A stretch of DNA of 64,000 bases from Gloeobacter morelensis MG652769 (GTDB lineage Bacteria; Cyanobacteriota; Cyanobacteriia; Gloeobacterales; Gloeobacteraceae): positions 3,472,001-3,536,000 of the forward strand of contig NZ_CP063845.1 of NCBI RefSeq assembly GCF_021018745.1, given 5' to 3'. This document shows positions 1-64,000 of the stretch, in pieces. How positions within the stretch are numbered: the first letter of the stretch is position 1; each line of letters starts with the position of its first letter. A program made the translations under genes and the position numbers. The notes below the pieces were generated by a model that had not been told where the DNA came from, made no database searches, and was given only the letters and a program-made list of their open reading frames with translations.

Positions 1-1032
1 AGCGGGGGAGCGCAACGACTCGCCGACGATCACCTGGGTGATGTTTTTTTGCAGGGCAAAGTCGATGAGCGCCCCTGCCACATCGCGGTTTTGCAGCTGC
101 ACAAATTCGCCCGCCGCCGCCTCGGTGGCCGCGCGGTGCTCCTGCAAGGTGTGCGCTTCGGGGGGAGCGAGCGGCCTACCCGTCTCGACGTAGGCCACGA
201 ACAATTCGGCGTCGAGCCGCTCGGCAATGCGCGCCCCGCGGCGGATGAGCCGGGCGGAAGCCGGATTGGTGCTCACCGCCGCGAGTACCCGTTCGCGCAC
301 CCCCGCCGGACCTGCCACGCCGTTCTTGCCCGACAGGATGTCGGCATCGACCACCTCGGCGACTGCGCGCAGGGCCAGTTCACGCAGGTAGACCAGGGTG
401 CTGCGGCGCAAAAAAGGGCTGCCCGGAGGAATGTACCTGGCCGCATCGCCGCGCTGCAGGCGCTCCAGGACGGCTTCCGGGCTCGCATCGACCAGTTGCA
501 CCTCCTCGGCGCTGCGCAGCAGCCGGTCGGGCACCGTCTCGTGCACAACCGCCCCAATCAGACGTCCGGCGGCCTCGGCGACGCTTTCGAGGTGCTGGAT
601 GTTCATGGCGCTCATCACGCTCACCCCGGCATCGAGCAGCACCTCCACATCTTCGTAGCGCTTGCGGTGGCGGCTGCCGGGGGCATTGGTGTGGGCCAGC
701 TCATCGATGAGCACTGTGGCCGGCCGCCGCTGCAAAATCGCCTCCAAGTCGAGTTCCGGGATGATCACACCCTGGTAGGCGACCTGGCGCGGTGCCATCA
801 CTTCGAGATCCGCGAGCAACGCTTCGGTGTCGGGGCGGTCGTGGGTCTCCACCCAGCCGACCACCAGATCCACGCCGCGGCGGCGCAACCGACGGGCCTC
901 CTGGAGCATGCGCGTGGTTTTGCCCACCCCGGGCGTGTAGCCGAGATAGAGCTTCAGCCGACCCCCCGACAGCTGCATCAGCTCGTGCAGCAACGATTGG
1001 GGATCGGGGCGGTCTTCGTTTGGACGAAACAT
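1..1032 (-). CDS. kdpD: KdpD N-terminal sensor protein, 3' end beyond the window
   Basis: The reading frame starts at ATG 1032 and stays open to base 1, giving 344 residues without a stop; the C-terminus lies outside the window. The KdpD P-loop GYTPGVGKT is at about residues 31-39, followed by the conserved segments VLIDELAHTNAPGS and MSAMNIQHLESV. A universal-stress-protein-like domain begins near residue 245 (RVLAAVSTNPASARLIRRG). KdpD senses low potassium or turgor. In cyanobacteria it is usually a short protein of about 370 residues without the membrane and kinase part, and the visible piece fits that form, though the missing end prevents proof. It is the third gene of a leftward operon, 12 bases after the response regulator, and lies divergent to kdpFABC. 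Family assignment is firm. Confidence 0.9.
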   Translation of the reverse strand, partial: MFRPNEDRPDPQSLLHELMQLSGGRLKLYLGYTPGVGKTTRMLQEARRLRRRGVDLVVGWVETHDRPDTEALLADLEVMAPRQVAYQGVIIPELDLEAILQRRPATVLIDELAHTNAPGSRHRKRYEDVEVLLDAGVSVMSAMNIQHLESVAEAAGRLIGAVVHETVPDRLLRSAEEVQLVDASPEAVLERLQRGDAARYIPPGSPFLRRSTLVYLRELALRAVAEVVDADILSGKNGVAGPAGVRERVLAAVSTNPASARLIRRGARIAERLDAELFVAYVETGRPLAPPEAHTLQEHRAATEAAAGEFVQLQNRDVAGALIDFALQKNITQVIVGESLRSPA

Positions 1033-1044
1033 GGCAACCCACGG

Positions 1045-1695
1045 TTAAGGAGGAGCGATCAGGCCCTTCTCGAGGGCGACGACGACGGCCTGGGTGCGGT
1101 CGACCGCCCCGAGCTTGCGCAGGATGGCGTGGACATGCACCCGCACGGTGCCGCTTGAGATGTGTAGTTGGCGACCGATCTCGGGGTTGCTGGCCCCCCG
1201 GGCGATCCAGCGCAGCACCTCCTTTTCCCGTTCGGTGAGGGTGACGGTGCCCGGGGCTTCGCCCGGGGCTGGAGCCAAAGCGCTGCGCACCTGGGCGAGT
1301 ACTTTCGCGTCGAACCAGCCGTTGCCGGCGCTGACCTCGCGGATGACCGTGAGCAGATGCTCCGGCGAGATACCCTTCAGGCAGTAACCGTCCGCGCCTT
1401 TCCGCAAGATCGTCTGCACCAGATTCGCCTCTTCGCGCGAGGTGAGCACCAGCACCCGCACTTCGGGATACTCCCGCTTGAGGCGCTCCAGCGTCCTTTG
1501 CCCCCCGATCCCCGGCAGGCTGATATCGAGCAGCACCAGCCGCGGTTGCAGACGGTCCACCAGATCCAGGGCCGTTTCTCCGTCCTCCGCCTCGCCCACC
1601 AGTTCAAGCTCCGATTGGTTGCGCAGAAACAGCGCAAGCCCCATGCGAAAGAGCGGATCGTCCTCGACCAGCAGCACGGTGATGGGTTCACTCAC
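1045..1695 (-). CDS. NarL/FixJ-type response regulator
   Basis: This is a 216-residue two-component response regulator. The receiver domain covers residues 6-120, with acidic residues in VEDD and a phosphoacceptor Asp near residue 57 in LVLLDIS. The C-terminal LuxR-type helix-turn-helix reads LTEREKEVLRWIARG followed by GTVRVHVHAILRKLG. The start is GTG and overlaps the stop of the upstream histidine kinase by four bases (GTGA), so the two are translationally coupled and very likely partners. The kdpD-like gene follows 12 bases later. In most bacteria the Kdp regulator KdpE is an OmpR-type protein; here a NarL-type regulator holds the position. Control of the divergent kdp genes is an inference from gene order. 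Confidence 0.93.
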   Translation of the reverse strand: MSEPITVLLVEDDPLFRMGLALFLRNQSELELVGEAEDGETALDLVDRLQPRLVLLDISLPGIGGQRTLERLKREYPEVRVLVLTSREEANLVQTILRKGADGYCLKGISPEHLLTVIREVSAGNGWFDAKVLAQVRSALAPAPGEAPGTVTLTEREKEVLRWIARGASNPEIGRQLHISSGTVRVHVHAILRKLGAVDRTQAVVVALEKGLIAPP

Positions 1696-2798
1696 AGCTT
1701 CACCTCCGCCCCCGCCGTCGGCGCGGGCAAGGCCACGGCGAACAGGCAGCCCCCCCCGGGTCGGTTGACCGCCCAGATCCGCCCGCCGTGGGCTTCGACG
1801 ATCTGCCGGGATAGGTACAGCCCCAGGCCGGTGCCGGGAATATGGCGGGTGTTGTCGGACTGGTAGAAGCGATCGAAGATGCGCCGGATGTCCGCAGGGG
1901 GGATGCCCGAGCCGGTATCCTCCACCAATAGCCGCACCTCCCCTGCTGCCGGCATCAGCCGCACCGTCACCCGCCCCCCGCGCGGCGTGTGGTTGATGGC
2001 GTTGCCCACCAGATTCGCCACCACCCGGCCCAGTTGCAAACCGTCCACCGCCAGGTGCACGTCTTCGGCTCCCTCATAGACCAATTCGATTTGGCGGCTG
2101 AGGGCCAGATCCTGCAGTTCCACAATCTGCTCGGCGCACAACTCGTCGATATTTTTGACCTGCCTGTCGAGTTTCGGTCCCAAAAGGCTGTTGCGGTAGA
2201 TGGCAAGCAGCGTGTCCACCAGGGCCAGCAATTTGTGGTTGCTTTTGAGCAAAATCTCGATCACCCCCTGCTGCTGGGGGGTAATTGCCCCAAACTGGCC
2301 CTGGCCGAAAAATTGCAGCGTCTGCTGGGCGCCCAGAAGCGGCGTCTTGAGATCGTGGGTGAGGGTGGCGACGAAGTCCGACTGGGCGCGCGATAGCTCC
2401 TCTTCGGCCTGCAGGGCGGCCTTCTGGCGCGCCGCCGCCTCCTGGATCCGCCGGTACTGGAAGCCCAAGTAGGCCACCGTCAGCAGCGCGGCGACGGTGA
2501 TCAACCGGTCGACCACCGCGACGCTGCTCGCGAGCGCCTGCCGGGGAAAGACCAGATTGAGCAGCGTGAGCGCCACGCTCAGCGCCGTCACGAATACCGT
2601 GCTGCGCCGGTCCAAAAACCAGTTGGCAAGCAGGATCGGACCGACATAAAGGTAGCCGAAAATGTACTCCGGCTCGGTCGTAAATTCGAGAACCATGATG
2701 AAGGCAAACATCGAAGCGATGTACGCCGCGATCGGTCTGAAGGGAAAAATGCGCTTTGGCATGGTGGGCCAACAGCCGATAGGCAAAATTAGTCGCAT
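1692..2798 (-). CDS. Membrane-bound sensor histidine kinase
   Basis: This sensor kinase has 368 residues from the chosen ATG at 2798; ATG 2762 is an alternative. Upstream in-frame codons back to about 3083 look non-coding and overlap the divergent kdp leader, so they were excluded. Four hydrophobic segments (for example IAAYIASMFAFIMVLEF and LITVAALLTVAYLGF) form an N-terminal membrane domain. A HisKA domain follows with the phosphoacceptor His in DFVATLTHDLKTPLLG, then an HATPase domain with the N box (VVANLVGNAINHT), G1 box (VEDTGSGIP) and G2 box (GTGLGLYLS). It heads the operon with the NarL-type regulator and the KdpD sensor. The true start is uncertain because no good ribosome binding site is visible at either candidate. 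Confidence 0.9.
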   Translation of the reverse strand: MRLILPIGCWPTMPKRIFPFRPIAAYIASMFAFIMVLEFTTEPEYIFGYLYVGPILLANWFLDRRSTVFVTALSVALTLLNLVFPRQALASSVAVVDRLITVAALLTVAYLGFQYRRIQEAAARQKAALQAEEELSRAQSDFVATLTHDLKTPLLGAQQTLQFFGQGQFGAITPQQQGVIEILLKSNHKLLALVDTLLAIYRNSLLGPKLDRQVKNIDELCAEQIVELQDLALSRQIELVYEGAEDVHLAVDGLQLGRVVANLVGNAINHTPRGGRVTVRLMPAAGEVRLLVEDTGSGIPPADIRRIFDRFYQSDNTRHIPGTGLGLYLSRQIVEAHGGRIWAVNRPGGGCLFAVALPAPTAGAEVKL

Positions 2799-2840
2799 CC
2801 ACAGTTTATCAAATTTTACGTCTTTAACTCTGTCAAGCGG

Positions 2841-2862
2841 GCATATATCGTTCGTTATATGC
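2841..2862. promoter_or_regulatory. Inverted repeat in the divergent kdp control region
   Basis: GCATATA is followed by an 8-base spacer and TATATGC, a perfect 7-bp inverted repeat within the 180-bp gap between the leftward sensor operon and the rightward kdp genes. A related half, CGTATATCG, lies about ten bases further right. It looks like a binding site for a dimeric regulator and could serve both directions. The protein that binds it is unknown; the adjacent NarL-type regulator is the obvious candidate. Confidence 0.4.
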
Positions 2863-2981
2863 CACCTGTTTAACGGCGTATATCGGCAGTCCAAACTGTC
2901 GGCTAATCTCTTGTTTGTGCACTGCGCTTGGGCCTCAATAGAAGTATCCAGGCATCGAGAGCAATCGTGGAGAGACCACCG

Positions 2982-3065
2982 ATGGAACAGCCCTATGCCG
3001 TCTGCGGCGCCCTCGCGTTGTGGCTTACCTACCTGTACTGGATAGTAAACAACCCCAACGAATAG
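2982..3065 (+). CDS. 27-residue membrane peptide upstream of kdpF
   Basis: ATG 2982 opens a 27-codon frame with a hydrophobic middle (VCGALALWLTYLYWIV) and a polar end NNPNE, ending at TAG. GGAGAG lies about 12 bases upstream. It sits 20 bases before kdpF on the same strand, at the head of the kdp operon. The single membrane span and position suggest a small accessory peptide of the Kdp complex or a translated leader. It does not match the KdpF pattern, which the next gene does. Confidence is limited by the short length. Confidence 0.45.
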   Translation: MEQPYAVCGALALWLTYLYWIVNNPNE

Positions 3066-3085
3066 TTTGCAAAAGTGAGTCAAAA

Positions 3086-3175
3086 ATGAGCGGACCTTTG
3101 ATCCTGCTGCTGTTGATAACCGTGGGATTGGCGGCGTATTTGCTGCTGGTCATGGTCAAGCCCGAGTGGTTCTAA
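3086..3175 (+). CDS. kdpF: Potassium-transporting ATPase subunit KdpF
   Basis: This 29-residue peptide has one membrane span (LILLLLITVGLAAYLLLVMV) and the typical KdpF ending KPEWF. KdpF is a small stabilising subunit of the KdpFABC potassium pump in the inner membrane. The gene lies 15 bases before kdpA, the normal order kdpF-A-B-C. No strong ribosome binding site precedes it (AAGTGAGTCAAAA), so translation may depend on the peptide gene just upstream. Confidence 0.85.
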   Translation: MSGPLILLLLITVGLAAYLLLVMVKPEWF

Positions 3176-3190
3176 TCGAGGAATGTTTCG

Positions 3191-4915
3191 ATGAGCGAAG
3201 GTCTGTTGCAGATTGGGGCGACGCTGGTCCTGATGGTGGCCATCGTGCCCTTTTTTGGTGCCTACATGGCCCGTGTCTTTCAAGGTCAGTCCACCTGGCT
3301 GGACGCCGTGTTCGTTCCGCTGGAGGGGTGGGTGTACCGGTTGGGCGGCGTGGAACCCGAGCGGCAGATGGATTGGTGGGAGTACGCCCGGGCGGTGCTT
3401 GTCAGCAATATCGCCATGTTCGTGCCGGTCTTTGCCGTGCTGCTGCTCCAGGGTGGCCTGCCGCTCAACCCGAACAACATTCCCGGCATGTCCTGGGATC
3501 TGGCGCTGCATACGGCCATCTCGTTTTTGACCAACACCAACCAGCAGCACTACTCGGGCGAGACCGGCCTGAGCCACCTTGCCCACATGGTCGGCATCCA
3601 GTATCTGATGTTTACCTCGGCGGCCACGGGTTTGTCGGTGGGCATCGCCTTTATCCGCGGTGTGCTGGGTAAGCCCCTGGGCAATTTCTACGTCGATCTC
3701 ACCCGTTCTATTTCGCGGGTGTTGATGCCCGTCGCGAGCGCCTTTGCGGTGGTGCTGTTGTCGCAGGGGGTGCCCCAGAGTCTTTCCGGGATCACCGAGG
3801 CTAGGCTCGTCGATCCGTACCAGACGACCACCGACGGCAAGACGGAGACGGTGACGACCCAGAAGCTGGTCACCGGTCCATTCGCCTCGATGGAGAGCAT
3901 CAAGGAACTGGGTGAAAACGGCGGCGGCTCCTACGGCATCAACTCCGCCCACCCCTACGAGAACCCGAATCCGCTGACCAACACGCTTGAGATTTTGCTG
4001 TTGCTGGCCGTGCCCACGTCGCTGATTTATACCTTCGGGGTGATGGCCGGCAACAAAAAGCAGGGCTGGGTGCTGTTCGGTGTGATCTTTTTGCTGTTTG
4101 CCGGCCTGACGGGTACAGCCGCTGTGAGCGAGTACTTCGGCAATCCCGCTCTCAACGCCCTGCTGGGCTCGGCCAATCCCAACTTCGAAGGGCAGGAGGT
4201 GCGCTTCGGCTGGGCGCAGTCGGCGCTGTTCGCCACCGCCACCACCGCCACAATGACGGGCGCCGTCAACGCCATGCACGATTCGCTGACGCCCCTGGCC
4301 GGGGGAGTGGCGCTGTTCAACATGTGCCTGCAGGTCATCTGGGGCGGGCAGGGCACCGGCATCGCCTACATCCTGGTGTTTTTGATCATTGCGGTGTTTC
4401 TCACCGGCTTGATGGTGGGCCGTACCCCCGAAATCTTCAGCCGCAAAATCGAGAAGCGGGAGGTGGCCCTGGCCGGCATCATCTTCCTGGTCCACCCGAT
4501 CATCATCTTGATACCGACTGCACTGGCGGTGGGCATCCCGGGGATTGCAGCCAACTCCAACCCGCTCTATCACGGTTTGTCGCAGGTGCTCTACGAGTAC
4601 GCGAGTGCGGCGGCCAACAACGGCTCCGGCTTCGAGGGGCTTGGGGACAACACACTCTGGTGGAACCTCAGCACTTCGGTGGTGCTGTTGGCGGGCCGCT
4701 ACCTGCCCATCGTCGCCCTGCTGGCCCTCGCGGGCGGTCTGCAGCGCAAGGTGCCGGTGCCGGAGACCCCCGGTACCCTGCGCACCGACACGGTGCTGTT
4801 CGGCACGGTGACCGCGGGCACGATCGTGATTCTGGGAGCGCTGACCTTTTTCCCGGCCCTTGCGCTGGGTCCGATTGCCGAGTACTTTGCCAACCTCGCC
4901 GGTAAGACCTTCTAG
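3191..4915 (+). CDS. kdpA: Potassium-transporting ATPase subunit KdpA
   Basis: The 574-residue protein is the potassium-selective channel-like subunit of the high-affinity KdpFABC pump, with about ten membrane spans. Signature segments are present in order: [36 protein letters not shown] and [11 protein letters not shown], which correspond to the four pore repeats. Length matches the family (about 557-575). The start at ATG 3191 follows GAGGAA with good spacing. A large open frame on the opposite strand of this gene is a composition effect. It is the third gene of the rightward kdp operon, nine bases before kdpB. Confidence 0.98.
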
Positions 4916-4924
4916 GAGCCTGTC

Positions 4925-7012
4925 ATGCAAGTGCGCAACAAACCTGTCCGTCCGGTCACCGCCGCAGTCCGCTCGGATCTCAAGCGGCGCAAGGTGAACC
5001 AGGCGGGGCTGTACAGCCGGGCCGTCGCCGAGGCGTTCGTCAAACTCAATCCTCTGACGCTCTACAAGAACCCGGTGATGTTCGTGGTGCTGGTGGGCAC
5101 GGCGATCACCTTGGCCCTCACCGTCAACCCGGACCTGTTCGGCGATCTGCCCGACAGCACCCGGCTGCTCAATGGGCTAATCACCGCCATCTTGTTTTTG
5201 ACGGTGTTGTTCGGCAACTTCGCCGAGGCGGTGGCCGAGGGCCGCGGCAAGGCCCAGGCCGACGCCCTGCGCCGTACGCGCCAGGACACCTCCGCCCGGC
5301 GGGTGCTGCCCGGCGGTCGCATTGAGGAAGTCTATTCCACCCAACTGCGCAAAGGGGACGTCATCCGGGTGGTGGCGGGCGATCTGATCCCAGCCGACGG
5401 CGAGGTGCTCGAAGGGGTGGCCTCGGTGGACGAATCGGCGATCACCGGCGAATCGGCCCCGGTAATCAAAGAGCCCGGTTCGGACGTGGCGAGCACCGTC
5501 ACCGGCGGCACCCGTATCCTCTCCGACGAACTGCTGGTGCAGGTCGGCTCCAACCCGGGCGAAGGGTTCATCGACCGGATGATCGCGCTGGTGGAGGGGG
5601 CCCGCCGCCAGAAGACCCCCAACGAGATCGCCCTCACCGTGCTGCTGGCGGTGCTCACGCTCATCTTTCTCATTGTGGTGGCCACCATCCCGCCGATGGC
5701 GAACTTCGTCGGCGCCCCGGTGAGCATCGCAGCCCTGGTCGGTCTGCTGGTGGCGCTCATCCCCACGACCATCGGCGGATTGCTCTCAGCCATCGGCATC
5801 GCCGGCATGGACCGGGTGGCCCAGTTCAACGTGATCGCCACCAGCGGCAAGGCGGTGGAGGCGGCGGGCGACGTGGGCACGCTCATCCTGGATAAGACCG
5901 GCACGATTACCCTGGGTAACCGGCTCGCGGACGAATTCATCCCCGTGGGCGGCCACAGCCTCGGGCGTCTGGCGCAGGCGGCCTGGGCCGCTTCGATCTT
6001 CGACACCACCCCGGAGGGTAAGTCGGTGGTCAAGCTTGCCACGGCCCAGGGGGCGGCAGGCGGCTACGACCTGCAGGGGGCCGCCGGTATCGAATTCACC
6101 GCCCAGACGCGCATGAGCGGTACCGATTTTGGCGAGGGCCGCCGCGTGCGCAAAGGCGCCGTCGATGCCGTCAAGCGCTACGTCCAGGCGCAAGGCGGTG
6201 CGATTCCCGCAGATCTCGACGGCGCGGTCGAGCGGGTCTCGCGCCTCGGGGGCACGCCGCTTGCGGTGAGCGACGGCACCGAGATTTTTGGGATCATCTA
6301 CCTCAAGGACATCGTCAAGCCCGGCATCCGCGAGCGCTTCGAGGAATTGCGGCGCATGGGCGTCCGGACGGTCATGCTCACCGGCGACAACCGGATCACC
6401 GCCTCGGTGATTGCTGGTGAAGCGGGGGTGGACGACTTTATCGCCGAAGCCACCCCCGAGGATAAAATCCGGGTCATCCGCGAAAGCCAGGAGCAGGGCA
6501 AGTTGGTGGCGATGACCGGCGACGGCACCAACGACGCACCGGCTCTGGCGCAGGCGGACGTGGGGGTGGCGATGAACTCCGGTACCCAGGCCGCCAAGGA
6601 AGCCGCCAACATGGTCGACCTCGACTCGGACCCGACCAAGCTCATCGATGTGGTCACCATCGGCAAGCAACTGCTGATCACCCGCGGCGCGCTGACCACC
6701 TTCAGCATCGCCAACGACGTCTCGAAGTACTTCGCCCTCATCCCGGCCATGTTCGGCGCCGCCGGGATCGGTGCTCTCAACATCATGGCCCTCACCAGTC
6801 CCCAGTCGGCCATCCTCTCGGCGCTCATCTTCAATGCCCTGATCATCCCCGCCCTCATCCCGCTGGCGCTGCGGGGGGTCGAATTTCGCCCCTTGAGCGC
6901 CGACCAGTTGCTGACCCGCAACATCCTCATTTATGGATTGGGTGGCCTGGCGGTGCCGTTTGTGGGCATCAAGCTCATCGATATCGTCGTCACCGCCGTC
7001 GGCCTCGCCTAA
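4925..7012 (+). CDS. kdpB: Potassium-transporting P-type ATPase subunit KdpB
   Basis: This 695-residue catalytic subunit hydrolyses ATP to drive potassium import with KdpA. Visible P-type ATPase motifs are the actuator loop ITGESAPV, the phosphorylation site DKTGTIT (Asp near residue 323), [10 protein letters not shown] and the hinge [10 protein letters not shown]. Membrane spans flank these domains. Length fits the family. AGGAG lies ahead of ATG 4925, and the gene is 15 bases before kdpC. Confidence 0.98.
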
Positions 7013-7027
7013 CCAGGAGCCTTCACC

Positions 7028-7594
7028 ATGTCCACATTCAAAGCAATCGGCACCGCCGCCCGTATGGCCATCTTCTTCTGGATCGCCTGCGGCCTCGCCT
7101 ACCCGCTCATCCTCACGGGCTTTGCCCAGGTGGCCTTTCCTGGGCAGGCGAACGGCTCGCTGCTGCGCAACACCCAGAATCAGGTCATCGGCTCGTCGCT
7201 GATTGGCCAGAAATTCACCTCTGGGCGCTACTTCCAGGGGCGCCCCAGCAGCATCGAATACAAAGCGGAGGCCAGCGGCGCAAGCCAGCTTGCTCCCACC
7301 AACAAAGCCCTCGCCGAGCGGGTCAAAGCCGACACTGCGGCGTTTGAGGCCCAGAACGGCACCAAACCGACCATCGACCTGGTGACCACTCCCGCTTCTG
7401 GTCTCGATCCGCACATCACCCCGGCCGGGGCGGCAGCCCAGGTCGAACGGGTGGCCAAAGCCCGCAACCTCGCCCCCGATCAAGTCCGCAAGCGGGTGGC
7501 CGAACACACCGAAGGCCGCTTTTTGGGTCTTTTCGGTGAGCCGCGCGTCAACGTGCTGGAACTCAACTTGGCCCTCGACGGAGCGCAGCGATGA
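7028..7594 (+). CDS. kdpC: Potassium-transporting ATPase subunit KdpC
   Basis: The 188-residue protein has one N-terminal membrane span ([20 protein letters not shown]) and a periplasmic part with the family landmarks [24 protein letters not shown] and [14 protein letters not shown]. KdpC stabilises the KdpAB complex and raises its ATP affinity. Length is usual for the family. AGGAG precedes the start. Its stop overlaps the next gene's start (ATGA), so the downstream small protein is translated with it. Confidence 0.97.
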
Positions 7595-7917
7595 AATCTC
7601 TCAAAATGCAGTCCACAGCAGACCTCGATGGAAAGTGGAGGGAGTTGAATTTCGGGCAACCCGCCCCGGCCCTGGTCCGCGTCTCGGTTCTCAATCCCGT
7701 TTGCGCTGCGGATTGGCAGACTCTGCTGCTGCCGCCCACCTGCCGGGTGTTGTGCGTGTTGCGCCGGCAGCGGGTGCTCGAACCGGAATCATCGCTGCCG
7801 TTGGCACCTGGCGATTGGGTAGTGGCCATCGCCGCCCTGCCGGCCTACGGACCGATGTTGGAGGCTGTACTACGCGATTGGCTTCGCAGGGACCGCAGCA
7901 GTTGTCCTTTAGAATAG
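7591..7917 (+). CDS. Small protein with TrkA-C/RCK-C-like domain, last gene of the kdp operon
   Basis: The 108-residue protein starts within the kdpC stop codon (ATGA), so it belongs to the kdp operon. The C-terminal half, [17 protein letters not shown] followed by [13 protein letters not shown], follows the RCK-C/TrkA-C pattern (hydrophobic strand, arginine, P-or-L rich turn, GD, hydrophobic strand). That domain in potassium channels and transporters binds small regulatory ligands. No membrane span or nucleotide-binding motif is visible. A role as a cytosolic regulator of the Kdp pump is inferred from the domain pattern and the coupling. The domain call rests on eye comparison only. Confidence 0.75.
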
Positions 7918-7956
7918 CAGCAAGTTCCTGAGACGCGTGTCCAGGAGGAGTTTCCC

Positions 7957-8520
7957 ATGGTTCGCGTACCGTCTCGCTCATTGACACTGGAAGAGTTTCT
8001 GCAGTTGCCGGAAACCGAACCTGCCAGTGAATATATCGACGGCCGAATCCTGCAAAAACTGATGCCACAAGGTAAACACAGTGCTATCCAGACTGAACTC
8101 GCGGCTGCGGTAAGTGGGGTTCTCAGATCCAGGCGTATCGCACGGGCTTTCTCTGAACTGCGATGTACTTTCGGTGGACGGTCCACTGTGCCGGATATCT
8201 CTGTGTTCGTCTGGGAGCGAATTGCCCGCGACGAACGAGATGCAGTTGCCAACGTCTTCTGGATGGCCCCGGATTGGACTGTCGAGATCCTCTCGCCCGA
8301 TCAAAGCCAAACCCGAGTGGTAAAAAACATTCTGCACTGCCTCAAACACGATACCCAGATGGGCTGGCTCATCGATCCCGACGAGCAAACGGTGTTTGTT
8401 TACCGGCCGGGTCAATTGCCGGAGGCGTTCGAGGAGCCTGAGACTCCTCTGCCTGTACCCGTATTTGCCGAGGAATTCTCACTCACCGTGGGCGAGCTGT
8501 TCGCCTGGCTGCAAGACTGA
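7957..8520 (+). CDS. Uma2 family protein (DUF820, PD-(D/E)XK-like)
   Basis: This 187-residue member of the Uma2 family, abundant in cyanobacteria, has a fold related to restriction endonucleases; cellular role is unknown. Family landmarks are YIDGRILQKLMPQGKHS, the core PDISVFVW, WTVEILSPDQS and GWLIDPDEQTVFVY. An excellent ribosome binding site (AGGAGGAG) precedes ATG 7957. Its last 42 bases overlap the end of hmuV on the opposite strand. Three other Uma2 genes lie in this window. Confidence 0.9.
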   Translation: MVRVPSRSLTLEEFLQLPETEPASEYIDGRILQKLMPQGKHSAIQTELAAAVSGVLRSRRIARAFSELRCTFGGRSTVPDISVFVWERIARDERDAVANVFWMAPDWTVEILSPDQSQTRVVKNILHCLKHDTQMGWLIDPDEQTVFVYRPGQLPEAFEEPETPLPVPVFAEEFSLTVGELFAWLQD

Positions 8521-9306
8521 AGCGGTCCCGAGCGCAATCACCAGCGGACACCCCAACCGGGGGTGGCGCAAGACCAGCGTCTGCAAGCCAAAACCCGTCT
8601 CGATCCATTCCGGAGTCAGAACGGTGTCGGGTGCGCCGACACCGAGCAATTTTCCGTCTTTCAGCAGCGCCAGGCGATCCGCGTATTGGGCCGCCAGGTT
8701 GAGATCGTGGAGGACGCTCACCACGGCCGCCCCTCGGCGGGCAAAGTCCCGCGCCATGGCCAGAGTGCCGTGCTGGTGGGTGAGATCGAGGCTCGCGGTC
8801 GGTTCGTCAAGTAGCAGGTAGCGGGGCGAATCGGGGGGTGCTTCCCAGATCTGTGCCAGGACGCGGGCCAGTTGCACCCGTTGCTTTTCGCCTCCCGAGA
8901 GCGTCGGATAAAGCCGTTCGGCCAGGTGAGCGACCCCGGCCGCCGCCATCGCCTCGCGGGCGATTTGCCGGTCGCGCTCCCCTTCAAGGCCGCGGCTGTG
9001 GGGCGTGCGGCCCATCAACACCACCTCGAACACCCGAAAAGCAAAAGCCAACGTCGAACTCTGGGGCAGGACGGCGCGCACGCAGGCCCGCGCGCGGGCG
9101 GGCCAATCCGCCAGGGGTTTGCCCGCCATCGAGACGCCGCCCCGCGTGGGCTGAATTTCACCCGCGAGGGTCTTGAGCAACGTCGATTTGCCGGCGCCGT
9201 TGGGGCCGATGATAGCGATCACCTCGCCAGGAATAGCTTCCAGGCTCACCTGCTCCAGCAGCCACCGCCCAGCCAGGTGCACACCGACTCCCTCGGCCCT
9301 TAGCAT
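8479..9306 (-). CDS. hmuV: Haemin ABC importer ATP-binding protein HmuV
   Basis: The 275-residue ABC ATPase has Walker A GPNGAGKST, signature LSGGEKQRVQLARVL, Walker B YLLLDEPTASLD and the H-loop in VVSVLHDLNLA. It powers periplasm-to-cytoplasm haem import with HmuU. I start it at ATG 9306, which overlaps the hmuU stop (TGATG); a longer in-frame extension into hmuU is unlikely. It is the last gene of hmuTUV, and its 3' end overlaps the convergent Uma2 gene by 42 bp. The same family includes BtuD and FepC; the haem call rests mainly on the HmuT partner. Confidence 0.9.
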   Translation of the reverse strand: MLRAEGVGVHLAGRWLLEQVSLEAIPGEVIAIIGPNGAGKSTLLKTLAGEIQPTRGGVSMAGKPLADWPARARACVRAVLPQSSTLAFAFRVFEVVLMGRTPHSRGLEGERDRQIAREAMAAAGVAHLAERLYPTLSGGEKQRVQLARVLAQIWEAPPDSPRYLLLDEPTASLDLTHQHGTLAMARDFARRGAAVVSVLHDLNLAAQYADRLALLKDGKLLGVGAPDTVLTPEWIETGFGLQTLVLRHPRLGCPLVIALGTASVLQPGEQLAHGE

Positions 9307-10373
9307 CAGCCCCACCCCCGCGAGCGATCCCGCAGCAGCAGCCACAAAAAGAAGGGCGCCCCGAGGGCGGCGGTAAGAATGCCGATGGGCAACTCCGCCG
9401 GGGCGACGATGGTCCGGCACAGCCAGTCCGCTCCGATGAGCAGCGCCGCCCCCAGTAAGCTCGCATCGATGAGCAAATGGCGGTGGTCCGGTCCCGACCA
9501 GAGCCTCAACAGGTGCGGCACGGCCAGACCGACAAAGCCGATGATCCCCGAGATAGAGACCGCCGCGCCGACCGCGAGGGCCGCAAGCACGATCGCCGCC
9601 GCCTTCACCCGCTCGCTGTCGATCCCCAGGTGGCCCGCCTCCGCTTCGCCGAGCAAAAAGGCATTCAAAGGCCGGGCGAGGGTCGGCAGCAGCACGATGG
9701 CGGCGAGTAGCGGCGGGGCTACCCCAGCCAGTGCCTCCCAGGTGGCCCCGCCGAGGCTGCCCAGGCTCCAGAAAGTGATACTGCGCAGTTGGGCGTCGGT
9801 GGCGACAAAGGTCAACAGCCCCGTGCCCGCCCCCGCCAGAGCGTTGACGGCAATCCCGGCCAGCAACATCGTGGCCACGCTGGTGCGCCCCTCTGCGCTC
9901 GCAAGACGATAGACCAGCAGTGTCGTGACCAGTCCCCCCACAAAGGCGGCAACCGGCAGGGTAAACGGCCCCGCAAGGCCCCCGGTTCCCAGGACGATCG
10001 CTCCCACCGCCGCGAGCGCCGCACCGCTTGAGACGCCGATGAGCCCGGGATCGGCGAGGGGGTTGCGAAACAGGCCCTGCATCGCTGCCCCGGCCACCGC
10101 CAGCGCCGCGCCTACCAGCGCCCCGAGCAGCACCCGCGGCAGCCGCACGGCGAGCAGCACCGCCTCCTGCTGCGGTTCGAACGCCCAGGGCAGAGCCACA
10201 CCGATTTGCCCTGCCAGGATCGCCCCCACCTGGGTGGGGGCGATGGCTACTGCCCCATTGCCGACGGCAAAGAGCACCAGAGCGACGAGCAGCCCCACCA
10301 GACCCAGGCGCGTCGCTGCGGTGCGCAGTGCCCGACTGGCGCCCTTGGCAGGCAAAAACCCGGCCTTGCTCAC
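9306..10373 (-). CDS. hmuU: Haemin ABC importer permease HmuU (FecCD family)
   Basis: This 355-residue FecCD-type permease has about ten membrane helices. Family segments include AVRLPRVLLGALVGAALAV, MQGLFRNPLADPGLIGVSSG, TFWSLGSLGGA and ISGIIGFVGLAVPHLLRL. It forms the inner-membrane channel for haem, or possibly another tetrapyrrole or siderophore. It starts at GTG 10373, overlapping the hmuT stop by four bases, and its own stop overlaps the hmuV start. Confidence 0.92.
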   Translation of the reverse strand: MSKAGFLPAKGASRALRTAATRLGLVGLLVALVLFAVGNGAVAIAPTQVGAILAGQIGVALPWAFEPQQEAVLLAVRLPRVLLGALVGAALAVAGAAMQGLFRNPLADPGLIGVSSGAALAAVGAIVLGTGGLAGPFTLPVAAFVGGLVTTLLVYRLASAEGRTSVATMLLAGIAVNALAGAGTGLLTFVATDAQLRSITFWSLGSLGGATWEALAGVAPPLLAAIVLLPTLARPLNAFLLGEAEAGHLGIDSERVKAAAIVLAALAVGAAVSISGIIGFVGLAVPHLLRLWSGPDHRHLLIDASLLGAALLIGADWLCRTIVAPAELPIGILTAALGAPFFLWLLLRDRSRGWG

Positions 10374-11260
10374 ACCTTCGCCCCCGCCGGAGCCGGGGAT
10401 CGCAGCTGCCGGCTCAGATCGCGCACGGCCTGAGCGAGGCGCGGCCCGAAGCCCAATAGGTATAGATCGTCCATCGCCACCACCCGCTTGTTTTTGAGCG
10501 CAGGGGTGAGCGCCAGTCCCGGCAGTTGGGCAAGACCATCGATGCCCCCGACGCTTGCCAATCCCGCCGTAGGGACCAGCACGACATCGGGAGCCGCCGC
10601 CACCGCCGCCTCGGCGGTGAGGGGCTTGTAGCCTTCGTAGCCGTCCACAGCATTGGTGGCCCCCGCCAGAGTGAGCATCGCAGCGGCAGCGTTATCCCGT
10701 CCGGCCACCATCAGCGTGTTCGCCCCTCGTGCGTACAAAAAGAGCACCCTGGGCCGGACGCGCTGCTGGGCGACCTCGCCCCGGGCAGCCGCCAGGTCTT
10801 TGCGCAATCCGGCAACCAGCGCTTCGCCGCGCTCGGTGCGGCCCACCGCCTTTGCGACCGCCCGGATCTTTGCCTCTACACCCGCCGGGGTGTGCTCACT
10901 GCTGGGAACGACGACAAGCTTGACCCCCGCCGCTTTGAGCTGGTCGAGGGCAGCGGGCGGGCCTGCTTCTTCAGTCGCTAAAATCAGCGTGGGTTTGAGC
11001 GAAAGCACCCCTTCGGCGGACACCTGGCGCTGATAGCCCACCTGGGGCAAACGGGCCGCCGCCGCAGGATAGGTGCTCGAAGTGTCAACGCCCACCAGCT
11101 GTGCACCGGCATCGAGCGCGTAGACGATCTCGGTGATCGATCCACCCAGGGCCACGAGCCGGGATGCGGAAGGCTTCTCAGCCGCCCGACCAGCGCAAAC
11201 CATAGCCAGCAGGGCCAGCAACGCGAAGCCCAACCCCTTCCAGGTCGGCATTTTCCCCAT
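10370..11260 (-). CDS. hmuT: Periplasmic haemin-binding protein HmuT
   Basis: The 296-residue substrate-binding protein has an N-terminal signal segment (GLGFALLALLAMVCAGRAA). HmuT landmarks are SITEIVYALDAGAQLVGVD, STYPAAAARLPQVGY, LSLKPTLILATEEAGPP, EGYKPLTAEA and DDLYLLGFGPR. It delivers haem from the periplasm to HmuU. The pattern matches HmuT/ShuT better than the B12 protein BtuF. GGAGG lies eight bases ahead of ATG 11260. It heads the three-gene operon hmuT-hmuU-hmuV. The pattern of overlapping stops and starts indicates coupled translation. Confidence 0.9.
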   Translation of the reverse strand: MGKMPTWKGLGFALLALLAMVCAGRAAEKPSASRLVALGGSITEIVYALDAGAQLVGVDTSSTYPAAAARLPQVGYQRQVSAEGVLSLKPTLILATEEAGPPAALDQLKAAGVKLVVVPSSEHTPAGVEAKIRAVAKAVGRTERGEALVAGLRKDLAAARGEVAQQRVRPRVLFLYARGANTLMVAGRDNAAAAMLTLAGATNAVDGYEGYKPLTAEAAVAAAPDVVLVPTAGLASVGGIDGLAQLPGLALTPALKNKRVVAMDDLYLLGFGPRLAQAVRDLSRQLRSPAPAGAKV

Positions 11261-11309
11261 CGAGTAACCTCCACCCGCGCCGACCCGCTTCGAGGGGTCG
11301 CTATCGTGC

Positions 11310-11337
11310 AGCGTAACCTATCAGGAATCAATGTCAA
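11310..11337 (-). promoter_or_regulatory. Candidate sigma-70 promoter for hmuTUV
   Basis: On the minus strand TTGACA (11337-11332) is followed after 16 bases by TACGCT (11315-11310), about 50 bases ahead of hmuT. TTGATTCCTGATAGG between them is the only part that faintly resembles an iron-regulator site. Called by consensus only. Confidence 0.4.
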
Positions 11338-11524
11338 CTAGGGGGGCGGCCTTGCCACCTTGCTGAGGCGCAGGCACTTCCAGGAAGAATCGGCACGAGC
11401 CGCTGTGCAGCTAAAAACAGTTGCAACCGTTCCGATTTGCTTGCGTTGCGCGGTCCTGGGAATCGCCCCTTGAATTTTGGTACCCTGGGGCAAAATTACT
11501 TTTGTCGTCGAGGTTCCAGGGGCC

Positions 11525-13527
<2,003 letters not shown>

Positions 13528-13528
<1 letters not shown>

Positions 13529-14440
13529 AGCTGATTCGTAAAGTTGTTAAGCAGTTGTCAGCGTAGGCTGAGCAGCGGTCAATCTTCGCAGGACCAGCCG
13601 AATATTTGCCAGATAGATCATCGACTCACTGCTCTGCGGCCACTGCTCGTAGTCTTTACTTAAACGCCTTTCGTGCAGCAACCATCCGCAGGTGCGTTCG
13701 ATAATCCAACGCTTGAACTGGGGCAAAAATCCCTTGCGTTTCGGCTCAGGCTGGCTCACTTCCACCTCCCAACCACACACATTTTTGACCGCTTCCCCGA
13801 GCGGACCTGTGTAACCTTGATCCACCAGGATCTTCTTCAGGCGCGGCAGTCTGCCCTTCATGCTCATGGCCAGAGCAGCTAACCCTTGCCGGTCGCCTGA
13901 GTTCGCCGCTGCCACGAACACCTTCCAGATGAAGCCTAGAGTATCGACCATCAACTGACGCTTGCGACCTTTGACTTTCTTGTTGCCGTCGAAGCCTGTA
14001 GCGACCCCCCTTTTTCGGCTGTCTTCACCGACTGGCTATCGACAATGCTCAGGCTGGGTTGGGGATCTCGGCCCGCGGCTTGGCGGGCCTTGGCATTCAG
14101 GCGGGCATTGATCACCTGCCAATGTCCATCTTTGTTCCACTGGTCATAGTCGGTGTAGACCGTGGTGTAGGGGGGCAGGTCCTGGGGCATCATCTCCCAT
14201 TGAATGCCGGTATGCAGCACATAGATGATGGCGTTGACGACCTCGCGCAAATCAACAGAACGTGGTCGGCCAGCGGGTTTGGCTTTTGGCAGCAGGGGTT
14301 CGAGAATGGCCCATTGCTCGTCGGTCAGGTCTGTCTTGTAAGGTTTGCGGCTCAGGGGCTGAGTCCAGTCTGGCTGCCAGCAAGGTAGCGCAAACGTACT
14401 GACTGGACACATTTTCTTCACACTCTTTACGAATTAGCTC
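13528..14440. mobile_element. IS5-type insertion sequence, about 0.9 kb
   Basis: Near-perfect terminal inverted repeats bound this element: GAGCTGATTCGTAAAG at the left and the reverse complement of GAGCTAATTCGTAAAG at the right (15 of 16 match). Between them is a leftward DDE transposase in two frames. The left end falls on the stop codon of the upstream peptidase. Flanks read CTTAG on the left and CTGAG on the right, so no exact target duplication is visible. The precise outer base is uncertain by one or two positions. Confidence 0.88.
13547..14421 (-). CDS. IS5 family transposase encoded in two frames
   Basis: Frame one (GTG 14421 to the stop at 13951) carries the DUF4096-type start YKTDLTDEQWAILEPLLP and the first catalytic Asp in SIVDSQSVKTAEKGG. 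Frame two, ending at 13547, continues with VATGFDGNKKVKGRKRQ, the second Asp in KILVDQGYTG and the final Glu in SSESMIYLANIRLVL. The frames join by a -1 shift at a run of five A and six G near 14008-14018. Together they give an intact DDE enzyme of about 285 residues. The shift may be programmed, as in related elements with two frames, or an inactivating mutation. Confidence 0.85.
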
Positions 14441-14646
14441 TGAGCAAGTGTTGGTAGAATAGAGGCAACATAATTTGGATATGGGGGTTTGCCCACAGTG
14501 GCAAGCCCTTCTTCTTTAGGTTACAGGCATCAAAGCAAGACGCTGCAGGCGTTCCAGCCTTTCTGTCACCCCGTCAAGCACTCATCAGTCCGATTGTGTG
14601 GCCAGGTATCCCCAGTCTGTTGGCAGTCGGCAATTTCACCGAGTTG

Positions 14647-14961
14647 ATGCTTTGGAATCGAGCGTACCTCAAGCACGATGTTGAGTTAGCCGCACTTGAA
14701 CTTGGATCGGGCAGATTCACCGGCAAGAGTGAAGAATTGCTTCGCTCGATTGCCCCCCAAGCAAAGTTTCGGCGTGTAAGCCCGCTCCCAGTCTTGGTAT
14801 GTGCAATTGGGGTAGTTGCTGTCTGCCTCGTAATGTTCGAGGTCTTCCTGCCGGGGCCAGTCCTCGCAGACAGGCTCTCTGCCTTGATCCTGTGTGTTTG
14901 GTTGGGGCTTGCCATCGGTCTCGCAGCGATTGGCTTGGGCACGCACAGTGCAAAGACATAG
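14647..14961 (+). CDS. Small hypothetical membrane protein
   Basis: This frame encodes 104 residues from ATG 14647; GTG 14596 would add 17, and the frame is open back to 14458. A polar N-terminal part is followed by two hydrophobic segments, LPVLVCAIGVVAVCLVMFEVF and LSALILCVWLGLAIGLAAIGLG, consistent with a two-span membrane protein. I do not recognise a family. It lies just right of the insertion sequence, and the open upstream frame without a good start raises the chance that its beginning was lost. The opposite strand frame is rich in Ser/Arg and looks like a shadow. Confidence 0.45.
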   Translation: MLWNRAYLKHDVELAALELGSGRFTGKSEELLRSIAPQAKFRRVSPLPVLVCAIGVVAVCLVMFEVFLPGPVLADRLSALILCVWLGLAIGLAAIGLGTHSAKT

Positions 14962-15008
14962 CACCGATGTTTCCAACAGCTTAAGCGTCGATGAGCGCGC
15001 TGGCCCAC

Positions 15009-16046
15009 TCAGCAATGGCCTGGTCTGAGGGCGTCCTGCACTGCGCCGTCATAAACTTTGGCGTTGAACCAGTTCGGGTAAATGGCCAAAGGTTCGGTCA
15101 ACTCGTCGAGGCCGCGGATCTCCTCAGCGGTGAGCACCAGATCGGCGGTTCCCAGGTTGTCGGCCAACTGGCTTTCGCGGCTGGCACCCACCAGGATCGA
15201 GGCGACGTGCGGGCGCGAGAGCAACCAGGCGAGCGCTACCTGGGCGGGGGTAGCACCGTGCACCGCCGCAATTTCTCGAAGTGCATCGACCACGGCGTAG
15301 CCACGCTCGCGATCAAAAGGTAAAAAGTCGAAGCCGGTGAGCCGCCCGCCGCCCCCTTCCGGGTCCTCGCGGGTGTACTTGCCGCTCAAGAAGCCGCCCG
15401 CCAGGGGACTCCAGACGGTGATCCCCACCCCGGCATCCAGGGCGAAGGGCACTACCTCGTGCTCCAGATCGCGCCCGACCAGCGAGTAGTACATCTCGTT
15501 GGCCCGAAAGCGCTCCCAGCCGTGCTCGCGCTGCAGGCCGACCGCCTTTGCCGCCAGCCACGCCGGCCAGTTGGAGTACCCCACATAGCGCACCTTGCCC
15601 TGGCGCACCAGAAAGTCCAGCGCTTCAAGGGTTTCTTCCAGCGGTGTGTACGGGTCGATCCGGTGAACGAGGTAGACATCGATGTAGTCAGTACCCAACC
15701 GCCGGAGGCTGCCCTCGGCGGAAGCCAGGATATGGCGGCGCGACAGACCGGCGTGGACCAGCGCCTCGCCTGTGCGCATGCCGACTTTGGTGGCGATGGC
15801 CACATCCTGTCTGTGGCTGCCCAGGGCCTTGCCCAGCATGGCTTCGGACTGGCCCCCCGCGTAGGCGTCGGCGGTGTTAAAAAAATTGATTCCGGCGTCG
15901 AGGGCCTGGGCGACCAGCCGAGCCGCCCCATCTTGATCCACCTTGTAGACCGAGGCAAAAGCCCCCTCGCCCGAGCCGAAGGTCATCGCCCCAAAGGCAA
16001 GTCTAGAAACGATAAGCCCCGTGTCGCCCAGGCGGGTGTACTGCAC
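15009..16046 (-). CDS. Aldo/keto reductase
   Basis: The 345-residue cytosolic NADPH-dependent oxidoreductase starts at GTG 16046, with GAGG upstream. Landmarks are LGDTGLIVSRLAFGAMTFG, FFNTADAYAGGQSE with catalytic Asp and Tyr, IATKVG with Lys, VYLVHRID with His, and the cofactor-binding end ILVGASRESQLADNL. It resembles the YajO/Tas-like group of general aldo/keto reductases. Substrate is not predictable. It converges with the small membrane protein gene and is separated from the next leftward gene by about 170 bases. Confidence 0.93.
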   Translation of the reverse strand: MQYTRLGDTGLIVSRLAFGAMTFGSGEGAFASVYKVDQDGAARLVAQALDAGINFFNTADAYAGGQSEAMLGKALGSHRQDVAIATKVGMRTGEALVHAGLSRRHILASAEGSLRRLGTDYIDVYLVHRIDPYTPLEETLEALDFLVRQGKVRYVGYSNWPAWLAAKAVGLQREHGWERFRANEMYYSLVGRDLEHEVVPFALDAGVGITVWSPLAGGFLSGKYTREDPEGGGGRLTGFDFLPFDRERGYAVVDALREIAAVHGATPAQVALAWLLSRPHVASILVGASRESQLADNLGTADLVLTAEEIRGLDELTEPLAIYPNWFNAKVYDGAVQDALRPGHC

Positions 16047-16213
16047 GGCTGTGTTCCCTCGGTATGATGGTGCCCCTAGCCTAGCCTCGGCCGAAAACGA
16101 GAAGCCACTGGCGTGCAACCCATCGTTCCCGGTCGAGCGCATCACAGTCGATATTCTTCAAGGCGAAAGCCGCATCCCAATCGCCGCGTGAGTGCGGCCC
16201 CGCCGGAACCGCT

Positions 16214-17854
16214 CTAGCGGCGCATCAGCACGTAGTAATTGAGATCTCTTTTGCAGTGGTTGAGCCAGGGTTGCGGCTCGCCGCGCAACCACCTCCAGAC
16301 CGCCTGCAAATCCCAGGGATTCCAGGGAAAGGTGCGGGGACTGCCGGTGCGAAAGAGCAGCCGGTAGTCCTGCGTGGTCCGCCCGTCGCAGGGGCCGTCG
16401 TCGTCGGCAAGCAGGGCGTCTTTGCGAAATTCGACCAGAGGACCGTAGAAGGCCGTGGGCAGCAGCACCAGATAGTCGCCGGAAGTGAGGGCGGTGGCTT
16501 GCGGGGAGCGAAAGACGCTGTAGGGCGAATAGGGATCGACCACCGACAGGTTGTAGCGGCTGTCGGCAGGCGCGTCGGAGCGCAGGTCGAACTGCCGCTC
16601 TGAAAGCCCCCGCGACTTCAAGAAGCGGGCAAAGCTCAGGTAAGCCTCGAAGCCGCTGTTGCGGTTGGTGTTCAGGTAGATGTTGGCCCGCCTGTTCGGG
16701 TGGCGGCGGATGTCCTGAACCAGGTAATCGAGCGCCAGGTTGTAGTTGATGGGCACGTAGCGCAGCCGGTTGATCTGCGCCAGCGAGTTAGGAAAGATGG
16801 ACGCGAAGCGGTTGGCAGGATCGGCAAAGGCGAAGTAGACCGCCGCCCCCACCCCCATCGCCACCCCCACCGGCAGCAGCGGCGAGGCTTTGATCCGCCG
16901 CAATTCGTCCAGATAAAACAACCACGCCGGGAGCGCGAATACGTAGGTGGGCAGCAGGTAGTACTGGGCGGTGATGCCGAGATAGAAGAAGACTGCGACA
17001 TAGACGAGGGCCGCACCCAGCAGCGGGTCGTAGAGCGGGTGGAGCGGCCGTTTGGCGGCTAGAAGCTGATAGGCCCGCAGCAACACCGCCGGAATCAGAC
17101 ACAAAGGCAGCAGCGGCTCCCAGGTCAAAAAGTATCCGAAAGTCTGATCGAGGCTCTGGGCACCACGGATCTCGGCATAATTGGCACCGCCCCGGCCCGC
17201 CAAGGCAAAGTAGACAGTACCGTAGATCGCCGCACTGAGCACCAGCAGGCCGTCGAGCACCCGGACCCGCACCGGCGAAGCTTTCCAGCCCAGCAACAGG
17301 TGACCCAGCCCAAAGCCCCCCAACATCAAGAACCCCGGTTCTTTGTGATAGAGGGCCAGGTTCGCAGCCACTAGGGCGACGACGCCTACCAACCACCTGG
17401 GGCGATCGAGAAAGTGCAGGTAGGCCAGCAGAAATACGGCAAACCAGAAGATTTCACCGCGCTCGGGAACCAATAGCCGGAACCAGGCCTGGAAAAATCC
17501 GTAGGTTGTGATGGCAAGAGCGACCAGGGCGAAGCACAAGGCCCGGCTGCCATTCACCCGCCTGAGCAGCAGATAGAACACCAGGGCGAACAGCACCAGT
17601 TCGACAGCGTTAAACAGGTAATAGAACCCCGGGGTCGGTGGCAGAATTTGTGCCACCAGGTTGTACTCCCAGCCATTGAGCGGATAGAACCGGCCGCCCC
17701 CCATGAACGTGGTAAACGGCAACCACTTGCCCCTTTGGACCGTGTCGAGCAGGTAGTAATCGTCGTTAGGGCCAAACTGCGGATCGGCGAGCAAAACCCC
17801 GACGTGTACCACCAGCAGGAGCGCGAAGGCTCCCCTGATCACCCATGCACGCAT
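16214..17854 (-). CDS. Multi-spanning membrane protein, glycosyltransferase-like
   Basis: This 546-residue protein starts at ATG 17854 with GGAGG six bases upstream. It has an N-terminal membrane anchor (VIRGAFALLLVVHVGVLL), a first loop with GPNDDYYLLDTVQRG, and about ten further hydrophobic helices. It ends in a soluble C-terminal domain of about 150 residues containing YLNTNRNSG. The acidic pair in the first loop and the helix count resemble lipid-linked-sugar glycosyltransferases (GT-C fold), but I see no decisive family signature. Function therefore stays open. The gene is monocistronic. Confidence 0.75.
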   Translation of the reverse strand: MRAWVIRGAFALLLVVHVGVLLADPQFGPNDDYYLLDTVQRGKWLPFTTFMGGGRFYPLNGWEYNLVAQILPPTPGFYYLFNAVELVLFALVFYLLLRRVNGSRALCFALVALAITTYGFFQAWFRLLVPERGEIFWFAVFLLAYLHFLDRPRWLVGVVALVAANLALYHKEPGFLMLGGFGLGHLLLGWKASPVRVRVLDGLLVLSAAIYGTVYFALAGRGGANYAEIRGAQSLDQTFGYFLTWEPLLPLCLIPAVLLRAYQLLAAKRPLHPLYDPLLGAALVYVAVFFYLGITAQYYLLPTYVFALPAWLFYLDELRRIKASPLLPVGVAMGVGAAVYFAFADPANRFASIFPNSLAQINRLRYVPINYNLALDYLVQDIRRHPNRRANIYLNTNRNSGFEAYLSFARFLKSRGLSERQFDLRSDAPADSRYNLSVVDPYSPYSVFRSPQATALTSGDYLVLLPTAFYGPLVEFRKDALLADDDGPCDGRTTQDYRLLFRTGSPRTFPWNPWDLQAVWRWLRGEPQPWLNHCKRDLNYYVLMRR

Positions 17855-18064
17855 TCGCCTCCGCGCCGGACGCCATCGCTGCACGGCATCCGCGGCTCTA
17901 TCCTGCCACCGCGTCCCCTGGGCCGCATCGGCTTTACCCCCGATCGAGGACCATCGCCCCGGCTCGCCGGTGGGCTTCAACCCGTAGCAGGTAGTTATCG
18001 CTACTGCCTCGCAATGTCGCCTCTGACACCATGAACCACAGAGCATTCGCCCAGTGAAGCCTCC

Positions 18065-19132
18065 ATGACTACCCGTTTTTCGCCGACATCCGCCCGGCTG
18101 GGCCTGCCCGGGCGCTACTACACCGACCCCGACTGCTACCAGCGCGAACTGAAGACCGTCTGGCGTTCCACCTGGCAGTGGGTTGGACGGCTCGAAGATC
18201 TGGCCGGTCCCGGCGATTATCTGACGACGATCCTGGGTGAGGAACCCATCTTCGTGGTCAAAAACGCCGAGGGCGAGCTTCTGGCGATGCACAACGTCTG
18301 CCCGCACCGGGGGGCGCGGCTGCTGCCTGAGAAGCAAGGCAGCTGCAAGTTTTTGCAATGCCCCTACCACGCCTGGACGTTCGACCTCGAAGGCAAGTTG
18401 CTGGCCGTCTCCCAACCCAAATGGTTTCCGGATCTCGACAAATCGGGCGTCCGGCTTGCCAGGGCGCGGGTAGACAGTTGGGGTGGCTTCGTGTTCGTCA
18501 ATCCCGACCCGGAAGGGGAGTCCCTCGCCGAGTACCTGGCGGGTTATCCCGAGTACCTGGGCGGCTGGCCGCACCGGTGGGAGGAACTGCGGGAGGTGGC
18601 CCGCACGGTTTACGAGGAACCGATCAACTGGAAATTTATCGTCGAGAACTATGTCGAGGACTACCACTTTGCCACCGCCCACGCGGGGAGCCTGGTGCCT
18701 TTGTTCGACGTGCAGAATATCCGCACCACCCCCACCGGTCGCCACGTCCCGATTCTGGTGCCCTACACGCCCGAGCCGCCCGCAGACCCGGCCTTCCTCA
18801 AGCATTGGGAAGCGGACGTGCCTTCATACCAGGGCTTCATCTTTCCCAACCTGATGATCAACACCGGCAAGAACGGCTGCTCGGTGTGGCGGGTAACGGC
18901 TTTGGACCCGGAGCGCTCGCGCCTGGAGACGGTCACCTACCAGACCCCCGCCCAGTACGCCGCCGATCCTTACGTTCCCGAATCCTGGCAGCAGGTGATG
19001 GAGGAAGACTTCTCCGTCTGCCGCCTGCTGCAGCGGGGAGTCGGCTCGCGGGCCTATCAGGTGCGTGCCCTGGCAGGTGAGCACGAACTGGGCGTCGCTC
19101 ACTTCCATCAGGTGCTGGCCCAGTATTTCTAG
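18065..19132 (+). CDS. Rieske-type aromatic ring-hydroxylating oxygenase, alpha subunit
   Basis: The 355-residue oxygenase has a Rieske [2Fe-2S] domain with ligands Cys79 and His81 (NVCPHRGARLL) and Cys99 and His102 (QCPYHAW). The catalytic non-haem iron motif is in ENYVEDYHFATAH. It oxidises an aromatic or quaternary-amine-type substrate using electrons from a separate reductase, which is not encoded nearby. The length is slightly shorter than classic dioxygenase alpha subunits (about 430) but normal for single-component Rieske oxygenases. It converges with the NHL-repeat gene with only five bases between stops. Confidence 0.92.
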   Translation: MTTRFSPTSARLGLPGRYYTDPDCYQRELKTVWRSTWQWVGRLEDLAGPGDYLTTILGEEPIFVVKNAEGELLAMHNVCPHRGARLLPEKQGSCKFLQCPYHAWTFDLEGKLLAVSQPKWFPDLDKSGVRLARARVDSWGGFVFVNPDPEGESLAEYLAGYPEYLGGWPHRWEELREVARTVYEEPINWKFIVENYVEDYHFATAHAGSLVPLFDVQNIRTTPTGRHVPILVPYTPEPPADPAFLKHWEADVPSYQGFIFPNLMINTGKNGCSVWRVTALDPERSRLETVTYQTPAQYAADPYVPESWQQVMEEDFSVCRLLQRGVGSRAYQVRALAGEHELGVAHFHQVLAQYF

Positions 19133-19137
19133 GGCGC

Positions 19138-20193
19138 TCACTTCAGGGTGAGCGTCTCGGTACGGCCGCTGCCGTCGATTTTGAGCACGCGGAAGTTGCC
19201 GGTGTCGGCGATGTATAGATGGCCCCGCTCGTCCACACCGACGGCGAACGGGTCGTTCAAGCCGGTAGCGGTGGGCGGCTCGCCCCCGGCCACTGTCGAG
19301 ATCGTGCCGTCCGGTGCGACCCGGCGCACGCGGTTGTTGTTGGTGTCGGCTACAAAGAGGTTGCCCCGGTTGTCGGCCACGGCCAGTTGGGGTCGCTCCA
19401 GGCGGGCCTGCGTCGCCGGGCCGCCGTCGCCCCCGAAACCGCCCTGCCCAGTACCCGCCACCGTACGAATCGTTCCGTCCGGCCCGATCGTCCGGATGCG
19501 GTTGTTGCCGGTGTCGGCGATCAATATCCGTCCGTCGGGCGCCACGGCGACCCCCCAGGGAAAATCGAGCCGGGCCGCCGTCGCCGGGCCGCCGTCACCG
19601 CTGTAGCCCGCTTGCCCGGTGCCTGCCACCGTGCGGATGGTTCCGTCCGGCCCAATCGCCCGGATGCGGTGGTTATACGTATCGGCCACCAGCACGTTGC
19701 CCAGCGCGTCCACCGCCACCCCGGCCGGATCGTTCAATCTGGCCTGCTTTGCCGGGCTGCCGTCGCCGCCGAAGTCGGCCTCGCCGGTCCCCGCGATCGT
19801 CTCGATGCGCCCGTCCGCACCGACGCGGCGGACGCGGTGGTGGTTGTGATCGGCGATGTAGAGGTTGTCTGCCCGGTCGCGGGCGATGCCCATCATAAAA
19901 AGCCCCGCGCGGGTCGCCGGACCGCCGTCGCCCGCGTAGTCGCTGGTGCCGTTGCCGGCAATCACCGTGGGTGAGCGTCCAGGGACAAGTTTGAGAATCT
20001 GGTTGCGGCTGTGCTCGACGACGAGCAATGCATCCCCAGGGGTGGGCAGCACGAAGACCGGGTACAAAGGTTCGTCTGTGACTGTGAGGTTATTGCCGGC
20101 CACGACGCTGCGCAGCGCAAAACTGCCCAGCGCCGCCCCCAACAGCGCAAACCACACCCATCGGGGGTCAAACCGCCGAGACTTTTCTTGCAT
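19138..20193 (-). CDS. Exported NHL-repeat beta-propeller protein
   Basis: The 351-residue protein has an N-terminal hydrophobic signal or anchor (VWFALLGAALGSFALRSVV). At least five NHL repeats follow, with units like GVAVDALGNVLVADTYNHRI, IRTVAGTGQAGYSGDGGPAT and LYIADTGNFRV. NHL repeats fold into a propeller that usually binds proteins or other ligands. The repeats are also visible as related DNA blocks about 170 bases apart. No enzymatic motif is visible. It is divergent to the HpsJ-like gene with a 67-base gap. Confidence 0.9.
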   Translation of the reverse strand: MQEKSRRFDPRWVWFALLGAALGSFALRSVVAGNNLTVTDEPLYPVFVLPTPGDALLVVEHSRNQILKLVPGRSPTVIAGNGTSDYAGDGGPATRAGLFMMGIARDRADNLYIADHNHHRVRRVGADGRIETIAGTGEADFGGDGSPAKQARLNDPAGVAVDALGNVLVADTYNHRIRAIGPDGTIRTVAGTGQAGYSGDGGPATAARLDFPWGVAVAPDGRILIADTGNNRIRTIGPDGTIRTVAGTGQGGFGGDGGPATQARLERPQLAVADNRGNLFVADTNNNRVRRVAPDGTISTVAGGEPPTATGLNDPFAVGVDERGHLYIADTGNFRVLKIDGSGRTETLTLK

Positions 20194-20260
20194 CGCGTAT
20201 CATTCGTTCAGGTCCTTTGCACCCTAGCCTGAACCAGGGTAAACCCTCGGGAGCCTCGTT

Positions 20261-20914
20261 GTGCTGAGCAAGTTCGTCGCGGGCAATCCGCTGGAACGGT
20301 TTTTTTCGTTGGCGGGGATCGCCTGCAACGGCATCTTTCTCATCAACGCAGCGGCGCTATTTATCCCGCCCCGCCCCCTCGACCCGGCCTGGGAGGTGCA
20401 ACTCATCGGGGGCCTGGTGAGCAACGCACCGCTGTTGCTGGTGGGGATTGCCCTTGTGGGAGCGGGGCGTTACCTGCGCGAGCAACCCGAGCGCTTTCGC
20501 AGCCTGCAGATTTACGCCTACGCGCTGGCGGTTGTGTTCGCCCTGTGCGCGCCGCTCCTGCTTGTCGATAGCCTGCGGCTCTACCGCGACGCCGCCGGTC
20601 GCGTCGATGCGGAGCAAAACCGCACCGCCGCCAAGATCGAGCGCCAGCAGACCCGTCTGGAGGCGGCGGTGGCGGCTGGGAATGTGCCCGCGGGTCTGGA
20701 TCTGGCCCAGGCGCGCGAGCGGCTCACAGCTGCCCAGGCCCAGACCCGCCGGGAGGCGGAGCAGGCCCGCTTCCAGGCGCGGCTCAACTACGGCAAGCTC
20801 GCCCTCAGCAAAATCGCCCTGCTCGTTGTGATCGTCGGCACGCTGCTGTTGTTCGGGCGGCTCAGCCAGCTTGCCGCCCAAGGAATTGCCCTCGATCCTG
20901 ATATCGTCGGCTGA
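20261..20914 (+). CDS. HpsJ-like membrane protein
   Basis: The 217-residue protein starts at GTG 20261. It has two N-terminal membrane helices (FFSLAGIACNGIFLINAAALF; APLLLVGIALVGAGRYL), a third (YALAVVFALCAPLLLVD), a charged coiled-coil stretch (about residues 115-185, DAEQNRTAAKIERQQTR) and a last helix (LALSKIALLVVIVGTLLLFG). This layout is that of the cyanobacterial HpsJ family, linked in filamentous species to polysaccharide secretion and in unicells often without known role. Family call is by layout and a few landmarks. Confidence 0.7.
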   Translation: MLSKFVAGNPLERFFSLAGIACNGIFLINAAALFIPPRPLDPAWEVQLIGGLVSNAPLLLVGIALVGAGRYLREQPERFRSLQIYAYALAVVFALCAPLLLVDSLRLYRDAAGRVDAEQNRTAAKIERQQTRLEAAVAAGNVPAGLDLAQARERLTAAQAQTRREAEQARFQARLNYGKLALSKIALLVVIVGTLLLFGRLSQLAAQGIALDPDIVG

Positions 20915-20996
20915 AGGATTTGGGTGTGGAAACCGCTCCACGATGGGTACGGTTTTCTCCTCCGGGGCAAATCCGGGGGCTCATTACCGTAGAGAC

Positions 20997-21476
20997 ATGG
21001 AGCCCATGGAGACAAACCCGATGGTAATGATGCGTTTCAATCCCGATCGCGACATCGACGCTCTGCGCAGCGACATGATCGACCGCGTGTTCGGCGGGCT
21101 GCTCGGTCCGCTGAGCGGCCGCGATCTTTCCCCGGCCATTCGCGTCTGGGAGAGCCCCGAAGCCTTTACCGTTCAGGCGCTCGTACCCGGTCTGGACCGC
21201 GAGAGCCTGGACATTCAGGCCGCCCCCTACGGCCTGTCGATGGGCGGCAAGATTCGCTTCGCCGCACCGGAAGGGGTGACCGTCCGCCACAGCGAGTTCG
21301 GCAACGGCGAATTTCGCCGCACGCTGCAGCTGGCCACCCAGATCCGCTCCGAAGCGGTTCAAGCCGGCTACAGCGACGGCATCCTCACCGTCACCCTGCC
21401 CAAAGTCGAGTCCCAGCGCGTCGTGAAAGTCAAGCTGGACGAGACGGTGGATACCACCGCCGCCCAGTCCAACTAA
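20997..21476 (+). CDS. Hsp20/alpha-crystallin-like small heat shock protein
   Basis: From ATG 20997 the protein has 159 residues; ATG 21006 and 21021 are possible alternatives, the last with GGAG at better spacing. The alpha-crystallin core begins at IRVWESPEAFTVQALVPGLD and includes FRRTLQLATQI and the terminal strand YSDGILTVTLPKVES. Small heat shock proteins hold unfolding proteins in solution. The usual C-terminal I-x-I motif is not obvious. The middle of the crystallin domain is somewhat diverged. Confidence 0.87.
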   Translation: MEPMETNPMVMMRFNPDRDIDALRSDMIDRVFGGLLGPLSGRDLSPAIRVWESPEAFTVQALVPGLDRESLDIQAAPYGLSMGGKIRFAAPEGVTVRHSEFGNGEFRRTLQLATQIRSEAVQAGYSDGILTVTLPKVESQRVVKVKLDETVDTTAAQSN

Positions 21477-21488
21477 CTCCCACCGGCC

Positions 21489-23237
21489 TTACTCCCCTCC
21501 CCTGCCTAGCGGGGGAGGGGTCCAAAAGGCGAACTGGTCGTCTCTTTGCTGTTCGGTTTGGGCGGGCCCAAGCAGCAGATAGGCCCCGTAGCGGTTTTGC
21601 ACTTTCAGTTGCGACAGCGAGGCGATCTGTCCGACTTCCGACTGCCGTGCCACTACCCACAAGCTCGGCTCGCTGCGCAGCAGGCGGGCCAGTTGCTCGG
21701 GAGAGCGGGGGTTGGCGACCTGCCGCCGGGCGTAGAAAGGCGGCAGGTAGGTTAGCGGCCCATAAAACGCCAGCGGTGAGCGGCCCACCCGGTCGATGTA
21801 CTGCACCTGGGGTGTGGAGACGTAGGCGTCGACCCTGGCCATAAAGACGATCCAGACCAGATTGGCCGTGACGCCGCCGGTGGCCAGCAGTCCTGCAACG
21901 GCGAGGCGCCCGCGCCCCATCCCAAAGCAGACGACGGTGAACAGAGTGGCTGCGATCAGCCAGAGGCCGGGTCCGTAGGTCAACCAGCCCCAATCGACGG
22001 GGGTATCGAGGTAAGCGCGGGCGGACGGATCGCCCAGATAAGGTTCCAGCAGCGCCGGGTGGTTGCCGATGTAGGGCAGCGCGAGCATCGGGGCTGCCAG
22101 CGCCAGGGCCACGAGCACCAGGGCCGCCAGTTCCAGCGGGTGGGGGCGCAGTTTTCCCTGCTGCAACCGGTAGAGAACGCGTGCGGCCAGAAAGGCCCCC
22201 GGCACCTGCAACAGCGAGGCGTAGTGAATGAGCTTGGTTTTGACTAGAACCTCAAAAAGCAGCAGGATCAGGACAAACAGCACCATCGCCAGGATCTGAA
22301 AGCGCCGCTCGCGATAAAAAGCCCGTTCGCTAATCCCGCGCAGCAGAAAAATCGAAAACGGGAAGCAGCCCAGTAAAAAGACGAGGGTGTGGAAAAAGGG
22401 CACGCCGGGGTGGCCGTCGTTGGTGCCGGTGATGCGCAATTGATAGGTGACAAATTCGCCGACGAAGGCCGGGCCGTGGGCCAGGGTCTCCAGGGCAAAC
22501 CAGGAACCCGCCACCGCGAGCGCCGCGATCAGGCCCAGGCCCACCGACCACGGCGAAAGACGCGGTCTGGAGACAAAGATTTTGTAGATCGCAAAGCAAG
22601 GGATGACGATGGCCAGGGCGAGCGGTCCTTTGACGAGCACCGCAAAGCCCAGGCATAAGGACGCCAACCCCAGATAGCCCCCCGGCAGCCGGCCGGGCCG
22701 GGGAATCGGCGGATCGAGCCAATCGCTGCGGCGCCCCTCGTCGTAGGCAAATAGACACACCAGGCTGCTCAGCACAAAAAAGTTGAAGGTCGGATCGATG
22801 AGGCCGAGCTTACCCTGTACTGCGGGCAAAATCCCCAGTCCAAAAAGAGCCGCCCACAAAAGCCCGAAGCCGGGCGAGACGATAAAACTGCCGGCCAGAA
22901 ACACCAGTGCCCCGGTGGCGGCGGTGAAGATGGCGCTCGGCAGCCGGGCTGCCCCTTCGCTGACGCCGAACCAGTGAAAGCTCAGCGCCTGCAGCCAGAA
23001 AAAACCCGGCGGCTTCTCAAAAAACGGCACGTAATTGACAAAAACCCGCAGATAATCGTTGCGCTCGACCATCTCACGGGCAGCTTCCGCAAAGATCAAC
23101 TCGTCCCAATCAAAAAGATGCAACGAACCGATAAAGGGCAGATAGGCCGCCAGCAGCAGGCCAAAGACCCCCGAGGCCATCGCCAGGAGCGCACCGAAGG
23201 CAACGGGTCTTGAGGCATTGGACAGTCTGCTTGCCAT
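21489..23237 (-). CDS. Glycosyltransferase family 39 (ArnT/PMT-like) membrane protein
   Basis: The 582-residue integral membrane protein carries the GT39 first-loop motif LFDWDELIFAEAAREMVERN with the catalytic Asp-Glu. YVPFFEKPPGFFWLQALSF follows, and about a dozen hydrophobic helices come after it. Members transfer sugars from lipid carriers to lipid A or proteins in the periplasm. Acceptor is unknown here. The C-terminus (TPPPLGRGGE) is encoded by a GC-rich palindromic stretch (CCCCTCCCC with GGGGAGGGG near 21492-21520), which could also act in transcription termination. No strong ribosome binding site is seen before ATG 23237. Confidence 0.9.
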   Translation of the reverse strand: MASRLSNASRPVAFGALLAMASGVFGLLLAAYLPFIGSLHLFDWDELIFAEAAREMVERNDYLRVFVNYVPFFEKPPGFFWLQALSFHWFGVSEGAARLPSAIFTAATGALVFLAGSFIVSPGFGLLWAALFGLGILPAVQGKLGLIDPTFNFFVLSSLVCLFAYDEGRRSDWLDPPIPRPGRLPGGYLGLASLCLGFAVLVKGPLALAIVIPCFAIYKIFVSRPRLSPWSVGLGLIAALAVAGSWFALETLAHGPAFVGEFVTYQLRITGTNDGHPGVPFFHTLVFLLGCFPFSIFLLRGISERAFYRERRFQILAMVLFVLILLLFEVLVKTKLIHYASLLQVPGAFLAARVLYRLQQGKLRPHPLELAALVLVALALAAPMLALPYIGNHPALLEPYLGDPSARAYLDTPVDWGWLTYGPGLWLIAATLFTVVCFGMGRGRLAVAGLLATGGVTANLVWIVFMARVDAYVSTPQVQYIDRVGRSPLAFYGPLTYLPPFYARRQVANPRSPEQLARLLRSEPSLWVVARQSEVGQIASLSQLKVQNRYGAYLLLGPAQTEQQRDDQFAFWTPPPLGRGGE

Positions 23238-23326
23238 GACATTCTGCCGCCAGGGATCAGTGGCAAGTTAGCAAATTTAACGGCGCTGGTACAATCGGGG
23301 GCGAACAGCGGTGCGGGGTATAGAGC

Positions 23327-23698
23327 TTGGGCTGGTGCGTCAGAGGAATCCGGGGAGCGACGACCGTCGAAGAAAACAGCAAAGCAGCGATCGAGCAGGC
23401 GGTTGTCGAATTGATGGCTTCGATCTGCGAGCGCAACGTCTTTGAACCCCAGGACATCGGCTGCGTCATCTTCACAGCCACCAGTGATCTCGACGCGCTG
23501 TTTCCTTCCCAGGCCGCCCGCTGCCACCTGCGCGGCTGGGAGAACGTGGCCCTACTGGATCTGGCCCAACTGGAGGTGCCGGGCAGCGTTCCCCGCTGCA
23601 TCCGGGTGCTGCTGCAGATCAACACCCCCCACCCCCAACCGGAAATCCAGCACGTCTACCTGCGCGGCGCCCGCGGGCTGCGGCCCGACCGAGTTTAG
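23327..23698 (+). CDS. aroH: Chorismate mutase, AroH class
   Basis: The 123-residue AroH-type enzyme converts chorismate to prephenate on the phenylalanine/tyrosine pathway. Landmarks are VRGIRGATTVEENS at the start, the conserved Glu-rich helix, VIFTATSDLDALFP, ALLDLAQLEVPGSVPRCIRV and VYLRGARGLRPD at the end. The only early start in frame is TTG 23327, since a stop precedes it and no ATG or GTG lies before the conserved region. Length is typical (about 120-127). Confidence 0.95.
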   Translation: MGWCVRGIRGATTVEENSKAAIEQAVVELMASICERNVFEPQDIGCVIFTATSDLDALFPSQAARCHLRGWENVALLDLAQLEVPGSVPRCIRVLLQINTPHPQPEIQHVYLRGARGLRPDRV

Positions 23699-23744
23699 GC
23701 AGGCGAAAATATACGGATTATCAGCGCCCGAACGGCGACTGCCC

Positions 23745-24137
23745 ATGAACGACGAAACTACGAAAATGGATAGCAGTTCTCCTGGCTCCTCTGAAATGCC
23801 CGCCTGGGTACCCGCAAATATTGAGGAATTACAGCAACTTGTGCTCGTCCAGGACGCCCAGAAAGACCGCCTGTACGCGCTCGTGAGTGAATTGGGCAAT
23901 TTGTTCGACGCACTGCACCCGGTTTTGGATGCGGCAGTACCCGGGTGGTGGGAAAAGCAACAGCCCTTGTTGAAAATTCGAGAGGAACTGGCTGGTTGGC
24001 AGCCCGAGCGTGTCTGTGAGGCAAAACATCGCCTGGGGCTTGTCGTTCGAGGACTGCCTCCCAAAAAAGCAGCGGAAACGCTCCAGAAGCGGCGAACCAC
24101 CTTGACAGATGAACAACGCCAAGAGCTTGGGTATTGA
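23745..24137 (+). CDS. Hypothetical soluble protein
   Basis: ATG 23745 opens a 130-residue frame with normal codon use: a Ser-rich start, then a likely helical middle (IEELQQLVLVQDAQKDRLYALVSEL) and a basic end (KKAAETLQKRRTTLTDEQRQ). No membrane span, cysteine motif or known family is seen. It lies 46 bases after aroH on the same strand and may be co-transcribed with it. I do not assign a function. Confidence 0.7.
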   Translation: MNDETTKMDSSSPGSSEMPAWVPANIEELQQLVLVQDAQKDRLYALVSELGNLFDALHPVLDAAVPGWWEKQQPLLKIREELAGWQPERVCEAKHRLGLVVRGLPPKKAAETLQKRRTTLTDEQRQELGY

Positions 24138-24240
24138 TTGCTAGTTTCCTATCGAGCTGAGGTAGTGCCTGCCGGTTGTCGGGGCTACGGGTACGCAACG
24201 GTTGTGGCACAATCCAATTCGGTCTGTTGCTGGATCTTCG

Positions 24241-26130
24241 ATGCGCCAAGTCCGTCCGTTCCCGTGGTTGCCCGCAGGCGTATTGCTGGGGCTGACCTGC
24301 GCCGCCCCGGCGGCTGCCCAGATCCCTCCCGCCTTCACCGTCGAGTGCGATGTGTTTATTGCTGGTGGCGGCTTCGGAGGAGTGGCGGCGGCGATCGAGG
24401 CACTCGAACTGGGCAAAAAAGTCTGCGTGAGTGAGATCACCGACTGGATCGGCGGCCAGGTTTCCCAGCAGGGAGTCTCGGCCCTCGATGAGCGGCCCCT
24501 GCAGCGCAACAATCCCACCCTGTTTGCCCGCGGCTACGAGCAGTTTCGCCAGGCTGTGCGCGCCAAATATGGCGGTGAGCGCAACCCCGGCCGCTGCTGG
24601 GTGAGCGAACTGTGCTTTTCACCCCAGGTGGGGGTACAGGTGCTCGAAGAGCGGCTCGCCCCCTTCAGGGCCAGCGGGCAACTGACGCTGCTGACCGATA
24701 CCGTCGTCAAGACCCTCGAAGTGGAAGGAGGCCGGGTGCGCTCCCTCACCACCCTCACCCACATCCCCAGAGCTCCTGCCCAGGGAGTCAACAGCCGCCC
24801 GCTGTCGTCTTTTTATCGCGACTGGTACGACCCGCGGCCTTCGGAATTTTTTGATAAACGCCCCACCCGCTTTGTCCCCACCGCCGCCCGTCGGGGCAAA
24901 CAGGTGGAGTGGGTGGTGATTGACGCCACCGAGACCGGCGAACTGTGGCCCCTGGCAGGCGTGCCCTACCGGGTCGGCACCGACCGACAGAACCGCTGGG
25001 AACCCTCCGCGCATCCCGACGGTGAAGACCCCTACTGCACCCAGGGATTTACCTACACCTTTGCGATGGAGCAGACCGACGCGCCCCAGGCCCATACCAG
25101 ACCGCCAGGGTACGACTCGCTCTACAACGGCGGCTACTACAGCTACGAGGCGGAGCGCTTCAATTTTGCGATGATCTTTACCTATCGCCGCATCCGCGGA
25201 ACCGTGGACGGTATGGGCATCGAGGCGATGCGCCCCGGAGATCAATCGATGCAGAACTGGACCTGGGGCAACGACTGGCGGCTTTCGACGGCCGAGACGA
25301 ATTTGATCCTCACCGAGGAGCAGTTGCGCACCCAGGGGCAGCTTTCCGCAGGCGGCTGGCAAGGAGGCTTGCGCCCGGAGGCGCTCGCCATGGCCGAGGA
25401 GCACGCCCTGGGCTACTTTTACTGGTTGGTGGCGGGTACCACCGATTCGCAGCTGCAAAAGAACAACCCGAACTACGTCAAAGCGACCTACCCCAACTAC
25501 ACCTACCTGGCGGGTGCCGCCAGTCCGATGGGTACCGCCCACGGCCTGTCGCGCTATCCCTACATCCGCGAAGGGCGGCGGCTGGTGGGACGGCCCTCGA
25601 TTGCCTACCCTTACGGATTTACCATCTACGAAACCGACATCTCCCGCGCCCACCAGGACCCGGTGCTCAATCCCGACCGGCCCTTTATCTTTCTCGATTC
25701 GGTGGGGATCGGTCAGTACCCGATCGACTTTCACGCCTGCATCAAAGAGAATTTTGAGCCCTCGCCCTACGAAGCGCGCGAAGCCCCTGCGGCCAGCTAC
25801 CCCTACCAGTTGCCCCTGCGCGCCCTGATTCCTCAAAAAATCGACAACCTGCTGGCCGGAGCCAAGAATATCGCCACCAGTCACATCACCAACGGCTCCT
25901 ACCGCGTCCATCCGATCGAATGGGCGATCGGGGCGGCGGCGGGCAACACGGCGGCTTTTGTGCTCGATCGCGATATCACCGCAGCTGCGATCGTGGCAGG
26001 GCTAGATGCGGTCAACCCCGATGCCGACAAACTGCTGCGCGCCCTGCAACGGCAAATCGTCTCGCGCGGCAACCCGATCGCCGTGCCCGGCACGACGATT
26101 TTCGAGACTCAGTGGGCAGATTCCAAGTAA
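24241..26130 (+). CDS. Exported FAD-dependent oxidoreductase
   Basis: The 629-residue protein starts at ATG 24241 with a signal peptide (LPAGVLLGLTCAAPAAAQ). Right after it comes the FAD-binding Rossmann motif in DVFIAGGGFGGVAAAIEALE. Further landmarks are GGQVSQQGVSALDE, VVIDATETGELWPLAGVPY, TSHITNGSYRVHPIEWAIG and a C-terminal FAD contact region GNTAAFVLDRDI. It belongs to the FAD-dependent oxidoreductase family related to those found with xanthan lyase-type domains; the substrate is unknown. Export of a flavoprotein without a twin-arginine signal is notable: the N-terminus has only MRQVRPF. Confidence 0.85.
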   Translation: MRQVRPFPWLPAGVLLGLTCAAPAAAQIPPAFTVECDVFIAGGGFGGVAAAIEALELGKKVCVSEITDWIGGQVSQQGVSALDERPLQRNNPTLFARGYEQFRQAVRAKYGGERNPGRCWVSELCFSPQVGVQVLEERLAPFRASGQLTLLTDTVVKTLEVEGGRVRSLTTLTHIPRAPAQGVNSRPLSSFYRDWYDPRPSEFFDKRPTRFVPTAARRGKQVEWVVIDATETGELWPLAGVPYRVGTDRQNRWEPSAHPDGEDPYCTQGFTYTFAMEQTDAPQAHTRPPGYDSLYNGGYYSYEAERFNFAMIFTYRRIRGTVDGMGIEAMRPGDQSMQNWTWGNDWRLSTAETNLILTEEQLRTQGQLSAGGWQGGLRPEALAMAEEHALGYFYWLVAGTTDSQLQKNNPNYVKATYPNYTYLAGAASPMGTAHGLSRYPYIREGRRLVGRPSIAYPYGFTIYETDISRAHQDPVLNPDRPFIFLDSVGIGQYPIDFHACIKENFEPSPYEAREAPAASYPYQLPLRALIPQKIDNLLAGAKNIATSHITNGSYRVHPIEWAIGAAAGNTAAFVLDRDITAAAIVAGLDAVNPDADKLLRALQRQIVSRGNPIAVPGTTIFETQWADSK

Positions 26131-26143
26131 AGCCAAAAGAACA

Positions 26144-26257
26144 TTACCAGTAGTTCGGGAGCATACCAAGACGCTCTTCTACTGCATCTTTAAACGCCTC
26201 GTGAAATGCAATGGCCTTATCAAGGTACAGTTCTACTTGCTCGTTAAAGCGCCGCAC
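26144..26257 (-). CDS. Possible 37-residue protein or gene remnant after purN
   Basis: A frame from GTG 26257 to TAA 26144 reads MRRFNEQVELYLDKAI, then AFHEAFKDAVEERLGMLPNYW, an amphipathic helical peptide with protein-like composition. It overlaps the last 14 bases of purN in another frame. No good ribosome binding site is visible. It may be a real small protein, or the tail of a larger gene whose front was lost. Confidence 0.3.
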   Translation of the reverse strand: MRRFNEQVELYLDKAIAFHEAFKDAVEERLGMLPNYW

Positions 26258-26867
26258 AGTCTGCGGACACGATACGGGCGCGGTTGCCTTCGATACGCAC
26301 CTGGCCCTCGGCAAAAAGCCGCACCGCCTCAGGAAGAATCCGGTACTCGTGGGCATGGATGCGCGCAGCCAGGGTCTCGGGGGTGTCCTCCTCGCGTACC
26401 GGCTCCGCCGCCTGCAGGATAATCGGACCGGCATCGACTTCGAGGCGGACGATATGGACCGTGCAACCGGCCACTTTGACGCCGTAGTCGAGGGCCTGCT
26501 CGATCGCCTTTGCGCCCCGAAAGGCGGGCAGCAGACTCGGATGGATGTTGAGGATGCGATCTGCAAAGCGGCCAATCAACACCTCCGTCACCCTGCGCAT
26601 CCAACCGGCCATCACCACCAGTTCGACACCGTGGGCGTCGAGGGTAGAGGCAATCTCTTCGTCGAGTACTTCGCGGCTGACGAATTTGCGGTGGTCGAGC
26701 AGCACCGCCGCAATGCCCGCGGCGCGGGCGCGCTCGGCGACGTAGGCACCGGGGTTGTTGTAGATGAGTACGGCGATTTCGACCGGCAATCGGCCTGAGC
26801 GCGCCGCATCGGCGAGCACCTGAAAGTTGGTGCCGCTACCGGAGGCCAGCACGCCGACGCGCAGCAA
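26244..26867 (-). CDS. purN: Phosphoribosylglycinamide formyltransferase PurN
   Basis: The 207-residue folate-dependent GAR transformylase catalyses the third step of purine synthesis. Landmarks are the N-terminal VGVLASGSGTNFQVL, the catalytic ILNIHPSLLPAFRG with Asn and His, and VDAGPIILQ with Asp. The start is TTG 26867, eight bases after the thf1 stop, with GAGG at correct spacing. No ATG or GTG exists before the conserved beginning. Length is standard. Confidence 0.95.
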   Translation of the reverse strand: MLRVGVLASGSGTNFQVLADAARSGRLPVEIAVLIYNNPGAYVAERARAAGIAAVLLDHRKFVSREVLDEEIASTLDAHGVELVVMAGWMRRVTEVLIGRFADRILNIHPSLLPAFRGAKAIEQALDYGVKVAGCTVHIVRLEVDAGPIILQAAEPVREEDTPETLAARIHAHEYRILPEAVRLFAEGQVRIEGNRARIVSADCAAL

Positions 26868-26875
26868 CGCTCGCC

Positions 26876-27562
26876 TCAACCCGGCTGGGAAACGGCCCGT
26901 TCCTCGCGCTTGCGGCGTTCGGTCTGGCTCAGTTCGTCGACGACTTCTTTGGAGCGCTTGATGCGTTCGAGCACCGCGTGGAAAAAGTCGAGATCGCGCT
27001 TGACGCGGTTGTAGTCGAGTGTGAGGTAGGTGCAGACCTGCTGGAGCCGCTCGAGGCGATCTTTTTCGGACATCGCTGCCGCGCGGCCCACCTGCTCCAG
27101 AATATTGGCGAGCCCCAACGAGAACAACCGGCTGTACTTGAAGCGCTCGGCGCCTGCGATCCCGGTGAGGGTGTCGCTCACGGTCTTCAGGCGACCGTCG
27201 CCCGCTTCGCGCTTGCCCGCCATCACCTCGAGCACTTCCTGTGCAGGCAGCTCGGCGGCAATCGCCCGCCACTGGGCGGCGTCCGCGTGCAACTGGTCGT
27301 AGGATAGTTCGAGGGCCGTGCAGAAGGCGCGCAAGATGGCATCGCGCTGTTCGACGGGCGTGTAGCCCTCCATCAAAGCCTGGTAAGCGGTCAGTAGACC
27401 CGTGGCAAACAGCGGGTCATAGCGAAAATCCTGGTTGGTGATGAGCAAGTGCACCTCCACGAGCAACTCGTCGATTACCCGGCGGTAGATCGAGTTGACG
27501 GGCCGCGGGTAGGCGGCGAAAAAGGCCCGCTTGCTATCGGATACAGTGCGTTTGCTGGTCAC
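26876..27562 (-). CDS. thf1: Thylakoid formation protein Thf1/Psb29
   Basis: The 228-residue protein matches the Thf1/Psb29 family: TVSDSKRAFFAAYPRPVNSIYRRVIDELLVEVHLL near the start, FRYDPLFATGLLTAYQALMEGY, FKYSRLFSLGLANILE and a charged coiled-coil C-terminus. In plants and cyanobacteria it is linked to thylakoid organisation and photosystem II biogenesis or repair. If the host is Gloeobacter, which has no thylakoids, it must act at the plasma membrane. It lies in a leftward run with DUF1818, and purN follows. Confidence 0.95.
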   Translation of the reverse strand: MTSKRTVSDSKRAFFAAYPRPVNSIYRRVIDELLVEVHLLITNQDFRYDPLFATGLLTAYQALMEGYTPVEQRDAILRAFCTALELSYDQLHADAAQWRAIAAELPAQEVLEVMAGKREAGDGRLKTVSDTLTGIAGAERFKYSRLFSLGLANILEQVGRAAAMSEKDRLERLQQVCTYLTLDYNRVKRDLDFFHAVLERIKRSKEVVDELSQTERRKREERAVSQPG

Positions 27563-27596
27563 TTCGATACTCTCAGGAGGCGTCCTGAACCATTGT

Positions 27597-27983
27597 CTAC
27601 TGCTGAAGCCCGGACAGCAAGCCTGCCCCCGCCAGCTGCTCCAGAGCTTCTATCACCTCGGCAGCTACGGGAGCAGGCCAGCTTCCCTCGGCGGCCCGGC
27701 TCCCTACCATGCGCAGCCGCAACCCGAAGGCGTCGGCCGCGCCAGATATATGCAATTCTACAAAAGAATTCCCCACGGAAAGTGCCAGGTTCTCCCCGTC
27801 CATCAACTGCGCGAGGCTCACCTGCCATTGCCGGTGGAGCGAGGCGAGGGCCGCAAGCAGCTGTACCGTCTCCGGCCGGGTCAATTCAAAAGACCAGTCC
27901 GCACCGCCCACCAGCGCGCAGTAGGGTTCGCGCTCAGGATCAAAGGCGACGATCCACTTGTCGGTCTCTCGCCAGAAGTTCAT
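27597..27983 (-). CDS. DUF1818 family protein
   Basis: The 128-residue cyanobacterial protein shows the DUF1818 pattern: FWRETDKWIVAFDPER, YCALVGGADWSFELTRPE, LMDGENLALSVGNSFVELHISG and GSRAAEGSWPAPV. Function is unknown, and the family is confined to oxygenic phototrophs as far as I know. The start (ATG 27983) overlaps the stop of the upstream gene as TGATG, so translation is coupled. thf1 follows 34 bases later. Confidence 0.85.
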   Translation of the reverse strand: MNFWRETDKWIVAFDPEREPYCALVGGADWSFELTRPETVQLLAALASLHRQWQVSLAQLMDGENLALSVGNSFVELHISGAADAFGLRLRMVGSRAAEGSWPAPVAAEVIEALEQLAGAGLLSGLQQ

Positions 27984-28387
27984 CAGCGCTGCAGGGCAAA
28001 GACGAGCACGTCAATGAGGCGGTTGCGCTCGCGGCGGCTGAGGGCGTCGACGGCGGCCCGGTCGCGCGCGAGGGTGTCCTGGCCCGCTTTGTACTCGGGG
28101 TAGGTAGCCGGGTCGATGTTGAGGTTGTAGCCCAGATAGTCAGATAGGGTGAGCTTCCAGTCGAGGCGCGAAGTTTCCGGACGGCCGCGGATACTCGCGT
28201 GATAGAGCATCAGGCGGCGCACCAGGGTACTTTCGGGCTTACCGGGCAACTCGCCGCGCTCGAGATTCGGCATCTGCTCGTAGACTTTGGCGGCGGCCGT
28301 CTCGAAGCGGGTGGCTGCCCGCAGGCCCACCGCTCCCCAGACCAGAATCATCACCAAGATCGTCGTCCCAAGCAACTTTGATCGCAC
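27983..28387 (-). CDS. Conserved hypothetical exported or anchored protein
   Basis: The 134-residue protein has an N-terminal signal or anchor helix (LLGTTILVMILVWGAVGLRA). A soluble domain follows with MPNLERGELPGK, TLVRRLMLYHASIRGRPETS, LDWKLTLSDYLGYN and a helical end RDRAAVDALSRRERNRLIDVL. I recall similar hypothetical proteins in other cyanobacteria but know no function. It is coupled by overlap to the DUF1818 gene and shares a transcript with thf1 by position. Confidence 0.7.
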   Translation of the reverse strand: MRSKLLGTTILVMILVWGAVGLRAATRFETAAAKVYEQMPNLERGELPGKPESTLVRRLMLYHASIRGRPETSRLDWKLTLSDYLGYNLNIDPATYPEYKAGQDTLARDRAAVDALSRRERNRLIDVLVFALQR

Positions 28388-28396
28388 GGCCTTGCG

Positions 28397-28822
28397 CTAT
28401 CCGTTCGGACCCAGCCTATCGCGCCCGGCGCGGTAGCGGCACCAGTCCCCCCCGACGATGCGCCGATCCGGGCAACAGTAACTTTCGAGGCCCGGCCCGA
28501 CCGCGTAGACCAACCAGCCGCCATCGGGCCGCTCCAGCACCACCGGCCGGTAGTGCTGCTCCTCGATGCCTTCGAGCCGGTCGAGATCGATCATCAGTAC
28601 GGCGCGGGTGGCCGGGTGTGGGGAGTACAGTTCCCCCACCACCGGCGGGGCAGCCTCGTCGAGCGCCAGGGCCGGGTAGCGATCCTCGACGGAGTAAAGA
28701 TACCCCCGGCAGGTGGCTTCACGCACCCAATCCGCCCGCCCGCGCAGCAGGCCGTGGTTGCTCTGCCCGTACCTGAGCGTGCCGTAGACGAACAGCAGTG
28801 CCGCCCGATGCCATAAAGCCAT
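28397..28822 (-). CDS. Gamma-glutamylcyclotransferase-like (AIG2/GGCT fold) protein
   Basis: The 141-residue protein starts at ATG 28822 with AAAGGG upstream; an in-frame ATG eight codons earlier is also possible. It begins with the fold's signature LFVYGTLRYGQSNHGLL, and continues VVGELYSPH, LDRLEGIEEQHYRPVVLE. The family's usual catalytic Glu corresponds to the LEGIEE region, but exact alignment by eye is unsure. Members cleave gamma-glutamyl amines or modify peptides; the substrate is unknown. It precedes the hypothetical-DUF1818-thf1 run by nine bases. Confidence 0.82.
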   Translation of the reverse strand: MALWHRAALLFVYGTLRYGQSNHGLLRGRADWVREATCRGYLYSVEDRYPALALDEAAPPVVGELYSPHPATRAVLMIDLDRLEGIEEQHYRPVVLERPDGGWLVYAVGPGLESYCCPDRRIVGGDWCRYRAGRDRLGPNG

Positions 28823-28898
28823 GACCCTTTGTAAGCACCATCGCATTATCCCCCGCTCGCCGTAGGGTCGGGCCGTTGCGCGCGCCTATAGTGGTTGC

Positions 28899-29702
28899 AT
28901 GTCGGCCCGCATCCTCAGCGCGAGTGTTCTTATCCCCCTGGTCCTGCTGGCCATCTACCTCGGGGGCTGGTTTTTCACCCTGGCGCTCGCGGTACTGGTG
29001 GTGCTGGGGCAGATCGAATTTTTTGAGATTGTCCGCCGCAAGGGCTACCGGCCCACCCAGAACCTTTGCCTGGGTCTGAGTCTGACGCTGCTTGCCATTC
29101 AGCAGCTCTATCCGCAACTGGCCAATGGCGCCTTTGTGCTGGCCGGGGGGCTGGTGTGCGTGTCGCTGCTGTTTCGCCGCCAGCCCCCGGCCACGATCTC
29201 CGATATGGCCACCAGTTTACTGGGGCTTTTCTACACCGGCTATTTGCCCAGTTTCTTAGTACAGCTTCGAGCCCTCGACGGCTTGGGCTATCTGCTGCTG
29301 CTCACCTTTGCCTGCATCTGGGCCTCGGATATCGGCGCGTTTTTCTTCGGCAAGGCTTTCGGCCGCACACCGCTCACACCCATCAGCCCCAAAAAGACCG
29401 TCGAAGGAGCGATTTTCGGCACGACGGCGAGCATTCTGGTGGGTCTGGCTGGGGCTGCCCTGCTGGGCTGGTCGCTTTGGCCCCTCACGGGCATCGTCTT
29501 TGGGTTGCTCGTGGGCGTGAGCGGGCTGTTGGGCGACCTGACCGAGTCGCTGATGAAGCGCGATGTCGGCCTCAAGGACGCGGGCAACTTGATCCCCGGC
29601 CACGGCGGCATTCTCGACCGCGCCGACAGCTATATCTTCACCGCCCCGGTCGCCTTCTATTTCATCGATTTCATCGTCCTGGGCCGCCTGCCGCTGCCTT
29701 GA
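28899..29702 (+). CDS. cdsA: Phosphatidate cytidylyltransferase CdsA
   Basis: The 267-residue enzyme makes CDP-diacylglycerol from phosphatidic acid and CTP, the branch point for phospholipid synthesis in the inner membrane. About seven membrane helices are visible. The CdsA signature is SLMKRDVGLKDAGNLIPGHG followed by GILDRADS, near the C-terminus. No ribosome binding site precedes ATG 28899; instead TATAGT ends six bases before it, suggesting a leaderless message. Divergent to the GGCT-like gene. Confidence 0.95.
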   Translation: MSARILSASVLIPLVLLAIYLGGWFFTLALAVLVVLGQIEFFEIVRRKGYRPTQNLCLGLSLTLLAIQQLYPQLANGAFVLAGGLVCVSLLFRRQPPATISDMATSLLGLFYTGYLPSFLVQLRALDGLGYLLLLTFACIWASDIGAFFFGKAFGRTPLTPISPKKTVEGAIFGTTASILVGLAGAALLGWSLWPLTGIVFGLLVGVSGLLGDLTESLMKRDVGLKDAGNLIPGHGGILDRADSYIFTAPVAFYFIDFIVLGRLPLP

Positions 29703-30134
29703 TCACTCGTCCACGTCGCCCCAGGGCGGAGCGTCCTGCGAGCCGCCAATGACAAAGCGCTCGACGGGTAGGTATTCCTGATTTAAAGTCTGCACAGCGT
29801 TAATCAGCACATCGAGCGCAAGCGAGTCGGCGGTGCCCAGATCGAACCAGCACTTGGCCGTGCGCCCGTCGTACTCGATGTCGCCCATGTTGTGCATCAA
29901 AGCGGGCATCACATCTTCTGCGCCCAGGTCGTAGGTCGCGTAAGAAAGGCTCAGATCCTCGGCGGCCTCGTGCAGCGGCAATCGCGAGGCGTTGAAGCCG
30001 CCCAAAAGCCCCAGCGAGTACCAGGCATCCAGCACCTGTTCCAGGTAGAGGCGCTGGCGCTCCGCCGGCATTTCCTCAAAGAGAAACCACAGCCAGAGGT
30101 CGGTCCAGTTGATCTCGCGCAGGATGACTTGCAT
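29703..30134 (-). CDS. DUF3531 family protein
   Basis: The 143-residue cyanobacterial protein has the conserved C-terminal part KCWFDLGTADSLALDVLINAVQ and EYLPVERFVIGG, and an N-terminal start MQVILREINWTDLWLWFLFEE. Both match my memory of DUF3531 proteins, whose role is unknown. It converges with cdsA, the stop codons being directly adjacent. Confidence 0.8.
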   Translation of the reverse strand: MQVILREINWTDLWLWFLFEEMPAERQRLYLEQVLDAWYSLGLLGGFNASRLPLHEAAEDLSLSYATYDLGAEDVMPALMHNMGDIEYDGRTAKCWFDLGTADSLALDVLINAVQTLNQEYLPVERFVIGGSQDAPPWGDVDE

Positions 30135-30228
30135 GGCGTCGGTGGGGTGGCTCTCCCGACGATATCACCTGCCCCGGCACCCGGAAGTAAGATGAAAGTG
30201 ACAGTTCTTCACAAAAAGCGCGAAAACG

Positions 30229-31794
30229 ATGCCCTCACCGTCCACCGCCACCCGGCCCGAGCGCATTCTCTACGTGCGCCTGCCCTGCAACCCGATTTTT
30301 CCGATCGGCGTCGTGTATCTTGCCGATCATGTCCACAAGCTTTTTCCCACTCTCGAGCAAGAGATCTTTGACCTGGGCGCGATCCCCCCGCTCGATTTTC
30401 ATCAAGCGCTCGAAGACAAGATCATCACCTTCAAGCCGAGCCTGCTGGTCTACTCCTGGCGTGACATCCAGATCTACGCGCCCGTGGGCGGCCGGGCGGG
30501 CAACCCGCTGCAGAACGCCTTTCAGCTTTTTTATTCCGAGAACCTTCTGGAGCGCGTGCAGGGAGCCCTGGGCGGTCTGCGTCTGGCCACCGACTATTAC
30601 GGCGAACTGTGGCGCAATCTGGGCTTGATCCGCCGCGGCTACGCCATGGCCCGCGCCCACAACCGCGAAGCCCGGGTCGTGGTGGGTGGCGGTGCCATCT
30701 CGGTGTTCTACGAGCAACTCGCCTCCCAGCTTCCCAAGGGCACGATCGTCTCGGTGGGCGAGGGGGAGACGCTTTTTGAGAAACTCCTGCGCGGCGAGGA
30801 TATCGCCTCCGAGCGCTGCTACGTGGTGGGCCGCACCCGGCCGCGGCCGGGTCTGGTGGCCGAGCCCCCCACCCCGATGATCAAGACCGCCTGCAATTAC
30901 GATTACATCGAGCAAATCTGGCCGCAGTTCGACTACTACCTGGACGGGGATTTTTATATCGGCGTGCAGACCAAGCGCGGCTGCCCCCACAACTGCATCT
31001 ACTGCATCTACACCGTCGTCGAGGGCAAGCAGGTGCGCGTCAACCCGGCCCATGAAGTAGTCCGGGAGATGCGCCAGCTCTACGACCGGGGCATCCGCAA
31101 TTTCTGGTTCACCGACGCCCAGTTCGTTCCTTCCAAGAAATATATCGCCGACTGCGTCGAACTGCTCGGGGCGATCAAAGCCTCGGGCATGCAGGATATC
31201 CACTGGGCCGCCTACATCCGCGCCGACAATCTGCCCCCTGAACTCACCCGCCTGATGGTCGAGACTGGCATGAACTACTTCGAGATCGGCATCACCTCCG
31301 GATCCCAGTCGCTGGTGCGCAAGATGCGTCTTGGCTATAACCTGCGCACGGTGCTCGAAAACTGCCGCCACCTCAAAGCGAGCGGCTTCAACGATCTCGT
31401 CTCAGTCAACTACTCGTTCAACGTCATCGGCGAGACCCACCAGACCATCCGCGAGACGATCGCCTTTCACCGCGAACTGGAGGCGATTTTTGGCCGCGAC
31501 AAAGTCGAACCGGCCATCTTCTTCATCGGCCTCCAACCGCACACGGGCCTTGAAGAATATGCCCTCGATAACCGCATCCTCAAGCCGGGCTACGACCCGA
31601 TGAGCATGATGCCCTGGACAGCCTCTAAGATGCTGTGGAACCCGGAGCCGCTGGGGGCTTTTTTCGGCCGCGTCTGCCTCGAAGCCTGGCGGTGCGATGC
31701 CAACGACTTCGGCCGCACGGTGATCGATATTCTCGAAACCCGCCTGGGGCGAGCCGCACTGGCCGAGGCCCTCAGCGCTCCGGTCGCGGTTTAG
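30229..31794 (+). CDS. B12-binding/radical SAM protein, photosystem-associated type
   Basis: The 521-residue protein has an N-terminal region resembling a cobalamin-binding domain (YVRLPCNPIFPIGVVYLADHV), though the usual DxHxxG motif is not clear. A radical SAM domain follows with cluster-binding Cys252, Cys256 and Cys259 in KRGCPHNCIYCIY. Other landmarks are FWFTDAQFVPSKKY, GMNYFEIGITSGSQ and a C-terminal LQPHTGLEEYA. Cyanobacterial proteins of this size and pattern are often annotated as photosystem II high-light-acclimation radical SAM proteins; I rely on memory for that label. The reaction is unknown. Confidence 0.8.
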   Translation: MPSPSTATRPERILYVRLPCNPIFPIGVVYLADHVHKLFPTLEQEIFDLGAIPPLDFHQALEDKIITFKPSLLVYSWRDIQIYAPVGGRAGNPLQNAFQLFYSENLLERVQGALGGLRLATDYYGELWRNLGLIRRGYAMARAHNREARVVVGGGAISVFYEQLASQLPKGTIVSVGEGETLFEKLLRGEDIASERCYVVGRTRPRPGLVAEPPTPMIKTACNYDYIEQIWPQFDYYLDGDFYIGVQTKRGCPHNCIYCIYTVVEGKQVRVNPAHEVVREMRQLYDRGIRNFWFTDAQFVPSKKYIADCVELLGAIKASGMQDIHWAAYIRADNLPPELTRLMVETGMNYFEIGITSGSQSLVRKMRLGYNLRTVLENCRHLKASGFNDLVSVNYSFNVIGETHQTIRETIAFHRELEAIFGRDKVEPAIFFIGLQPHTGLEEYALDNRILKPGYDPMSMMPWTASKMLWNPEPLGAFFGRVCLEAWRCDANDFGRTVIDILETRLGRAALAEALSAPVAV

Positions 31795-31823
31795 GTGTCA
31801 GGTGCCAGGCAACACTGACACCT
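31793..31823. repeat. Nested repeat and hairpin after the radical SAM gene
   Basis: AGGTGTCA (31793-31800) pairs with TGACACCT (31816-31823), while GCCAGG and CCTGGC nested nearby can form an alternative stem. The stem starts on the stop codon of the radical SAM gene. AGGTGTCAGGTGYCAGG-like blocks are common dispersed repeats in cyanobacterial genomes. No T-run follows, so termination is doubtful. Confidence 0.5.
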
Positions 31824-31907
31824 GGCTGCTCCTTCGGCCGGGTTACTATGATTGGATAAGTTTGCATTCAATTTAGCCGCAGCAAAGGCGCGGGAGGGTG
31901 CGATTCG

Positions 31908-33209
31908 ATGGAACGAGGTCGCGAAAGGCAACTGTCGGCGCAGGAAACTTTTGCCCAGATGGCATCAGCCTCCGGGTTGCGCCGCCGCTTGCTGTTTACC
32001 CTGGGACTACTGGTACTCTCACGCATCGGTATCTACATCCCACTGCCGGGGATCAACCAGGCCGCCTTTCAGGATGCCACCCAGAACAACGCCATCATCG
32101 GCTTTTTGAACATTTTTGCGGGCGGTGGCTTTACAACCCTGGGCGTTTTCATGCTGGGCATTTTGCCCTACATCAACGCCAGCATCATCATGCAGCTGCT
32201 GGTGCCGGTCTTTCCCAAACTTGAAGACCTCCAAAAAAACGAAGGCGAACAGGGACGGCGCCAGATAGCCCAGTACACGCGCTATCTGGCCCTTGGCTGG
32301 GCCATTGTCCAGAGCATCGGTGTGGCCATTTACATCAAGCCCTTCGTTGCTGACTGGAGTCCGCTGTTTGTCCTCCAGACCACTCTGGCACTCACTGCCG
32401 GAGCAATCTTCGTGATGTGGCTGGGGGAACTGATTACCGAAAAAGGAATCGGCAACGGCGCGTCGCTGCTCATTTTCGTGAGCATCGTCTCCAGCCTGCC
32501 CACCGCCTTCAGCCAGACCTTCCAGCTTTTGCAGGCCGACTCCTCGCGGGTAGCGGGGGTGGTCGTGCTGCTGCTGGTTTTCCTTGCCATGATTGTGGGG
32601 ATCGTCTTTGTGCAGGAGGGCACCCGCCGCATCCCAATTATTTCGGCCCGCCGTCAGGTAGGGCCGCGCCGCCAGCAGTACCAGCAGCAGCAGACGAGCT
32701 ACCTGCCTTTGCGCGTCAACCAGGGCGGCGTCATGCCGATCATCTTTGCCTCTTCGCTGCTGTACCTACCTCTCACCTTTGCCCAGTTCGCCCGCAATGC
32801 CACCGTCGACCAGGTGGTCAACGCCATCTCCAGCGGCTGGATCCACAACATCCTCTATCTGGTGTTGATCCTGTTTTTCAGCTTTTTCTACGCGACGCTC
32901 ATCATCAATCCCGAGGACGTCTCCAAGAACCTCAAGCGCATGGGCTCGAGCATTCCGGGGGTGCGCCCCGGCACCGCCACTTCCGAATACATCGCCAAGG
33001 TGATGAATCGGCTGACTTTTCTGGGGGCAATTTTCCTGTCGGCGGTGGCGATCATTCCGACCTTTGTCGAGCAGGGGACTGGCGTCACTACCTTTAACGG
33101 TCTGGGGGCTACCTCGCTGTTGATTCTGGTGGGCGTCGCCATCGACACAGTGCGCCAGATCCAGACCTACGTCATCTCCCAGCGCTACGAAGGCATGGTG
33201 AAACGCTAG
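31908..33209 (+). CDS. secY: Preprotein translocase subunit SecY
   Basis: The 433-residue SecY forms the protein-conducting channel in the plasma membrane. Visible landmarks are IGIYIPLPGINQAAF, the plug region, GVFMLGILPYINASIIMQLL, VQEGTRRIPIISARRQVG, LRVNQGGVMPIIFASSLL and VISQRYEGMVKR at the C-terminus. GGGAGGG lies ten bases before ATG 31908. Its stop overlaps the GTG start of adk (TAGTG). In many bacteria secY-adk sits inside a long ribosomal protein operon; here neither neighbour is a ribosomal gene. Confidence 0.98.
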   Translation: MERGRERQLSAQETFAQMASASGLRRRLLFTLGLLVLSRIGIYIPLPGINQAAFQDATQNNAIIGFLNIFAGGGFTTLGVFMLGILPYINASIIMQLLVPVFPKLEDLQKNEGEQGRRQIAQYTRYLALGWAIVQSIGVAIYIKPFVADWSPLFVLQTTLALTAGAIFVMWLGELITEKGIGNGASLLIFVSIVSSLPTAFSQTFQLLQADSSRVAGVVVLLLVFLAMIVGIVFVQEGTRRIPIISARRQVGPRRQQYQQQQTSYLPLRVNQGGVMPIIFASSLLYLPLTFAQFARNATVDQVVNAISSGWIHNILYLVLILFFSFFYATLIINPEDVSKNLKRMGSSIPGVRPGTATSEYIAKVMNRLTFLGAIFLSAVAIIPTFVEQGTGVTTFNGLGATSLLILVGVAIDTVRQIQTYVISQRYEGMVKR

Positions 33210-33871
33210 TGGCCACGCGACGGCTGATGTTGCTTGGCGCTCCGGGAGCGGGCAAGGGCACCCAGGCCCAACTGCTCATGCAGGATCTGGGATTGCCGCA
33301 GGTTTCAACGGGCGACATCCTGCGCGCCGCAGTCAAAGAAGGCACTGCCCTGGGGCTTGAAGCCCAGAGCTATATGAACCGCGGCGCGCTGGTGCCCGAC
33401 GCGGTGGTGATCGGCTTGATCGAAGACCGCCTGGCCCGACCGGACGCCGGCGGCGGCTGGATCCTCGATGGTTTTCCCCGCACCCCCGCCCAGGCAGAAG
33501 CGCTCGACGGACTGCTCACCAACCTGGATCAGTCCCTGGAGGCGGTCGTGCTCATCGACGTACCCGAGGCGCAGCTCATCGAGCGGCTCACCGGACGGCG
33601 CACTTGCCCGCTGTGCAAGCGCATTTTTCATGTGCGCTTCAATCCGCCGCCGGCGGTGCCGCCTTTTTGTACCGACCATGCCGACTGCCCGAGCGCACTG
33701 GTGCAGCGCCCCGACGACACCCTTGAGGTGGTCAGCAAGCGTCTGAACGTCTATCGCGAATCGACCGAGCCACTGGTTCGGTACTACCAGCAGCAACAGA
33801 AGCTGACGAGTGTCGATGGGGATCGCTCACCGGAAGTCGTGTACAGCGAACTGCGGGAACTATTAGGTTAA
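33209..33871 (+). CDS. adk: Adenylate kinase
   Basis: The 220-residue enzyme interconverts ATP+AMP and 2 ADP. Landmarks are GAPGAGKGTQAQLL (P-loop), VSTGDILRAAV, WILDGFPRTPAQAEAL and a long LID domain. The LID carries four cysteines in TCPLCKRIFHVRF, FCTDHADC, which is the zinc-binding form although the second pair is spaced C-x5-C instead of the usual C-x2-C. It starts at GTG 33209 within the secY stop. Confidence 0.96.
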   Translation: MATRRLMLLGAPGAGKGTQAQLLMQDLGLPQVSTGDILRAAVKEGTALGLEAQSYMNRGALVPDAVVIGLIEDRLARPDAGGGWILDGFPRTPAQAEALDGLLTNLDQSLEAVVLIDVPEAQLIERLTGRRTCPLCKRIFHVRFNPPPAVPPFCTDHADCPSALVQRPDDTLEVVSKRLNVYRESTEPLVRYYQQQQKLTSVDGDRSPEVVYSELRELLG

Positions 33872-33905
33872 TTCGCTGGCATACCCGCCCTTTCGGGGTC
33901 TATGC

Positions 33906-34113
33906 TAGTATCTACCCAGTACCGCGCGGACACGCGGAAACCAAAGTCTGGCAACGATTAGAGCATGTTTTCGGTCCTCGAAATAGGTGCACTCGATAGT
34001 TCCAGAAACCGTCATACCCACCCGGGATTGACGGATGTCCATTTCGTGCAAGCCATCGGTAGGGTCGCTGTTTTGTCCTTGTCGATTGGTTCATCTCGTT
34101 CTGGAGACAAGCA
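33906..34113 (+). promoter_or_regulatory. Long leader and candidate promoter of the RRM gene
   Basis: TGCTAGTAT at 33903-33911 has the form of an extended -10 element. It would give a transcript leader of about 195 bases before the GTG start at 34114, with a small hairpin CCGCG-CGCGG at 33922-33937. No reading frame of note lies in the leader. Cyanobacterial cold-induced RNA-binding protein genes often have long leaders, so temperature control is plausible but not shown. Confidence 0.35.
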
Positions 34114-34476
34114 GTGACTTTATTTGTGGGTAACCTGCCCTTCTCTGCCACCGAGCAGGAAATTGTCGAAGCCTTCACCGAGTACGGCGAAGTGAAATCG
34201 GTCAAGATTCCGATGGACCGGGAAACCGGTCGGCCCCGGGGCTTTGCCTTTGTGGACCTCGAATCGGAAACGGCCGAGCAGGCAGCCATTGATGATCTGG
34301 ACGGCGCCACCTGGAACAACCGTGAAATCCGCGTCAACAAGGCGGAGCCTCGCCCCGATCGCCGTGCGAGCGGCGGCGGTGGCGGCAACCGTGGCGGCGG
34401 CGGTGGCGGTGGCTACCGCGGTAGCGGTGGCGGTGGCGGTGCGGGTGGCGGCGGTGGCCGCGATCGCCGCTACTAA
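34114..34476 (+). CDS. rbp: Glycine-rich RRM RNA-binding protein
   Basis: The 120-residue protein starts at GTG 34114 with GGAG upstream. It has one RNA recognition motif with RNP2 LFVGNLPF and RNP1 RGFAFVDL, then a glycine- and arginine-rich tail of about 37 residues (GGGGNRGGGG then YRGSGGG). Such proteins bind single-stranded RNA and are often cold-induced in cyanobacteria. A strong terminator follows 15 bases after the stop, so it is a single-gene unit. Confidence 0.95.
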   Translation: MTLFVGNLPFSATEQEIVEAFTEYGEVKSVKIPMDRETGRPRGFAFVDLESETAEQAAIDDLDGATWNNREIRVNKAEPRPDRRASGGGGGNRGGGGGGGYRGSGGGGGAGGGGGRDRRY

Positions 34477-34491
34477 GCGATAAGCCATAGC

Positions 34492-34525
34492 AAACCCGGC
34501 GACGTACTGCTCTCGCCGGGTTTTT
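34492..34525 (+). terminator. Rho-independent terminator of the RRM gene
   Basis: AAACCCGGCGA (34492-34502) pairs perfectly with TCGCCGGGTTT (34513-34523) over 11 bp around a 10-base loop, followed by further T. It directly follows rbp and also lies just beyond the end of the convergent ArsA-like gene. Confidence 0.9.
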
Positions 34526-34540
34526 GCATTCTGCCGTTGT

Positions 34541-35725
34541 CTACGGCGCAGCAGCGATGAAGCGAATCTGCAGGAAGTCCTCGTGCATCCGGGCTCCACT
34601 CGGTTGCAGGACGGCAAGCGACTGCGGCAACACCAGGTTGCGGCGGTGGTTGCCGATACGAATGTTTAACTCATCGCCGGTCTTGGCCAGTTGCACCTCC
34701 GACTTCGGCACACCGGGCAGATAGAGGTCGAGGCGGTAGGCACCGTTCTCCTGCACAACCTTGAGGGTGGTTTCGGTATAGAGCACGGCCGCCGGATCCT
34801 CCTCACCGTAGAGATCGCCTTTGAGGCGTTCGAGGGCAGCGATGCCCACCATTTCTTCCTGGTAGAGCGGGATCTCCCGCACCGGCAGGGGGGCAAAGTT
34901 TTCATGGATCTGCTGGCGATAGACCTGCTGGGCCTGTTTCCAGCGCTGGAAGTATGGGTCTTGCACTCCATCGGGGATGATCCGGTTGGCAATCACCAGG
35001 TCGGTGGCCACGTTGTAGAGGCTCAGATAGGCGTGGGCGCGCAGCGACTCTTTGATCACCATCTTCTCAGGGTTGGTAACCAGACGGACGGTAGTAAGGG
35101 TGTTGTCGGTGAGGATGCGCTCCAGCGCCTCGATTTTTTCGTAGAACTCGTAGGGCGCATCGATTACCTCGGCGTTCGGCAGCGGGATGCCCACCACCCG
35201 CCGGGCCACCGGGTCGAAGATGGGTGTGAGGGCCTTGGCAATCCCCTGCATCGGCTTAAAAAACTTGCGCACGTACCAGCCGGAGACCTCCGGCAGGCTC
35301 AATAGGCGCAAAGCCGTGCCGGTGGGGGCCGAATCGATAATCAGCACGTCGTAGTCGGCCTCATCGTAGTGCCGCTTGACCCGTACCAGGGAGAAGATCT
35401 CGTCCATGCCCGGCAGTACTGCCAACTCTTCGGCCTGGATACCATCGAGGCCGCGCGCCTGCAGGACGGTGGTGATGTATTTTTTGACCGAACCCCAGTT
35501 GTCTTCCAGTTCAACGAGGGCGTCCAGTTCGGCGGCCCAGAGGTTCTCGCTCACCCGCCTCGGCTCGTGCCCCAGAGGCTGATCGAGGGAGTCGGCGAGA
35601 GAGTGAGCAGGATCGGTAGAGAGCACCAGCGTCCGGTAACCCAACTCGGCGCAACGCAGCCCGGTGGCGGCGGCCATGCTGGTCTTACCCACCCCACCTT
35701 TGCCGGTCATCAAGATGATGCGCAT
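34541..35725 (-). CDS. ArsA/Get3-type ATPase with C-terminal crystallin-like domain
   Basis: The 394-residue protein begins at ATG 35725 just before the deviant P-loop [21 protein letters not shown] 35776 would add 17 residues. [15 protein letters not shown] (switch I) and [17 protein letters not shown] (switch II) follow. The last 90 residues ([21 protein letters not shown]) look like the Hsp20-like domain seen at the end of many cyanobacterial ArsA homologues. The arsenite-binding cysteines are not evident, so a chaperone or Get3-like role is more likely than arsenite export. No ars genes are nearby. Confidence 0.9.
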
Positions 35726-35897
35726 CTTGTCCCGGCGTCTTGCTGCTGCGCTCTGCGTCACCATCAGGTTGCTCACTTTTAAGATTCTTTAATCTCAATG
35801 GTAATAGCCTCCGGGTCCATCGGCATGGCCGGGCTAAAACAACGGAAGCGGCGGTGCAATACCGCCGCCCGCAGGCTGGAATCAAGACAACTGCAAG

Positions 35898-36668
35898 CTA
35901 CTGCAGGGCGAAGGTGACCGGGATGCGCACCCACGCCCCCACCGACTCCTCCCCCCGCCGCGCCGGCTCGAACTTCGTGTTGCGCACCGCCGCCAGCGCC
36001 GCGTTGTCCAGCTCGCTGTGCCCGGAGGATTTGGCCACCTGCACCTCACCCACCGAACCGTCCGCGTTGATATAAGCCTTGACGATCACCCGACCTTCCC
36101 AGTTGTTCTGCTGGGCGATTTCCGGGTACTCCGGCTGCACCGCCCCCTTCGGACGGGCGTTGACCAGCGGCGGCGGCGGCGGCGGCGGTGGCGGCGGCGT
36201 CTCCACCACATCGGTGCCGCCGGTGCCCCCATCGACACCGAGAGGCGAGGTGCTGCCAAAGTCGTCGCCCTTTTCGGTGCCGTAACCGGTGCCGCGCGAA
36301 CCGGCCAGTTGGTTTTCGCTGACCGTGCCGGCGTCGGCGGTGACCGCCTTGGAAGAGAGGATCGTCCGCGAAGCCTTCGCTTTTTGGGGGGCGCTCTTTT
36401 TGGGAACGGGCTTACGGGAGAAGCTCTTCGGTTCGGGCGGTTTCGGTTTGGGCGGTTCGACTTTTGGTTTGGGAGGCGGCAGTTTGGGAGCCGTCTCGAC
36501 CATGACCATTTTTTGGGCCTTGGGGATTTCGGGAGGCTTCGGTTCGGGCAGTTTGAGGGCGAACAGGCCGGCGTGGAGGAGGGCGGAGCCTACCACGCAG
36601 GCGAGGATGAGTTTGAGGCCACCGCCGTCGTCATTTGGTGTCCGTTGCCATAGCGATCCGGGTTGCAT
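35898..36668 (-). CDS. tonB: Energy transducer TonB
   Basis: The 256-residue protein is anchored by one N-terminal helix (LKLILACVVGSALLHAGLFAL). A long proline-lysine-rich stretch (PPKPKVEPPKPKPPEPK) spans the periplasm, a second run of ten prolines near residue 165 adds reach, and the TonB C-terminal domain follows (VQPEYPEIAQQNNWEGRVIV, LDNAALAAVRNTKFEPA). It carries energy from ExbBD to outer-membrane receptors. ATG 36668 is chosen because AGGA sits six bases upstream; it overlaps the exbD end by 38 bases. Confidence 0.94.
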   Translation of the reverse strand: MQPGSLWQRTPNDDGGGLKLILACVVGSALLHAGLFALKLPEPKPPEIPKAQKMVMVETAPKLPPPKPKVEPPKPKPPEPKSFSRKPVPKKSAPQKAKASRTILSSKAVTADAGTVSENQLAGSRGTGYGTEKGDDFGSTSPLGVDGGTGGTDVVETPPPPPPPPPPLVNARPKGAVQPEYPEIAQQNNWEGRVIVKAYINADGSVGEVQVAKSSGHSELDNAALAAVRNTKFEPARRGEESVGAWVRIPVTFALQ

Positions 36669-37053
36669 TGACCTTCCTGAGTTCATCGAGTACGAATACA
36701 ACGTACTGATACTCCGCCTCCTTGCTGCCGGCCACCACCACCATTCGGTTTGGGTCTTTGTCGAGTTCAGCCTTGACCGTCGGGCCGACCTTGGCTAGCT
36801 CGATGGGCTCCTTGTCCAGGAGGTATTTGCCCTTGTCGGTGATGGTGAGCGTCAGCTGCTGGCTGAGCACCTGCTGCTGGTCAGAGGGCGCCACCTTCGG
36901 CAGATCCAGCGGCAGCCCCTGTTGGGTAGTCAAGAAGATCGACGCCAGCACAAAAAACGTCAAAATCGAAAACAGCACGTCGATGAGCGGCACGACGTTA
37001 ATCTCGCCTGCAGACCCCTCGTCGCCGTCGCTGTCGCTGAGCTTGACGGTCAT
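36631..37053 (-). CDS. exbD: Biopolymer transporter ExbD
   Basis: The 140-residue protein has one N-terminal helix with the essential Asp in INVVPLIDVLFSILTFFVL and a periplasmic domain ending VVFVLDELRKVNATRIAMAT. With ExbB it forms the proton-driven motor that energises TonB. The start overlaps the exbB stop (ATGA), indicating coupled translation. Confidence 0.95.
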   Translation of the reverse strand: MTVKLSDSDGDEGSAGEINVVPLIDVLFSILTFFVLASIFLTTQQGLPLDLPKVAPSDQQQVLSQQLTLTITDKGKYLLDKEPIELAKVGPTVKAELDKDPNRMVVVAGSKEAEYQYVVFVLDELRKVNATRIAMATDTK

Positions 37054-37685
37054 CGCTTCACTCCTTCGGCCTCAGCCATCCGCCAACGCAACTCCAACTG
37101 CGTCCCCGCCGTCTCCATCAGCACGATCTGACGGCGAGCCAGCGCCCGAAACAAACTCGCAAAGATCAGCGTAAACAGTGCCACCATCATCCCCGTCGCC
37201 GTCGCAATCAGCGCCTCGGAAATGCCCCCGGCCACCTCCAGACCCTTGCTGGATGCCTCCGTGCCCAGACCCAACGACGCAAAGGAATTGATCAGACCCA
37301 ACACCGTTCCCAACAAACCCAACAGCGGCGAGAGCGTCACGATCGTATCGAGCACCGAGACAAAACGCTTGAGCTTGGGGATCTCGGTTTTGGCCGCCCC
37401 TTCGATGGCCAGGCGAAAGGCCGTCTCGTCGTCGGTGCGCACCGAGAGCGCCGAACCGAAGATCCGTCCCAGCGGAATATCGGCATTTTCGTTGATCAGT
37501 CTACGCAGCTGGTCCGGCTGGAAGCGCTCGGTGGCGAAGGCCTGCTCCACAAAGGCTTTTTGGCGCGGCAGCAGGCGGACGTAGTAGATGATGCGCTCGA
37601 TGATGATGGCCAGGGCGATGATCGAGCACAACAGCATCGGCCACATGACGATGCCGCCCCGCACAAACCAGTCTATGACTGCCAT
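37050..37685 (-). CDS. exbB: ExbB/TolQ-type proton channel protein
   Basis: From ATG 37685 the protein has 211 residues, starting in MAVIDWFVRGGIVMWPMLLC, with GAGAAAA ahead. An in-frame extension to 37922 lacks coding character. Landmarks are IIERIIYYVRLLP, LIVTLSPLLGLLGTVLG-type sequence (TIVTLSPLLGLLGTVLGLI) and ISEALIATATGMMVALFTLIF. It forms the motor with ExbD for TonB. It heads the three-gene run exbB-exbD-tonB. Confidence 0.94.
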   Translation of the reverse strand: MAVIDWFVRGGIVMWPMLLCSIIALAIIIERIIYYVRLLPRQKAFVEQAFATERFQPDQLRRLINENADIPLGRIFGSALSVRTDDETAFRLAIEGAAKTEIPKLKRFVSVLDTIVTLSPLLGLLGTVLGLINSFASLGLGTEASSKGLEVAGGISEALIATATGMMVALFTLIFASLFRALARRQIVLMETAGTQLELRWRMAEAEGVKR

Positions 37686-37825
37686 TTTTTCTCGGTCTCT
37701 CTCGTAATTGTGCTTGCACGCCAGGCTCCCTCGAACGCACAACACGTCGAAAAGCACAAGGCAGATACCTTGGTAACACAATACCGCCGAAGTGCAATGT
37801 CCATAGTAAACACTTAGTGAATTGC

Positions 37826-37859
37826 CACAAAACAGCCGCCCCCCGAGGAGAGCGGCTGT
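37826..37859 (-). terminator. Hairpin terminator upstream of exbB
   Basis: On the minus strand ACAGCCGC (37859-37852) pairs with GCGGCTGT (37839-37832) and is followed by TTTTGT. It would stop leftward transcription coming from the IS630 remnant side before it reaches exbB. Confidence 0.6.
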
Positions 37860-37937
37860 CCAGAATGGAGTCGGGAAGCGGTGCTCCCTGGTTGTGGCCC
37901 TAGTGCAGTTGAGCATAAGCATAAAGGAGCATAGGGT

Positions 37938-38367
37938 TTAGACGGTCAAAGGTTTGCCCTGGTACGCGCACTTGAGCGGCCCCGCCCACTGCGCGTTGTA
38001 GTACTCAATAAACGACCGGATCTTCTCACGCAACTGTTCGACCGATTGCAACTAGCCCCGCTTGAGCACCTTGCGCGCCAGAATCGACAGCCACATCTCC
38101 AGGGTCGTTGCCCCAACGACCCCCACCTGATTGAGCCAGGAAGCATGCTTGGGGGTGTAGTGGAACACCAACCGGCGAAAGCGCAAAATCTGCTTCCGCC
38201 CGCCTCGGGGCGGCAAACGGAGCGACCAGCTGTCCGCTGGCCACTTCCCGATGCACCATCAACGCCAGCGTGCCGTGGCGCTTGTATTCAAACTCCCGCC
38301 TGAGCAGCTCGCCCGCCCGCATCGGTTTGTCCGGATGGAGGCGCTCCAAAGCCCGTACCCCAGTCAT
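37938..38367 (-). pseudogene. Degenerate IS630-type transposase fragment
   Basis: Leftward pieces of an IS630 transposase are recognisable: MTGVRALERLHPDKPMR and FEYKRHGTLALMVHREVASG near the right. In another frame come HYTPKHASWLNQV, MWLSILARKVLKRG, an in-frame stop, then LREKIRSFIEYYNAQW and GKPLTV. The central catalytic region is deleted. A stretch of eight codons (GVVGATTL) interrupts the conserved tail and at least one frameshift is present. The element is inactive. Confidence 0.85.
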
Positions 38368-38449
38368 TCTCTATGACTTTTTCAGCCCATCTGTACTAGC
38401 TGCTATCACCTGGCCCAGAGCAAACAGGCACTTGTCAATTCGTCGTCAT

Positions 38450-38785
38450 CTAGTTCGAGTCAGCTCGATTAGTAGCGCAAGAAGATATGCAAGTTTCGTA
38501 GCATGCCGACCAATTGGGTGTTCCGACCGGGTAAATACTACAAGTTGCCTTGCATCTCGGTATGCATGTACTCGAATCAGCGATAAGCTCGTCAATTGGA
38601 GCACTCTTTGTTGTAGTAAAGTATTTCGCATTGAAGCCCTTTTGGCTGCATTCTGAATTCAAAGCAACCGGTGTGCTTCGATGTGAATCAGCACTTGAAA
38701 CTTCATATGCTTGGATTTGCGGCGCAAAGATCGCAGGAAAAGCAATCAACCACCACGTAAAGAATATGACGATGAAAGTAGGCAC
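38450..38785 (-). CDS. Small exported cysteine-rich protein
   Basis: GTG 38785 has GGAG at ideal distance and opens a 111-residue frame; TTG 38797 is an alternative. The N-terminus is a strong signal or anchor helix (TFIVIFFTWWLIAFPAIFA). The C-terminal half has a symmetrical cysteine pattern, CIPRCKATC, fourteen residues, then CYETCISSC, with one more Cys further upstream. Six cysteines in two C-x3-C-x3-C sets suggest disulfides or metal binding after export. The surrounding DNA is clearly lower in GC than the rest of the window, and next to a dead transposase, so acquisition by transfer is likely. No family is recognised. Confidence 0.6.
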   Translation of the reverse strand: MPTFIVIFFTWWLIAFPAIFAPQIQAYEVSSADSHRSTPVALNSECSQKGFNAKYFTTTKSAPIDELIADSSTCIPRCKATCSIYPVGTPNWSACYETCISSCATNRADSN

Positions 38786-38971
38786 AAGATTCTCCAAAAT
38801 TGTTTCAGAAACTTAACACACACGCGTCAATCTGTAAAGCCAAGATTTGCAACTCTCCATTCGAGAATCTTGTATTGGTGGTAGTGTAGCTACCTTTGTC
38901 AATTTGTTGAAAGTGTCTCACCTGCTCTGGTTGCAGTTCTCGCCGAGTGAACGCCACAATCAAGATAGATG

Positions 38972-39000
38972 TACAAAAACCGCCCACAAGGGGCGGTTTG
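38972..39000 (-). terminator. Terminator of the first TonB-dependent receptor gene
   Basis: On the minus strand AAACCGCCC (38999-38991) pairs with GGGCGGTTT around a short loop (CTTGT), followed by TTTTTGT. It lies about 80 bases beyond the receptor stop. The second receptor gene has a closely similar one. Confidence 0.88.
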
Positions 39001-39081
39001 TTGACGGCTTGGCCTTAGAAACAGAGACAAAGAGTGCGTTGAAGGAAGGTGATGTCTCAACAGCAGAGAGTAAAGGTGTGG

Positions 39082-41760
39082 CTATCCGCCGATTTCGAAG
39101 CGGCCGCCGACGCGGAAGGTCGTCCCCGGCGCCGGCACACCCGAGACGTACTCGTACTGCGTGTCGGTGAGGTTGAAGACATTGCCCGTCAGGATGAAAA
39201 ACGGCGTAACCGGAATCTCGACGTTGAAATCGAGAGTTGCCCAGGCTGGTACAAACTCCTCCAACCCTGCGCGCCGCTTGCCGCTGTCGTAGCGGGCCAA
39301 AAGCGTGGCGGTCAGCCCCTTGTTGGCGTAGGTTGCGGCAACGACCACATTGTTGAAGGGGATGTTGGGATCTTGGAATCCGTAGAGGTAGAGCAAGCCG
39401 GTGATGCTGTTGACGTTGCCGTATTGACGCACATCGGAGTTGGTCCAAACCGCCCGGAAGGACACTTCCGGTGTGGCTTGCCAATCGGCGGTAAACTCAA
39501 TGCCCGAGGCGTAGCGGCTGTCCAGGTTTCGTTGCTGCTGCAGAAAACGCGGCGCTGTTCCCTCAGGGTTCGGGAAGACAAACGTGCCAATAGCACCGTC
39601 GAGGTAGGTGTTGAAGTAAGTGGCCCGAATACCAACGTTTTGCACCGGGGTAAAGTCAGCACCGATGTCCCAGGTTACCCCTGACTCCGGCTGCAAGAAG
39701 GGGTTCGGCCGGAAGACACCGCTTGCAACAAAAAGATCCGACAGGCTCGGTGCGTTGAAGACGTAGGACCAGTTGCCGCGCAGGGAAATCCAGTTAGTGG
39801 GCGTGATGCGCAGACCGGCTGCGGGTGTCAGCACTGCCCCGAACTGAGTCGAGTAGGTGTAACGCAGACCCAGGTTGGTCTTGACTAGATCGCTAAAGCT
39901 GATGTCGGTGATCAAGAAGGCTGAGGAGCGCGTGATGGCTTGGTCGAAGAAGGAGAAGTTATTGACCTTAATCGACGGGTCAAAAATGTCGCGGGCATTG
40001 AAGCGCGACTGGATGGTGCGGTCCTCAGTGACGTTGGCGCCGAACTGCAGGTTGCCCCCAGCAGAGAACTGCCAGTTGAGCACTGTCTCGGCGACTAGTT
40101 TGCGCCCTTCGAAGTAAGGCTGGCCAATGGCACCAAAGATGGTGGCCACCGGCACAACGGCGGGAAAGCCGAACTGGGTCAGATAGTTGGTGCCAAGGGA
40201 GTAGAACGGCGCTCTATCCGCGTCGCCCTTGAAGTTGAAGTAATAAATGAAGCTGTTGAGCGAAGCCGTTGGCGTGATCTCGTAGTCCCACTGCAGAGCA
40301 ACCTCGGTCTGACCTTGGCTGGTCACCTGGAAGCCATCGATGGTGCCGATCGCTTGCTCTGCGGGATAAGCCTGACCGGGACCGGGGAGCGGTTGACCAC
40401 TGGATGTGGTGTTGAAGCTGTAGGGTAGAGCGATCAAATTGGTGCGGGTGTTGGCGATATAGCGCTGCGTTTCGCAACTCAACTCACTGCCGTTAGGAGC
40501 AATCGGCAGAAATCGGGTGCCAACGTTGACTAGCGTTTCGTTAACACCTAAGGTGCCACCCCCAAAGCAGGTGCCGAAGCCGTAAGATCCCGGACCGTTG
40601 CCGGCGTTGCGGCTGTTTTGCTGGCTGACCCGGAAGGTGAGCTTGTTCGTGGGGTCGGGCTTAAAGGTGAGTTTACCCGAGTAGACGTCGCTGGCGTTAA
40701 AGGCTGAGTCGGCGATACCCTGCACCTTGAGAGGTGGGCCGAGTTCGGGCTTCAAGAAACCGTAGAGCGACGTTCCATCCGGCACGTTCGGATCGGTGGA
40801 GCCGGTGACAACGTCGTTGGGGCCATAGAACTGCGCCGAATTGGGCAGTGTAAAGCCGAACGGGTAATCGTTGAATGCAACCTGACTAGAGAAAATCAGG
40901 TTGTAGCTGAAGGTATCGTCGCCGCCGCCGTACTTAGCCAGGTATTTACTGAAGCCGTAGGAGCCCACCTGATAACCCAGGGTGAGTTTGGGTGGCCCCT
41001 TGGGGGTTTCGGTGATCAAGTTGATGACGCCACCGACTGCACCGGAGCCGTAACGGAGCGTTGCACCGCCGGTAACGACTTCAATACGCTCCAGATCGTC
41101 GGTCTGGAAGCGGGCAATGTCCGTGCGGTTGTTGGAGGAGCGCTGCAGCGGCAGACCGTCTTTGAGCACCTGAAAGCGTTGGTCGTCGAAGCCACGCAGG
41201 AAGTTGCCAGCTGCGTTGCGGATACCGCCCAGCGACGGTTGGCCGATAAAACCGGGCACCAGTTGCAAGGCGTCGGTGACGGTGACGGCACCCTGTTTCT
41301 GAAAATCTTCTTTCTTGATCGCGTAGGTGGTGGCGGTCGTGTCGCGCGCCCGGGTCAACCGGCGGGTGGCGGTGACAGATACCTCGTCAAGGATATCGCC
41401 CTGCTCCTGAGGTTCAGCTGCAGGCACCTCCTGCGCGGTCGGCGAGGTAGTCGGAGGCGTCTGTGCCAACTGCTCACCATCGCGCTTGACCGTAGCCGGT
41501 GAGGTCCAATCCCACAGCGCCGGGCGGTAGGTCAAATCGTCCGCCTTGGCATTGGTTTTTTCAAGCAGTTGCTTGGCCCCTTCGATGCTAAGTGTCTGAC
41601 TTGTCGCGTCGCTAGCACGAGCAACGGAATCCTGAGGCAAACCGGCAACTCGATCGGGCTGGGCAAAGGCTACTGAACTCAATAGACCCGTAGACAAAAC
41701 CGGCAGCAGTGCCGCCCAGACTAAACCTGATCCCAACTTGCGTTGGATCGTATTATTCAT
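39082..41760 (-). CDS. TonB-dependent outer-membrane receptor (first paralogue)
   Basis: The 892-residue receptor starts at ATG 41760 (GGAG nine bases ahead; ATG 41766 also possible), with a signal peptide ending near VAFA. An unusual region around residues 45-75 carries the motif IEGAKQLLEKT and RPALWDWTSPA. A TonB-box-like stretch (ILDEVSVTATRR) follows. The plug domain has VTDALQLVPGFIGQPS and RIEVVTGGATLRYGSGAVGG, and a beta-barrel runs to the C-terminus FRVGGRFEIGG. It imports a siderophore, haem or B12-like ligand; FecA-type is plausible. The last residue is Gly rather than the usual Phe. Confidence 0.95.
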   Translation of the reverse strand: MNNTIQRKLGSGLVWAALLPVLSTGLLSSVAFAQPDRVAGLPQDSVARASDATSQTLSIEGAKQLLEKTNAKADDLTYRPALWDWTSPATVKRDGEQLAQTPPTTSPTAQEVPAAEPQEQGDILDEVSVTATRRLTRARDTTATTYAIKKEDFQKQGAVTVTDALQLVPGFIGQPSLGGIRNAAGNFLRGFDDQRFQVLKDGLPLQRSSNNRTDIARFQTDDLERIEVVTGGATLRYGSGAVGGVINLITETPKGPPKLTLGYQVGSYGFSKYLAKYGGGDDTFSYNLIFSSQVAFNDYPFGFTLPNSAQFYGPNDVVTGSTDPNVPDGTSLYGFLKPELGPPLKVQGIADSAFNASDVYSGKLTFKPDPTNKLTFRVSQQNSRNAGNGPGSYGFGTCFGGGTLGVNETLVNVGTRFLPIAPNGSELSCETQRYIANTRTNLIALPYSFNTTSSGQPLPGPGQAYPAEQAIGTIDGFQVTSQGQTEVALQWDYEITPTASLNSFIYYFNFKGDADRAPFYSLGTNYLTQFGFPAVVPVATIFGAIGQPYFEGRKLVAETVLNWQFSAGGNLQFGANVTEDRTIQSRFNARDIFDPSIKVNNFSFFDQAITRSSAFLITDISFSDLVKTNLGLRYTYSTQFGAVLTPAAGLRITPTNWISLRGNWSYVFNAPSLSDLFVASGVFRPNPFLQPESGVTWDIGADFTPVQNVGIRATYFNTYLDGAIGTFVFPNPEGTAPRFLQQQRNLDSRYASGIEFTADWQATPEVSFRAVWTNSDVRQYGNVNSITGLLYLYGFQDPNIPFNNVVVAATYANKGLTATLLARYDSGKRRAGLEEFVPAWATLDFNVEIPVTPFFILTGNVFNLTDTQYEYVSGVPAPGTTFRVGGRFEIGG

Positions 41761-41915
41761 TTCCATTCACTCCATACCACAGTGGAAATCCATGAGTCCC
41801 ACCTTGCGAAAGCGGGATTCTTTAGTCTAATACCAGATTGGGACTTGAATTGTCGATCAGCGTGAACATATTGGTGCTGGAGACTGCACAAGTCGGTTAA
41901 CAATCAAGATGTCCG

Positions 41916-41928
41916 TATCATTCTGATA
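41916..41928. promoter_or_regulatory. Fur-like inverted repeat between receptor and TPR gene
   Basis: TATCA-TTC-TGATA is a perfect 5-bp inverted repeat about 150 bases ahead of the leftward receptor and 28 bases ahead of the rightward TPR-sulfotransferase gene. It resembles half of the Fur consensus. The site is short, so chance cannot be excluded. Confidence 0.3.
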
Positions 41929-41955
41929 GCAAGCACCGATTCAGAGGCCCCGGCG

Positions 41956-43851
41956 ATGGCTGGCAAATCGAAACGTCCCAAACCCGGCACCACCCGTTCT
42001 ACCGGCGAGGAGGCCCGCACCGCCTGCACTCGCGGCGAGCAACTGCACAAGCAAAATCAACTGGCCGAGGCAATCAACGCCTTTCGCCGGGCGGTGCGCC
42101 TCGAACCCGGACTGCTTGAAGCGCACTTCGGTTTGGGTGCCGCTTTAGCAGACGACGGCCAGTTGCCCGCCGCCGCTGCGAGTTTCGAGCAGACCCTACG
42201 GCTAAAGCCCGACGATTTCGAGGCGAGCTTCCAGTTGGCCGTCGTCTACGCCCGGCTAGGGGCACCGGGCCGGGCGGCGGCCACTTTTCAGCAGACCCTG
42301 GCGATTCGCCACGACCACACCGGGGCGCATCTGGAACTGGGCAATCTGCTGATGGCCCAGGGCGACTGGCAGCGGGCGGCAGGCTGTTACCGCCAGGCCC
42401 TTGCCATTGCCCCCGAACTGGCGACGGCGCATTTTCGATTGGGGTACATACTGCAGCAACAAGGTAGACTGCCGGAGGCGCGCGAGCATTACTTACGGGT
42501 AGTGGCCCTGGACGCAGGTTCGGCGGCGGCCCGGGCCAACCTGGGGCTCATCTGCAAAATCGAAGATCGGGTGGAGGAGGCGATCCGCTGGTACCGCGAG
42601 GCTCTAGCGGTGACTCCCGACGAGCCGGTGATCCTCTGCAACCTGGCCATGGCCTTCGAGCAACAGGGAGTGCACGGCGAGGCCGAAGTGCTCTATCGGC
42701 GGGCGCTGGCCCTCAGTCCCGGCGATGCGGAGGCGGTGGCGGGGCTCGCTTCCCTGCACGAGAAGCGCCGCGAGTACGCAGCAGCCGGCACCCTGCTTGC
42801 CCCCCTGGCGGATGGCCGCACCGCGAACCTGCGCGTCGCCATCGTCTGGGGAATCGTCTGCGAGCGTTTGGGGCAATCCGAGCGGGCGCTCGATGTGCTC
42901 GCGGGAGTGCTGGCGCGGACCGGCCCCCCGCAAGATCGAGCGCTGCTGTTGTTTCGACTGGCGAATCTGTACGATGCGCTCGGCCGCTATGACGAGGCTT
43001 TTGAGCACCTGCGGCAGGCCCACGCGCTGGAGCCGATCACTTTTGATCCGACCGCCTGGGTCGGGACGATCGACGCTATCATTCAGGCTTTCAGCGCCGA
43101 GCGGCTGGCTCGGCTGCCCCGCTCGGGCCTGGCCACCGAAAGGCCGGTATTCATCGTCGGCATGCCGCGCTCCGGCACCAGTCTGGTGGAGCAAATTCTC
43201 TCCCGCCACAGCAATATCCACGCCGCCGGAGAATTGGTCGACCTGTTTATGTTCGCCACAGCAGTTGAAAATTACCCGGCCGGTGTCCTCGAACTCGCGC
43301 CGGAGGCTTTGCACACCCTGGCCCGGCGCTACCTGGACCGTCTGGAGCAACTCTCGCCCTCCGCCCTGCGCGTCACCGACAAGTTGCCGCAGAACTATCT
43401 GCACCTGGGGTTCATCGCGCTATTGTTTCCGGGGGCGCGCATCATCCATTGCCTTCGCGATCCGCTCGACACTTGTCTGTCGTGCCATTTCCAAAATTTT
43501 GGCCTCAGACATCCCTACAGCGGCGATCTGGCGCACCTGGGTTTTTATTACCGGCAGTACGAGCGGCTGATGGCCCACTGGCGCTCGGTATTGCCCCTAC
43601 CGATGCTGGAGGTGAGCTACGAAGCGCTCGTAGCCGATCCGCAGACCATCAGCCGCGCACTGGTGGCTTTCTGTGGTCTGGAGTGGGAGGAGAGCTGCCT
43701 GCGCTTCTGGGAATCCGAGCGCTTCGTCAACACCGCCAGTTACGACCAGGTGCGCCGTCCTGTCTACGACAGTTCGGTAGGGCGCACCCGCCACTATGCT
43801 GCGCACCTCGGGCCTTTACGCGCCGCCCTGGAAGATGGGGAAAATCGATGA
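41956..43851 (+). CDS. TPR-repeat protein with C-terminal sulfotransferase domain
   Basis: The 631-residue protein starts with about ten tetratricopeptide repeats (residues 20-380; units such as EAINAFRRAVRLEPGLLEAHFGLG). A sulfotransferase domain follows. It opens with the PAPS 5'-phosphosulfate loop VFIVGMPRSGTSLVEQILS near residue 395, and the 3'-phosphate motif is in IIHCLRDPLDTCLS. It probably transfers sulfate to a protein or glycan held by the TPR part. No signal peptide is seen. Such fusions occur in bacteria and resemble tyrosylprotein sulfotransferases. Confidence 0.92.
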   Translation: MAGKSKRPKPGTTRSTGEEARTACTRGEQLHKQNQLAEAINAFRRAVRLEPGLLEAHFGLGAALADDGQLPAAAASFEQTLRLKPDDFEASFQLAVVYARLGAPGRAAATFQQTLAIRHDHTGAHLELGNLLMAQGDWQRAAGCYRQALAIAPELATAHFRLGYILQQQGRLPEAREHYLRVVALDAGSAAARANLGLICKIEDRVEEAIRWYREALAVTPDEPVILCNLAMAFEQQGVHGEAEVLYRRALALSPGDAEAVAGLASLHEKRREYAAAGTLLAPLADGRTANLRVAIVWGIVCERLGQSERALDVLAGVLARTGPPQDRALLLFRLANLYDALGRYDEAFEHLRQAHALEPITFDPTAWVGTIDAIIQAFSAERLARLPRSGLATERPVFIVGMPRSGTSLVEQILSRHSNIHAAGELVDLFMFATAVENYPAGVLELAPEALHTLARRYLDRLEQLSPSALRVTDKLPQNYLHLGFIALLFPGARIIHCLRDPLDTCLSCHFQNFGLRHPYSGDLAHLGFYYRQYERLMAHWRSVLPLPMLEVSYEALVADPQTISRALVAFCGLEWEESCLRFWESERFVNTASYDQVRRPVYDSSVGRTRHYAAHLGPLRAALEDGENR

Positions 43852-43855
43852 AGCT

Positions 43856-44101
43856 TCAAGCTGCGCCGCCGTCCTGGCTCATCAGATAGTCCACGGTCCG
43901 CTTGAGTTGCTGGATACCTTCGGTCATTTGCGCGATCGCCTGGGCATTGGCGGCGATCGCCTGGGCGTTGGCGGCGTTGGCCTGGGCGTTGGCCGCTGCC
44001 ACCCCGGCACCCGCCGCGATGGCGCGGGTATTGGAGAGCGTCTCGCTGGCCAATACTTCGAGAATGTTTTCGATCCGGTCCAAACGCTGTTCGGTACTCA
44101 T
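43856..44101 (-). CDS. Small coiled-coil protein with Ala-Gln-Ala repeats
   Basis: The 81-residue protein reads MSTEQRLDRIENILEVLASE, then seven-residue units AANAQAI and AANAQAN repeated across residues 35-60, then QLKRTVDYLMSQDGGAA. The heptad spacing predicts a coiled coil. It is encoded by near-identical 21-base DNA repeats containing the cyanobacterial HIP1 octamer GCGATCGC. No function is recognised. It converges with the TPR-sulfotransferase gene, four bases apart. Confidence 0.75.
   Translation of the reverse strand: MSTEQRLDRIENILEVLASETLSNTRAIAAGAGVAAANAQANAANAQAIAANAQAIAQMTEGIQQLKRTVDYLMSQDGGAA
43933..43995. repeat. Tandem 21-base repeat with HIP1 sites inside the coiled-coil gene
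   Basis: Three copies of a 21-base unit GCGATCGCCTGGGCRTTGGC (plus one base) occur in a row, the third degenerate. Each intact unit holds GCGATCGC. Copy number could vary by slippage in steps of seven codons without breaking the frame. Confidence 0.75.
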
Positions 44102-44198
44102 GACAGGAAGACAGCGGTTTACCCCTGAATGCTACCAAGTTGGAATCGATCGGTCGCAGCAAAGCGGCCTGGCGTCCGGTGCCGCGCGGGGGGACGCT

Positions 44199-44891
44199 TC
44201 AAAGGGTATCCGGATCGACCCCCAATTCCCGCAGCCGCTGTGCAAGAACCTCGGCCCTTTGCTCCGCCTGCCGACGGGCTTGGTTTTCTCGCGCCAACTC
44301 CTCAGCCAACTCTGAAGGGATGAGCAATTTCTGCCCGGTATCTTCTCGGTAAAAACCGATCAGATCACCCTCGGTCTGCAGGCGCAGCCCGAGCGGTTCA
44401 CTACGGCCGTCGCGAATGCGGATGTAGCGCTCGGTCGGCTCCACTTCCGTCTCGATGCGGGCCAAACGGTAACCCAGCAGCTTCTCGTCGATCCACTCCC
44501 CTTTTGGATCGAACAACCAATACTCGCGAACCCCCAGGCTTTCGTAGAGATCTCTTTTAGTCTCCAGGTCTTTGTCCTGGGTCTTTTTGGAGGTGATTTC
44601 AAAGACAACGGCCGGTACCTGACCCTCCTCCCAGATCTTGAAGCTGTCGCGTCCACCCGGGGCAACCTCGAAGATGACCATCACGTCGGGGGCGACCCGC
44701 AATTTCGGATAACCCTGGGCGTAGTAAAGAAACTGGTTGGCGAGTACCGCCGCCTGGCGACCCGCGAGGTACTGCCTGAGCACCTCCAGGGTGAGGAGGA
44801 TGGCGTAGAGGTGCACGAAGGTTTCGGCCACAGGTTCCCCGTCGCCGCTGGGATATTGGCTATCGGTTGCCAAGGGAGAAAGGAAGACCAT
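44199..44891 (-). CDS. Uma2 family protein with coiled-coil tail
   Basis: The 230-residue Uma2 protein has core landmarks LRVAPDVMVIFEV, AVVFEITSKKTQDKDLETKRDLYESLGVREYWLFDP, which hold the D-E-x-K residues of the PD-(D/E)XK fold. The last 45 residues (EELARENQARRQAEQRAEVLAQRL) form a coiled coil, common in one Uma2 subgroup. Function is unknown. It lies upstream of a convergent arrangement with the small coiled-coil gene and just left of the second receptor gene. Confidence 0.92.
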   Translation of the reverse strand: MVFLSPLATDSQYPSGDGEPVAETFVHLYAILLTLEVLRQYLAGRQAAVLANQFLYYAQGYPKLRVAPDVMVIFEVAPGGRDSFKIWEEGQVPAVVFEITSKKTQDKDLETKRDLYESLGVREYWLFDPKGEWIDEKLLGYRLARIETEVEPTERYIRIRDGRSEPLGLRLQTEGDLIGFYREDTGQKLLIPSELAEELARENQARRQAEQRAEVLAQRLRELGVDPDTL

Positions 44892-44938
44892 TGGCTCCTC
44901 TACGGACGCTTGTCCCCAATATACGCCCCTGCGCGGAC

Positions 44939-44962
44939 AAAAACCGCCCCAGGCGGGGCGGT
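44939..44962 (-). terminator. Terminator of the second TonB-dependent receptor gene
   Basis: On the minus strand ACCGCCCC (44962-44955) pairs with GGGGCGGT (44950-44943) around GCCT, followed by TTTTGT. It lies about 30 bases after the receptor stop. Confidence 0.9.
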
Positions 44963-44991
44963 CGAATCGCAGTTTGCAGGCACAGAGCGGC

Positions 44992-47694
44992 TTAGCCGCC
45001 CACTTCGAGGCGGGCGCCGACGCGGAAGGTGGTGCCCGGTGCCGGGTTGCCGGGGAAGAACTCGTACTGGGTGTCGGTAATGTTGAAGACGTTGCCCAGG
45101 ATGGTGAAATAGGGCGTAATCGGCAACTCGACGTTCAGATCTAAAGTCGCCCAGGCACCTACGAAAGTGTCGGTGCCGGGGCGGCGCTTACCGCTGTCGT
45201 AGCGACCCAGAAGCGCCACGAGCAACCCCTTGTTCTGATAGCTCAAGGTACCTACCAGGTTGTTGAAGGGAATGGCGGTGTTCTGATACTGGTACAGGAA
45301 GTTGCCGTTGATGAGCGAATCGTTCAGACCGAACAGGCGCGAATCGGTGTTGGTATAGGCCACCCGCGCGTTGAGCTGCTCGCTAATCCTCCAGTTGACT
45401 TCCGCTTCGATGCCCGACGCGCGGTTGCCGGCGATGTTTTGCACCTGTTGTTGTAGACCCACAAAAGGCGCCACGAAGGCGATGGTCGTGAAGGTGTCGT
45501 TGAGGTAGGTGTTGAAGTAGGTAACACGGATGCCCAGGTTCTGCAAGGGTGTGAAGTCGGCTCCAAAGTCGTAGGTAATGCCGGTCTCCGGCTGCAGATT
45601 CGGGTTGTCGATAAAGGGTCCGGAAACCACGTACAGATCGGCGATGTTGGGGGCGTTGAAGACCTGGGACCAGTTGCCGCGCAACGACAGCCAGGGTAGG
45701 GGTGTGACGCGCAGGCCCGCGGCCGGAGTAACTACCTCGCCAAACTGGGAGCTGCTGGTGTAGCGCACACCGACGTTGGCTTTCACCAGATCGCCGAAGC
45801 TGATGTCATCGACCAGAAACAGCGACGTGCGGGCAATGGCCCGGTCGAAGAAGGTCGTGCCTCCCCCCTGCTGCTGATTGACCCGATCTTCCTGGAAGTT
45901 GATGCCAAAGGATAGGGTCTGTCCGGGCGAGAGCTGCGTATTAATCGCAGTTTGCGCCTCGAACTTGGTACCGTCGGAAAATGGCTGACTGGTCGTGCCA
46001 AAGGGGATGATTCCGGGTGGGATACCAGTACCGAAGTAATTGGTGTTGTAGAGGTAATCGCGCGGACGAGAAGTCTGAAAGACCTGTCGGTAGTAGGCGA
46101 CGTAGCTGTTGATCGAAGTTGTGGGACTGACCTCGTAGTCCCAGTTCAGCGAAAGCTCGGTATTGCTCGTCGAGCGGCGGGTAAAAAACAGAATGTTCGC
46201 CAGAGCACCCTCGGCCGCCGGGTAGGGGTTACCGGTCGGAAAAACGGTGCTGCCGTCAAAACTGGTGTTGAAGGCAAAGGGAAATCCGAAGGCGAACTGG
46301 GTGGTCGGGGTACCGATCGACAGGCGCCCCCCGTTGCAGCCGACCTCGTTGCCGTTTTGATCGAGCGGGTAGAAGCGGTTGCCGAAGGTGGTGCCGTTGC
46401 CGTCCGGGGCGGAGGTGGCACCGCTCAAACAGAGGTTGAAATAATTGGCCCCCGGGCCTTGATCGTCGAATCGGCGGTTGGCCTGGTTGGCGCGCAGCGT
46501 CAGCCGGTTGGAGGGGTCAGGTTTCCAGGTGAGTTTGGCGGTATAGCTGTCACCCGCGGTGTAGGACGCATCGGCTGTGCCCTGGACGGTGACCGGCGGG
46601 CCGATGTCGGGCTTGAGAAAACCAAACAGGTCGACCGAACCGCTGTTGGCGGGATCGTTGTTGCCGGGGCCGGCGATATTGTTGGAGTTGCCCGAAACGT
46701 AATTGCCGTCGTCGTCGAAGACAGCGTTGGGATAGACGCCTGGGGCAGTGGTGCCGGGCAACAAAAACTGATCGATGGCGTTTTGGGGCGGCCGGGAATT
46801 GGGATTGGCGGAGGGGCCGTAGAACTGGGTGGTGTTCGGGACGGTGATTTTGAACGGGTAGTTGTTGAAGGCGACGACGCTCGAAAAAAGCAAGTTGTAG
46901 CTGAAGGTGTCGTCACCGCCGCCGTATTTGCCCAGGTAGCGGGTGAAACCGTAGGAGCCTGCCTGATATTCGAGCGTCAGTTTGGGCGGCCCCTTGGGGG
47001 TTTCGGTAATCAGATTGATGACGCCGCCCACGGCACCCGCGCCGTAGCGCAAAGTCGCACCGCCGGTCACGACTTCAATGCGTTCAAGATCGTCAACCTG
47101 GATCTGCGAGACCGCACTGCGGCCGTTTTGCGGAAAAGTCAAGTTGAGACCGTCGCGCAGTACCTGGAAGCGCTGATCGTCGAAGCCGCGCAGGAAATTG
47201 GCCCCGGCGTTGCGCACGCCGCCCAGCGACGGCTGGCCGACAAAACCCGGGATTAACTGCAGCGCGTCGGTGGCGGTCACCGCCCCCTGGGCCTTGAAAT
47301 CTTGCTTGGTAACTGCGTAGGTAGTGGCAGTCGTATCGCGCTGGCGGGTGGGGCGGCGGGTGGCCGTCACCGAGACTTCGTCGAGTATGTCGGTCGTTTC
47401 GTCGGCAGTCTGGTCGGCAGGGGCCGGGGTAGTCGCCGGAGGCGGTGTCGGCGCCTGGGCGGTCCGGGGTGCGGTTGCTGGTGTCGTCCAGTCCCACAGC
47501 GCCGGACGGGCCTGCAAGTCCGCCGCCCGGCCCCGGGTCTGATCGAGCAGTGCTTTGGCCCCTTCGAGGGAGACCGTCTGGCTGTTGGCCGCCACGGTGG
47601 CGACGGGTCCGGCGTAAGCCGCGGGCATTGTGGCAAATGCAGGCAGGAGAACCGCCCAGGCAAGGGCGCCTCCCAAGCGAGATGATGTTTTCAT
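44992..47694 (-). CDS. TonB-dependent outer-membrane receptor (second paralogue)
   Basis: The 900-residue receptor starts at ATG 47694 with GGAG upstream and a signal peptide ending near AYAGP. It shares the same N-terminal segment as the first receptor (LEGAKALLDQT, RPALWDWTTPAT), the same box ILDEVSVTATRR, plug landmarks (LQLIPGFVGQPSLGGVRNAG, IEVVTGGATLRYGAGAVGG) and the barrel end FRVGARLEVGG. The two arose by duplication and have since diverged in the outer loops. Substrate is probably an iron chelate or other large ligand, needing the TonB-ExbBD system encoded 8 kb to the left. Confidence 0.95.
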   Translation of the reverse strand: MKTSSRLGGALAWAVLLPAFATMPAAYAGPVATVAANSQTVSLEGAKALLDQTRGRAADLQARPALWDWTTPATAPRTAQAPTPPPATTPAPADQTADETTDILDEVSVTATRRPTRQRDTTATTYAVTKQDFKAQGAVTATDALQLIPGFVGQPSLGGVRNAGANFLRGFDDQRFQVLRDGLNLTFPQNGRSAVSQIQVDDLERIEVVTGGATLRYGAGAVGGVINLITETPKGPPKLTLEYQAGSYGFTRYLGKYGGGDDTFSYNLLFSSVVAFNNYPFKITVPNTTQFYGPSANPNSRPPQNAIDQFLLPGTTAPGVYPNAVFDDDGNYVSGNSNNIAGPGNNDPANSGSVDLFGFLKPDIGPPVTVQGTADASYTAGDSYTAKLTWKPDPSNRLTLRANQANRRFDDQGPGANYFNLCLSGATSAPDGNGTTFGNRFYPLDQNGNEVGCNGGRLSIGTPTTQFAFGFPFAFNTSFDGSTVFPTGNPYPAAEGALANILFFTRRSTSNTELSLNWDYEVSPTTSINSYVAYYRQVFQTSRPRDYLYNTNYFGTGIPPGIIPFGTTSQPFSDGTKFEAQTAINTQLSPGQTLSFGINFQEDRVNQQQGGGTTFFDRAIARTSLFLVDDISFGDLVKANVGVRYTSSSQFGEVVTPAAGLRVTPLPWLSLRGNWSQVFNAPNIADLYVVSGPFIDNPNLQPETGITYDFGADFTPLQNLGIRVTYFNTYLNDTFTTIAFVAPFVGLQQQVQNIAGNRASGIEAEVNWRISEQLNARVAYTNTDSRLFGLNDSLINGNFLYQYQNTAIPFNNLVGTLSYQNKGLLVALLGRYDSGKRRPGTDTFVGAWATLDLNVELPITPYFTILGNVFNITDTQYEFFPGNPAPGTTFRVGARLEVGG

Positions 47695-47712
47695 GAACCG
47701 TCCACTCCTTGG

Positions 47713-47731
47713 ATGGGGCGGAGCGCCCCAT
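47713..47731. promoter_or_regulatory. Hairpin in the leader of the second receptor gene
   Basis: ATGGGGCG-GAG-CGCCCCAT is a perfect 8-bp inverted repeat 19 bases upstream of the receptor start. It may be an operator or a structured leader close to the ribosome binding site. Confidence 0.4.
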
Positions 47732-47881
47732 GACTCCCCAATTTGCAGGAGAGTAGGGTATACGCTGTCCGCCGATGGGCATTAGAGTAGCAGCCGACTG
47801 CAGGGCTGTTGTAATGGCCGTAACGTTTTGGTGAATTGATAATGGTTTACAGGTCAAAACACTTGTGCAGGAGGGATTCCG

Positions 47882-48472
47882 CTGCGCTATCTACTTTTCA
47901 ACAAACCCTACGACGTGCTGACCCAATTTAGCGGCGGGGAAGGTCGGCAGACGCTCAAAAATTATATAGATATTCCCGGCGTTTACCCGGTGGGACGGCT
48001 CGACCGCGACAGCGAGGGGCTGCTGCTGTTGACCGATGACGGCGCCCTGGCCCATCGGCTCACCGACCCGCGCTACGCTCACCCGCGCACCTACTGGGTG
48101 CAGGTGGAAGGCACAGCGGACGGCGAAGCGCTTGGGCGCCTCGCGGCGGGAGTCGAGATCCAGGGGGTACGCACCCGCCCGGCGACAGTCGAGACAATCC
48201 CCGATCCAAACCTGCCGGAGCGCCCGGTGCCCATCCGGGTGCGCAAGTGCATTCCCACCAGTTGGATAGCGCTCACCCTCACCGAGGGCCGCAACCGTCA
48301 GGTGCGGCGGATGACGGCGGCGGTGGGCTATCCGACCCTCAGACTGGTCAGGGTGGCAATCGGTGCGCTCAGCCTGGGCGATCTCGCCCCCGGCCGGTGG
48401 CGGGATCTAAGCGAGCCGGAGTTGCAGTTGATAACATCGAAGCCTGGCCGGTCCCACATCGGGAGATTTTGA
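47882..48472 (+). CDS. RsuA-family pseudouridine synthase (RluB/RluE-like), probable CTG start
   Basis: The 196-residue protein is a 23S or 16S rRNA pseudouridine synthase of the RsuA/RluE branch, without an S4 domain. The catalytic Asp is in YPVGRLDRDSEGLLLLTDDG; HRTYWVQVEG-type (HPRTYWVQVEG) and the RNA-contact motif EGRNRQVRRMTAAVGYPTLRLVR follow. The conserved N-terminus RYLLFNKPYDVLTQF lies upstream of the first ordinary start, GTG 47915. CTG 47882 is the fitting start, seven bases after a perfect AGGAGG (47869-47874), with only ATT 47876 as another rare possibility. Confidence 0.88.
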   Translation: MRYLLFNKPYDVLTQFSGGEGRQTLKNYIDIPGVYPVGRLDRDSEGLLLLTDDGALAHRLTDPRYAHPRTYWVQVEGTADGEALGRLAAGVEIQGVRTRPATVETIPDPNLPERPVPIRVRKCIPTSWIALTLTEGRNRQVRRMTAAVGYPTLRLVRVAIGALSLGDLAPGRWRDLSEPELQLITSKPGRSHIGRF

Positions 48473-48474
48473 CA

Positions 48475-49110
48475 ATGCAGAGCCTGGCACAAGACTTTTC
48501 CGCCTGCAGTTTGCTCAGGAACGTCAGTTGGGAGACTTTCGAACGGCTGTTGGCCGAGCTCCCGGAGACGCGCGGTGTCCGCTTAAAGTATTGGCGCGGG
48601 GATCTTGAAATCGTGACACCTTCGGACGAACACGAAACGCAGACCGAAATGCTGGGGCGGTGCGCCTACGTGCTGATTGAAGCGTTGCAACTGCCCGTGC
48701 GCAGTGTCGGCTCGACCACCTTTCGCCGGGCGGACCTTGCAGCGGGGGTCGAGCCCGACACGTCCTATTACATCTACAACGCTCCACTGGTCCGCCGCAG
48801 ACCCATCAACCTTGGTGTCGATCCGCCGCCGGATCTGGTGATTGAAATTGATGTCACCAGTTCTTCACTTGACAAGCTCGCCATCTACGCCGCCCTTGGC
48901 GTTCCCGAAGTCTGGCTGTACCGCGCAAGTCGGCTGCAGATCCACCGGCTCCAGCAAGAAAGTTATCAGTTGACTGCGCGTAGCGGCTTGTTTCCTTTCG
49001 TCACCTCAGCCGATCTGCAGGCGGTGCTCGGCGTGGCTGAAGAGGAGGTGGCGATCGCCAATTTCCGGACCTGGGTAAAGCGGCAACTTGAAGGACAACA
49101 GCCTACATGA
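48475..49110 (+). CDS. Uma2 family protein
   Basis: The 211-residue protein starts at ATG 48475, two bases after the stop of the pseudouridine synthase; GGGAG precedes it. Uma2 landmarks are RGVRLKYWRGDLEIVTPSDEHE, GVEPDTSYYIYN, PDLVIEIDVTSSSLDKLAIYAALGVPEVWLYR. The family's fold is nuclease-like and its role is unknown. Its stop overlaps the start of cobM (ATGA), so all three genes may form one transcript. Confidence 0.92.
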   Translation: MQSLAQDFSACSLLRNVSWETFERLLAELPETRGVRLKYWRGDLEIVTPSDEHETQTEMLGRCAYVLIEALQLPVRSVGSTTFRRADLAAGVEPDTSYYIYNAPLVRRRPINLGVDPPPDLVIEIDVTSSSLDKLAIYAALGVPEVWLYRASRLQIHRLQQESYQLTARSGLFPFVTSADLQAVLGVAEEEVAIANFRTWVKRQLEGQQPT

Positions 49111-49871
49111 CACATTTGCATCCCGTTCAGATTGTCGGCGCCGGTCCCGGCGATCCGGATCTGATCACCGTGCGCGGCCAGAAGTTGCTCGCCCTGGCGG
49201 ACACCGTCTTCTACGCCGGGTCGCTGGTGCCGGAGGGATTGCTCGGCTGGTGCCGGCCCGAGGCCGAACGCATCGACACCCGCTCGCTCACCCTCGAAGC
49301 GATTTTGCCGGATCTGATCGCGCGGGTGCACGCGGGCCTACGGGTAGTGCGGCTGCACTCGGGCGATCCGTGCCTCTACGGGGCGGTGCACGAGCAGATG
49401 GTGGCCCTGGTCGAAGCAGAGATCGAATTTGAAATCGTGCCGGGGATCAGTGCCTTTCAGGCCGCTGCCGCTGCCCTCAAAGTCGAATTGACCGTGCCGG
49501 GTCTGGTGCAGACGATTATCCTGACGCGGGCGAGCGGTCGCACCGGCATTCCCGCCGCCGAAGAACTGGCGGGCCTGGCGGCCCACCGTGCCTCGCTGTG
49601 CCTGTATCTGAGCGCCCATCACGCCGTCGAGTGCGAGGAGCGTCTGCTGGCCCACTACCCGCCCGAGACGCCGGTGGCCGTCTGCTACCGCCTGGGTTGG
49701 CCCGACGAGCGCATCGTGCGCACCCGCCTGGACGGACTTGCCCGCACGACGCGCGAGGAGAAGCTCACCCGCACGACTTTGTACCTGATCAGTCCCGCCC
49801 TGGAAGCCGCCCCGTCCCGCTCCCGGCTGTACCACCCCGAGCACCATCACCTGTTTCGTGCCTCGCACTGA
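49107..49871 (+). CDS. cobM: Precorrin-4 C11-methyltransferase
   Basis: The 254-residue SAM-dependent methylase acts in cobalamin synthesis, methylating C-11 of precorrin-4 or its cobalt form (CbiF). Landmarks are VQIVGAGPGDPDLITVRGQKLL, DTVFYAGSLVP, VVRLHSGDPCLYGAVHEQM, FEIVPGISAFQAAAAAL and the later PVAVCYRLGWPDERIVR. Length fits the family. It is the only cobalamin synthesis gene in the window and overlaps the Uma2 gene's stop. Confidence 0.95.
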   Translation: MTHLHPVQIVGAGPGDPDLITVRGQKLLALADTVFYAGSLVPEGLLGWCRPEAERIDTRSLTLEAILPDLIARVHAGLRVVRLHSGDPCLYGAVHEQMVALVEAEIEFEIVPGISAFQAAAAALKVELTVPGLVQTIILTRASGRTGIPAAEELAGLAAHRASLCLYLSAHHAVECEERLLAHYPPETPVAVCYRLGWPDERIVRTRLDGLARTTREEKLTRTTLYLISPALEAAPSRSRLYHPEHHHLFRASH

Positions 49872-49916
49872 ACGCGGCGATGCCTATCGGCAACCGCAGC
49901 GGTCGTGGTCTGGAGT

Positions 49917-52880
49917 TCAGTTTTCCTGTGCCTCCACACCGGCAACGTCGTGGCGGGCCAGGGCAAAGGCGGCGGCGCGGGTGAGCGCGCGCCCCTCAAG
50001 CCAGGTCGAGGCGAACGCCGCCTCACCCAAGTGGGTGCGGGCGGACGTGATAAACGGTTCGTGAAAGCGATGCACCTCCGGACCCAATGGCGATCCGTAC
50101 GCCTCGCTCAGGGCCTCAGCCGCGGCGTAGAGGCGCACAGAGCGCATCGACTGGCCCTGGACGGCGGCCAGAGCGGCCAGACCGCCCAGCACCCAACTGA
50201 CTGAACTTTCGCGCGCATCGAGCTCTTCGAGCAGGGCGAGAGCCTCGCTATACTGCTGCTCTGCATGAGAGTACTCACCCGTCGCGAGGGCTATCTGCCC
50301 GAGCCCCGCCAGGCAGAGCGCCGTGACGAACGGTTCGCCCAGGGTGCGGCTATGCTCCAGAGCCTCCGACAGGACGGTGTGCGCCCGGGCCGGGCTGCCG
50401 GTATAAAACTGGACGGCGGCGAGCAAAAAGCGAGCCAGGGCCACCTCGGGCAGGGGTAGGCCGTGCTCCCGCTCGTGAACCAGGCTGGTTTCGAAGTGCG
50501 CCTGGGCGGCGGCGTGTTCCTGCCCATAGTAGGTCGCCATCCCGAGGCCCGCCGCCGCCACGGCCAGACCGGCGCTATCCTGCAGTTCGAGACACAACCG
50601 TTCGCTCTGGCTATACCAGGCCGCAGCCTGTGCCGCATCGCCCTGGCGCAGCGCCAGCATACCGGCTCCAGCCAGCAACCGGGCCAGTATCGGTCCGGAC
50701 AAATGTTCTCGCTGGGCCAGGACCGTCTCGTGCCAGCGGCGACCCTCGCTCAAATGGCCGCAGAACCACCAGAACCGGCACAGGGCCGTTGCCAGGCGGG
50801 CCGCTGCCTCCACGCGGCCGTGGGCAAAGGTCCAGTGCAAAGCGGCGCGCAAATTTTCGTGCTCGACCCCGAAGCGGCGGTACCATTTTCCCTGCTGTGC
50901 GCCCCGCAGGTGCGCTGCGGAGGCTGTCGCCCACTGCAGAAAATACTCGCTGTGCCGCTGGTGCACCGCTCGCTGCTCGTCTGCGGCCTCCATCTCCGCC
51001 AGGGCATATTCGCGGAGGGTCGCGAGCATGGTGTAGCGCGTTTCTTCTTGGCCAACGGTCTCCTGCTTGAGCAAATGGTGGTGGGCAAGTGAGAGCAGTT
51101 TTGCAGCCATGTCGCGCCCGGTGTCGTCCGGCTCGCCGCAGACGGCAAGGGCGGCTTCCACCGACCAGCCGCCTGCAAATACCCCCAACCGCCGGAACAA
51201 TTGCCGCTCGGTGCGCGGCAACAGGTTGTAGCTCCAAGCGATTGCCTGGCGCAAGGTCCGGTGGCGGTCGGGGACATTGGCGGGACCATCGACCAGCAAC
51301 GACAGACGTTTGTCGAGTTGCTCCAGCAGGGCCGGCGGGTCAAGCCGTGCACTGCGGGCTGCGGCCAGTTCGATGGCCAGGGGTAGCCCGTCGAGGTGGG
51401 TGCAGATGGCCGCCACCGCCGGAGCTACCGCCGGGGTCAGGACAAAGTCGCGCCGAGCAGCCTCGGCGCGGGCGGCAAAAAGTTGCACCGCCTCCGACGC
51501 GCAGATTCGCTCGTAAGTGAGCGGCCCCTCAGAAGTCGGCACAGTAAGGGGGGGCACGTCAAATTCCCACTCACCGTACAGGTGCAATCGCGTGCGGCTG
51601 GTGATCAATATTTTGAGCTGCGGACAAGCGGCGAGCAATTCGCCCACGCTCCTGGCGGCCTCGGCGATGTGCTCAAAGTTGTCCAATACCAACAGAATCT
51701 GGCGCTCCTTTAGATAGGCGGCCAGGCGCTGCAGGAGGGTTCCCGCGCCGGATTCCTGCACCGCCAGAGCCTGGGCGATGGCCACCGGCAGGAGCGCCGC
51801 ATTATTCAGGGCGGCAAGTTCCACAAACCAGACGCCGTCTGCAAAGTCCTCTCGGCGCGCCTGGGCTACCGCCAGCGCCAGTCGCGTCTTACCGGTGCCG
51901 CCCACGCCGGTGAAACTCACCAACCGGACCGCTGCGCGCGCCAACAATGCACCCGCCGCCAAAATTTCCCGCTCGCGCCCCACCAGTCCCGTGAGCGGTG
52001 CCGGCAAGTTCCCCGGTCCCGGAACTTCTCGGCGCCCTGGAGCACTCGAAGTCAGGACCGCAGGCTCCGGCAGCCCCAGGGCGCCGCTGCGGATCTGTTC
52101 GTACAGCGCCGTCGTGGCAGGCTCCGCCTCCAGGACGCCGAGCGCCTCGGCGAGTACCTTGCGGCAGCGCTCGTATTGTTGCAGTGCTGCTCCACGCTGC
52201 CCGCTATGGGCCAGGGCCCGCATCAAGGCGCAGTGGGCGTTTTCGTTCCACGGTTCGAGGGTGAGTTGCCGCCAGGCGTAACGCTGCACCTGTTCCCAGT
52301 GGCGCTGTTGCTCGTAGTAAGCGGTGATCGCACTGCAGGCGTTGACGGCCTGCAGGTGCAACTGTTCGCGAATCGGCACTGCCCACTCTTCGAACGCTTC
52401 GCAGCCCGGTAGATTCGCCTCGCCCAAAAACGGGCCGCGATAGAGGGCGACGGCCTGCTCCAATAGAGGTAGACATTGGGTGCACAGGGAGTCGCCGGCT
52501 GGGTGTCGTTGGGCGTAAGCGTCGAGTTGCGCGGTAAACGCCACGGTATCCAGGGTGTAATCGCCGGCCCGGTTGAACTGGATCGTGTTGCGGGTGGCGA
52601 TCAAAAATGGCACCTGGGCTAAATGATCCCCCAACACCTGGCGCAGCGACAGCAAGGCTTTGCGCAGATTGCCGCGGGCGACGGCACCCGGTTGATCCGG
52701 CCAGAGCAATGCCGCGAGGGTTTCGCGGTGGTGGACGTAGCGCGCCTCGACGACCAGGTAGGCCAATAAAAGACGCACTTTCTCGTAGGCAAAAGGCGGC
52801 GACGGCCGCCCATCCAGCGTCGCTTCAAACGGACCGAGCAGTGAGATCGCCAGTCTTGCCAAGATTCCCGCTCGTGCCAA
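49917..52880 (-). CDS. AfsR/SARP-like transcriptional regulator with BTAD, NB-ARC and TPR domains
   Basis: The 987-residue protein starts at TTG 52880 (TTG 52862 possible). It begins with an OmpR-like winged helix (AISLLGPFEATLDG, LLAYLVVEARYVHHRETLAALLW) and a bacterial transcriptional activation domain to about residue 265. An NB-ARC/STAND ATPase follows with P-loop FTGVGGTGKTRLALAVAQ and Walker B ILLVLDNFEH. The C-terminal half is tetratricopeptide-like helices. Such proteins integrate signals and activate transcription, best known from actinomycete secondary metabolism. No biosynthetic cluster is adjacent. It converges with cobM. Confidence 0.92.
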   Translation of the reverse strand: MARAGILARLAISLLGPFEATLDGRPSPPFAYEKVRLLLAYLVVEARYVHHRETLAALLWPDQPGAVARGNLRKALLSLRQVLGDHLAQVPFLIATRNTIQFNRAGDYTLDTVAFTAQLDAYAQRHPAGDSLCTQCLPLLEQAVALYRGPFLGEANLPGCEAFEEWAVPIREQLHLQAVNACSAITAYYEQQRHWEQVQRYAWRQLTLEPWNENAHCALMRALAHSGQRGAALQQYERCRKVLAEALGVLEAEPATTALYEQIRSGALGLPEPAVLTSSAPGRREVPGPGNLPAPLTGLVGREREILAAGALLARAAVRLVSFTGVGGTGKTRLALAVAQARREDFADGVWFVELAALNNAALLPVAIAQALAVQESGAGTLLQRLAAYLKERQILLVLDNFEHIAEAARSVGELLAACPQLKILITSRTRLHLYGEWEFDVPPLTVPTSEGPLTYERICASEAVQLFAARAEAARRDFVLTPAVAPAVAAICTHLDGLPLAIELAAARSARLDPPALLEQLDKRLSLLVDGPANVPDRHRTLRQAIAWSYNLLPRTERQLFRRLGVFAGGWSVEAALAVCGEPDDTGRDMAAKLLSLAHHHLLKQETVGQEETRYTMLATLREYALAEMEAADEQRAVHQRHSEYFLQWATASAAHLRGAQQGKWYRRFGVEHENLRAALHWTFAHGRVEAAARLATALCRFWWFCGHLSEGRRWHETVLAQREHLSGPILARLLAGAGMLALRQGDAAQAAAWYSQSERLCLELQDSAGLAVAAAGLGMATYYGQEHAAAQAHFETSLVHEREHGLPLPEVALARFLLAAVQFYTGSPARAHTVLSEALEHSRTLGEPFVTALCLAGLGQIALATGEYSHAEQQYSEALALLEELDARESSVSWVLGGLAALAAVQGQSMRSVRLYAAAEALSEAYGSPLGPEVHRFHEPFITSARTHLGEAAFASTWLEGRALTRAAAFALARHDVAGVEAQEN

Positions 52881-53209
52881 GGTTTATCGCTTTAACGATA
52901 CGCTCGCCGGCGGCGGATTTGCCAGTAGTTTCACGCAATTTTCACGCTGTTCTGACGTCCTACCCACGCTGGCTGGTTAACCTTGCAGCAGACTTATCGC
53001 TCCGGCCCGCTCTTGAGGACGCAGGTGCTGACCGTGGCCAGGGTCAGCTTGGGTGTGTTGATGTCAGTGCATTGACCTGGCTCAGGGCACTGCCAGGGAT
53101 CCCCGATAGCGCTCGAAGTGGCGCTCTTTCCAGACCAGATTGCGCAGAGGCATACCCTCCTTCCATGCCGCTACAGCGTCAGCCCTGTATCTCTGCTGCA
53201 GTACAACCC
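52881..53209. other. Non-coding gap between the AfsR-like gene and the suf operon end
   Basis: No convincing gene was seen in this stretch. Two short perfect hairpins occur, GCTGACC-GGGTCAGC (53027-53048) and CCTGGC-GCCAGG (53076-53097). The left end should hold the promoter of the AfsR-like gene. No riboswitch motif was recognised. Confidence 0.5.
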
Positions 53210-53243
53210 AACCCCCGGCTGCGCGGGTGCGCAGCCGGGGGTT
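53210..53243 (-). terminator. Hairpin at the end of the suf operon
   Basis: AACCCCCGGCTGCGC (53210-53224) pairs perfectly over 15 bp with GCGCAGCCGGGGGTT (53229-53243), loop GGGT. It lies 30 bases after the sufT stop. The T-run on the minus strand is weak (TTGGGTTGT), so it may act as a stability element as well as a terminator. Confidence 0.75.
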
Positions 53244-53272
53244 CGTTCTGATTGGCCAGACGGCCTGGAGGG

Positions 53273-53584
53273 TTAGAAAAGTCCCAGTTGGAGTTTGGCT
53301 TCCTCGGGCATGCGTTCGATGGTCCAGGCCGGTTCCCAGACCAGTTCGACCTGGGCGGAGACCACCCCCGGCAGTTCGCGGATTTTCATTTCGACTTCGC
53401 CGGGCAGCGAGCCTGCCACCGGGCAACTCGGAGCGGTGAGGGTCATCTGGACCGCGACGTGGCCCGCAGCCACGCTCACGTCGTAGACCAGGCCCAGGTC
53501 GTAGATATTGATCGGAATTTCCGGGTCGTAGACCCCCTTGAGGGCTTCGATCACCTGCGATTGCAATTCACTGTCTTTGTTCAT
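53273..53584 (-). CDS. sufT: SufT-like DUF59/MIP18 iron-sulfur assembly protein
   Basis: From ATG 53584 the protein has 103 residues with the DUF59 pattern: VIEALKGVYDPEIPINIYDLGLVYDV, MTLTAPSCPVAGSLPGEVEMKI and VELVWEPAWTIERM. The conserved Cys lies in APSCPVAG. SufT-type proteins help mature iron-sulfur proteins under high demand. It is the last gene of the suf operon, five bases after sufU. Confidence 0.92.
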   Translation of the reverse strand: MNKDSELQSQVIEALKGVYDPEIPINIYDLGLVYDVSVAAGHVAVQMTLTAPSCPVAGSLPGEVEMKIRELPGVVSAQVELVWEPAWTIERMPEEAKLQLGLF

Positions 53585-53589
53585 GGTAG

Positions 53590-54036
53590 TTACTCCGTCG
53601 TCACCGTGCCGCTTCCGCGCAGGGCGGCCTGCAGGGTATGCCAGGCAAGGGTGGCGCACTTGACGCGCACGGGGTACTCGCGCACTCCCGCCAGGATGGC
53701 AAGCTTGCCCAACTCCGGCCCGGCCTCGGCGCTGCTGTCGGTCACCAGCCGGTGGAAGCGCTCGAACAGGGCGTCGACTTCCTGCACGGACTTGCCCTTG
53801 AGCGCGTCGGTCATCAGCGAGGCGGAGGCGGTCGAAATGGCGCAGCCGGCTCCCTGAAAGCGGATGTCTTTGACGATGCCGTCTTCGACCTGCAGATAAA
53901 TGGTCACCTGATCGCCGCAGAGCGGATTGTGGCCTTCCGCCTCGCGGTTGGCCGCCTCCAGCAATCCGAAATTGCGCGGACGCTTGTAGTGGTCGAGGAT
54001 CACTTCTTGATAGAGATCGCGCAGATCCGAGAACAT
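53590..54036 (-). CDS. sufU: Iron-sulfur scaffold or sulfur-transfer protein SufU
   Basis: The 148-residue IscU-like protein is of the SufU type, with YQEVILDHYKRPRNFG, metal/sulfur-binding Cys in NPLCGDQVTIY, GAGCAISTASASLMTDAL and RVKCATLAWHTLQAAL. The spacing insert before the last Cys is the SufU hallmark. It accepts sulfur from SufS using zinc-bound cysteines. Its start overlaps the sufS stop (TGATG). Confidence 0.95.
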   Translation of the reverse strand: MFSDLRDLYQEVILDHYKRPRNFGLLEAANREAEGHNPLCGDQVTIYLQVEDGIVKDIRFQGAGCAISTASASLMTDALKGKSVQEVDALFERFHRLVTDSSAEAGPELGKLAILAGVREYPVRVKCATLAWHTLQAALRGSGTVTTE

Positions 54037-55289
54037 CAGCGAAACATCTCCTGCACTTGTTGGACGGCCGCCACCAGCGCGTCGACCTCGGCGCGGGTGT
54101 TGTAAAAGGCGAACGAGGCGCGGGCGGTGGCCGGCACCTTGAAGCGCTGCATCACCGGCTGGGCGCAGTGGTGGCCCGCCCGTACGGCGATGCCTTTGCG
54201 GTCGAGAATCGTGCCGATGTCGTGGGGATGGACCCCGGCCAGCACAAAAGAAAGCACGCTCGCCTTGTCGCGGGCGGTGCCGATGAGCCTCACGCCGTCG
54301 ACGGCGGTGAGTGCCTCGGTGGCGTAGTCGAGCAGTTCCTGCTCGTAGCCTGCGATCGCCTCCAGGCCGATGTGCTGCACATAGTCGACGGCGACACCCA
54401 GGGCGATGGCCCCGCCGATATCCGGGGTACCCGCTTCGAATTTGTAGGGCAAGTCGCTGTAGATCGTCTTCTCGAAGCTGACCGAGCGGATCATGTCTCC
54501 GCCGCCCTGCCAGGGGGACATCGCCTCCAATAGTTCCGCCCTGCCGTAGAGCACGCCGATGCCGGTAGGCGCGTAGAGCTTGTGGCCCGAAAAGACATAA
54601 AAATCGCAGTCGAGCGCCTGCACGTCCACAGCGATATGGGACACCGCCTGGGCGCCATCCACCAGCACCGGGATGCGGCGGGCGTGGGCCAGTTCAATCA
54701 AGCGCGCCACCGGGTTGATCGTGCCCAGAGCGTTCGAGAGGTGCACCACCGCCACCAGCTTCGTGCGCTCGCTCAGCAGTTGCTCGAAGGCTTCAAGGAT
54801 GATTTCGCCGCGATCGTCGATGGGCGCCACTTTGAGGATCGCTCCTTTTTCCTGACAGAGCATCTGCCAGGGAACGATGTTGGAGTGGTGCTCCATGGCG
54901 GAGATGACAATCTCGTCGCCCGGACCGACGCGCTCGCGGCCAAACGTCTGGGCCACCAGGTTGATCCCCTCGGTGCAGCCGCGCACAAAGACGATCTCTC
55001 GATCGCTCTGGGCGTTTATAAATTGCTGCACCTTGATGCGGGCCTGCTCGTGGGCTTCGGTAGAAAGCTGGCTGAGGTGGTGCACGCCGCGGTGGATGTT
55101 CGAGTAGTAGCCGGTGTAGAGTGCGGCGATGGCGTCGAGCACCGCCTGGGGCTTCTGGGTGGTGGCGGCGTTGTCCAGGTAAACCAGCGGCTGGCCGTAG
55201 ACGCTCTGGCGCAAAATCGGAAAATCGGCGCGCAGGCCTTCGACGGCGGCGGCAGTCAGGGTCCGGTGAGCTTGGGCGGTGAAGGTCAT
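54036..55289 (-). CDS. sufS: Cysteine desulfurase SufS
   Basis: The 417-residue PLP enzyme takes sulfur from cysteine for cluster assembly. Landmarks are VYLDNAATTQKPQAVLDA, SNIHRGVHHLSQLSTEAHE, AMEHHSNIVPWQ, the PLP lysine in FYVFSGHKLYAPTGIGVLYG, and the active Cys in VRAGHHCAQPVMQRF. It overlaps sufD by four bases (ATGA) and is coupled to sufU. Confidence 0.97.
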   Translation of the reverse strand: MTFTAQAHRTLTAAAVEGLRADFPILRQSVYGQPLVYLDNAATTQKPQAVLDAIAALYTGYYSNIHRGVHHLSQLSTEAHEQARIKVQQFINAQSDREIVFVRGCTEGINLVAQTFGRERVGPGDEIVISAMEHHSNIVPWQMLCQEKGAILKVAPIDDRGEIILEAFEQLLSERTKLVAVVHLSNALGTINPVARLIELAHARRIPVLVDGAQAVSHIAVDVQALDCDFYVFSGHKLYAPTGIGVLYGRAELLEAMSPWQGGGDMIRSVSFEKTIYSDLPYKFEAGTPDIGGAIALGVAVDYVQHIGLEAIAGYEQELLDYATEALTAVDGVRLIGTARDKASVLSFVLAGVHPHDIGTILDRKGIAVRAGHHCAQPVMQRFKVPATARASFAFYNTRAEVDALVAAVQQVQEMFR

Positions 55290-56602
55290 GGTTGCGTTCC
55301 GGCAATTCCGGCCTCAAAGGAGAGCCAGGTGTATAAAAGGGTCTCCAGCCGGTCGCGCAGGGCGGCAAGCCGGATATCTTCGAACAGGTCGCCTGCAAAG
55401 GCACGGGTCAGCAGATTTTTGGCTTGCGCCTCATCCAGGCCGCGCGAGCGCAGGTAGAAGAGTGCTTCTTCGTCGAGTTGTCCCACGGTGGAGCCGTGGG
55501 TGCAGCGCACATCCCCCGCGTAGATCTCCAGTTGGGGGTTGGAGTGCACCAGCGCTTTGTCCGAGAGCAGCAGGTTGCGGTTGGTCTGCTTTGCGTCGGT
55601 CTTGGCCGCTTCGGAGGCAACAAAGACGTTGCCGTTGAAGACGGCGCACGCCCGGCCGGCGAGGATGCCCTTGTAGATCTGGCGGCTTGCCGCGTGGGGG
55701 GCACTGTGGCGCACCCAGAGATGATGGTCGACGTGCCGGGTGCCGCCTGCCAGATAGAGTCCGTGCAGGGTCGCTTCGCTGCCGGGACCGGCCAGTTCGG
55801 CAAACAGGTCATGGCGCATCAGGCCGCCACCGGCCACGAACGCGAGAGACTTGAAGCGGGCGTCGCGCCCGAGGCGCACCCGCGAGGTCGCCAGGTGAAA
55901 GGCGGCGGCGTTCTCCTGCCCGATGCGGTAGTGATCGAGGTCGGCGTTGGCTCCCACATCGACAGTGCCGACGGGGCAGGTGAAATGCACACCCGCCCCA
56001 AGGCTTGCATAAGTCTCGATAATCGTGGCCCGGCTGCCCGGCCCGGCTGTGATCCGGTTGCGCACAAATTGGGCGAGGGGCAAATCGGCCCCGGTGGCGA
56101 TGAACAGCAGGTGAATGGGTTCTTCGACGCGGGCATCGGCCGCCAGATCCACGAACGCCCCGTCCTGCCAGTAGGCGCCATTGAGCGCTTCGAGCGCTTC
56201 GGCGGCCTCGGGAGCCGCCGCCCACCGCAGCGCATCCTTTGGCAGACACTCGGCATAACTGCCCAGGAGCAGACCAGGCTGTGCTTTACCGGGGTTCGAC
56301 AGTTCTGCGCTGAAAAATCCGTCCACAAATACCAGTTCGCGCGCACCAGGCAAGCTGTAGGAAACCCACTGAACCGGATCGATGGCAGTCGGTTCGGCTG
56401 CGAGGCTAAACCGGTTTTTCGTGAGGGCCGAAAGATCGGTGTGCCGCCAGTTCTCCAGGCGCCGATGGGGTACTCCGAGCTGTACAAAACGTTCTATCGC
56501 CTCGCGCCGCGAGGCGAGGACCGCTGCGGCCTCGCCCGGGCGAGCGGCGATAAAAGGCTCGAAGTCGGGAACAAGGGCGCTTTTTTCGAGCGCAGCGGGC
56601 AT
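55286..56602 (-). CDS. sufD: SufBCD complex component SufD
   Basis: From ATG 56602 (GGAG six bases upstream) the protein has 438 residues. The N-terminal part has RRLENWRHTDLSALT, and the beta-helix region contains YEGDVRCTHGSTVGQLDEEALFYL-type sequence (AGDVRCTHGSTVGQLDEEAL) with the conserved His. The end RGLDEAQAKNLLTRAFAGD is typical. It forms the assembly platform with SufB and SufC. An earlier in-frame start six codons upstream is less likely. Confidence 0.95.
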   Translation of the reverse strand: MPAALEKSALVPDFEPFIAARPGEAAAVLASRREAIERFVQLGVPHRRLENWRHTDLSALTKNRFSLAAEPTAIDPVQWVSYSLPGARELVFVDGFFSAELSNPGKAQPGLLLGSYAECLPKDALRWAAAPEAAEALEALNGAYWQDGAFVDLAADARVEEPIHLLFIATGADLPLAQFVRNRITAGPGSRATIIETYASLGAGVHFTCPVGTVDVGANADLDHYRIGQENAAAFHLATSRVRLGRDARFKSLAFVAGGGLMRHDLFAELAGPGSEATLHGLYLAGGTRHVDHHLWVRHSAPHAASRQIYKGILAGRACAVFNGNVFVASEAAKTDAKQTNRNLLLSDKALVHSNPQLEIYAGDVRCTHGSTVGQLDEEALFYLRSRGLDEAQAKNLLTRAFAGDLFEDIRLAALRDRLETLLYTWLSFEAGIAGTQP

Positions 56603-56612
56603 GGCAGACTCC

Positions 56613-57371
56613 CTAGGCACCGACGGTCACCTCCGCTTCGAGCCAGCCGTAGCCTTTTTCTTCGAGTTCGAGGGCCAGTTCACGCCCACCCGAGCGCACG
56701 ATGCGGCCGTTCATCAGCACGTGCACGCAATCGGGCACGATGTAATCGAGCAGTCTCTGGTAGTGGGTGATGACCAGAAACGAGCGCTCAGGCGAGCGCA
56801 GGCCATTCACACCATCTGCCACGATTTTGAGCGCGTCGATATCGAGGCCCGAATCGGTCTCGTCGAGAATGGCGAGGCGCGGTTCCAGCAGCGCCATCTG
56901 CAGAATTTCGTTGCGCTTTTTTTCTCCGCCGGAGAAACCTTCATTGACCGAGCGGCGCAAAAAGCTCTCGTCCATCTGCACGGTCTTGAGCTTCCCGCGC
57001 ACCAGGGCCAGAAATTCGACCGCGTCCAGTTCGCCTTCACCCCGGTGCTTGCGCAGCGCGTTGAGGGCCGCCTTCAAAAAATAGACATTGCTCACCCCCG
57101 GAATCTCCACCGGGTACTGAAAGGCCAGCAGCAAGCCCTCGCGGGCGCGCTCCTCCGCGGCCATTTCGAGCAGATCCTGATCCAGGTAGCGCACCGCGCC
57201 GCCGGTCACCTCGTACTCCTCGCGCCCGGTGAGTACCCCGGCCAGGGTGCTTTTGCCCGAGCCGTTCGGACCCATAATGGCGTGCACCTCGCCGGGGCGG
57301 ATGGTCAGATCGATGCCTTTGAGGATCGCTTTGCCTTCGACCCGCGCCTGCAGGCTGGTAATTTCGAGCAT
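56613..57371 (-). CDS. sufC: SufBCD complex ATPase SufC
   Basis: The 252-residue ABC-type ATPase has Walker A MGPNGSGKSTLAGVL, signature SGGEKKRNEILQMAL, Walker B LAILDETDSGLDIDAL and the H-loop VITHYQRLLDYI. I start it at ATG 57371, with GGAG nine bases ahead; ATG 57386, which abuts the sufB stop, would add five residues. It drives the conformational change of SufBD during cluster assembly. Confidence 0.96.
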   Translation of the reverse strand: MLEITSLQARVEGKAILKGIDLTIRPGEVHAIMGPNGSGKSTLAGVLTGREEYEVTGGAVRYLDQDLLEMAAEERAREGLLLAFQYPVEIPGVSNVYFLKAALNALRKHRGEGELDAVEFLALVRGKLKTVQMDESFLRRSVNEGFSGGEKKRNEILQMALLEPRLAILDETDSGLDIDALKIVADGVNGLRSPERSFLVITHYQRLLDYIVPDCVHVLMNGRIVRSGGRELALELEEKGYGWLEAEVTVGA

Positions 57372-57386
57372 AGGGTGGTTCTCCAT

Positions 57387-58835
57387 TTAGCCAACGCTGC
57401 CTTCGAGGCTCACCTCAAGCAACTTCTGGGCTTCGACGGCAAATTCCATCGGCAACTCGCGGAACACTTCTTTGCAAAAGCCGTTGACGATCATCGACAC
57501 GGCGTCCTCGGTGGCGATGCCCCGCTGGTTGCAGTAGAAAATCTGGTCCTCGCCGATTTTGGAGGTGGACGCCTCGTGCTCCATGCGCGCCGTCGGGTTC
57601 TGCACATCGATGTACGGAAACGTGTGCGCCCCGCAATCTTCGCCAATCAGCAGCGAATCGCACTGCGAGTAGTTGCGCGCCCCATCGGCACCGCTCAAGA
57701 TCTTCACCGCCCCGCGGTAGGTGTTCTGGCCGTGGCCCGCCGAGATGCCCTTGGAGACGATCGTGCTTTTGGTGTTCTTGCCGATGTGGATCATCTTGGT
57801 ACCGGTATCGGCTTGCTGGTAGTTGTTGGTGAGCGCCACCGAATAGAATTCGCCCACGGAGTTGTCGCCCTTGAGGATGCAGCTCGGGTACTTCCAGGTG
57901 ATGGCCGAACCCGTCTCCACCTGCGTCCAGGAAATCTTGGAGTTGCGGCCCTCGCAGCGGCCCCGCTTGGTGACGAAGTTGTAGATGCCGCCTTTGCCCT
58001 CTTTGTCGCCGGGGTACCAGTTCTGGACGGTCGAGTACTTGATGGTGGCATCGTCGTGGGCGATCAGTTCGACCACCGCCGCGTGCAGCTGATTTTCGTC
58101 GCGCATCGGGGCGGTGCACCCTTCGAGATAGCTCACGTAGCTGCCCGCGTCAGCGACAATCAGCGTCCGCTCAAACTGGCCGCTGTTCTTGGCGTTGATG
58201 CGAAAATACGTAGACAACTCCATCGGGCAGCGCACCCCCTTGGGCACGTAGACGAACGAGCCGTCGGTGAAGACCGCTGAGTTGAGCGCGGCGTAGAAGT
58301 TGTCGCCGGTCGGCACCACCGATCCGAGATACTTGCGCACCAGTTCGGGATGCTCGCGCACCGCCTCAGAAAACGAGCAAAAGATAATGCCCATCGCCCC
58401 GAGCTTATCTTTGAAAGTCGTGGCCACCGAGACGCTATCGAAAACCGCGTCGACCGCCACCCCGGCCAGGGCCGCGCGCTCCTGCAAAGGGATACCCAGC
58501 TTTTCGTAGGTGCGCAACAGCTCCGGGTCCACCTCGTCCAGGCTCTTGGGGCCGTCGGCTTTGGATTTGGGAGCGGCGTAGTAGACGATATTTTGATAAT
58601 CAATTGGCGGATAGTGCACGTTGGCCCACTCGGGCGTCGCCATCGAAAGCCAGTGGCGGTAGGCCTTGAGCCGCCATTCAAGCATGAACTCAGGCTCCTG
58701 CTTCTTAGCGGAAATCAGCCGGATCACCTCCTCCGACAATCCGGGCGGGACGGTCTCCTGCTCGATGTCGGTGACAAATCCGTACTGGTACTCCTTGCCC
58801 GCCAGTTGTTCAATCGTCTGGGTCGAAGTGGTCAT
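57387..58835 (-). CDS. sufB: Iron-sulfur assembly scaffold SufB
   Basis: The 482-residue protein carries SufB landmarks [90 protein letters not shown] and [20 protein letters not shown]. De novo clusters form on SufB with SufD. GGAG lies five bases before ATG 58835. The gene follows the Rrf2 regulator by 15 bases. Confidence 0.97.
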
Positions 58836-58850
58836 GGTCGCTCCGTAAGA

Positions 58851-59330
58851 TCAGCGTAGGGGTGTCTGGACAGCCGCCGGCACTGGACGCGCGGCGCGGG
58901 ACAGGACGGGTAGTTCCCGGGGCCAGGGGGCAATCAGTTCGCTGAGACTGATACCCGAGAGGGCTTGCTGGATAACGGCATTGATGCGCTGCCACTTAGG
59001 CATCAGCGGGCAGACCGCCTCGTGGGCACACCCCCCGCCCGGGGCATCTTCGATGCACTCGGTGAGTGCGATTGGCCCTTCGAGGGCAGTGACCACGTCG
59101 GCTACCGAGATCACCTCCGGCGGCAACGCCAGGCAGTAACCGCCCTTGACGCCGCGCTGCGAGACCAGCAACCCCTCCCGCGCCAGCAGCTTGAGGATCT
59201 TGCGCACGATGGGCAGCGGCAGGTTGACCTGAGCCGCCAACTCAGGCGCCCCGAAGCTGCGCTCAGGATGCGCCGCCATATGGCTTACGAGCACGATGCC
59301 GTAGTCTGACTGCCGGGTGATGCGGATCAT
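58851..59330 (-). CDS. Rrf2/IscR-family regulator of the suf operon
   Basis: The 159-residue Rrf2 protein has the winged helix MIRITRQSDYGIVLVSHMA, LPIVRKILKLLAREGLLVSQRGVKGGY and a cluster-binding loop with three cysteines, C-x8-C-x5-C (ECIEDAPGGGC, AHEAVCPLM). It resembles the SUF-system Rrf2 regulators of proteobacteria, which sense cluster status. Most cyanobacteria control suf with the DeoR-type SufR instead; that gene is not seen here. It heads the operon, and a possible IscR-type site lies 19 bases upstream. Confidence 0.93.
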   Translation of the reverse strand: MIRITRQSDYGIVLVSHMAAHPERSFGAPELAAQVNLPLPIVRKILKLLAREGLLVSQRGVKGGYCLALPPEVISVADVVTALEGPIALTECIEDAPGGGCAHEAVCPLMPKWQRINAVIQQALSGISLSELIAPWPRELPVLSRAARPVPAAVQTPLR

Positions 59331-59348
59331 GGGCTGTTACCTGCCGTC

Positions 59349-59367
59349 ATACAAGACCATTTTAGTG
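59349..59367 (-). promoter_or_regulatory. Candidate Rrf2/IscR type-1 operator before the suf operon
   Basis: On the minus strand CACTAAAATGGTCTTGTAT matches 15 of 19 positions of the right part of the IscR type-1 consensus as I recall it (GACTRWWWYAGTCRRSTAT). It overlaps a plausible -10 box TAAAAT and lies 19 bases before the regulator start, suiting autoregulation. The consensus is from memory. Confidence 0.45.
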
Positions 59368-59493
59368 CTATTTCAGGCTGTGCCGCCCGCAAAAGTGGAA
59401 CAATAGGCCGCATTTGCCGAATTTCCGGGCCGTAGATTACAGACAGAAGCGGCCGGATAGGCTGCCATCCTACCTTCACCAGCGAGCATCACT

Positions 59494-59625
59494 ATGATGA
59501 TCGAGCTGCTCTGGACGGGCCTCCCGTTCGAGGGAGCGCCCCTTTGCACATACTTTTTGCTGCACTATGTCATCCTCGCCGTCGCCGCCTTCGGCATGGT
59601 AGTCTTTTCGCTGCTGATGCAGTGA
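59494..59625 (+). CDS. 43-residue single-span membrane peptide
   Basis: ATG 59494 opens a frame of 43 codons: a short start MMIELLWTGLPFEGAPLC, then a hydrophobic span TYFLLHYVILAVAAFGMVVF and a short tail SLLMQ. Size and shape resemble the small subunits of photosynthetic or NDH complexes, but I recognise none. The ribosome binding site is weak. It is divergent to the suf operon. Confidence 0.4.
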   Translation: MMIELLWTGLPFEGAPLCTYFLLHYVILAVAAFGMVVFSLLMQ

Positions 59626-59952
59626 TTACAGTATTGATAGATGTCAGGCGCCATGGGGAAACCGTCGACCATCAGGTTTCCCATAGCCTTTGCCCTGCAT
59701 CTCAACACTTCTGCAGCCCACGGCCAGCCAGCCCTGTCGCCGCAGTCGACACGCGTCGTGCAGGCCCTGGAAGCATAAGCCCAGCCCACCCACAAAATCT
59801 CGTTCCCAACCCTGCCGCTAAGTCCGGGGGTGTCGGGGCTGGCAGCCCCTCGACGCGGGGAGGGGGAGAGCGCGAGAGGGGAACCCGAAGGGGTTCCACC
59901 TCTCGCACCCACAGATTGTCGTGCCAAGCCAACCGCCAGAGAAAACCGTCGC
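59626..59952. other. Non-coding gap with a long GC-rich hairpin
   Basis: No gene was accepted here. A 35-base near-perfect hairpin lies at 59872-59906: GCGAGAGGGGAACCC pairs with GGGGTTCCACCTCTCGC, loop GAA, with one unpaired A. Left of it is a purine/pyrimidine-skewed stretch with runs of G. It resembles a dispersed repeat and may terminate the leftward hydrolase gene. Confidence 0.5.
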
Positions 59953-60852
59953 TCAGACGGCGATAGCAAGGGCGGCAAGGGCCTCGCGGATGGCAGAAAC
60001 CGTGGTTGCCGGCAATTCCAACTGGGGCGTCAGACCAACGTCTTCGATCGCTTTAAAAAAGCGGACCTGGTTGCTCAGTGCAGCGAGGCGTTCACCCGTA
60101 TCAGGAGAGGCGTACTTCGATTGGGCACCCCAGAGGATAGCCACCGGCACGGTCAAACGCGGCATCCATTCGGCCAGATCGAAACTAAAATTGCCCCTCA
60201 AAAACGAGTAGGCGGCGTACTGGCCGTTCGGTTCTGAGGCCGAGGCGTGGTAGGCATCGACGATCTCCTCGCTGATCCGGTTTTCGCGCACAAACAGCGA
60301 GCGGCGCAAAAAATCGCGGATCCCGCCGGTGGTCGTGATCAGTTGCGAGTAGACAAACTGGTTGATCCCCGGCAGGTTGCTCACGAAACCAAAGAAGCTG
60401 CCGTCGTAAGGCTTGCCAAAATCCGAAAGCCCCGAAGGGTTCATCGCCACGATCGCCTCGAAGTACTCAGGCTGCTCGGTCGAAAGCCGCAAGGTCAAAG
60501 CTGCAACCACACTGGAGGCGATCACAATCGCCCGGCCGCCCGCCACGTCGGCTAGAAATTCGCCAATCGCCCTCAGGTAATCTTCTTTGCCGTACTCGGA
60601 GTCGCGATGCTCGGAGAAGCCCCAACCGGGCAAGTCCGGGGCGAGCACCCGGTAATCGGCCGCAAAGGCCGGGTACACCTTCGACCATTCATAAGAAGAA
60701 GACCCACCCCCAAAGCCGTGCAGGAACACCATCGTCTTCGCGGTGGGGTTGGCTTCAGGACGGGACTCGTAGTAGTTGATCCGGCCGCTGGAGCTGAAGG
60801 TGCTTTTGCGGACAAAGCCCGGAGGCTGAAACAATACCGCGGCTTCCACCAT
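59953..60852 (-). CDS. Alpha/beta hydrolase
   Basis: From ATG 60852 the protein has 299 residues, without a signal peptide. The oxyanion region is MVFLHGFGGGSSSYEW, followed by VLAPDLPGWGFSEH and a nucleophile elbow VIASSVVAALTLRL, in which the usual G-x-S-x-G is replaced by A-S-S-V-V. The acid is probably in VAILWGAQSKYASPDTG. The usual His near the C-terminus is not evident (IEDVGLTPQLELP), so hydrolase activity is uncertain. It is similar to cyanobacterial lipase/esterase-like proteins of unknown substrate. Confidence 0.85.
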   Translation of the reverse strand: MVEAAVLFQPPGFVRKSTFSSSGRINYYESRPEANPTAKTMVFLHGFGGGSSSYEWSKVYPAFAADYRVLAPDLPGWGFSEHRDSEYGKEDYLRAIGEFLADVAGGRAIVIASSVVAALTLRLSTEQPEYFEAIVAMNPSGLSDFGKPYDGSFFGFVSNLPGINQFVYSQLITTTGGIRDFLRRSLFVRENRISEEIVDAYHASASEPNGQYAAYSFLRGNFSFDLAEWMPRLTVPVAILWGAQSKYASPDTGERLAALSNQVRFFKAIEDVGLTPQLELPATTVSAIREALAALAIAV

Positions 60853-60931
60853 GGTCCACCTGAGTGCAAATTGGCTGGAGCGCAGGGAACGCCCTGCCCA
60901 CAATCCTAGACAACCGGCGGCAGGACGGCAT

Positions 60932-63211
60932 CTACCGTGCAGCAGACGTGGTTTGCTCCCGGCGCAAAATGGCGGTCGCCTTGTCGATCTGAGCAGTTAC
61001 CCGCTCCAGAGTGGCAGCGAGGATAGCGGACTGCTCGCGCGCTTCGTTCCACTGGCGCTCCTCCATCGCCTCGCGCACCCCCGGCAAGGTCTTGACACCG
61101 TAGCCGGTATACAACCCCGGCGCATAAATCTGATGGCGGAACCAGGGCCTGCGGGGCAATCCCTCGGCACGGAGCATGGCCCGTTCGGTGGCGATCAGGG
61201 CTTCTCCCGCTTCTTTTTGGACGGCGGGGGGCAGGGGGCGCGCCGCAAGGCCGTCCAGGGCGGCGCGATAGCGCTCGGAACTGGCTGCCAGGGCAGCGGC
61301 GGCTGTCTTGAGGGCGGCAAAATCCATGGCCGGAACGGGCGCGTCGGCCTTGGGCGGCACGTAGGGCTGGGTCGGATCGAAGGCCGCTTCGAGCGTTTTT
61401 TCTTCAATTTGGCGATTCTTTTCGAGGCTGGCCTCGCGCAATTCACCTTCGAGGGCGGTCACTTCTTTGAGGTACTTTTCAAGCGTGTCGGCGAAGGCGA
61501 CAAAATCGAAGGGCAGCACCTCGGCGTTCGCGGCGCGCAGCACGAGCCTGCCGGTGGTCTGGGCGAGGGTGGTGCCGTAGCGGTAGCCGGGGTCGATAAA
61601 GCGCTCAAAGTATGCCACCGAGTCGTAGCTCGAGTGGTACGACCCGCCCCGGCCTTCACCGCCGTAGCCCAAATTGAGGCTCGCGATTCCCAGGTGTTGC
61701 AAAAAAGGCGTGAAGTCGGATCCCGATCCGAGCGCCGCGAGCCTCAGATCCTTCCGCTCGCGCGCCTCGCGCCTTGCTTCGCCACTGCCGCCTACGATCC
61801 GACTCGCCCGTACCCGCTCTTTGACGGGAATCTGCTTTTGAGGGTCGATCACATCGCGGGTCACCTCGTTGAAGTAACGCTCCAGGGTGTGGGAACCGCC
61901 CATCTCCAGAAAACCGCGGCCGTTCGAATCGGTGTTGATGTAAATTGCCGCTTTTTGCCGCAGTTCGTCCGCATGGGTCTCCACCCACTCGGTAGAACCC
62001 AAAAGTCCCGGCTCCTCGCCGTCCCAGTGGGCGTACACGATTGTGCGCTTCGGTTTCCAGCCGCTTTTGGTGAGTGCCGCGATCGCCCGCGCTTCTTCCA
62101 TGAGCGCCACCGTGCCGCTAATCGGATCGTGGGCGCCGAGTACCCAGGCGTCGTAGTGGTTGCCGCGGATGATCCACTCGTCGGGAAGCTCTGCCCCCGG
62201 CAGTCTGGCGATGACGTTGTAGGCGGGCACCTGTTGCCAGTCAAAAGCCAGCTTCAGGCGCACCTTCGCCGGTCCCGCCCCGAGGCGGTAGGGTACCGGC
62301 AGTGCCCCGCGCCACTCAGGGGGAGCGAGCGGCCCGCCCATCGCTTTGAGTAGCGGCAGGGCGTCGGCGTAGGAAATCGGCAGTACCGGAATTTTGACGA
62401 TCGTGGCGGCGTCTTTGCGATTCAGGCGTTTGGTGCCCGGCACGGAGCCTGCGCCCGGGGTGAGCGGGTCGCCCGGGTAAGTGGGCATATCGGCCACCGA
62501 GCCGCGCTGGGCGCCGTATTCGTTGCGCCAGGCACCTTTGGGGTAGGTCTCGCCCTGAAAGTAGCCATCTTCTTTAGGGTCCGAGTAGATGATGCAGCCG
62601 ATTGCCCCGCGCTCGGCCGCCACCTTCGGCTTGATCCCGCGCCAGGAGCCGCCGTAGCGGGCGATGACGACTTTGCCTTCGACGTCGATGCCGCGCCGCG
62701 CCAGTTCTTCGTAATCTTTTGGTACACCGAAATTGACGTAGACCAGCTCGCCCGTCACATCGCCGTCGGCGGAATAGGCGTTGTAGACGGGCAGCTGCCC
62801 AGCCTGGGCCGTACCGGCATCTTCTTTCAGAGGCGGTTCGGCAAGCTTCGCTTTGAATTTCACCGGGCTTACCAGTTCGAGCGAGCGGGTCACAGGCACC
62901 GGAAAGAGCACATCAAAGCGTTCAATCTCCGCCTGGTAGCCCCAACTGCGATACTGGGCCACCAGAAATTCGGCGTGTTCTTTTTGGGCGGGGGAGCCGA
63001 CGTGGTGGGGTCTGGCTGCCAGCCTCCGCGTCCAGCTTTGCAGGTTGTTCTTATCGAGGAGACTATCGAACTGGGCTTCGAGCTTGCGCTCGCGCTCGGC
63101 GCCCGCCGCGTCGAAACCCAGGATGGGCTGGGTTTGGGCGGCAACAGAAATACAAGGAACAATCGACGAAAAGGCCAGACTCAGCGAAAGGGCGAGCGAG
63201 CGAAGGCGCAT
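60932..63211 (-). CDS. Exported M28 metallopeptidase, glutamate carboxypeptidase II-like
   Basis: From ATG 63211 the protein has 759 residues with a signal peptide (SLALSLSLAFSSIVPCISVAAQ). The architecture is that of PSMA/GCPII: a protease-associated domain (YVNFGVPKDYEELARRGIDVEGKVVI), the zinc-peptidase core, and a helical dimerisation domain at the end. The five metal ligands are visible in GNHYDAWVLGAHDPISG (His, Asp), HWDGEEPGLLGSTEW (Glu pair), INTDSNGRG (Asp) and YHSSYDSV (His). It likely removes acidic or other C-terminal residues from peptides in the periplasm. Confidence 0.95.
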   Translation of the reverse strand: MRLRSLALSLSLAFSSIVPCISVAAQTQPILGFDAAGAERERKLEAQFDSLLDKNNLQSWTRRLAARPHHVGSPAQKEHAEFLVAQYRSWGYQAEIERFDVLFPVPVTRSLELVSPVKFKAKLAEPPLKEDAGTAQAGQLPVYNAYSADGDVTGELVYVNFGVPKDYEELARRGIDVEGKVVIARYGGSWRGIKPKVAAERGAIGCIIYSDPKEDGYFQGETYPKGAWRNEYGAQRGSVADMPTYPGDPLTPGAGSVPGTKRLNRKDAATIVKIPVLPISYADALPLLKAMGGPLAPPEWRGALPVPYRLGAGPAKVRLKLAFDWQQVPAYNVIARLPGAELPDEWIIRGNHYDAWVLGAHDPISGTVALMEEARAIAALTKSGWKPKRTIVYAHWDGEEPGLLGSTEWVETHADELRQKAAIYINTDSNGRGFLEMGGSHTLERYFNEVTRDVIDPQKQIPVKERVRASRIVGGSGEARREARERKDLRLAALGSGSDFTPFLQHLGIASLNLGYGGEGRGGSYHSSYDSVAYFERFIDPGYRYGTTLAQTTGRLVLRAANAEVLPFDFVAFADTLEKYLKEVTALEGELREASLEKNRQIEEKTLEAAFDPTQPYVPPKADAPVPAMDFAALKTAAAALAASSERYRAALDGLAARPLPPAVQKEAGEALIATERAMLRAEGLPRRPWFRHQIYAPGLYTGYGVKTLPGVREAMEERQWNEAREQSAILAATLERVTAQIDKATAILRREQTTSAAR

Positions 63212-63314
63212 GGAATCCTCGAACAACGGCAATAGGCCGGGTGAAACCGGCCGTTCCGTATTGTACGGGCAGTCCTCACAGCGTCGGGTGTTCCGCTTGA
63301 ACACCTTGTAGTCA

Positions 63315-63890
63315 TTAAGCCCAAATCGGAGCCAGATTCAGTACGAACCCGGGTAGAACCGGCTCACCGGAAAGTCGTTCGGGATTATCCAGGACTTCGA
63401 CGGGCAGACCAGGCCGGTAGATCTCGACCTTGCGCGCCTGGGGGTCGATGAGCCAGCCCAATTGAGCGCCATTGTCGAGGTATTCCTGCATCTTGAGCCG
63501 CAGCCCTTTGATCGAATCGGTCTTCGAACGCAACTCCGCTACGAAGTCCGGGCATAGAGGCACAAAGCGGTCCTGCTCCTCGGCGGTGAGCGCCTTCCAG
63601 CGTTCGAGGCGCACCCAGGCCGCGTCCGGCGACCGATCGGCGCCGTTGGGCAACTTGAAGCCGGTGGAGGAGTCAAAGCCAGTACCAAGGTCGTTTGTAT
63701 CGGTCCAGTTCGCCAATTGCTGTGTGAGCCTGAAGTTGCGGCCTCCAGATTTTCCACCGGCAGGCGGCATGATGATCAGTTCCCCTTTGGCGGAGCGCTC
63801 GAAACGCAGATCACGGTTTGCCCGGCAAAGCTGGAAATATTGTTCGTCGGTCATACCAACAGAGTTTATATCGAGCGTGAGCATATCCAC
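63315..63890 (-). CDS. Uma2 family protein
   Basis: The 191-residue protein starts at GTG 63890 (GAGG seven bases ahead) or ATG 63884. Uma2 landmarks are FERSAKGELIIMPPAGGKSG, RSPDAAWVRLERW, PLCPDFVAELRSKTDSIKGLRLKMQEYLDNGAQLGWLIDP and VEIYRPG. Catalytic residues of the PD-(D/E)XK fold (Asp, Glu-x-Arg/Lys) are present. It follows the M28 peptidase region in tandem on the same strand, about 100 bases upstream of it. Confidence 0.92.
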   Translation of the reverse strand: MDMLTLDINSVGMTDEQYFQLCRANRDLRFERSAKGELIIMPPAGGKSGGRNFRLTQQLANWTDTNDLGTGFDSSTGFKLPNGADRSPDAAWVRLERWKALTAEEQDRFVPLCPDFVAELRSKTDSIKGLRLKMQEYLDNGAQLGWLIDPQARKVEIYRPGLPVEVLDNPERLSGEPVLPGFVLNLAPIWA

Positions 63891-64000
63891 AGCGGGGCCT
63901 CCCAGAGTATCTATTGTATGACCTTCATCGAGTCAAGATCGCACCATTGTCAACGCCTATTTTGACAATGGCACCGCCCGGCTGGTCTTCTCGACAAATA
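63891..64000. other. Right edge, no gene seen
   Basis: The last 110 bases hold the upstream region of the Uma2 gene, including TTGTCAACGCC and a repeated TTGACAATGG-like stretch. TTGACAATGG on the plus strand and CATTGTCAA before it form a small inverted repeat near 63944-63968. No reading frame is supported. Confidence 0.4.

What the first reader, a model, noticed from the sequence alone, without database searches (positions are those of the whole stretch)
1..2862. Kdp control by a split sensor: separate kinase, NarL-type regulator and kinase-less KdpD
Seen: a leftward operon of membrane histidine kinase, NarL/LuxR-type response regulator (overlapping GTGA) and a KdpD N-terminal protein, divergent to kdpFABC. 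Known: classic Kdp control uses a full KdpD kinase and the OmpR-type KdpE; cyanobacterial KdpD often lacks the kinase part, leaving the partner unknown. Inference: the adjacent kinase supplies the missing activity and KdpD acts as a soluble sensor input, with a non-KdpE regulator reading out.
Basis: partly seen in the sequence, partly recalled or inferred. Interest (0 to 1): 0.6.

Follow-up and report, generated by a model that had tools for sequence, protein, structure and literature searches.

The report
Doubled kinase-less KdpD with separate two-component pair
In the Gloeobacterales, an early branch of cyanobacteria, the potassium-pump regulator KdpD is a protein made of two fused copies of its front half with no histidine kinase, while a neighbouring kinase and regulator pair, conserved beside the pump genes in many cyanobacteria, most likely switches the pump genes on through a DNA site found once in this genome.

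Summary
The gene layout is confirmed: a leftward operon of membrane histidine kinase (HK), NarL-type regulator (RR) and kinase-less KdpD, divergent to kdpFABC. KdpD runs 1,233 bases past the window edge. It is 754 aa and unexpectedly consists of two tandem KdpD-Usp modules. The same tandem gene is in all eight Gloeobacterales genomes that carry KdpD, and in Caenarcanales-type Melainabacteria; sampled crown cyanobacteria carry one module. Trees put all N-modules in one clade and the C-modules with the crown single KdpDs, so the duplication is old. In Gloeobacterales the serine needed for c-di-AMP binding in S. aureus KdpD is kept in 8/8 N-modules and lost in 8/8 C-modules, while the kinase part is far better conserved in the C-module. 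The HK-RR pair lies divergently beside kdpA in 23 of 33 assessable crown loci. A dyad, TATATC-N4-GNTATA, in that gap occurs once in the whole 5.1-Mb genome; in G003, where pump and regulator operons are separated, each has a copy. Its claim that KdpD is the HK's sensor input is not: short KdpD of D. geothermalis is a c-di-AMP-stimulated serine kinase that inhibits KdpB. New variant of a known kind.

The parts
1..1032 (-). KdpD gene, part inside the window. The whole gene is 754 aa, window -1232..1032 (genome C1:3470768-3473032); order KdpD(1)-Usp(1)-KdpD(2)-Usp(2), no HK domain
1045..1695 (-). NarL/LuxR-type response regulator, 216 aa, phospho-acceptor Asp57
1692..2762 (-). membrane histidine kinase, 356 aa, HisKA + HATPase_c, no GAF or KdpD domain; overlaps the RR by GTGA
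2844..2859 (.). dyad TATATC-GTTC-GTTATA, candidate RR operator; the only copy of TATATCNNNNGNTATA in the genome
2982..3065 (+). 27-codon ORF (MEQPYAVCGALALWLTYLYWIVNNPNE) upstream of kdpF; similar frames visible in G004 and G005 sequence
3086..3175 (+). kdpF, 29 aa
   Evidence: sequence only
3191..4915 (+). kdpA
   Evidence: TIGR00680, above cut-off
4925..7012 (+). kdpB; the TGES serine that KdpD phosphorylates in E. coli (Ser162) is Ser177 here
7028..7594 (+). kdpC
   Evidence: TIGR00681, above cut-off

Best explanation
This is a two-layer control of the KdpFABC potassium pump. Layer 1, transcription: at low potassium the membrane HK phosphorylates the NarL-type RR, which binds the dyad at 2844-2859 and activates kdpFABC, and probably its own operon. 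Layer 2, the pump itself: the tandem KdpD is not a sensor part of the HK but an atypical serine kinase that, at high potassium, phosphorylates the TGES serine of KdpB and stops the pump. The two modules have divided the work: the N-module kept the c-di-AMP-type Usp and acts mainly as sensor, the C-module kept the conserved kinase part and acts mainly as kinase. Shown here: gene content, tandem structure, conserved residues, age of the duplication, conserved synteny, conserved and near-unique dyad. Inferred from published homologues: serine kinase activity, c-di-AMP control, RR binding to kdp DNA. Inferred here: the division of labour, and autoregulation.
For: Tandem KdpD-Usp-KdpD-Usp without HK; predicted fold has four domains in that order, with PDB matches to KdpD 2r8r and the c-di-AMP-bound Usp 7ji4. 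Kinase residues G36, K37, T38, D109, E110, R190 (E. coli numbers) are kept in both modules of all 8 Gloeobacterales; the adenine-stacking aromatic (E. coli W39; Y/F in 34/34 single KdpDs) is lost in 5/8 N-modules but kept in 7/8 C-modules; the S. aureus Ser244 equivalent is S in 8/8 N, 0/8 C, 34/34 single. Invariant columns in 16 tandem proteins, my count from the list: 79 in the C-module, 41 in the N-module. A diadenylate cyclase gene is present. KdpB keeps TGES. HK-RR next to kdp. Dyad: 14/29 intergenic regions against 0.3 in shuffles; once per genome in G000, G004, G005, always in the kdp gap; in G003 one copy before each of the two separated operons. Literature: PMC11018627, PMC8214093, PMC5897029, PMC5716572.
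Against: No activity was measured for any of these proteins. The N-module keeps Walker A/B residues in all Gloeobacterales and the aromatic in 3/8, so it may still be a working kinase. TGES is general in P-type ATPases, so its presence is weak evidence. The serine motif for c-di-AMP is defined in Firmicutes; cyanobacterial Usp domains match it only in part. The dyad pattern was written after seeing some of the sequences (7 of the 14 loci were unseen), and 10 of 33 assessable crown loci lack a neighbouring HK. The two G003 dyads share flanking sequence, so they are a duplicated promoter, not two independent origins.
Confidence: 0.6

Rival explanations
1. One reading: the tandem KdpD is a soluble sensor that binds the adjacent HK and controls its activity, so HK plus KdpD together replace full-length KdpD.
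For: In G000 and G003-G007 KdpD lies, by position, in one operon with HK-RR. In full-length KdpD the two parts are one chain (known from E. coli).
Against: In G001 and most crown genomes kdpD is in the pump operon. Tandem KdpDs of Melainabacteria have no such HK-RR nearby, and 10 assessable crown loci have single KdpD without the HK. A kinase role of the KdpD domain on KdpB is shown in E. coli and D. geothermalis (PMC11018627).
Confidence: 0.15
2. Both modules are active serine kinases; the tandem is simply a covalent dimer with no division of labour.
For: Walker A GKT, Walker B DE and R190 are kept in both modules.
Against: Loss of the aromatic in 5/8 N-modules, an altered 194-212 segment in N-modules, about half as many invariant columns, opposite fate of the c-di-AMP serine in the two Usp domains.
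Confidence: 0.22
3. The HK-RR pair controls something else and is next to kdp by inheritance only.
For: A second, 46% identical HK-RR pair lies elsewhere in the genome without kdp; some kdp loci lack the pair.
Against: Divergent linkage in 23/33 crown loci and all Gloeobacterales where it can be seen; in six crown genomes the kdp-linked HK is the best genome-wide match; dyad found at kdp and, in G003, before both separated operons.
Confidence: 0.1
4. The tandem arose twice, separately in Gloeobacterales and in Melainabacteria, and long branches make the modules group falsely.
For: f41 branches are long and composition differs; pumps of f41 are distant from cyanobacterial ones (KdpA about 34% identity); a Terriglobia MAG has a separate side-by-side pair nearer to full-length KdpD.
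Against: AU tests reject N+C of Gloeobacterales (p 0.008) and N+C of f41 (p 0.018) as single clades; each domain alone gives the same split; with f41 left out, Gloeobacterales N and C still fall apart.
Confidence: 0.2

Closest known systems
Short KdpD-Usp atypical serine kinase (Deinococcus geothermalis type; NCBIfam NF038185 KdpD_non_kinase)
   Same: KdpD domain plus Usp, no transmembrane, GAF or HK part; catalytic motifs kept
   Different: two modules in one chain, with unequal conservation; encoded with HK-RR rather than after kdpC in Gloeobacter
Split kdp control of Deinococcus radiodurans (KdpD-N, SK, RR; PMC5716572)
   Same: truncated KdpD; separate kinase and RR genes divergent to the pump operon
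   Different: one KdpD module, encoded in the pump operon; whether the kinase and RR are of the same families was not tested here
Separate TCS for kdp in Anabaena (named in PMC11018627; PMC5716572 cites a 2008 paper on an RR that binds the Anabaena L-31 kdp promoter)
   Same: short KdpD and separate TCS in a cyanobacterium; crown locus L078 has the HK-RR pair at 45/49% identity
   Different: single KdpD after kdpC; identity of the published RR with this family was not checked (paper not held)
Classical KdpD/KdpE of E. coli
   Same: N-terminal KdpD domain and pump genes
   Different: no HK in KdpD, NarL-type instead of OmpR-type RR; G004, a close relative, has a KdpD-KdpE-like pair in addition

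Membership tests
KdpD non-kinase family (NF038185) | KdpD domain (PF02702) followed by Usp, no HK domain | tested here: met
   775 bits for the whole protein, cut-off 550
KdpD non-kinase family (NF038185) | single module of about 370 residues | tested here: not met
   754 aa with two full modules
KdpD atypical serine kinase | G-X5-GKT, Walker B DE, R190 | tested here: met
   both modules, all 8 Gloeobacterales except first Gly of Walker A in G007_N
KdpD atypical serine kinase | aromatic at E. coli W39 | tested here: inconclusive
   Phe in the C-module, Thr in the N-module of the window's protein
KdpD atypical serine kinase | phosphorylates KdpB Ser162 | not testable with these tools
   target motif present at Ser177
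Classical KdpDE | HK domain within KdpD | tested here: not met
Classical KdpDE | OmpR-type RR next to KdpD | tested here: not met
   RR has GerE/LuxR output domain
Split kdp control (short KdpD + separate TCS) | HK and RR genes beside kdp, short KdpD separate | tested here: met
Split kdp control (short KdpD + separate TCS) | RR binds kdp promoter and is required for expression | not testable with these tools
   indirect: dyad near-unique in genome

The most novel reading that the evidence does not exclude
The tandem KdpD is an ancient two-part signalling enzyme in which the first module has become a c-di-AMP-reading regulatory pseudokinase and the second the serine kinase for the pump; crown cyanobacterial KdpD descends from the second module after loss of the first.
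Probability: 0.35. Interest if true: 0.7.

Novelty: new variant of a known kind. Interest (0 to 1): 0.5.

Why it matters
How short KdpD is controlled is an open question stated in the 2024 paper that found its serine kinase activity. A natural protein that carries two such modules, with the sensing serine kept in one and the kinase part best kept in the other, gives a direct way to separate sensing from catalysis. That paper also argued that the serine kinase chain stays downstream of the pump genes when the HK is separate; Gloeobacter is an exception, with the gene in the regulatory operon. The conserved dyad gives a concrete, testable operator for kdp control in cyanobacteria, where the partner of short KdpD has been unclear.

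Tried and rejected
Full HK domain in KdpD beyond the left edge: looked for, absent. Second, full-length KdpD elsewhere in the genome: none. Recent duplication inside Gloeobacterales: rejected by AU test. Independent duplication in f41: rejected at p 0.018. Literature on tandem, double or duplicated KdpD: five phrases, no paper in the held library; this does not cover subscription journals. Other genomic copies of the dyad in crown genomes lie by frames with no evident link to potassium (read by eye only), so I do not claim a wider regulon. Structure model: domains good, arrangement of the modules not resolved (pTM 0.40). Several further AU tests did not finish and are not used.

Full report
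Observation. The HK (1692-2762, -) and RR (1045-1695, -) overlap by GTGA; KdpD starts at 1032 and the pump genes run the other way from kdpF at 3086. The HK has HisKA and HATPase_c with all boxes, the RR a receiver and a GerE/LuxR output domain. The whole genome shows what lies left of the window: KdpD runs on to 754 aa with no HK domain, and it holds two complete KdpD-Usp modules in one frame. NCBIfam matches both halves to KdpD_non_kinase.

Distribution of the tandem. Eight of nine Gloeobacterales genomes carry KdpD, and all eight have the tandem form, in frames of about 725-935 codons. Two of these are MAGs named Gloeobacterales, one is Candidatus Cyanaurora vandensis and one is filed as Aphanocapsa lilacina. 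In 386 genomes drawn from the phylum, the only other tandem forms were in one family outside the class (f41), named Candidatus Melainabacteria or Caenarcanales. Other sampled cyanobacteria of the class have one module of about 370 aa. A Nitrospirae MAG has a divergent tandem too; a Terriglobia MAG has two adjacent separate genes instead.

Age of the duplication. In a tree of 64 modules the N-modules of Gloeobacterales and f41 form one clade (98/94), and both sets of C-modules fall with the single crown KdpDs (96/88). The KdpD and Usp parts alone give the same split with lower support. Holding N and C of Gloeobacterales together is rejected (p 0.008), likewise for f41 (p 0.018). Long branches and odd composition in f41 call for caution, and their pump genes are distant, so transfer between lineages is as possible as common descent. 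Descent of crown KdpD from the C-module is suggested, not shown, because the root is unsure.

What the two modules kept. Against E. coli KdpD, both modules keep the Walker A GKT, Walker B DE and Arg190 that the published serine kinase needs (PMC11018627). The aromatic residue at Trp39 is Y or F in all 34 single KdpDs and F or Y in 7 of 8 Gloeobacterales C-modules, but T, V, V, L or Q in 5 of 8 N-modules. A segment near E. coli 194-212 is well kept in C-modules and altered in Gloeobacterales N-modules. Over 16 tandem proteins the C-module has 79 invariant columns and the N-module 41 (my count from the printed list). The Usp domains show the opposite trend: the residue matching S. aureus Ser244, whose loss abolishes c-di-AMP binding there (PMC8214093), is Ser in 8/8 N-modules and 34/34 single KdpDs, and in 0/8 C-modules. 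In f41 the C-modules all have Asp and the N-modules Ser in 3 of 5. S. elongatus KdpD binds c-di-AMP (PMC5897029), and the window's genome has a diadenylate cyclase gene. The predicted structure confirms four domains but not how they pack.

The HK-RR pair. In Gloeobacterales HK-RR-KdpD-KdpD is conserved in G000, G003, G004, G005, G006 and G007; in G001 the pair stays divergent to kdpFABC while tandem KdpD follows kdpC; in G002 the contig ends within the RR next to KdpD. In crown cyanobacteria 23 of 33 assessable loci have the pair divergent to kdpA, at 36-47% (HK) and 42-50% (RR) identity; kdpD lies after kdpC in 32 of 35. In six crown genomes searched whole, the best match to the window's HK is the one beside kdp. 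So the pair is a kdp-linked system of cyanobacteria at large, and the Gloeobacter peculiarity is the doubled KdpD in its operon.

A candidate operator. Reading the gap between HK and kdpF across relatives showed an inverted repeat TATATC-N4-GNTATA. A related pattern occurs in 14 of 29 such gaps against a mean of 0.3 in shuffled sequence; it was written after seeing some of them, so the genome-wide search is the better test. TATATCNNNNGNTATA occurs exactly once in G000, G004 and G005, each time in this gap; in G001 and G007 it is in the gap and at one other place; in G003, where some 5 kb separate the regulator operon from pump genes, it occurs at two places, one before each operon, with shared flanks. 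With the stricter TATATCNNNNGATATA in crown genomes, G237 has one site, at kdp, and G143, G013 and G182 two each, one at kdp; seven others have none at kdp in that exact form.

Interpretation. Published work shows that the KdpD domain is an atypical serine kinase that inhibits the pump, and that the short D. geothermalis form responds to c-di-AMP (PMC11018627). It also states that separate TCSs run kdp expression in D. radiodurans, Anabaena and Alicyclobacillus; the D. radiodurans RR binds the promoter and is required (PMC5716572). The window fits both layers. What is new here is the tandem KdpD with opposite wear in its two modules, its age, and the operator candidate.

Limits. All functional steps are inferred. 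The species of the window was not established by a tool; only its place among Gloeobacterales was. Counts rest on sampled genomes.

Noticed in passing
L065:5529-8911 (G004:C3): A close relative of the window's genome carries, besides the tandem KdpD, a full-length 893-aa KdpD with HK overlapping a KdpE-like OmpR-type regulator; no kdpABC match in the 16-kb stretch read.
   Followed up: partly
L082:9727-16764 (G003:C1): In G003 a second KdpA-like gene (568 aa) and second KdpC-like gene lie next to a normal kdpABC set, with no second KdpB between them.
   Followed up: no
L063:4038-5318 (G003:C1): A TrkA-N-like protein and an OmpR-type regulator (read by eye) lie between the HK-RR-KdpD operon and the extra kdpC of G003.
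   Followed up: no
window 2982-3065 (+): A 27-codon ORF for a small hydrophobic peptide precedes kdpF; similar frames are visible in G004 and G005. It might be a small pump subunit or leader.
   Followed up: partly
L074:6666-8400 (G000:C1:1372666-1374400): A paralogous HK-RR pair (46/49% identity) without kdp genes; HK paralogues of this kind also in G004, G005 and G006.
   Followed up: partly
L089:2960-5341: A Terriglobia MAG has two adjacent KdpD-Usp genes, the first with an altered Walker B (VDGLA), nearer to full-length KdpDs: a possible independent doubling.
   Followed up: partly
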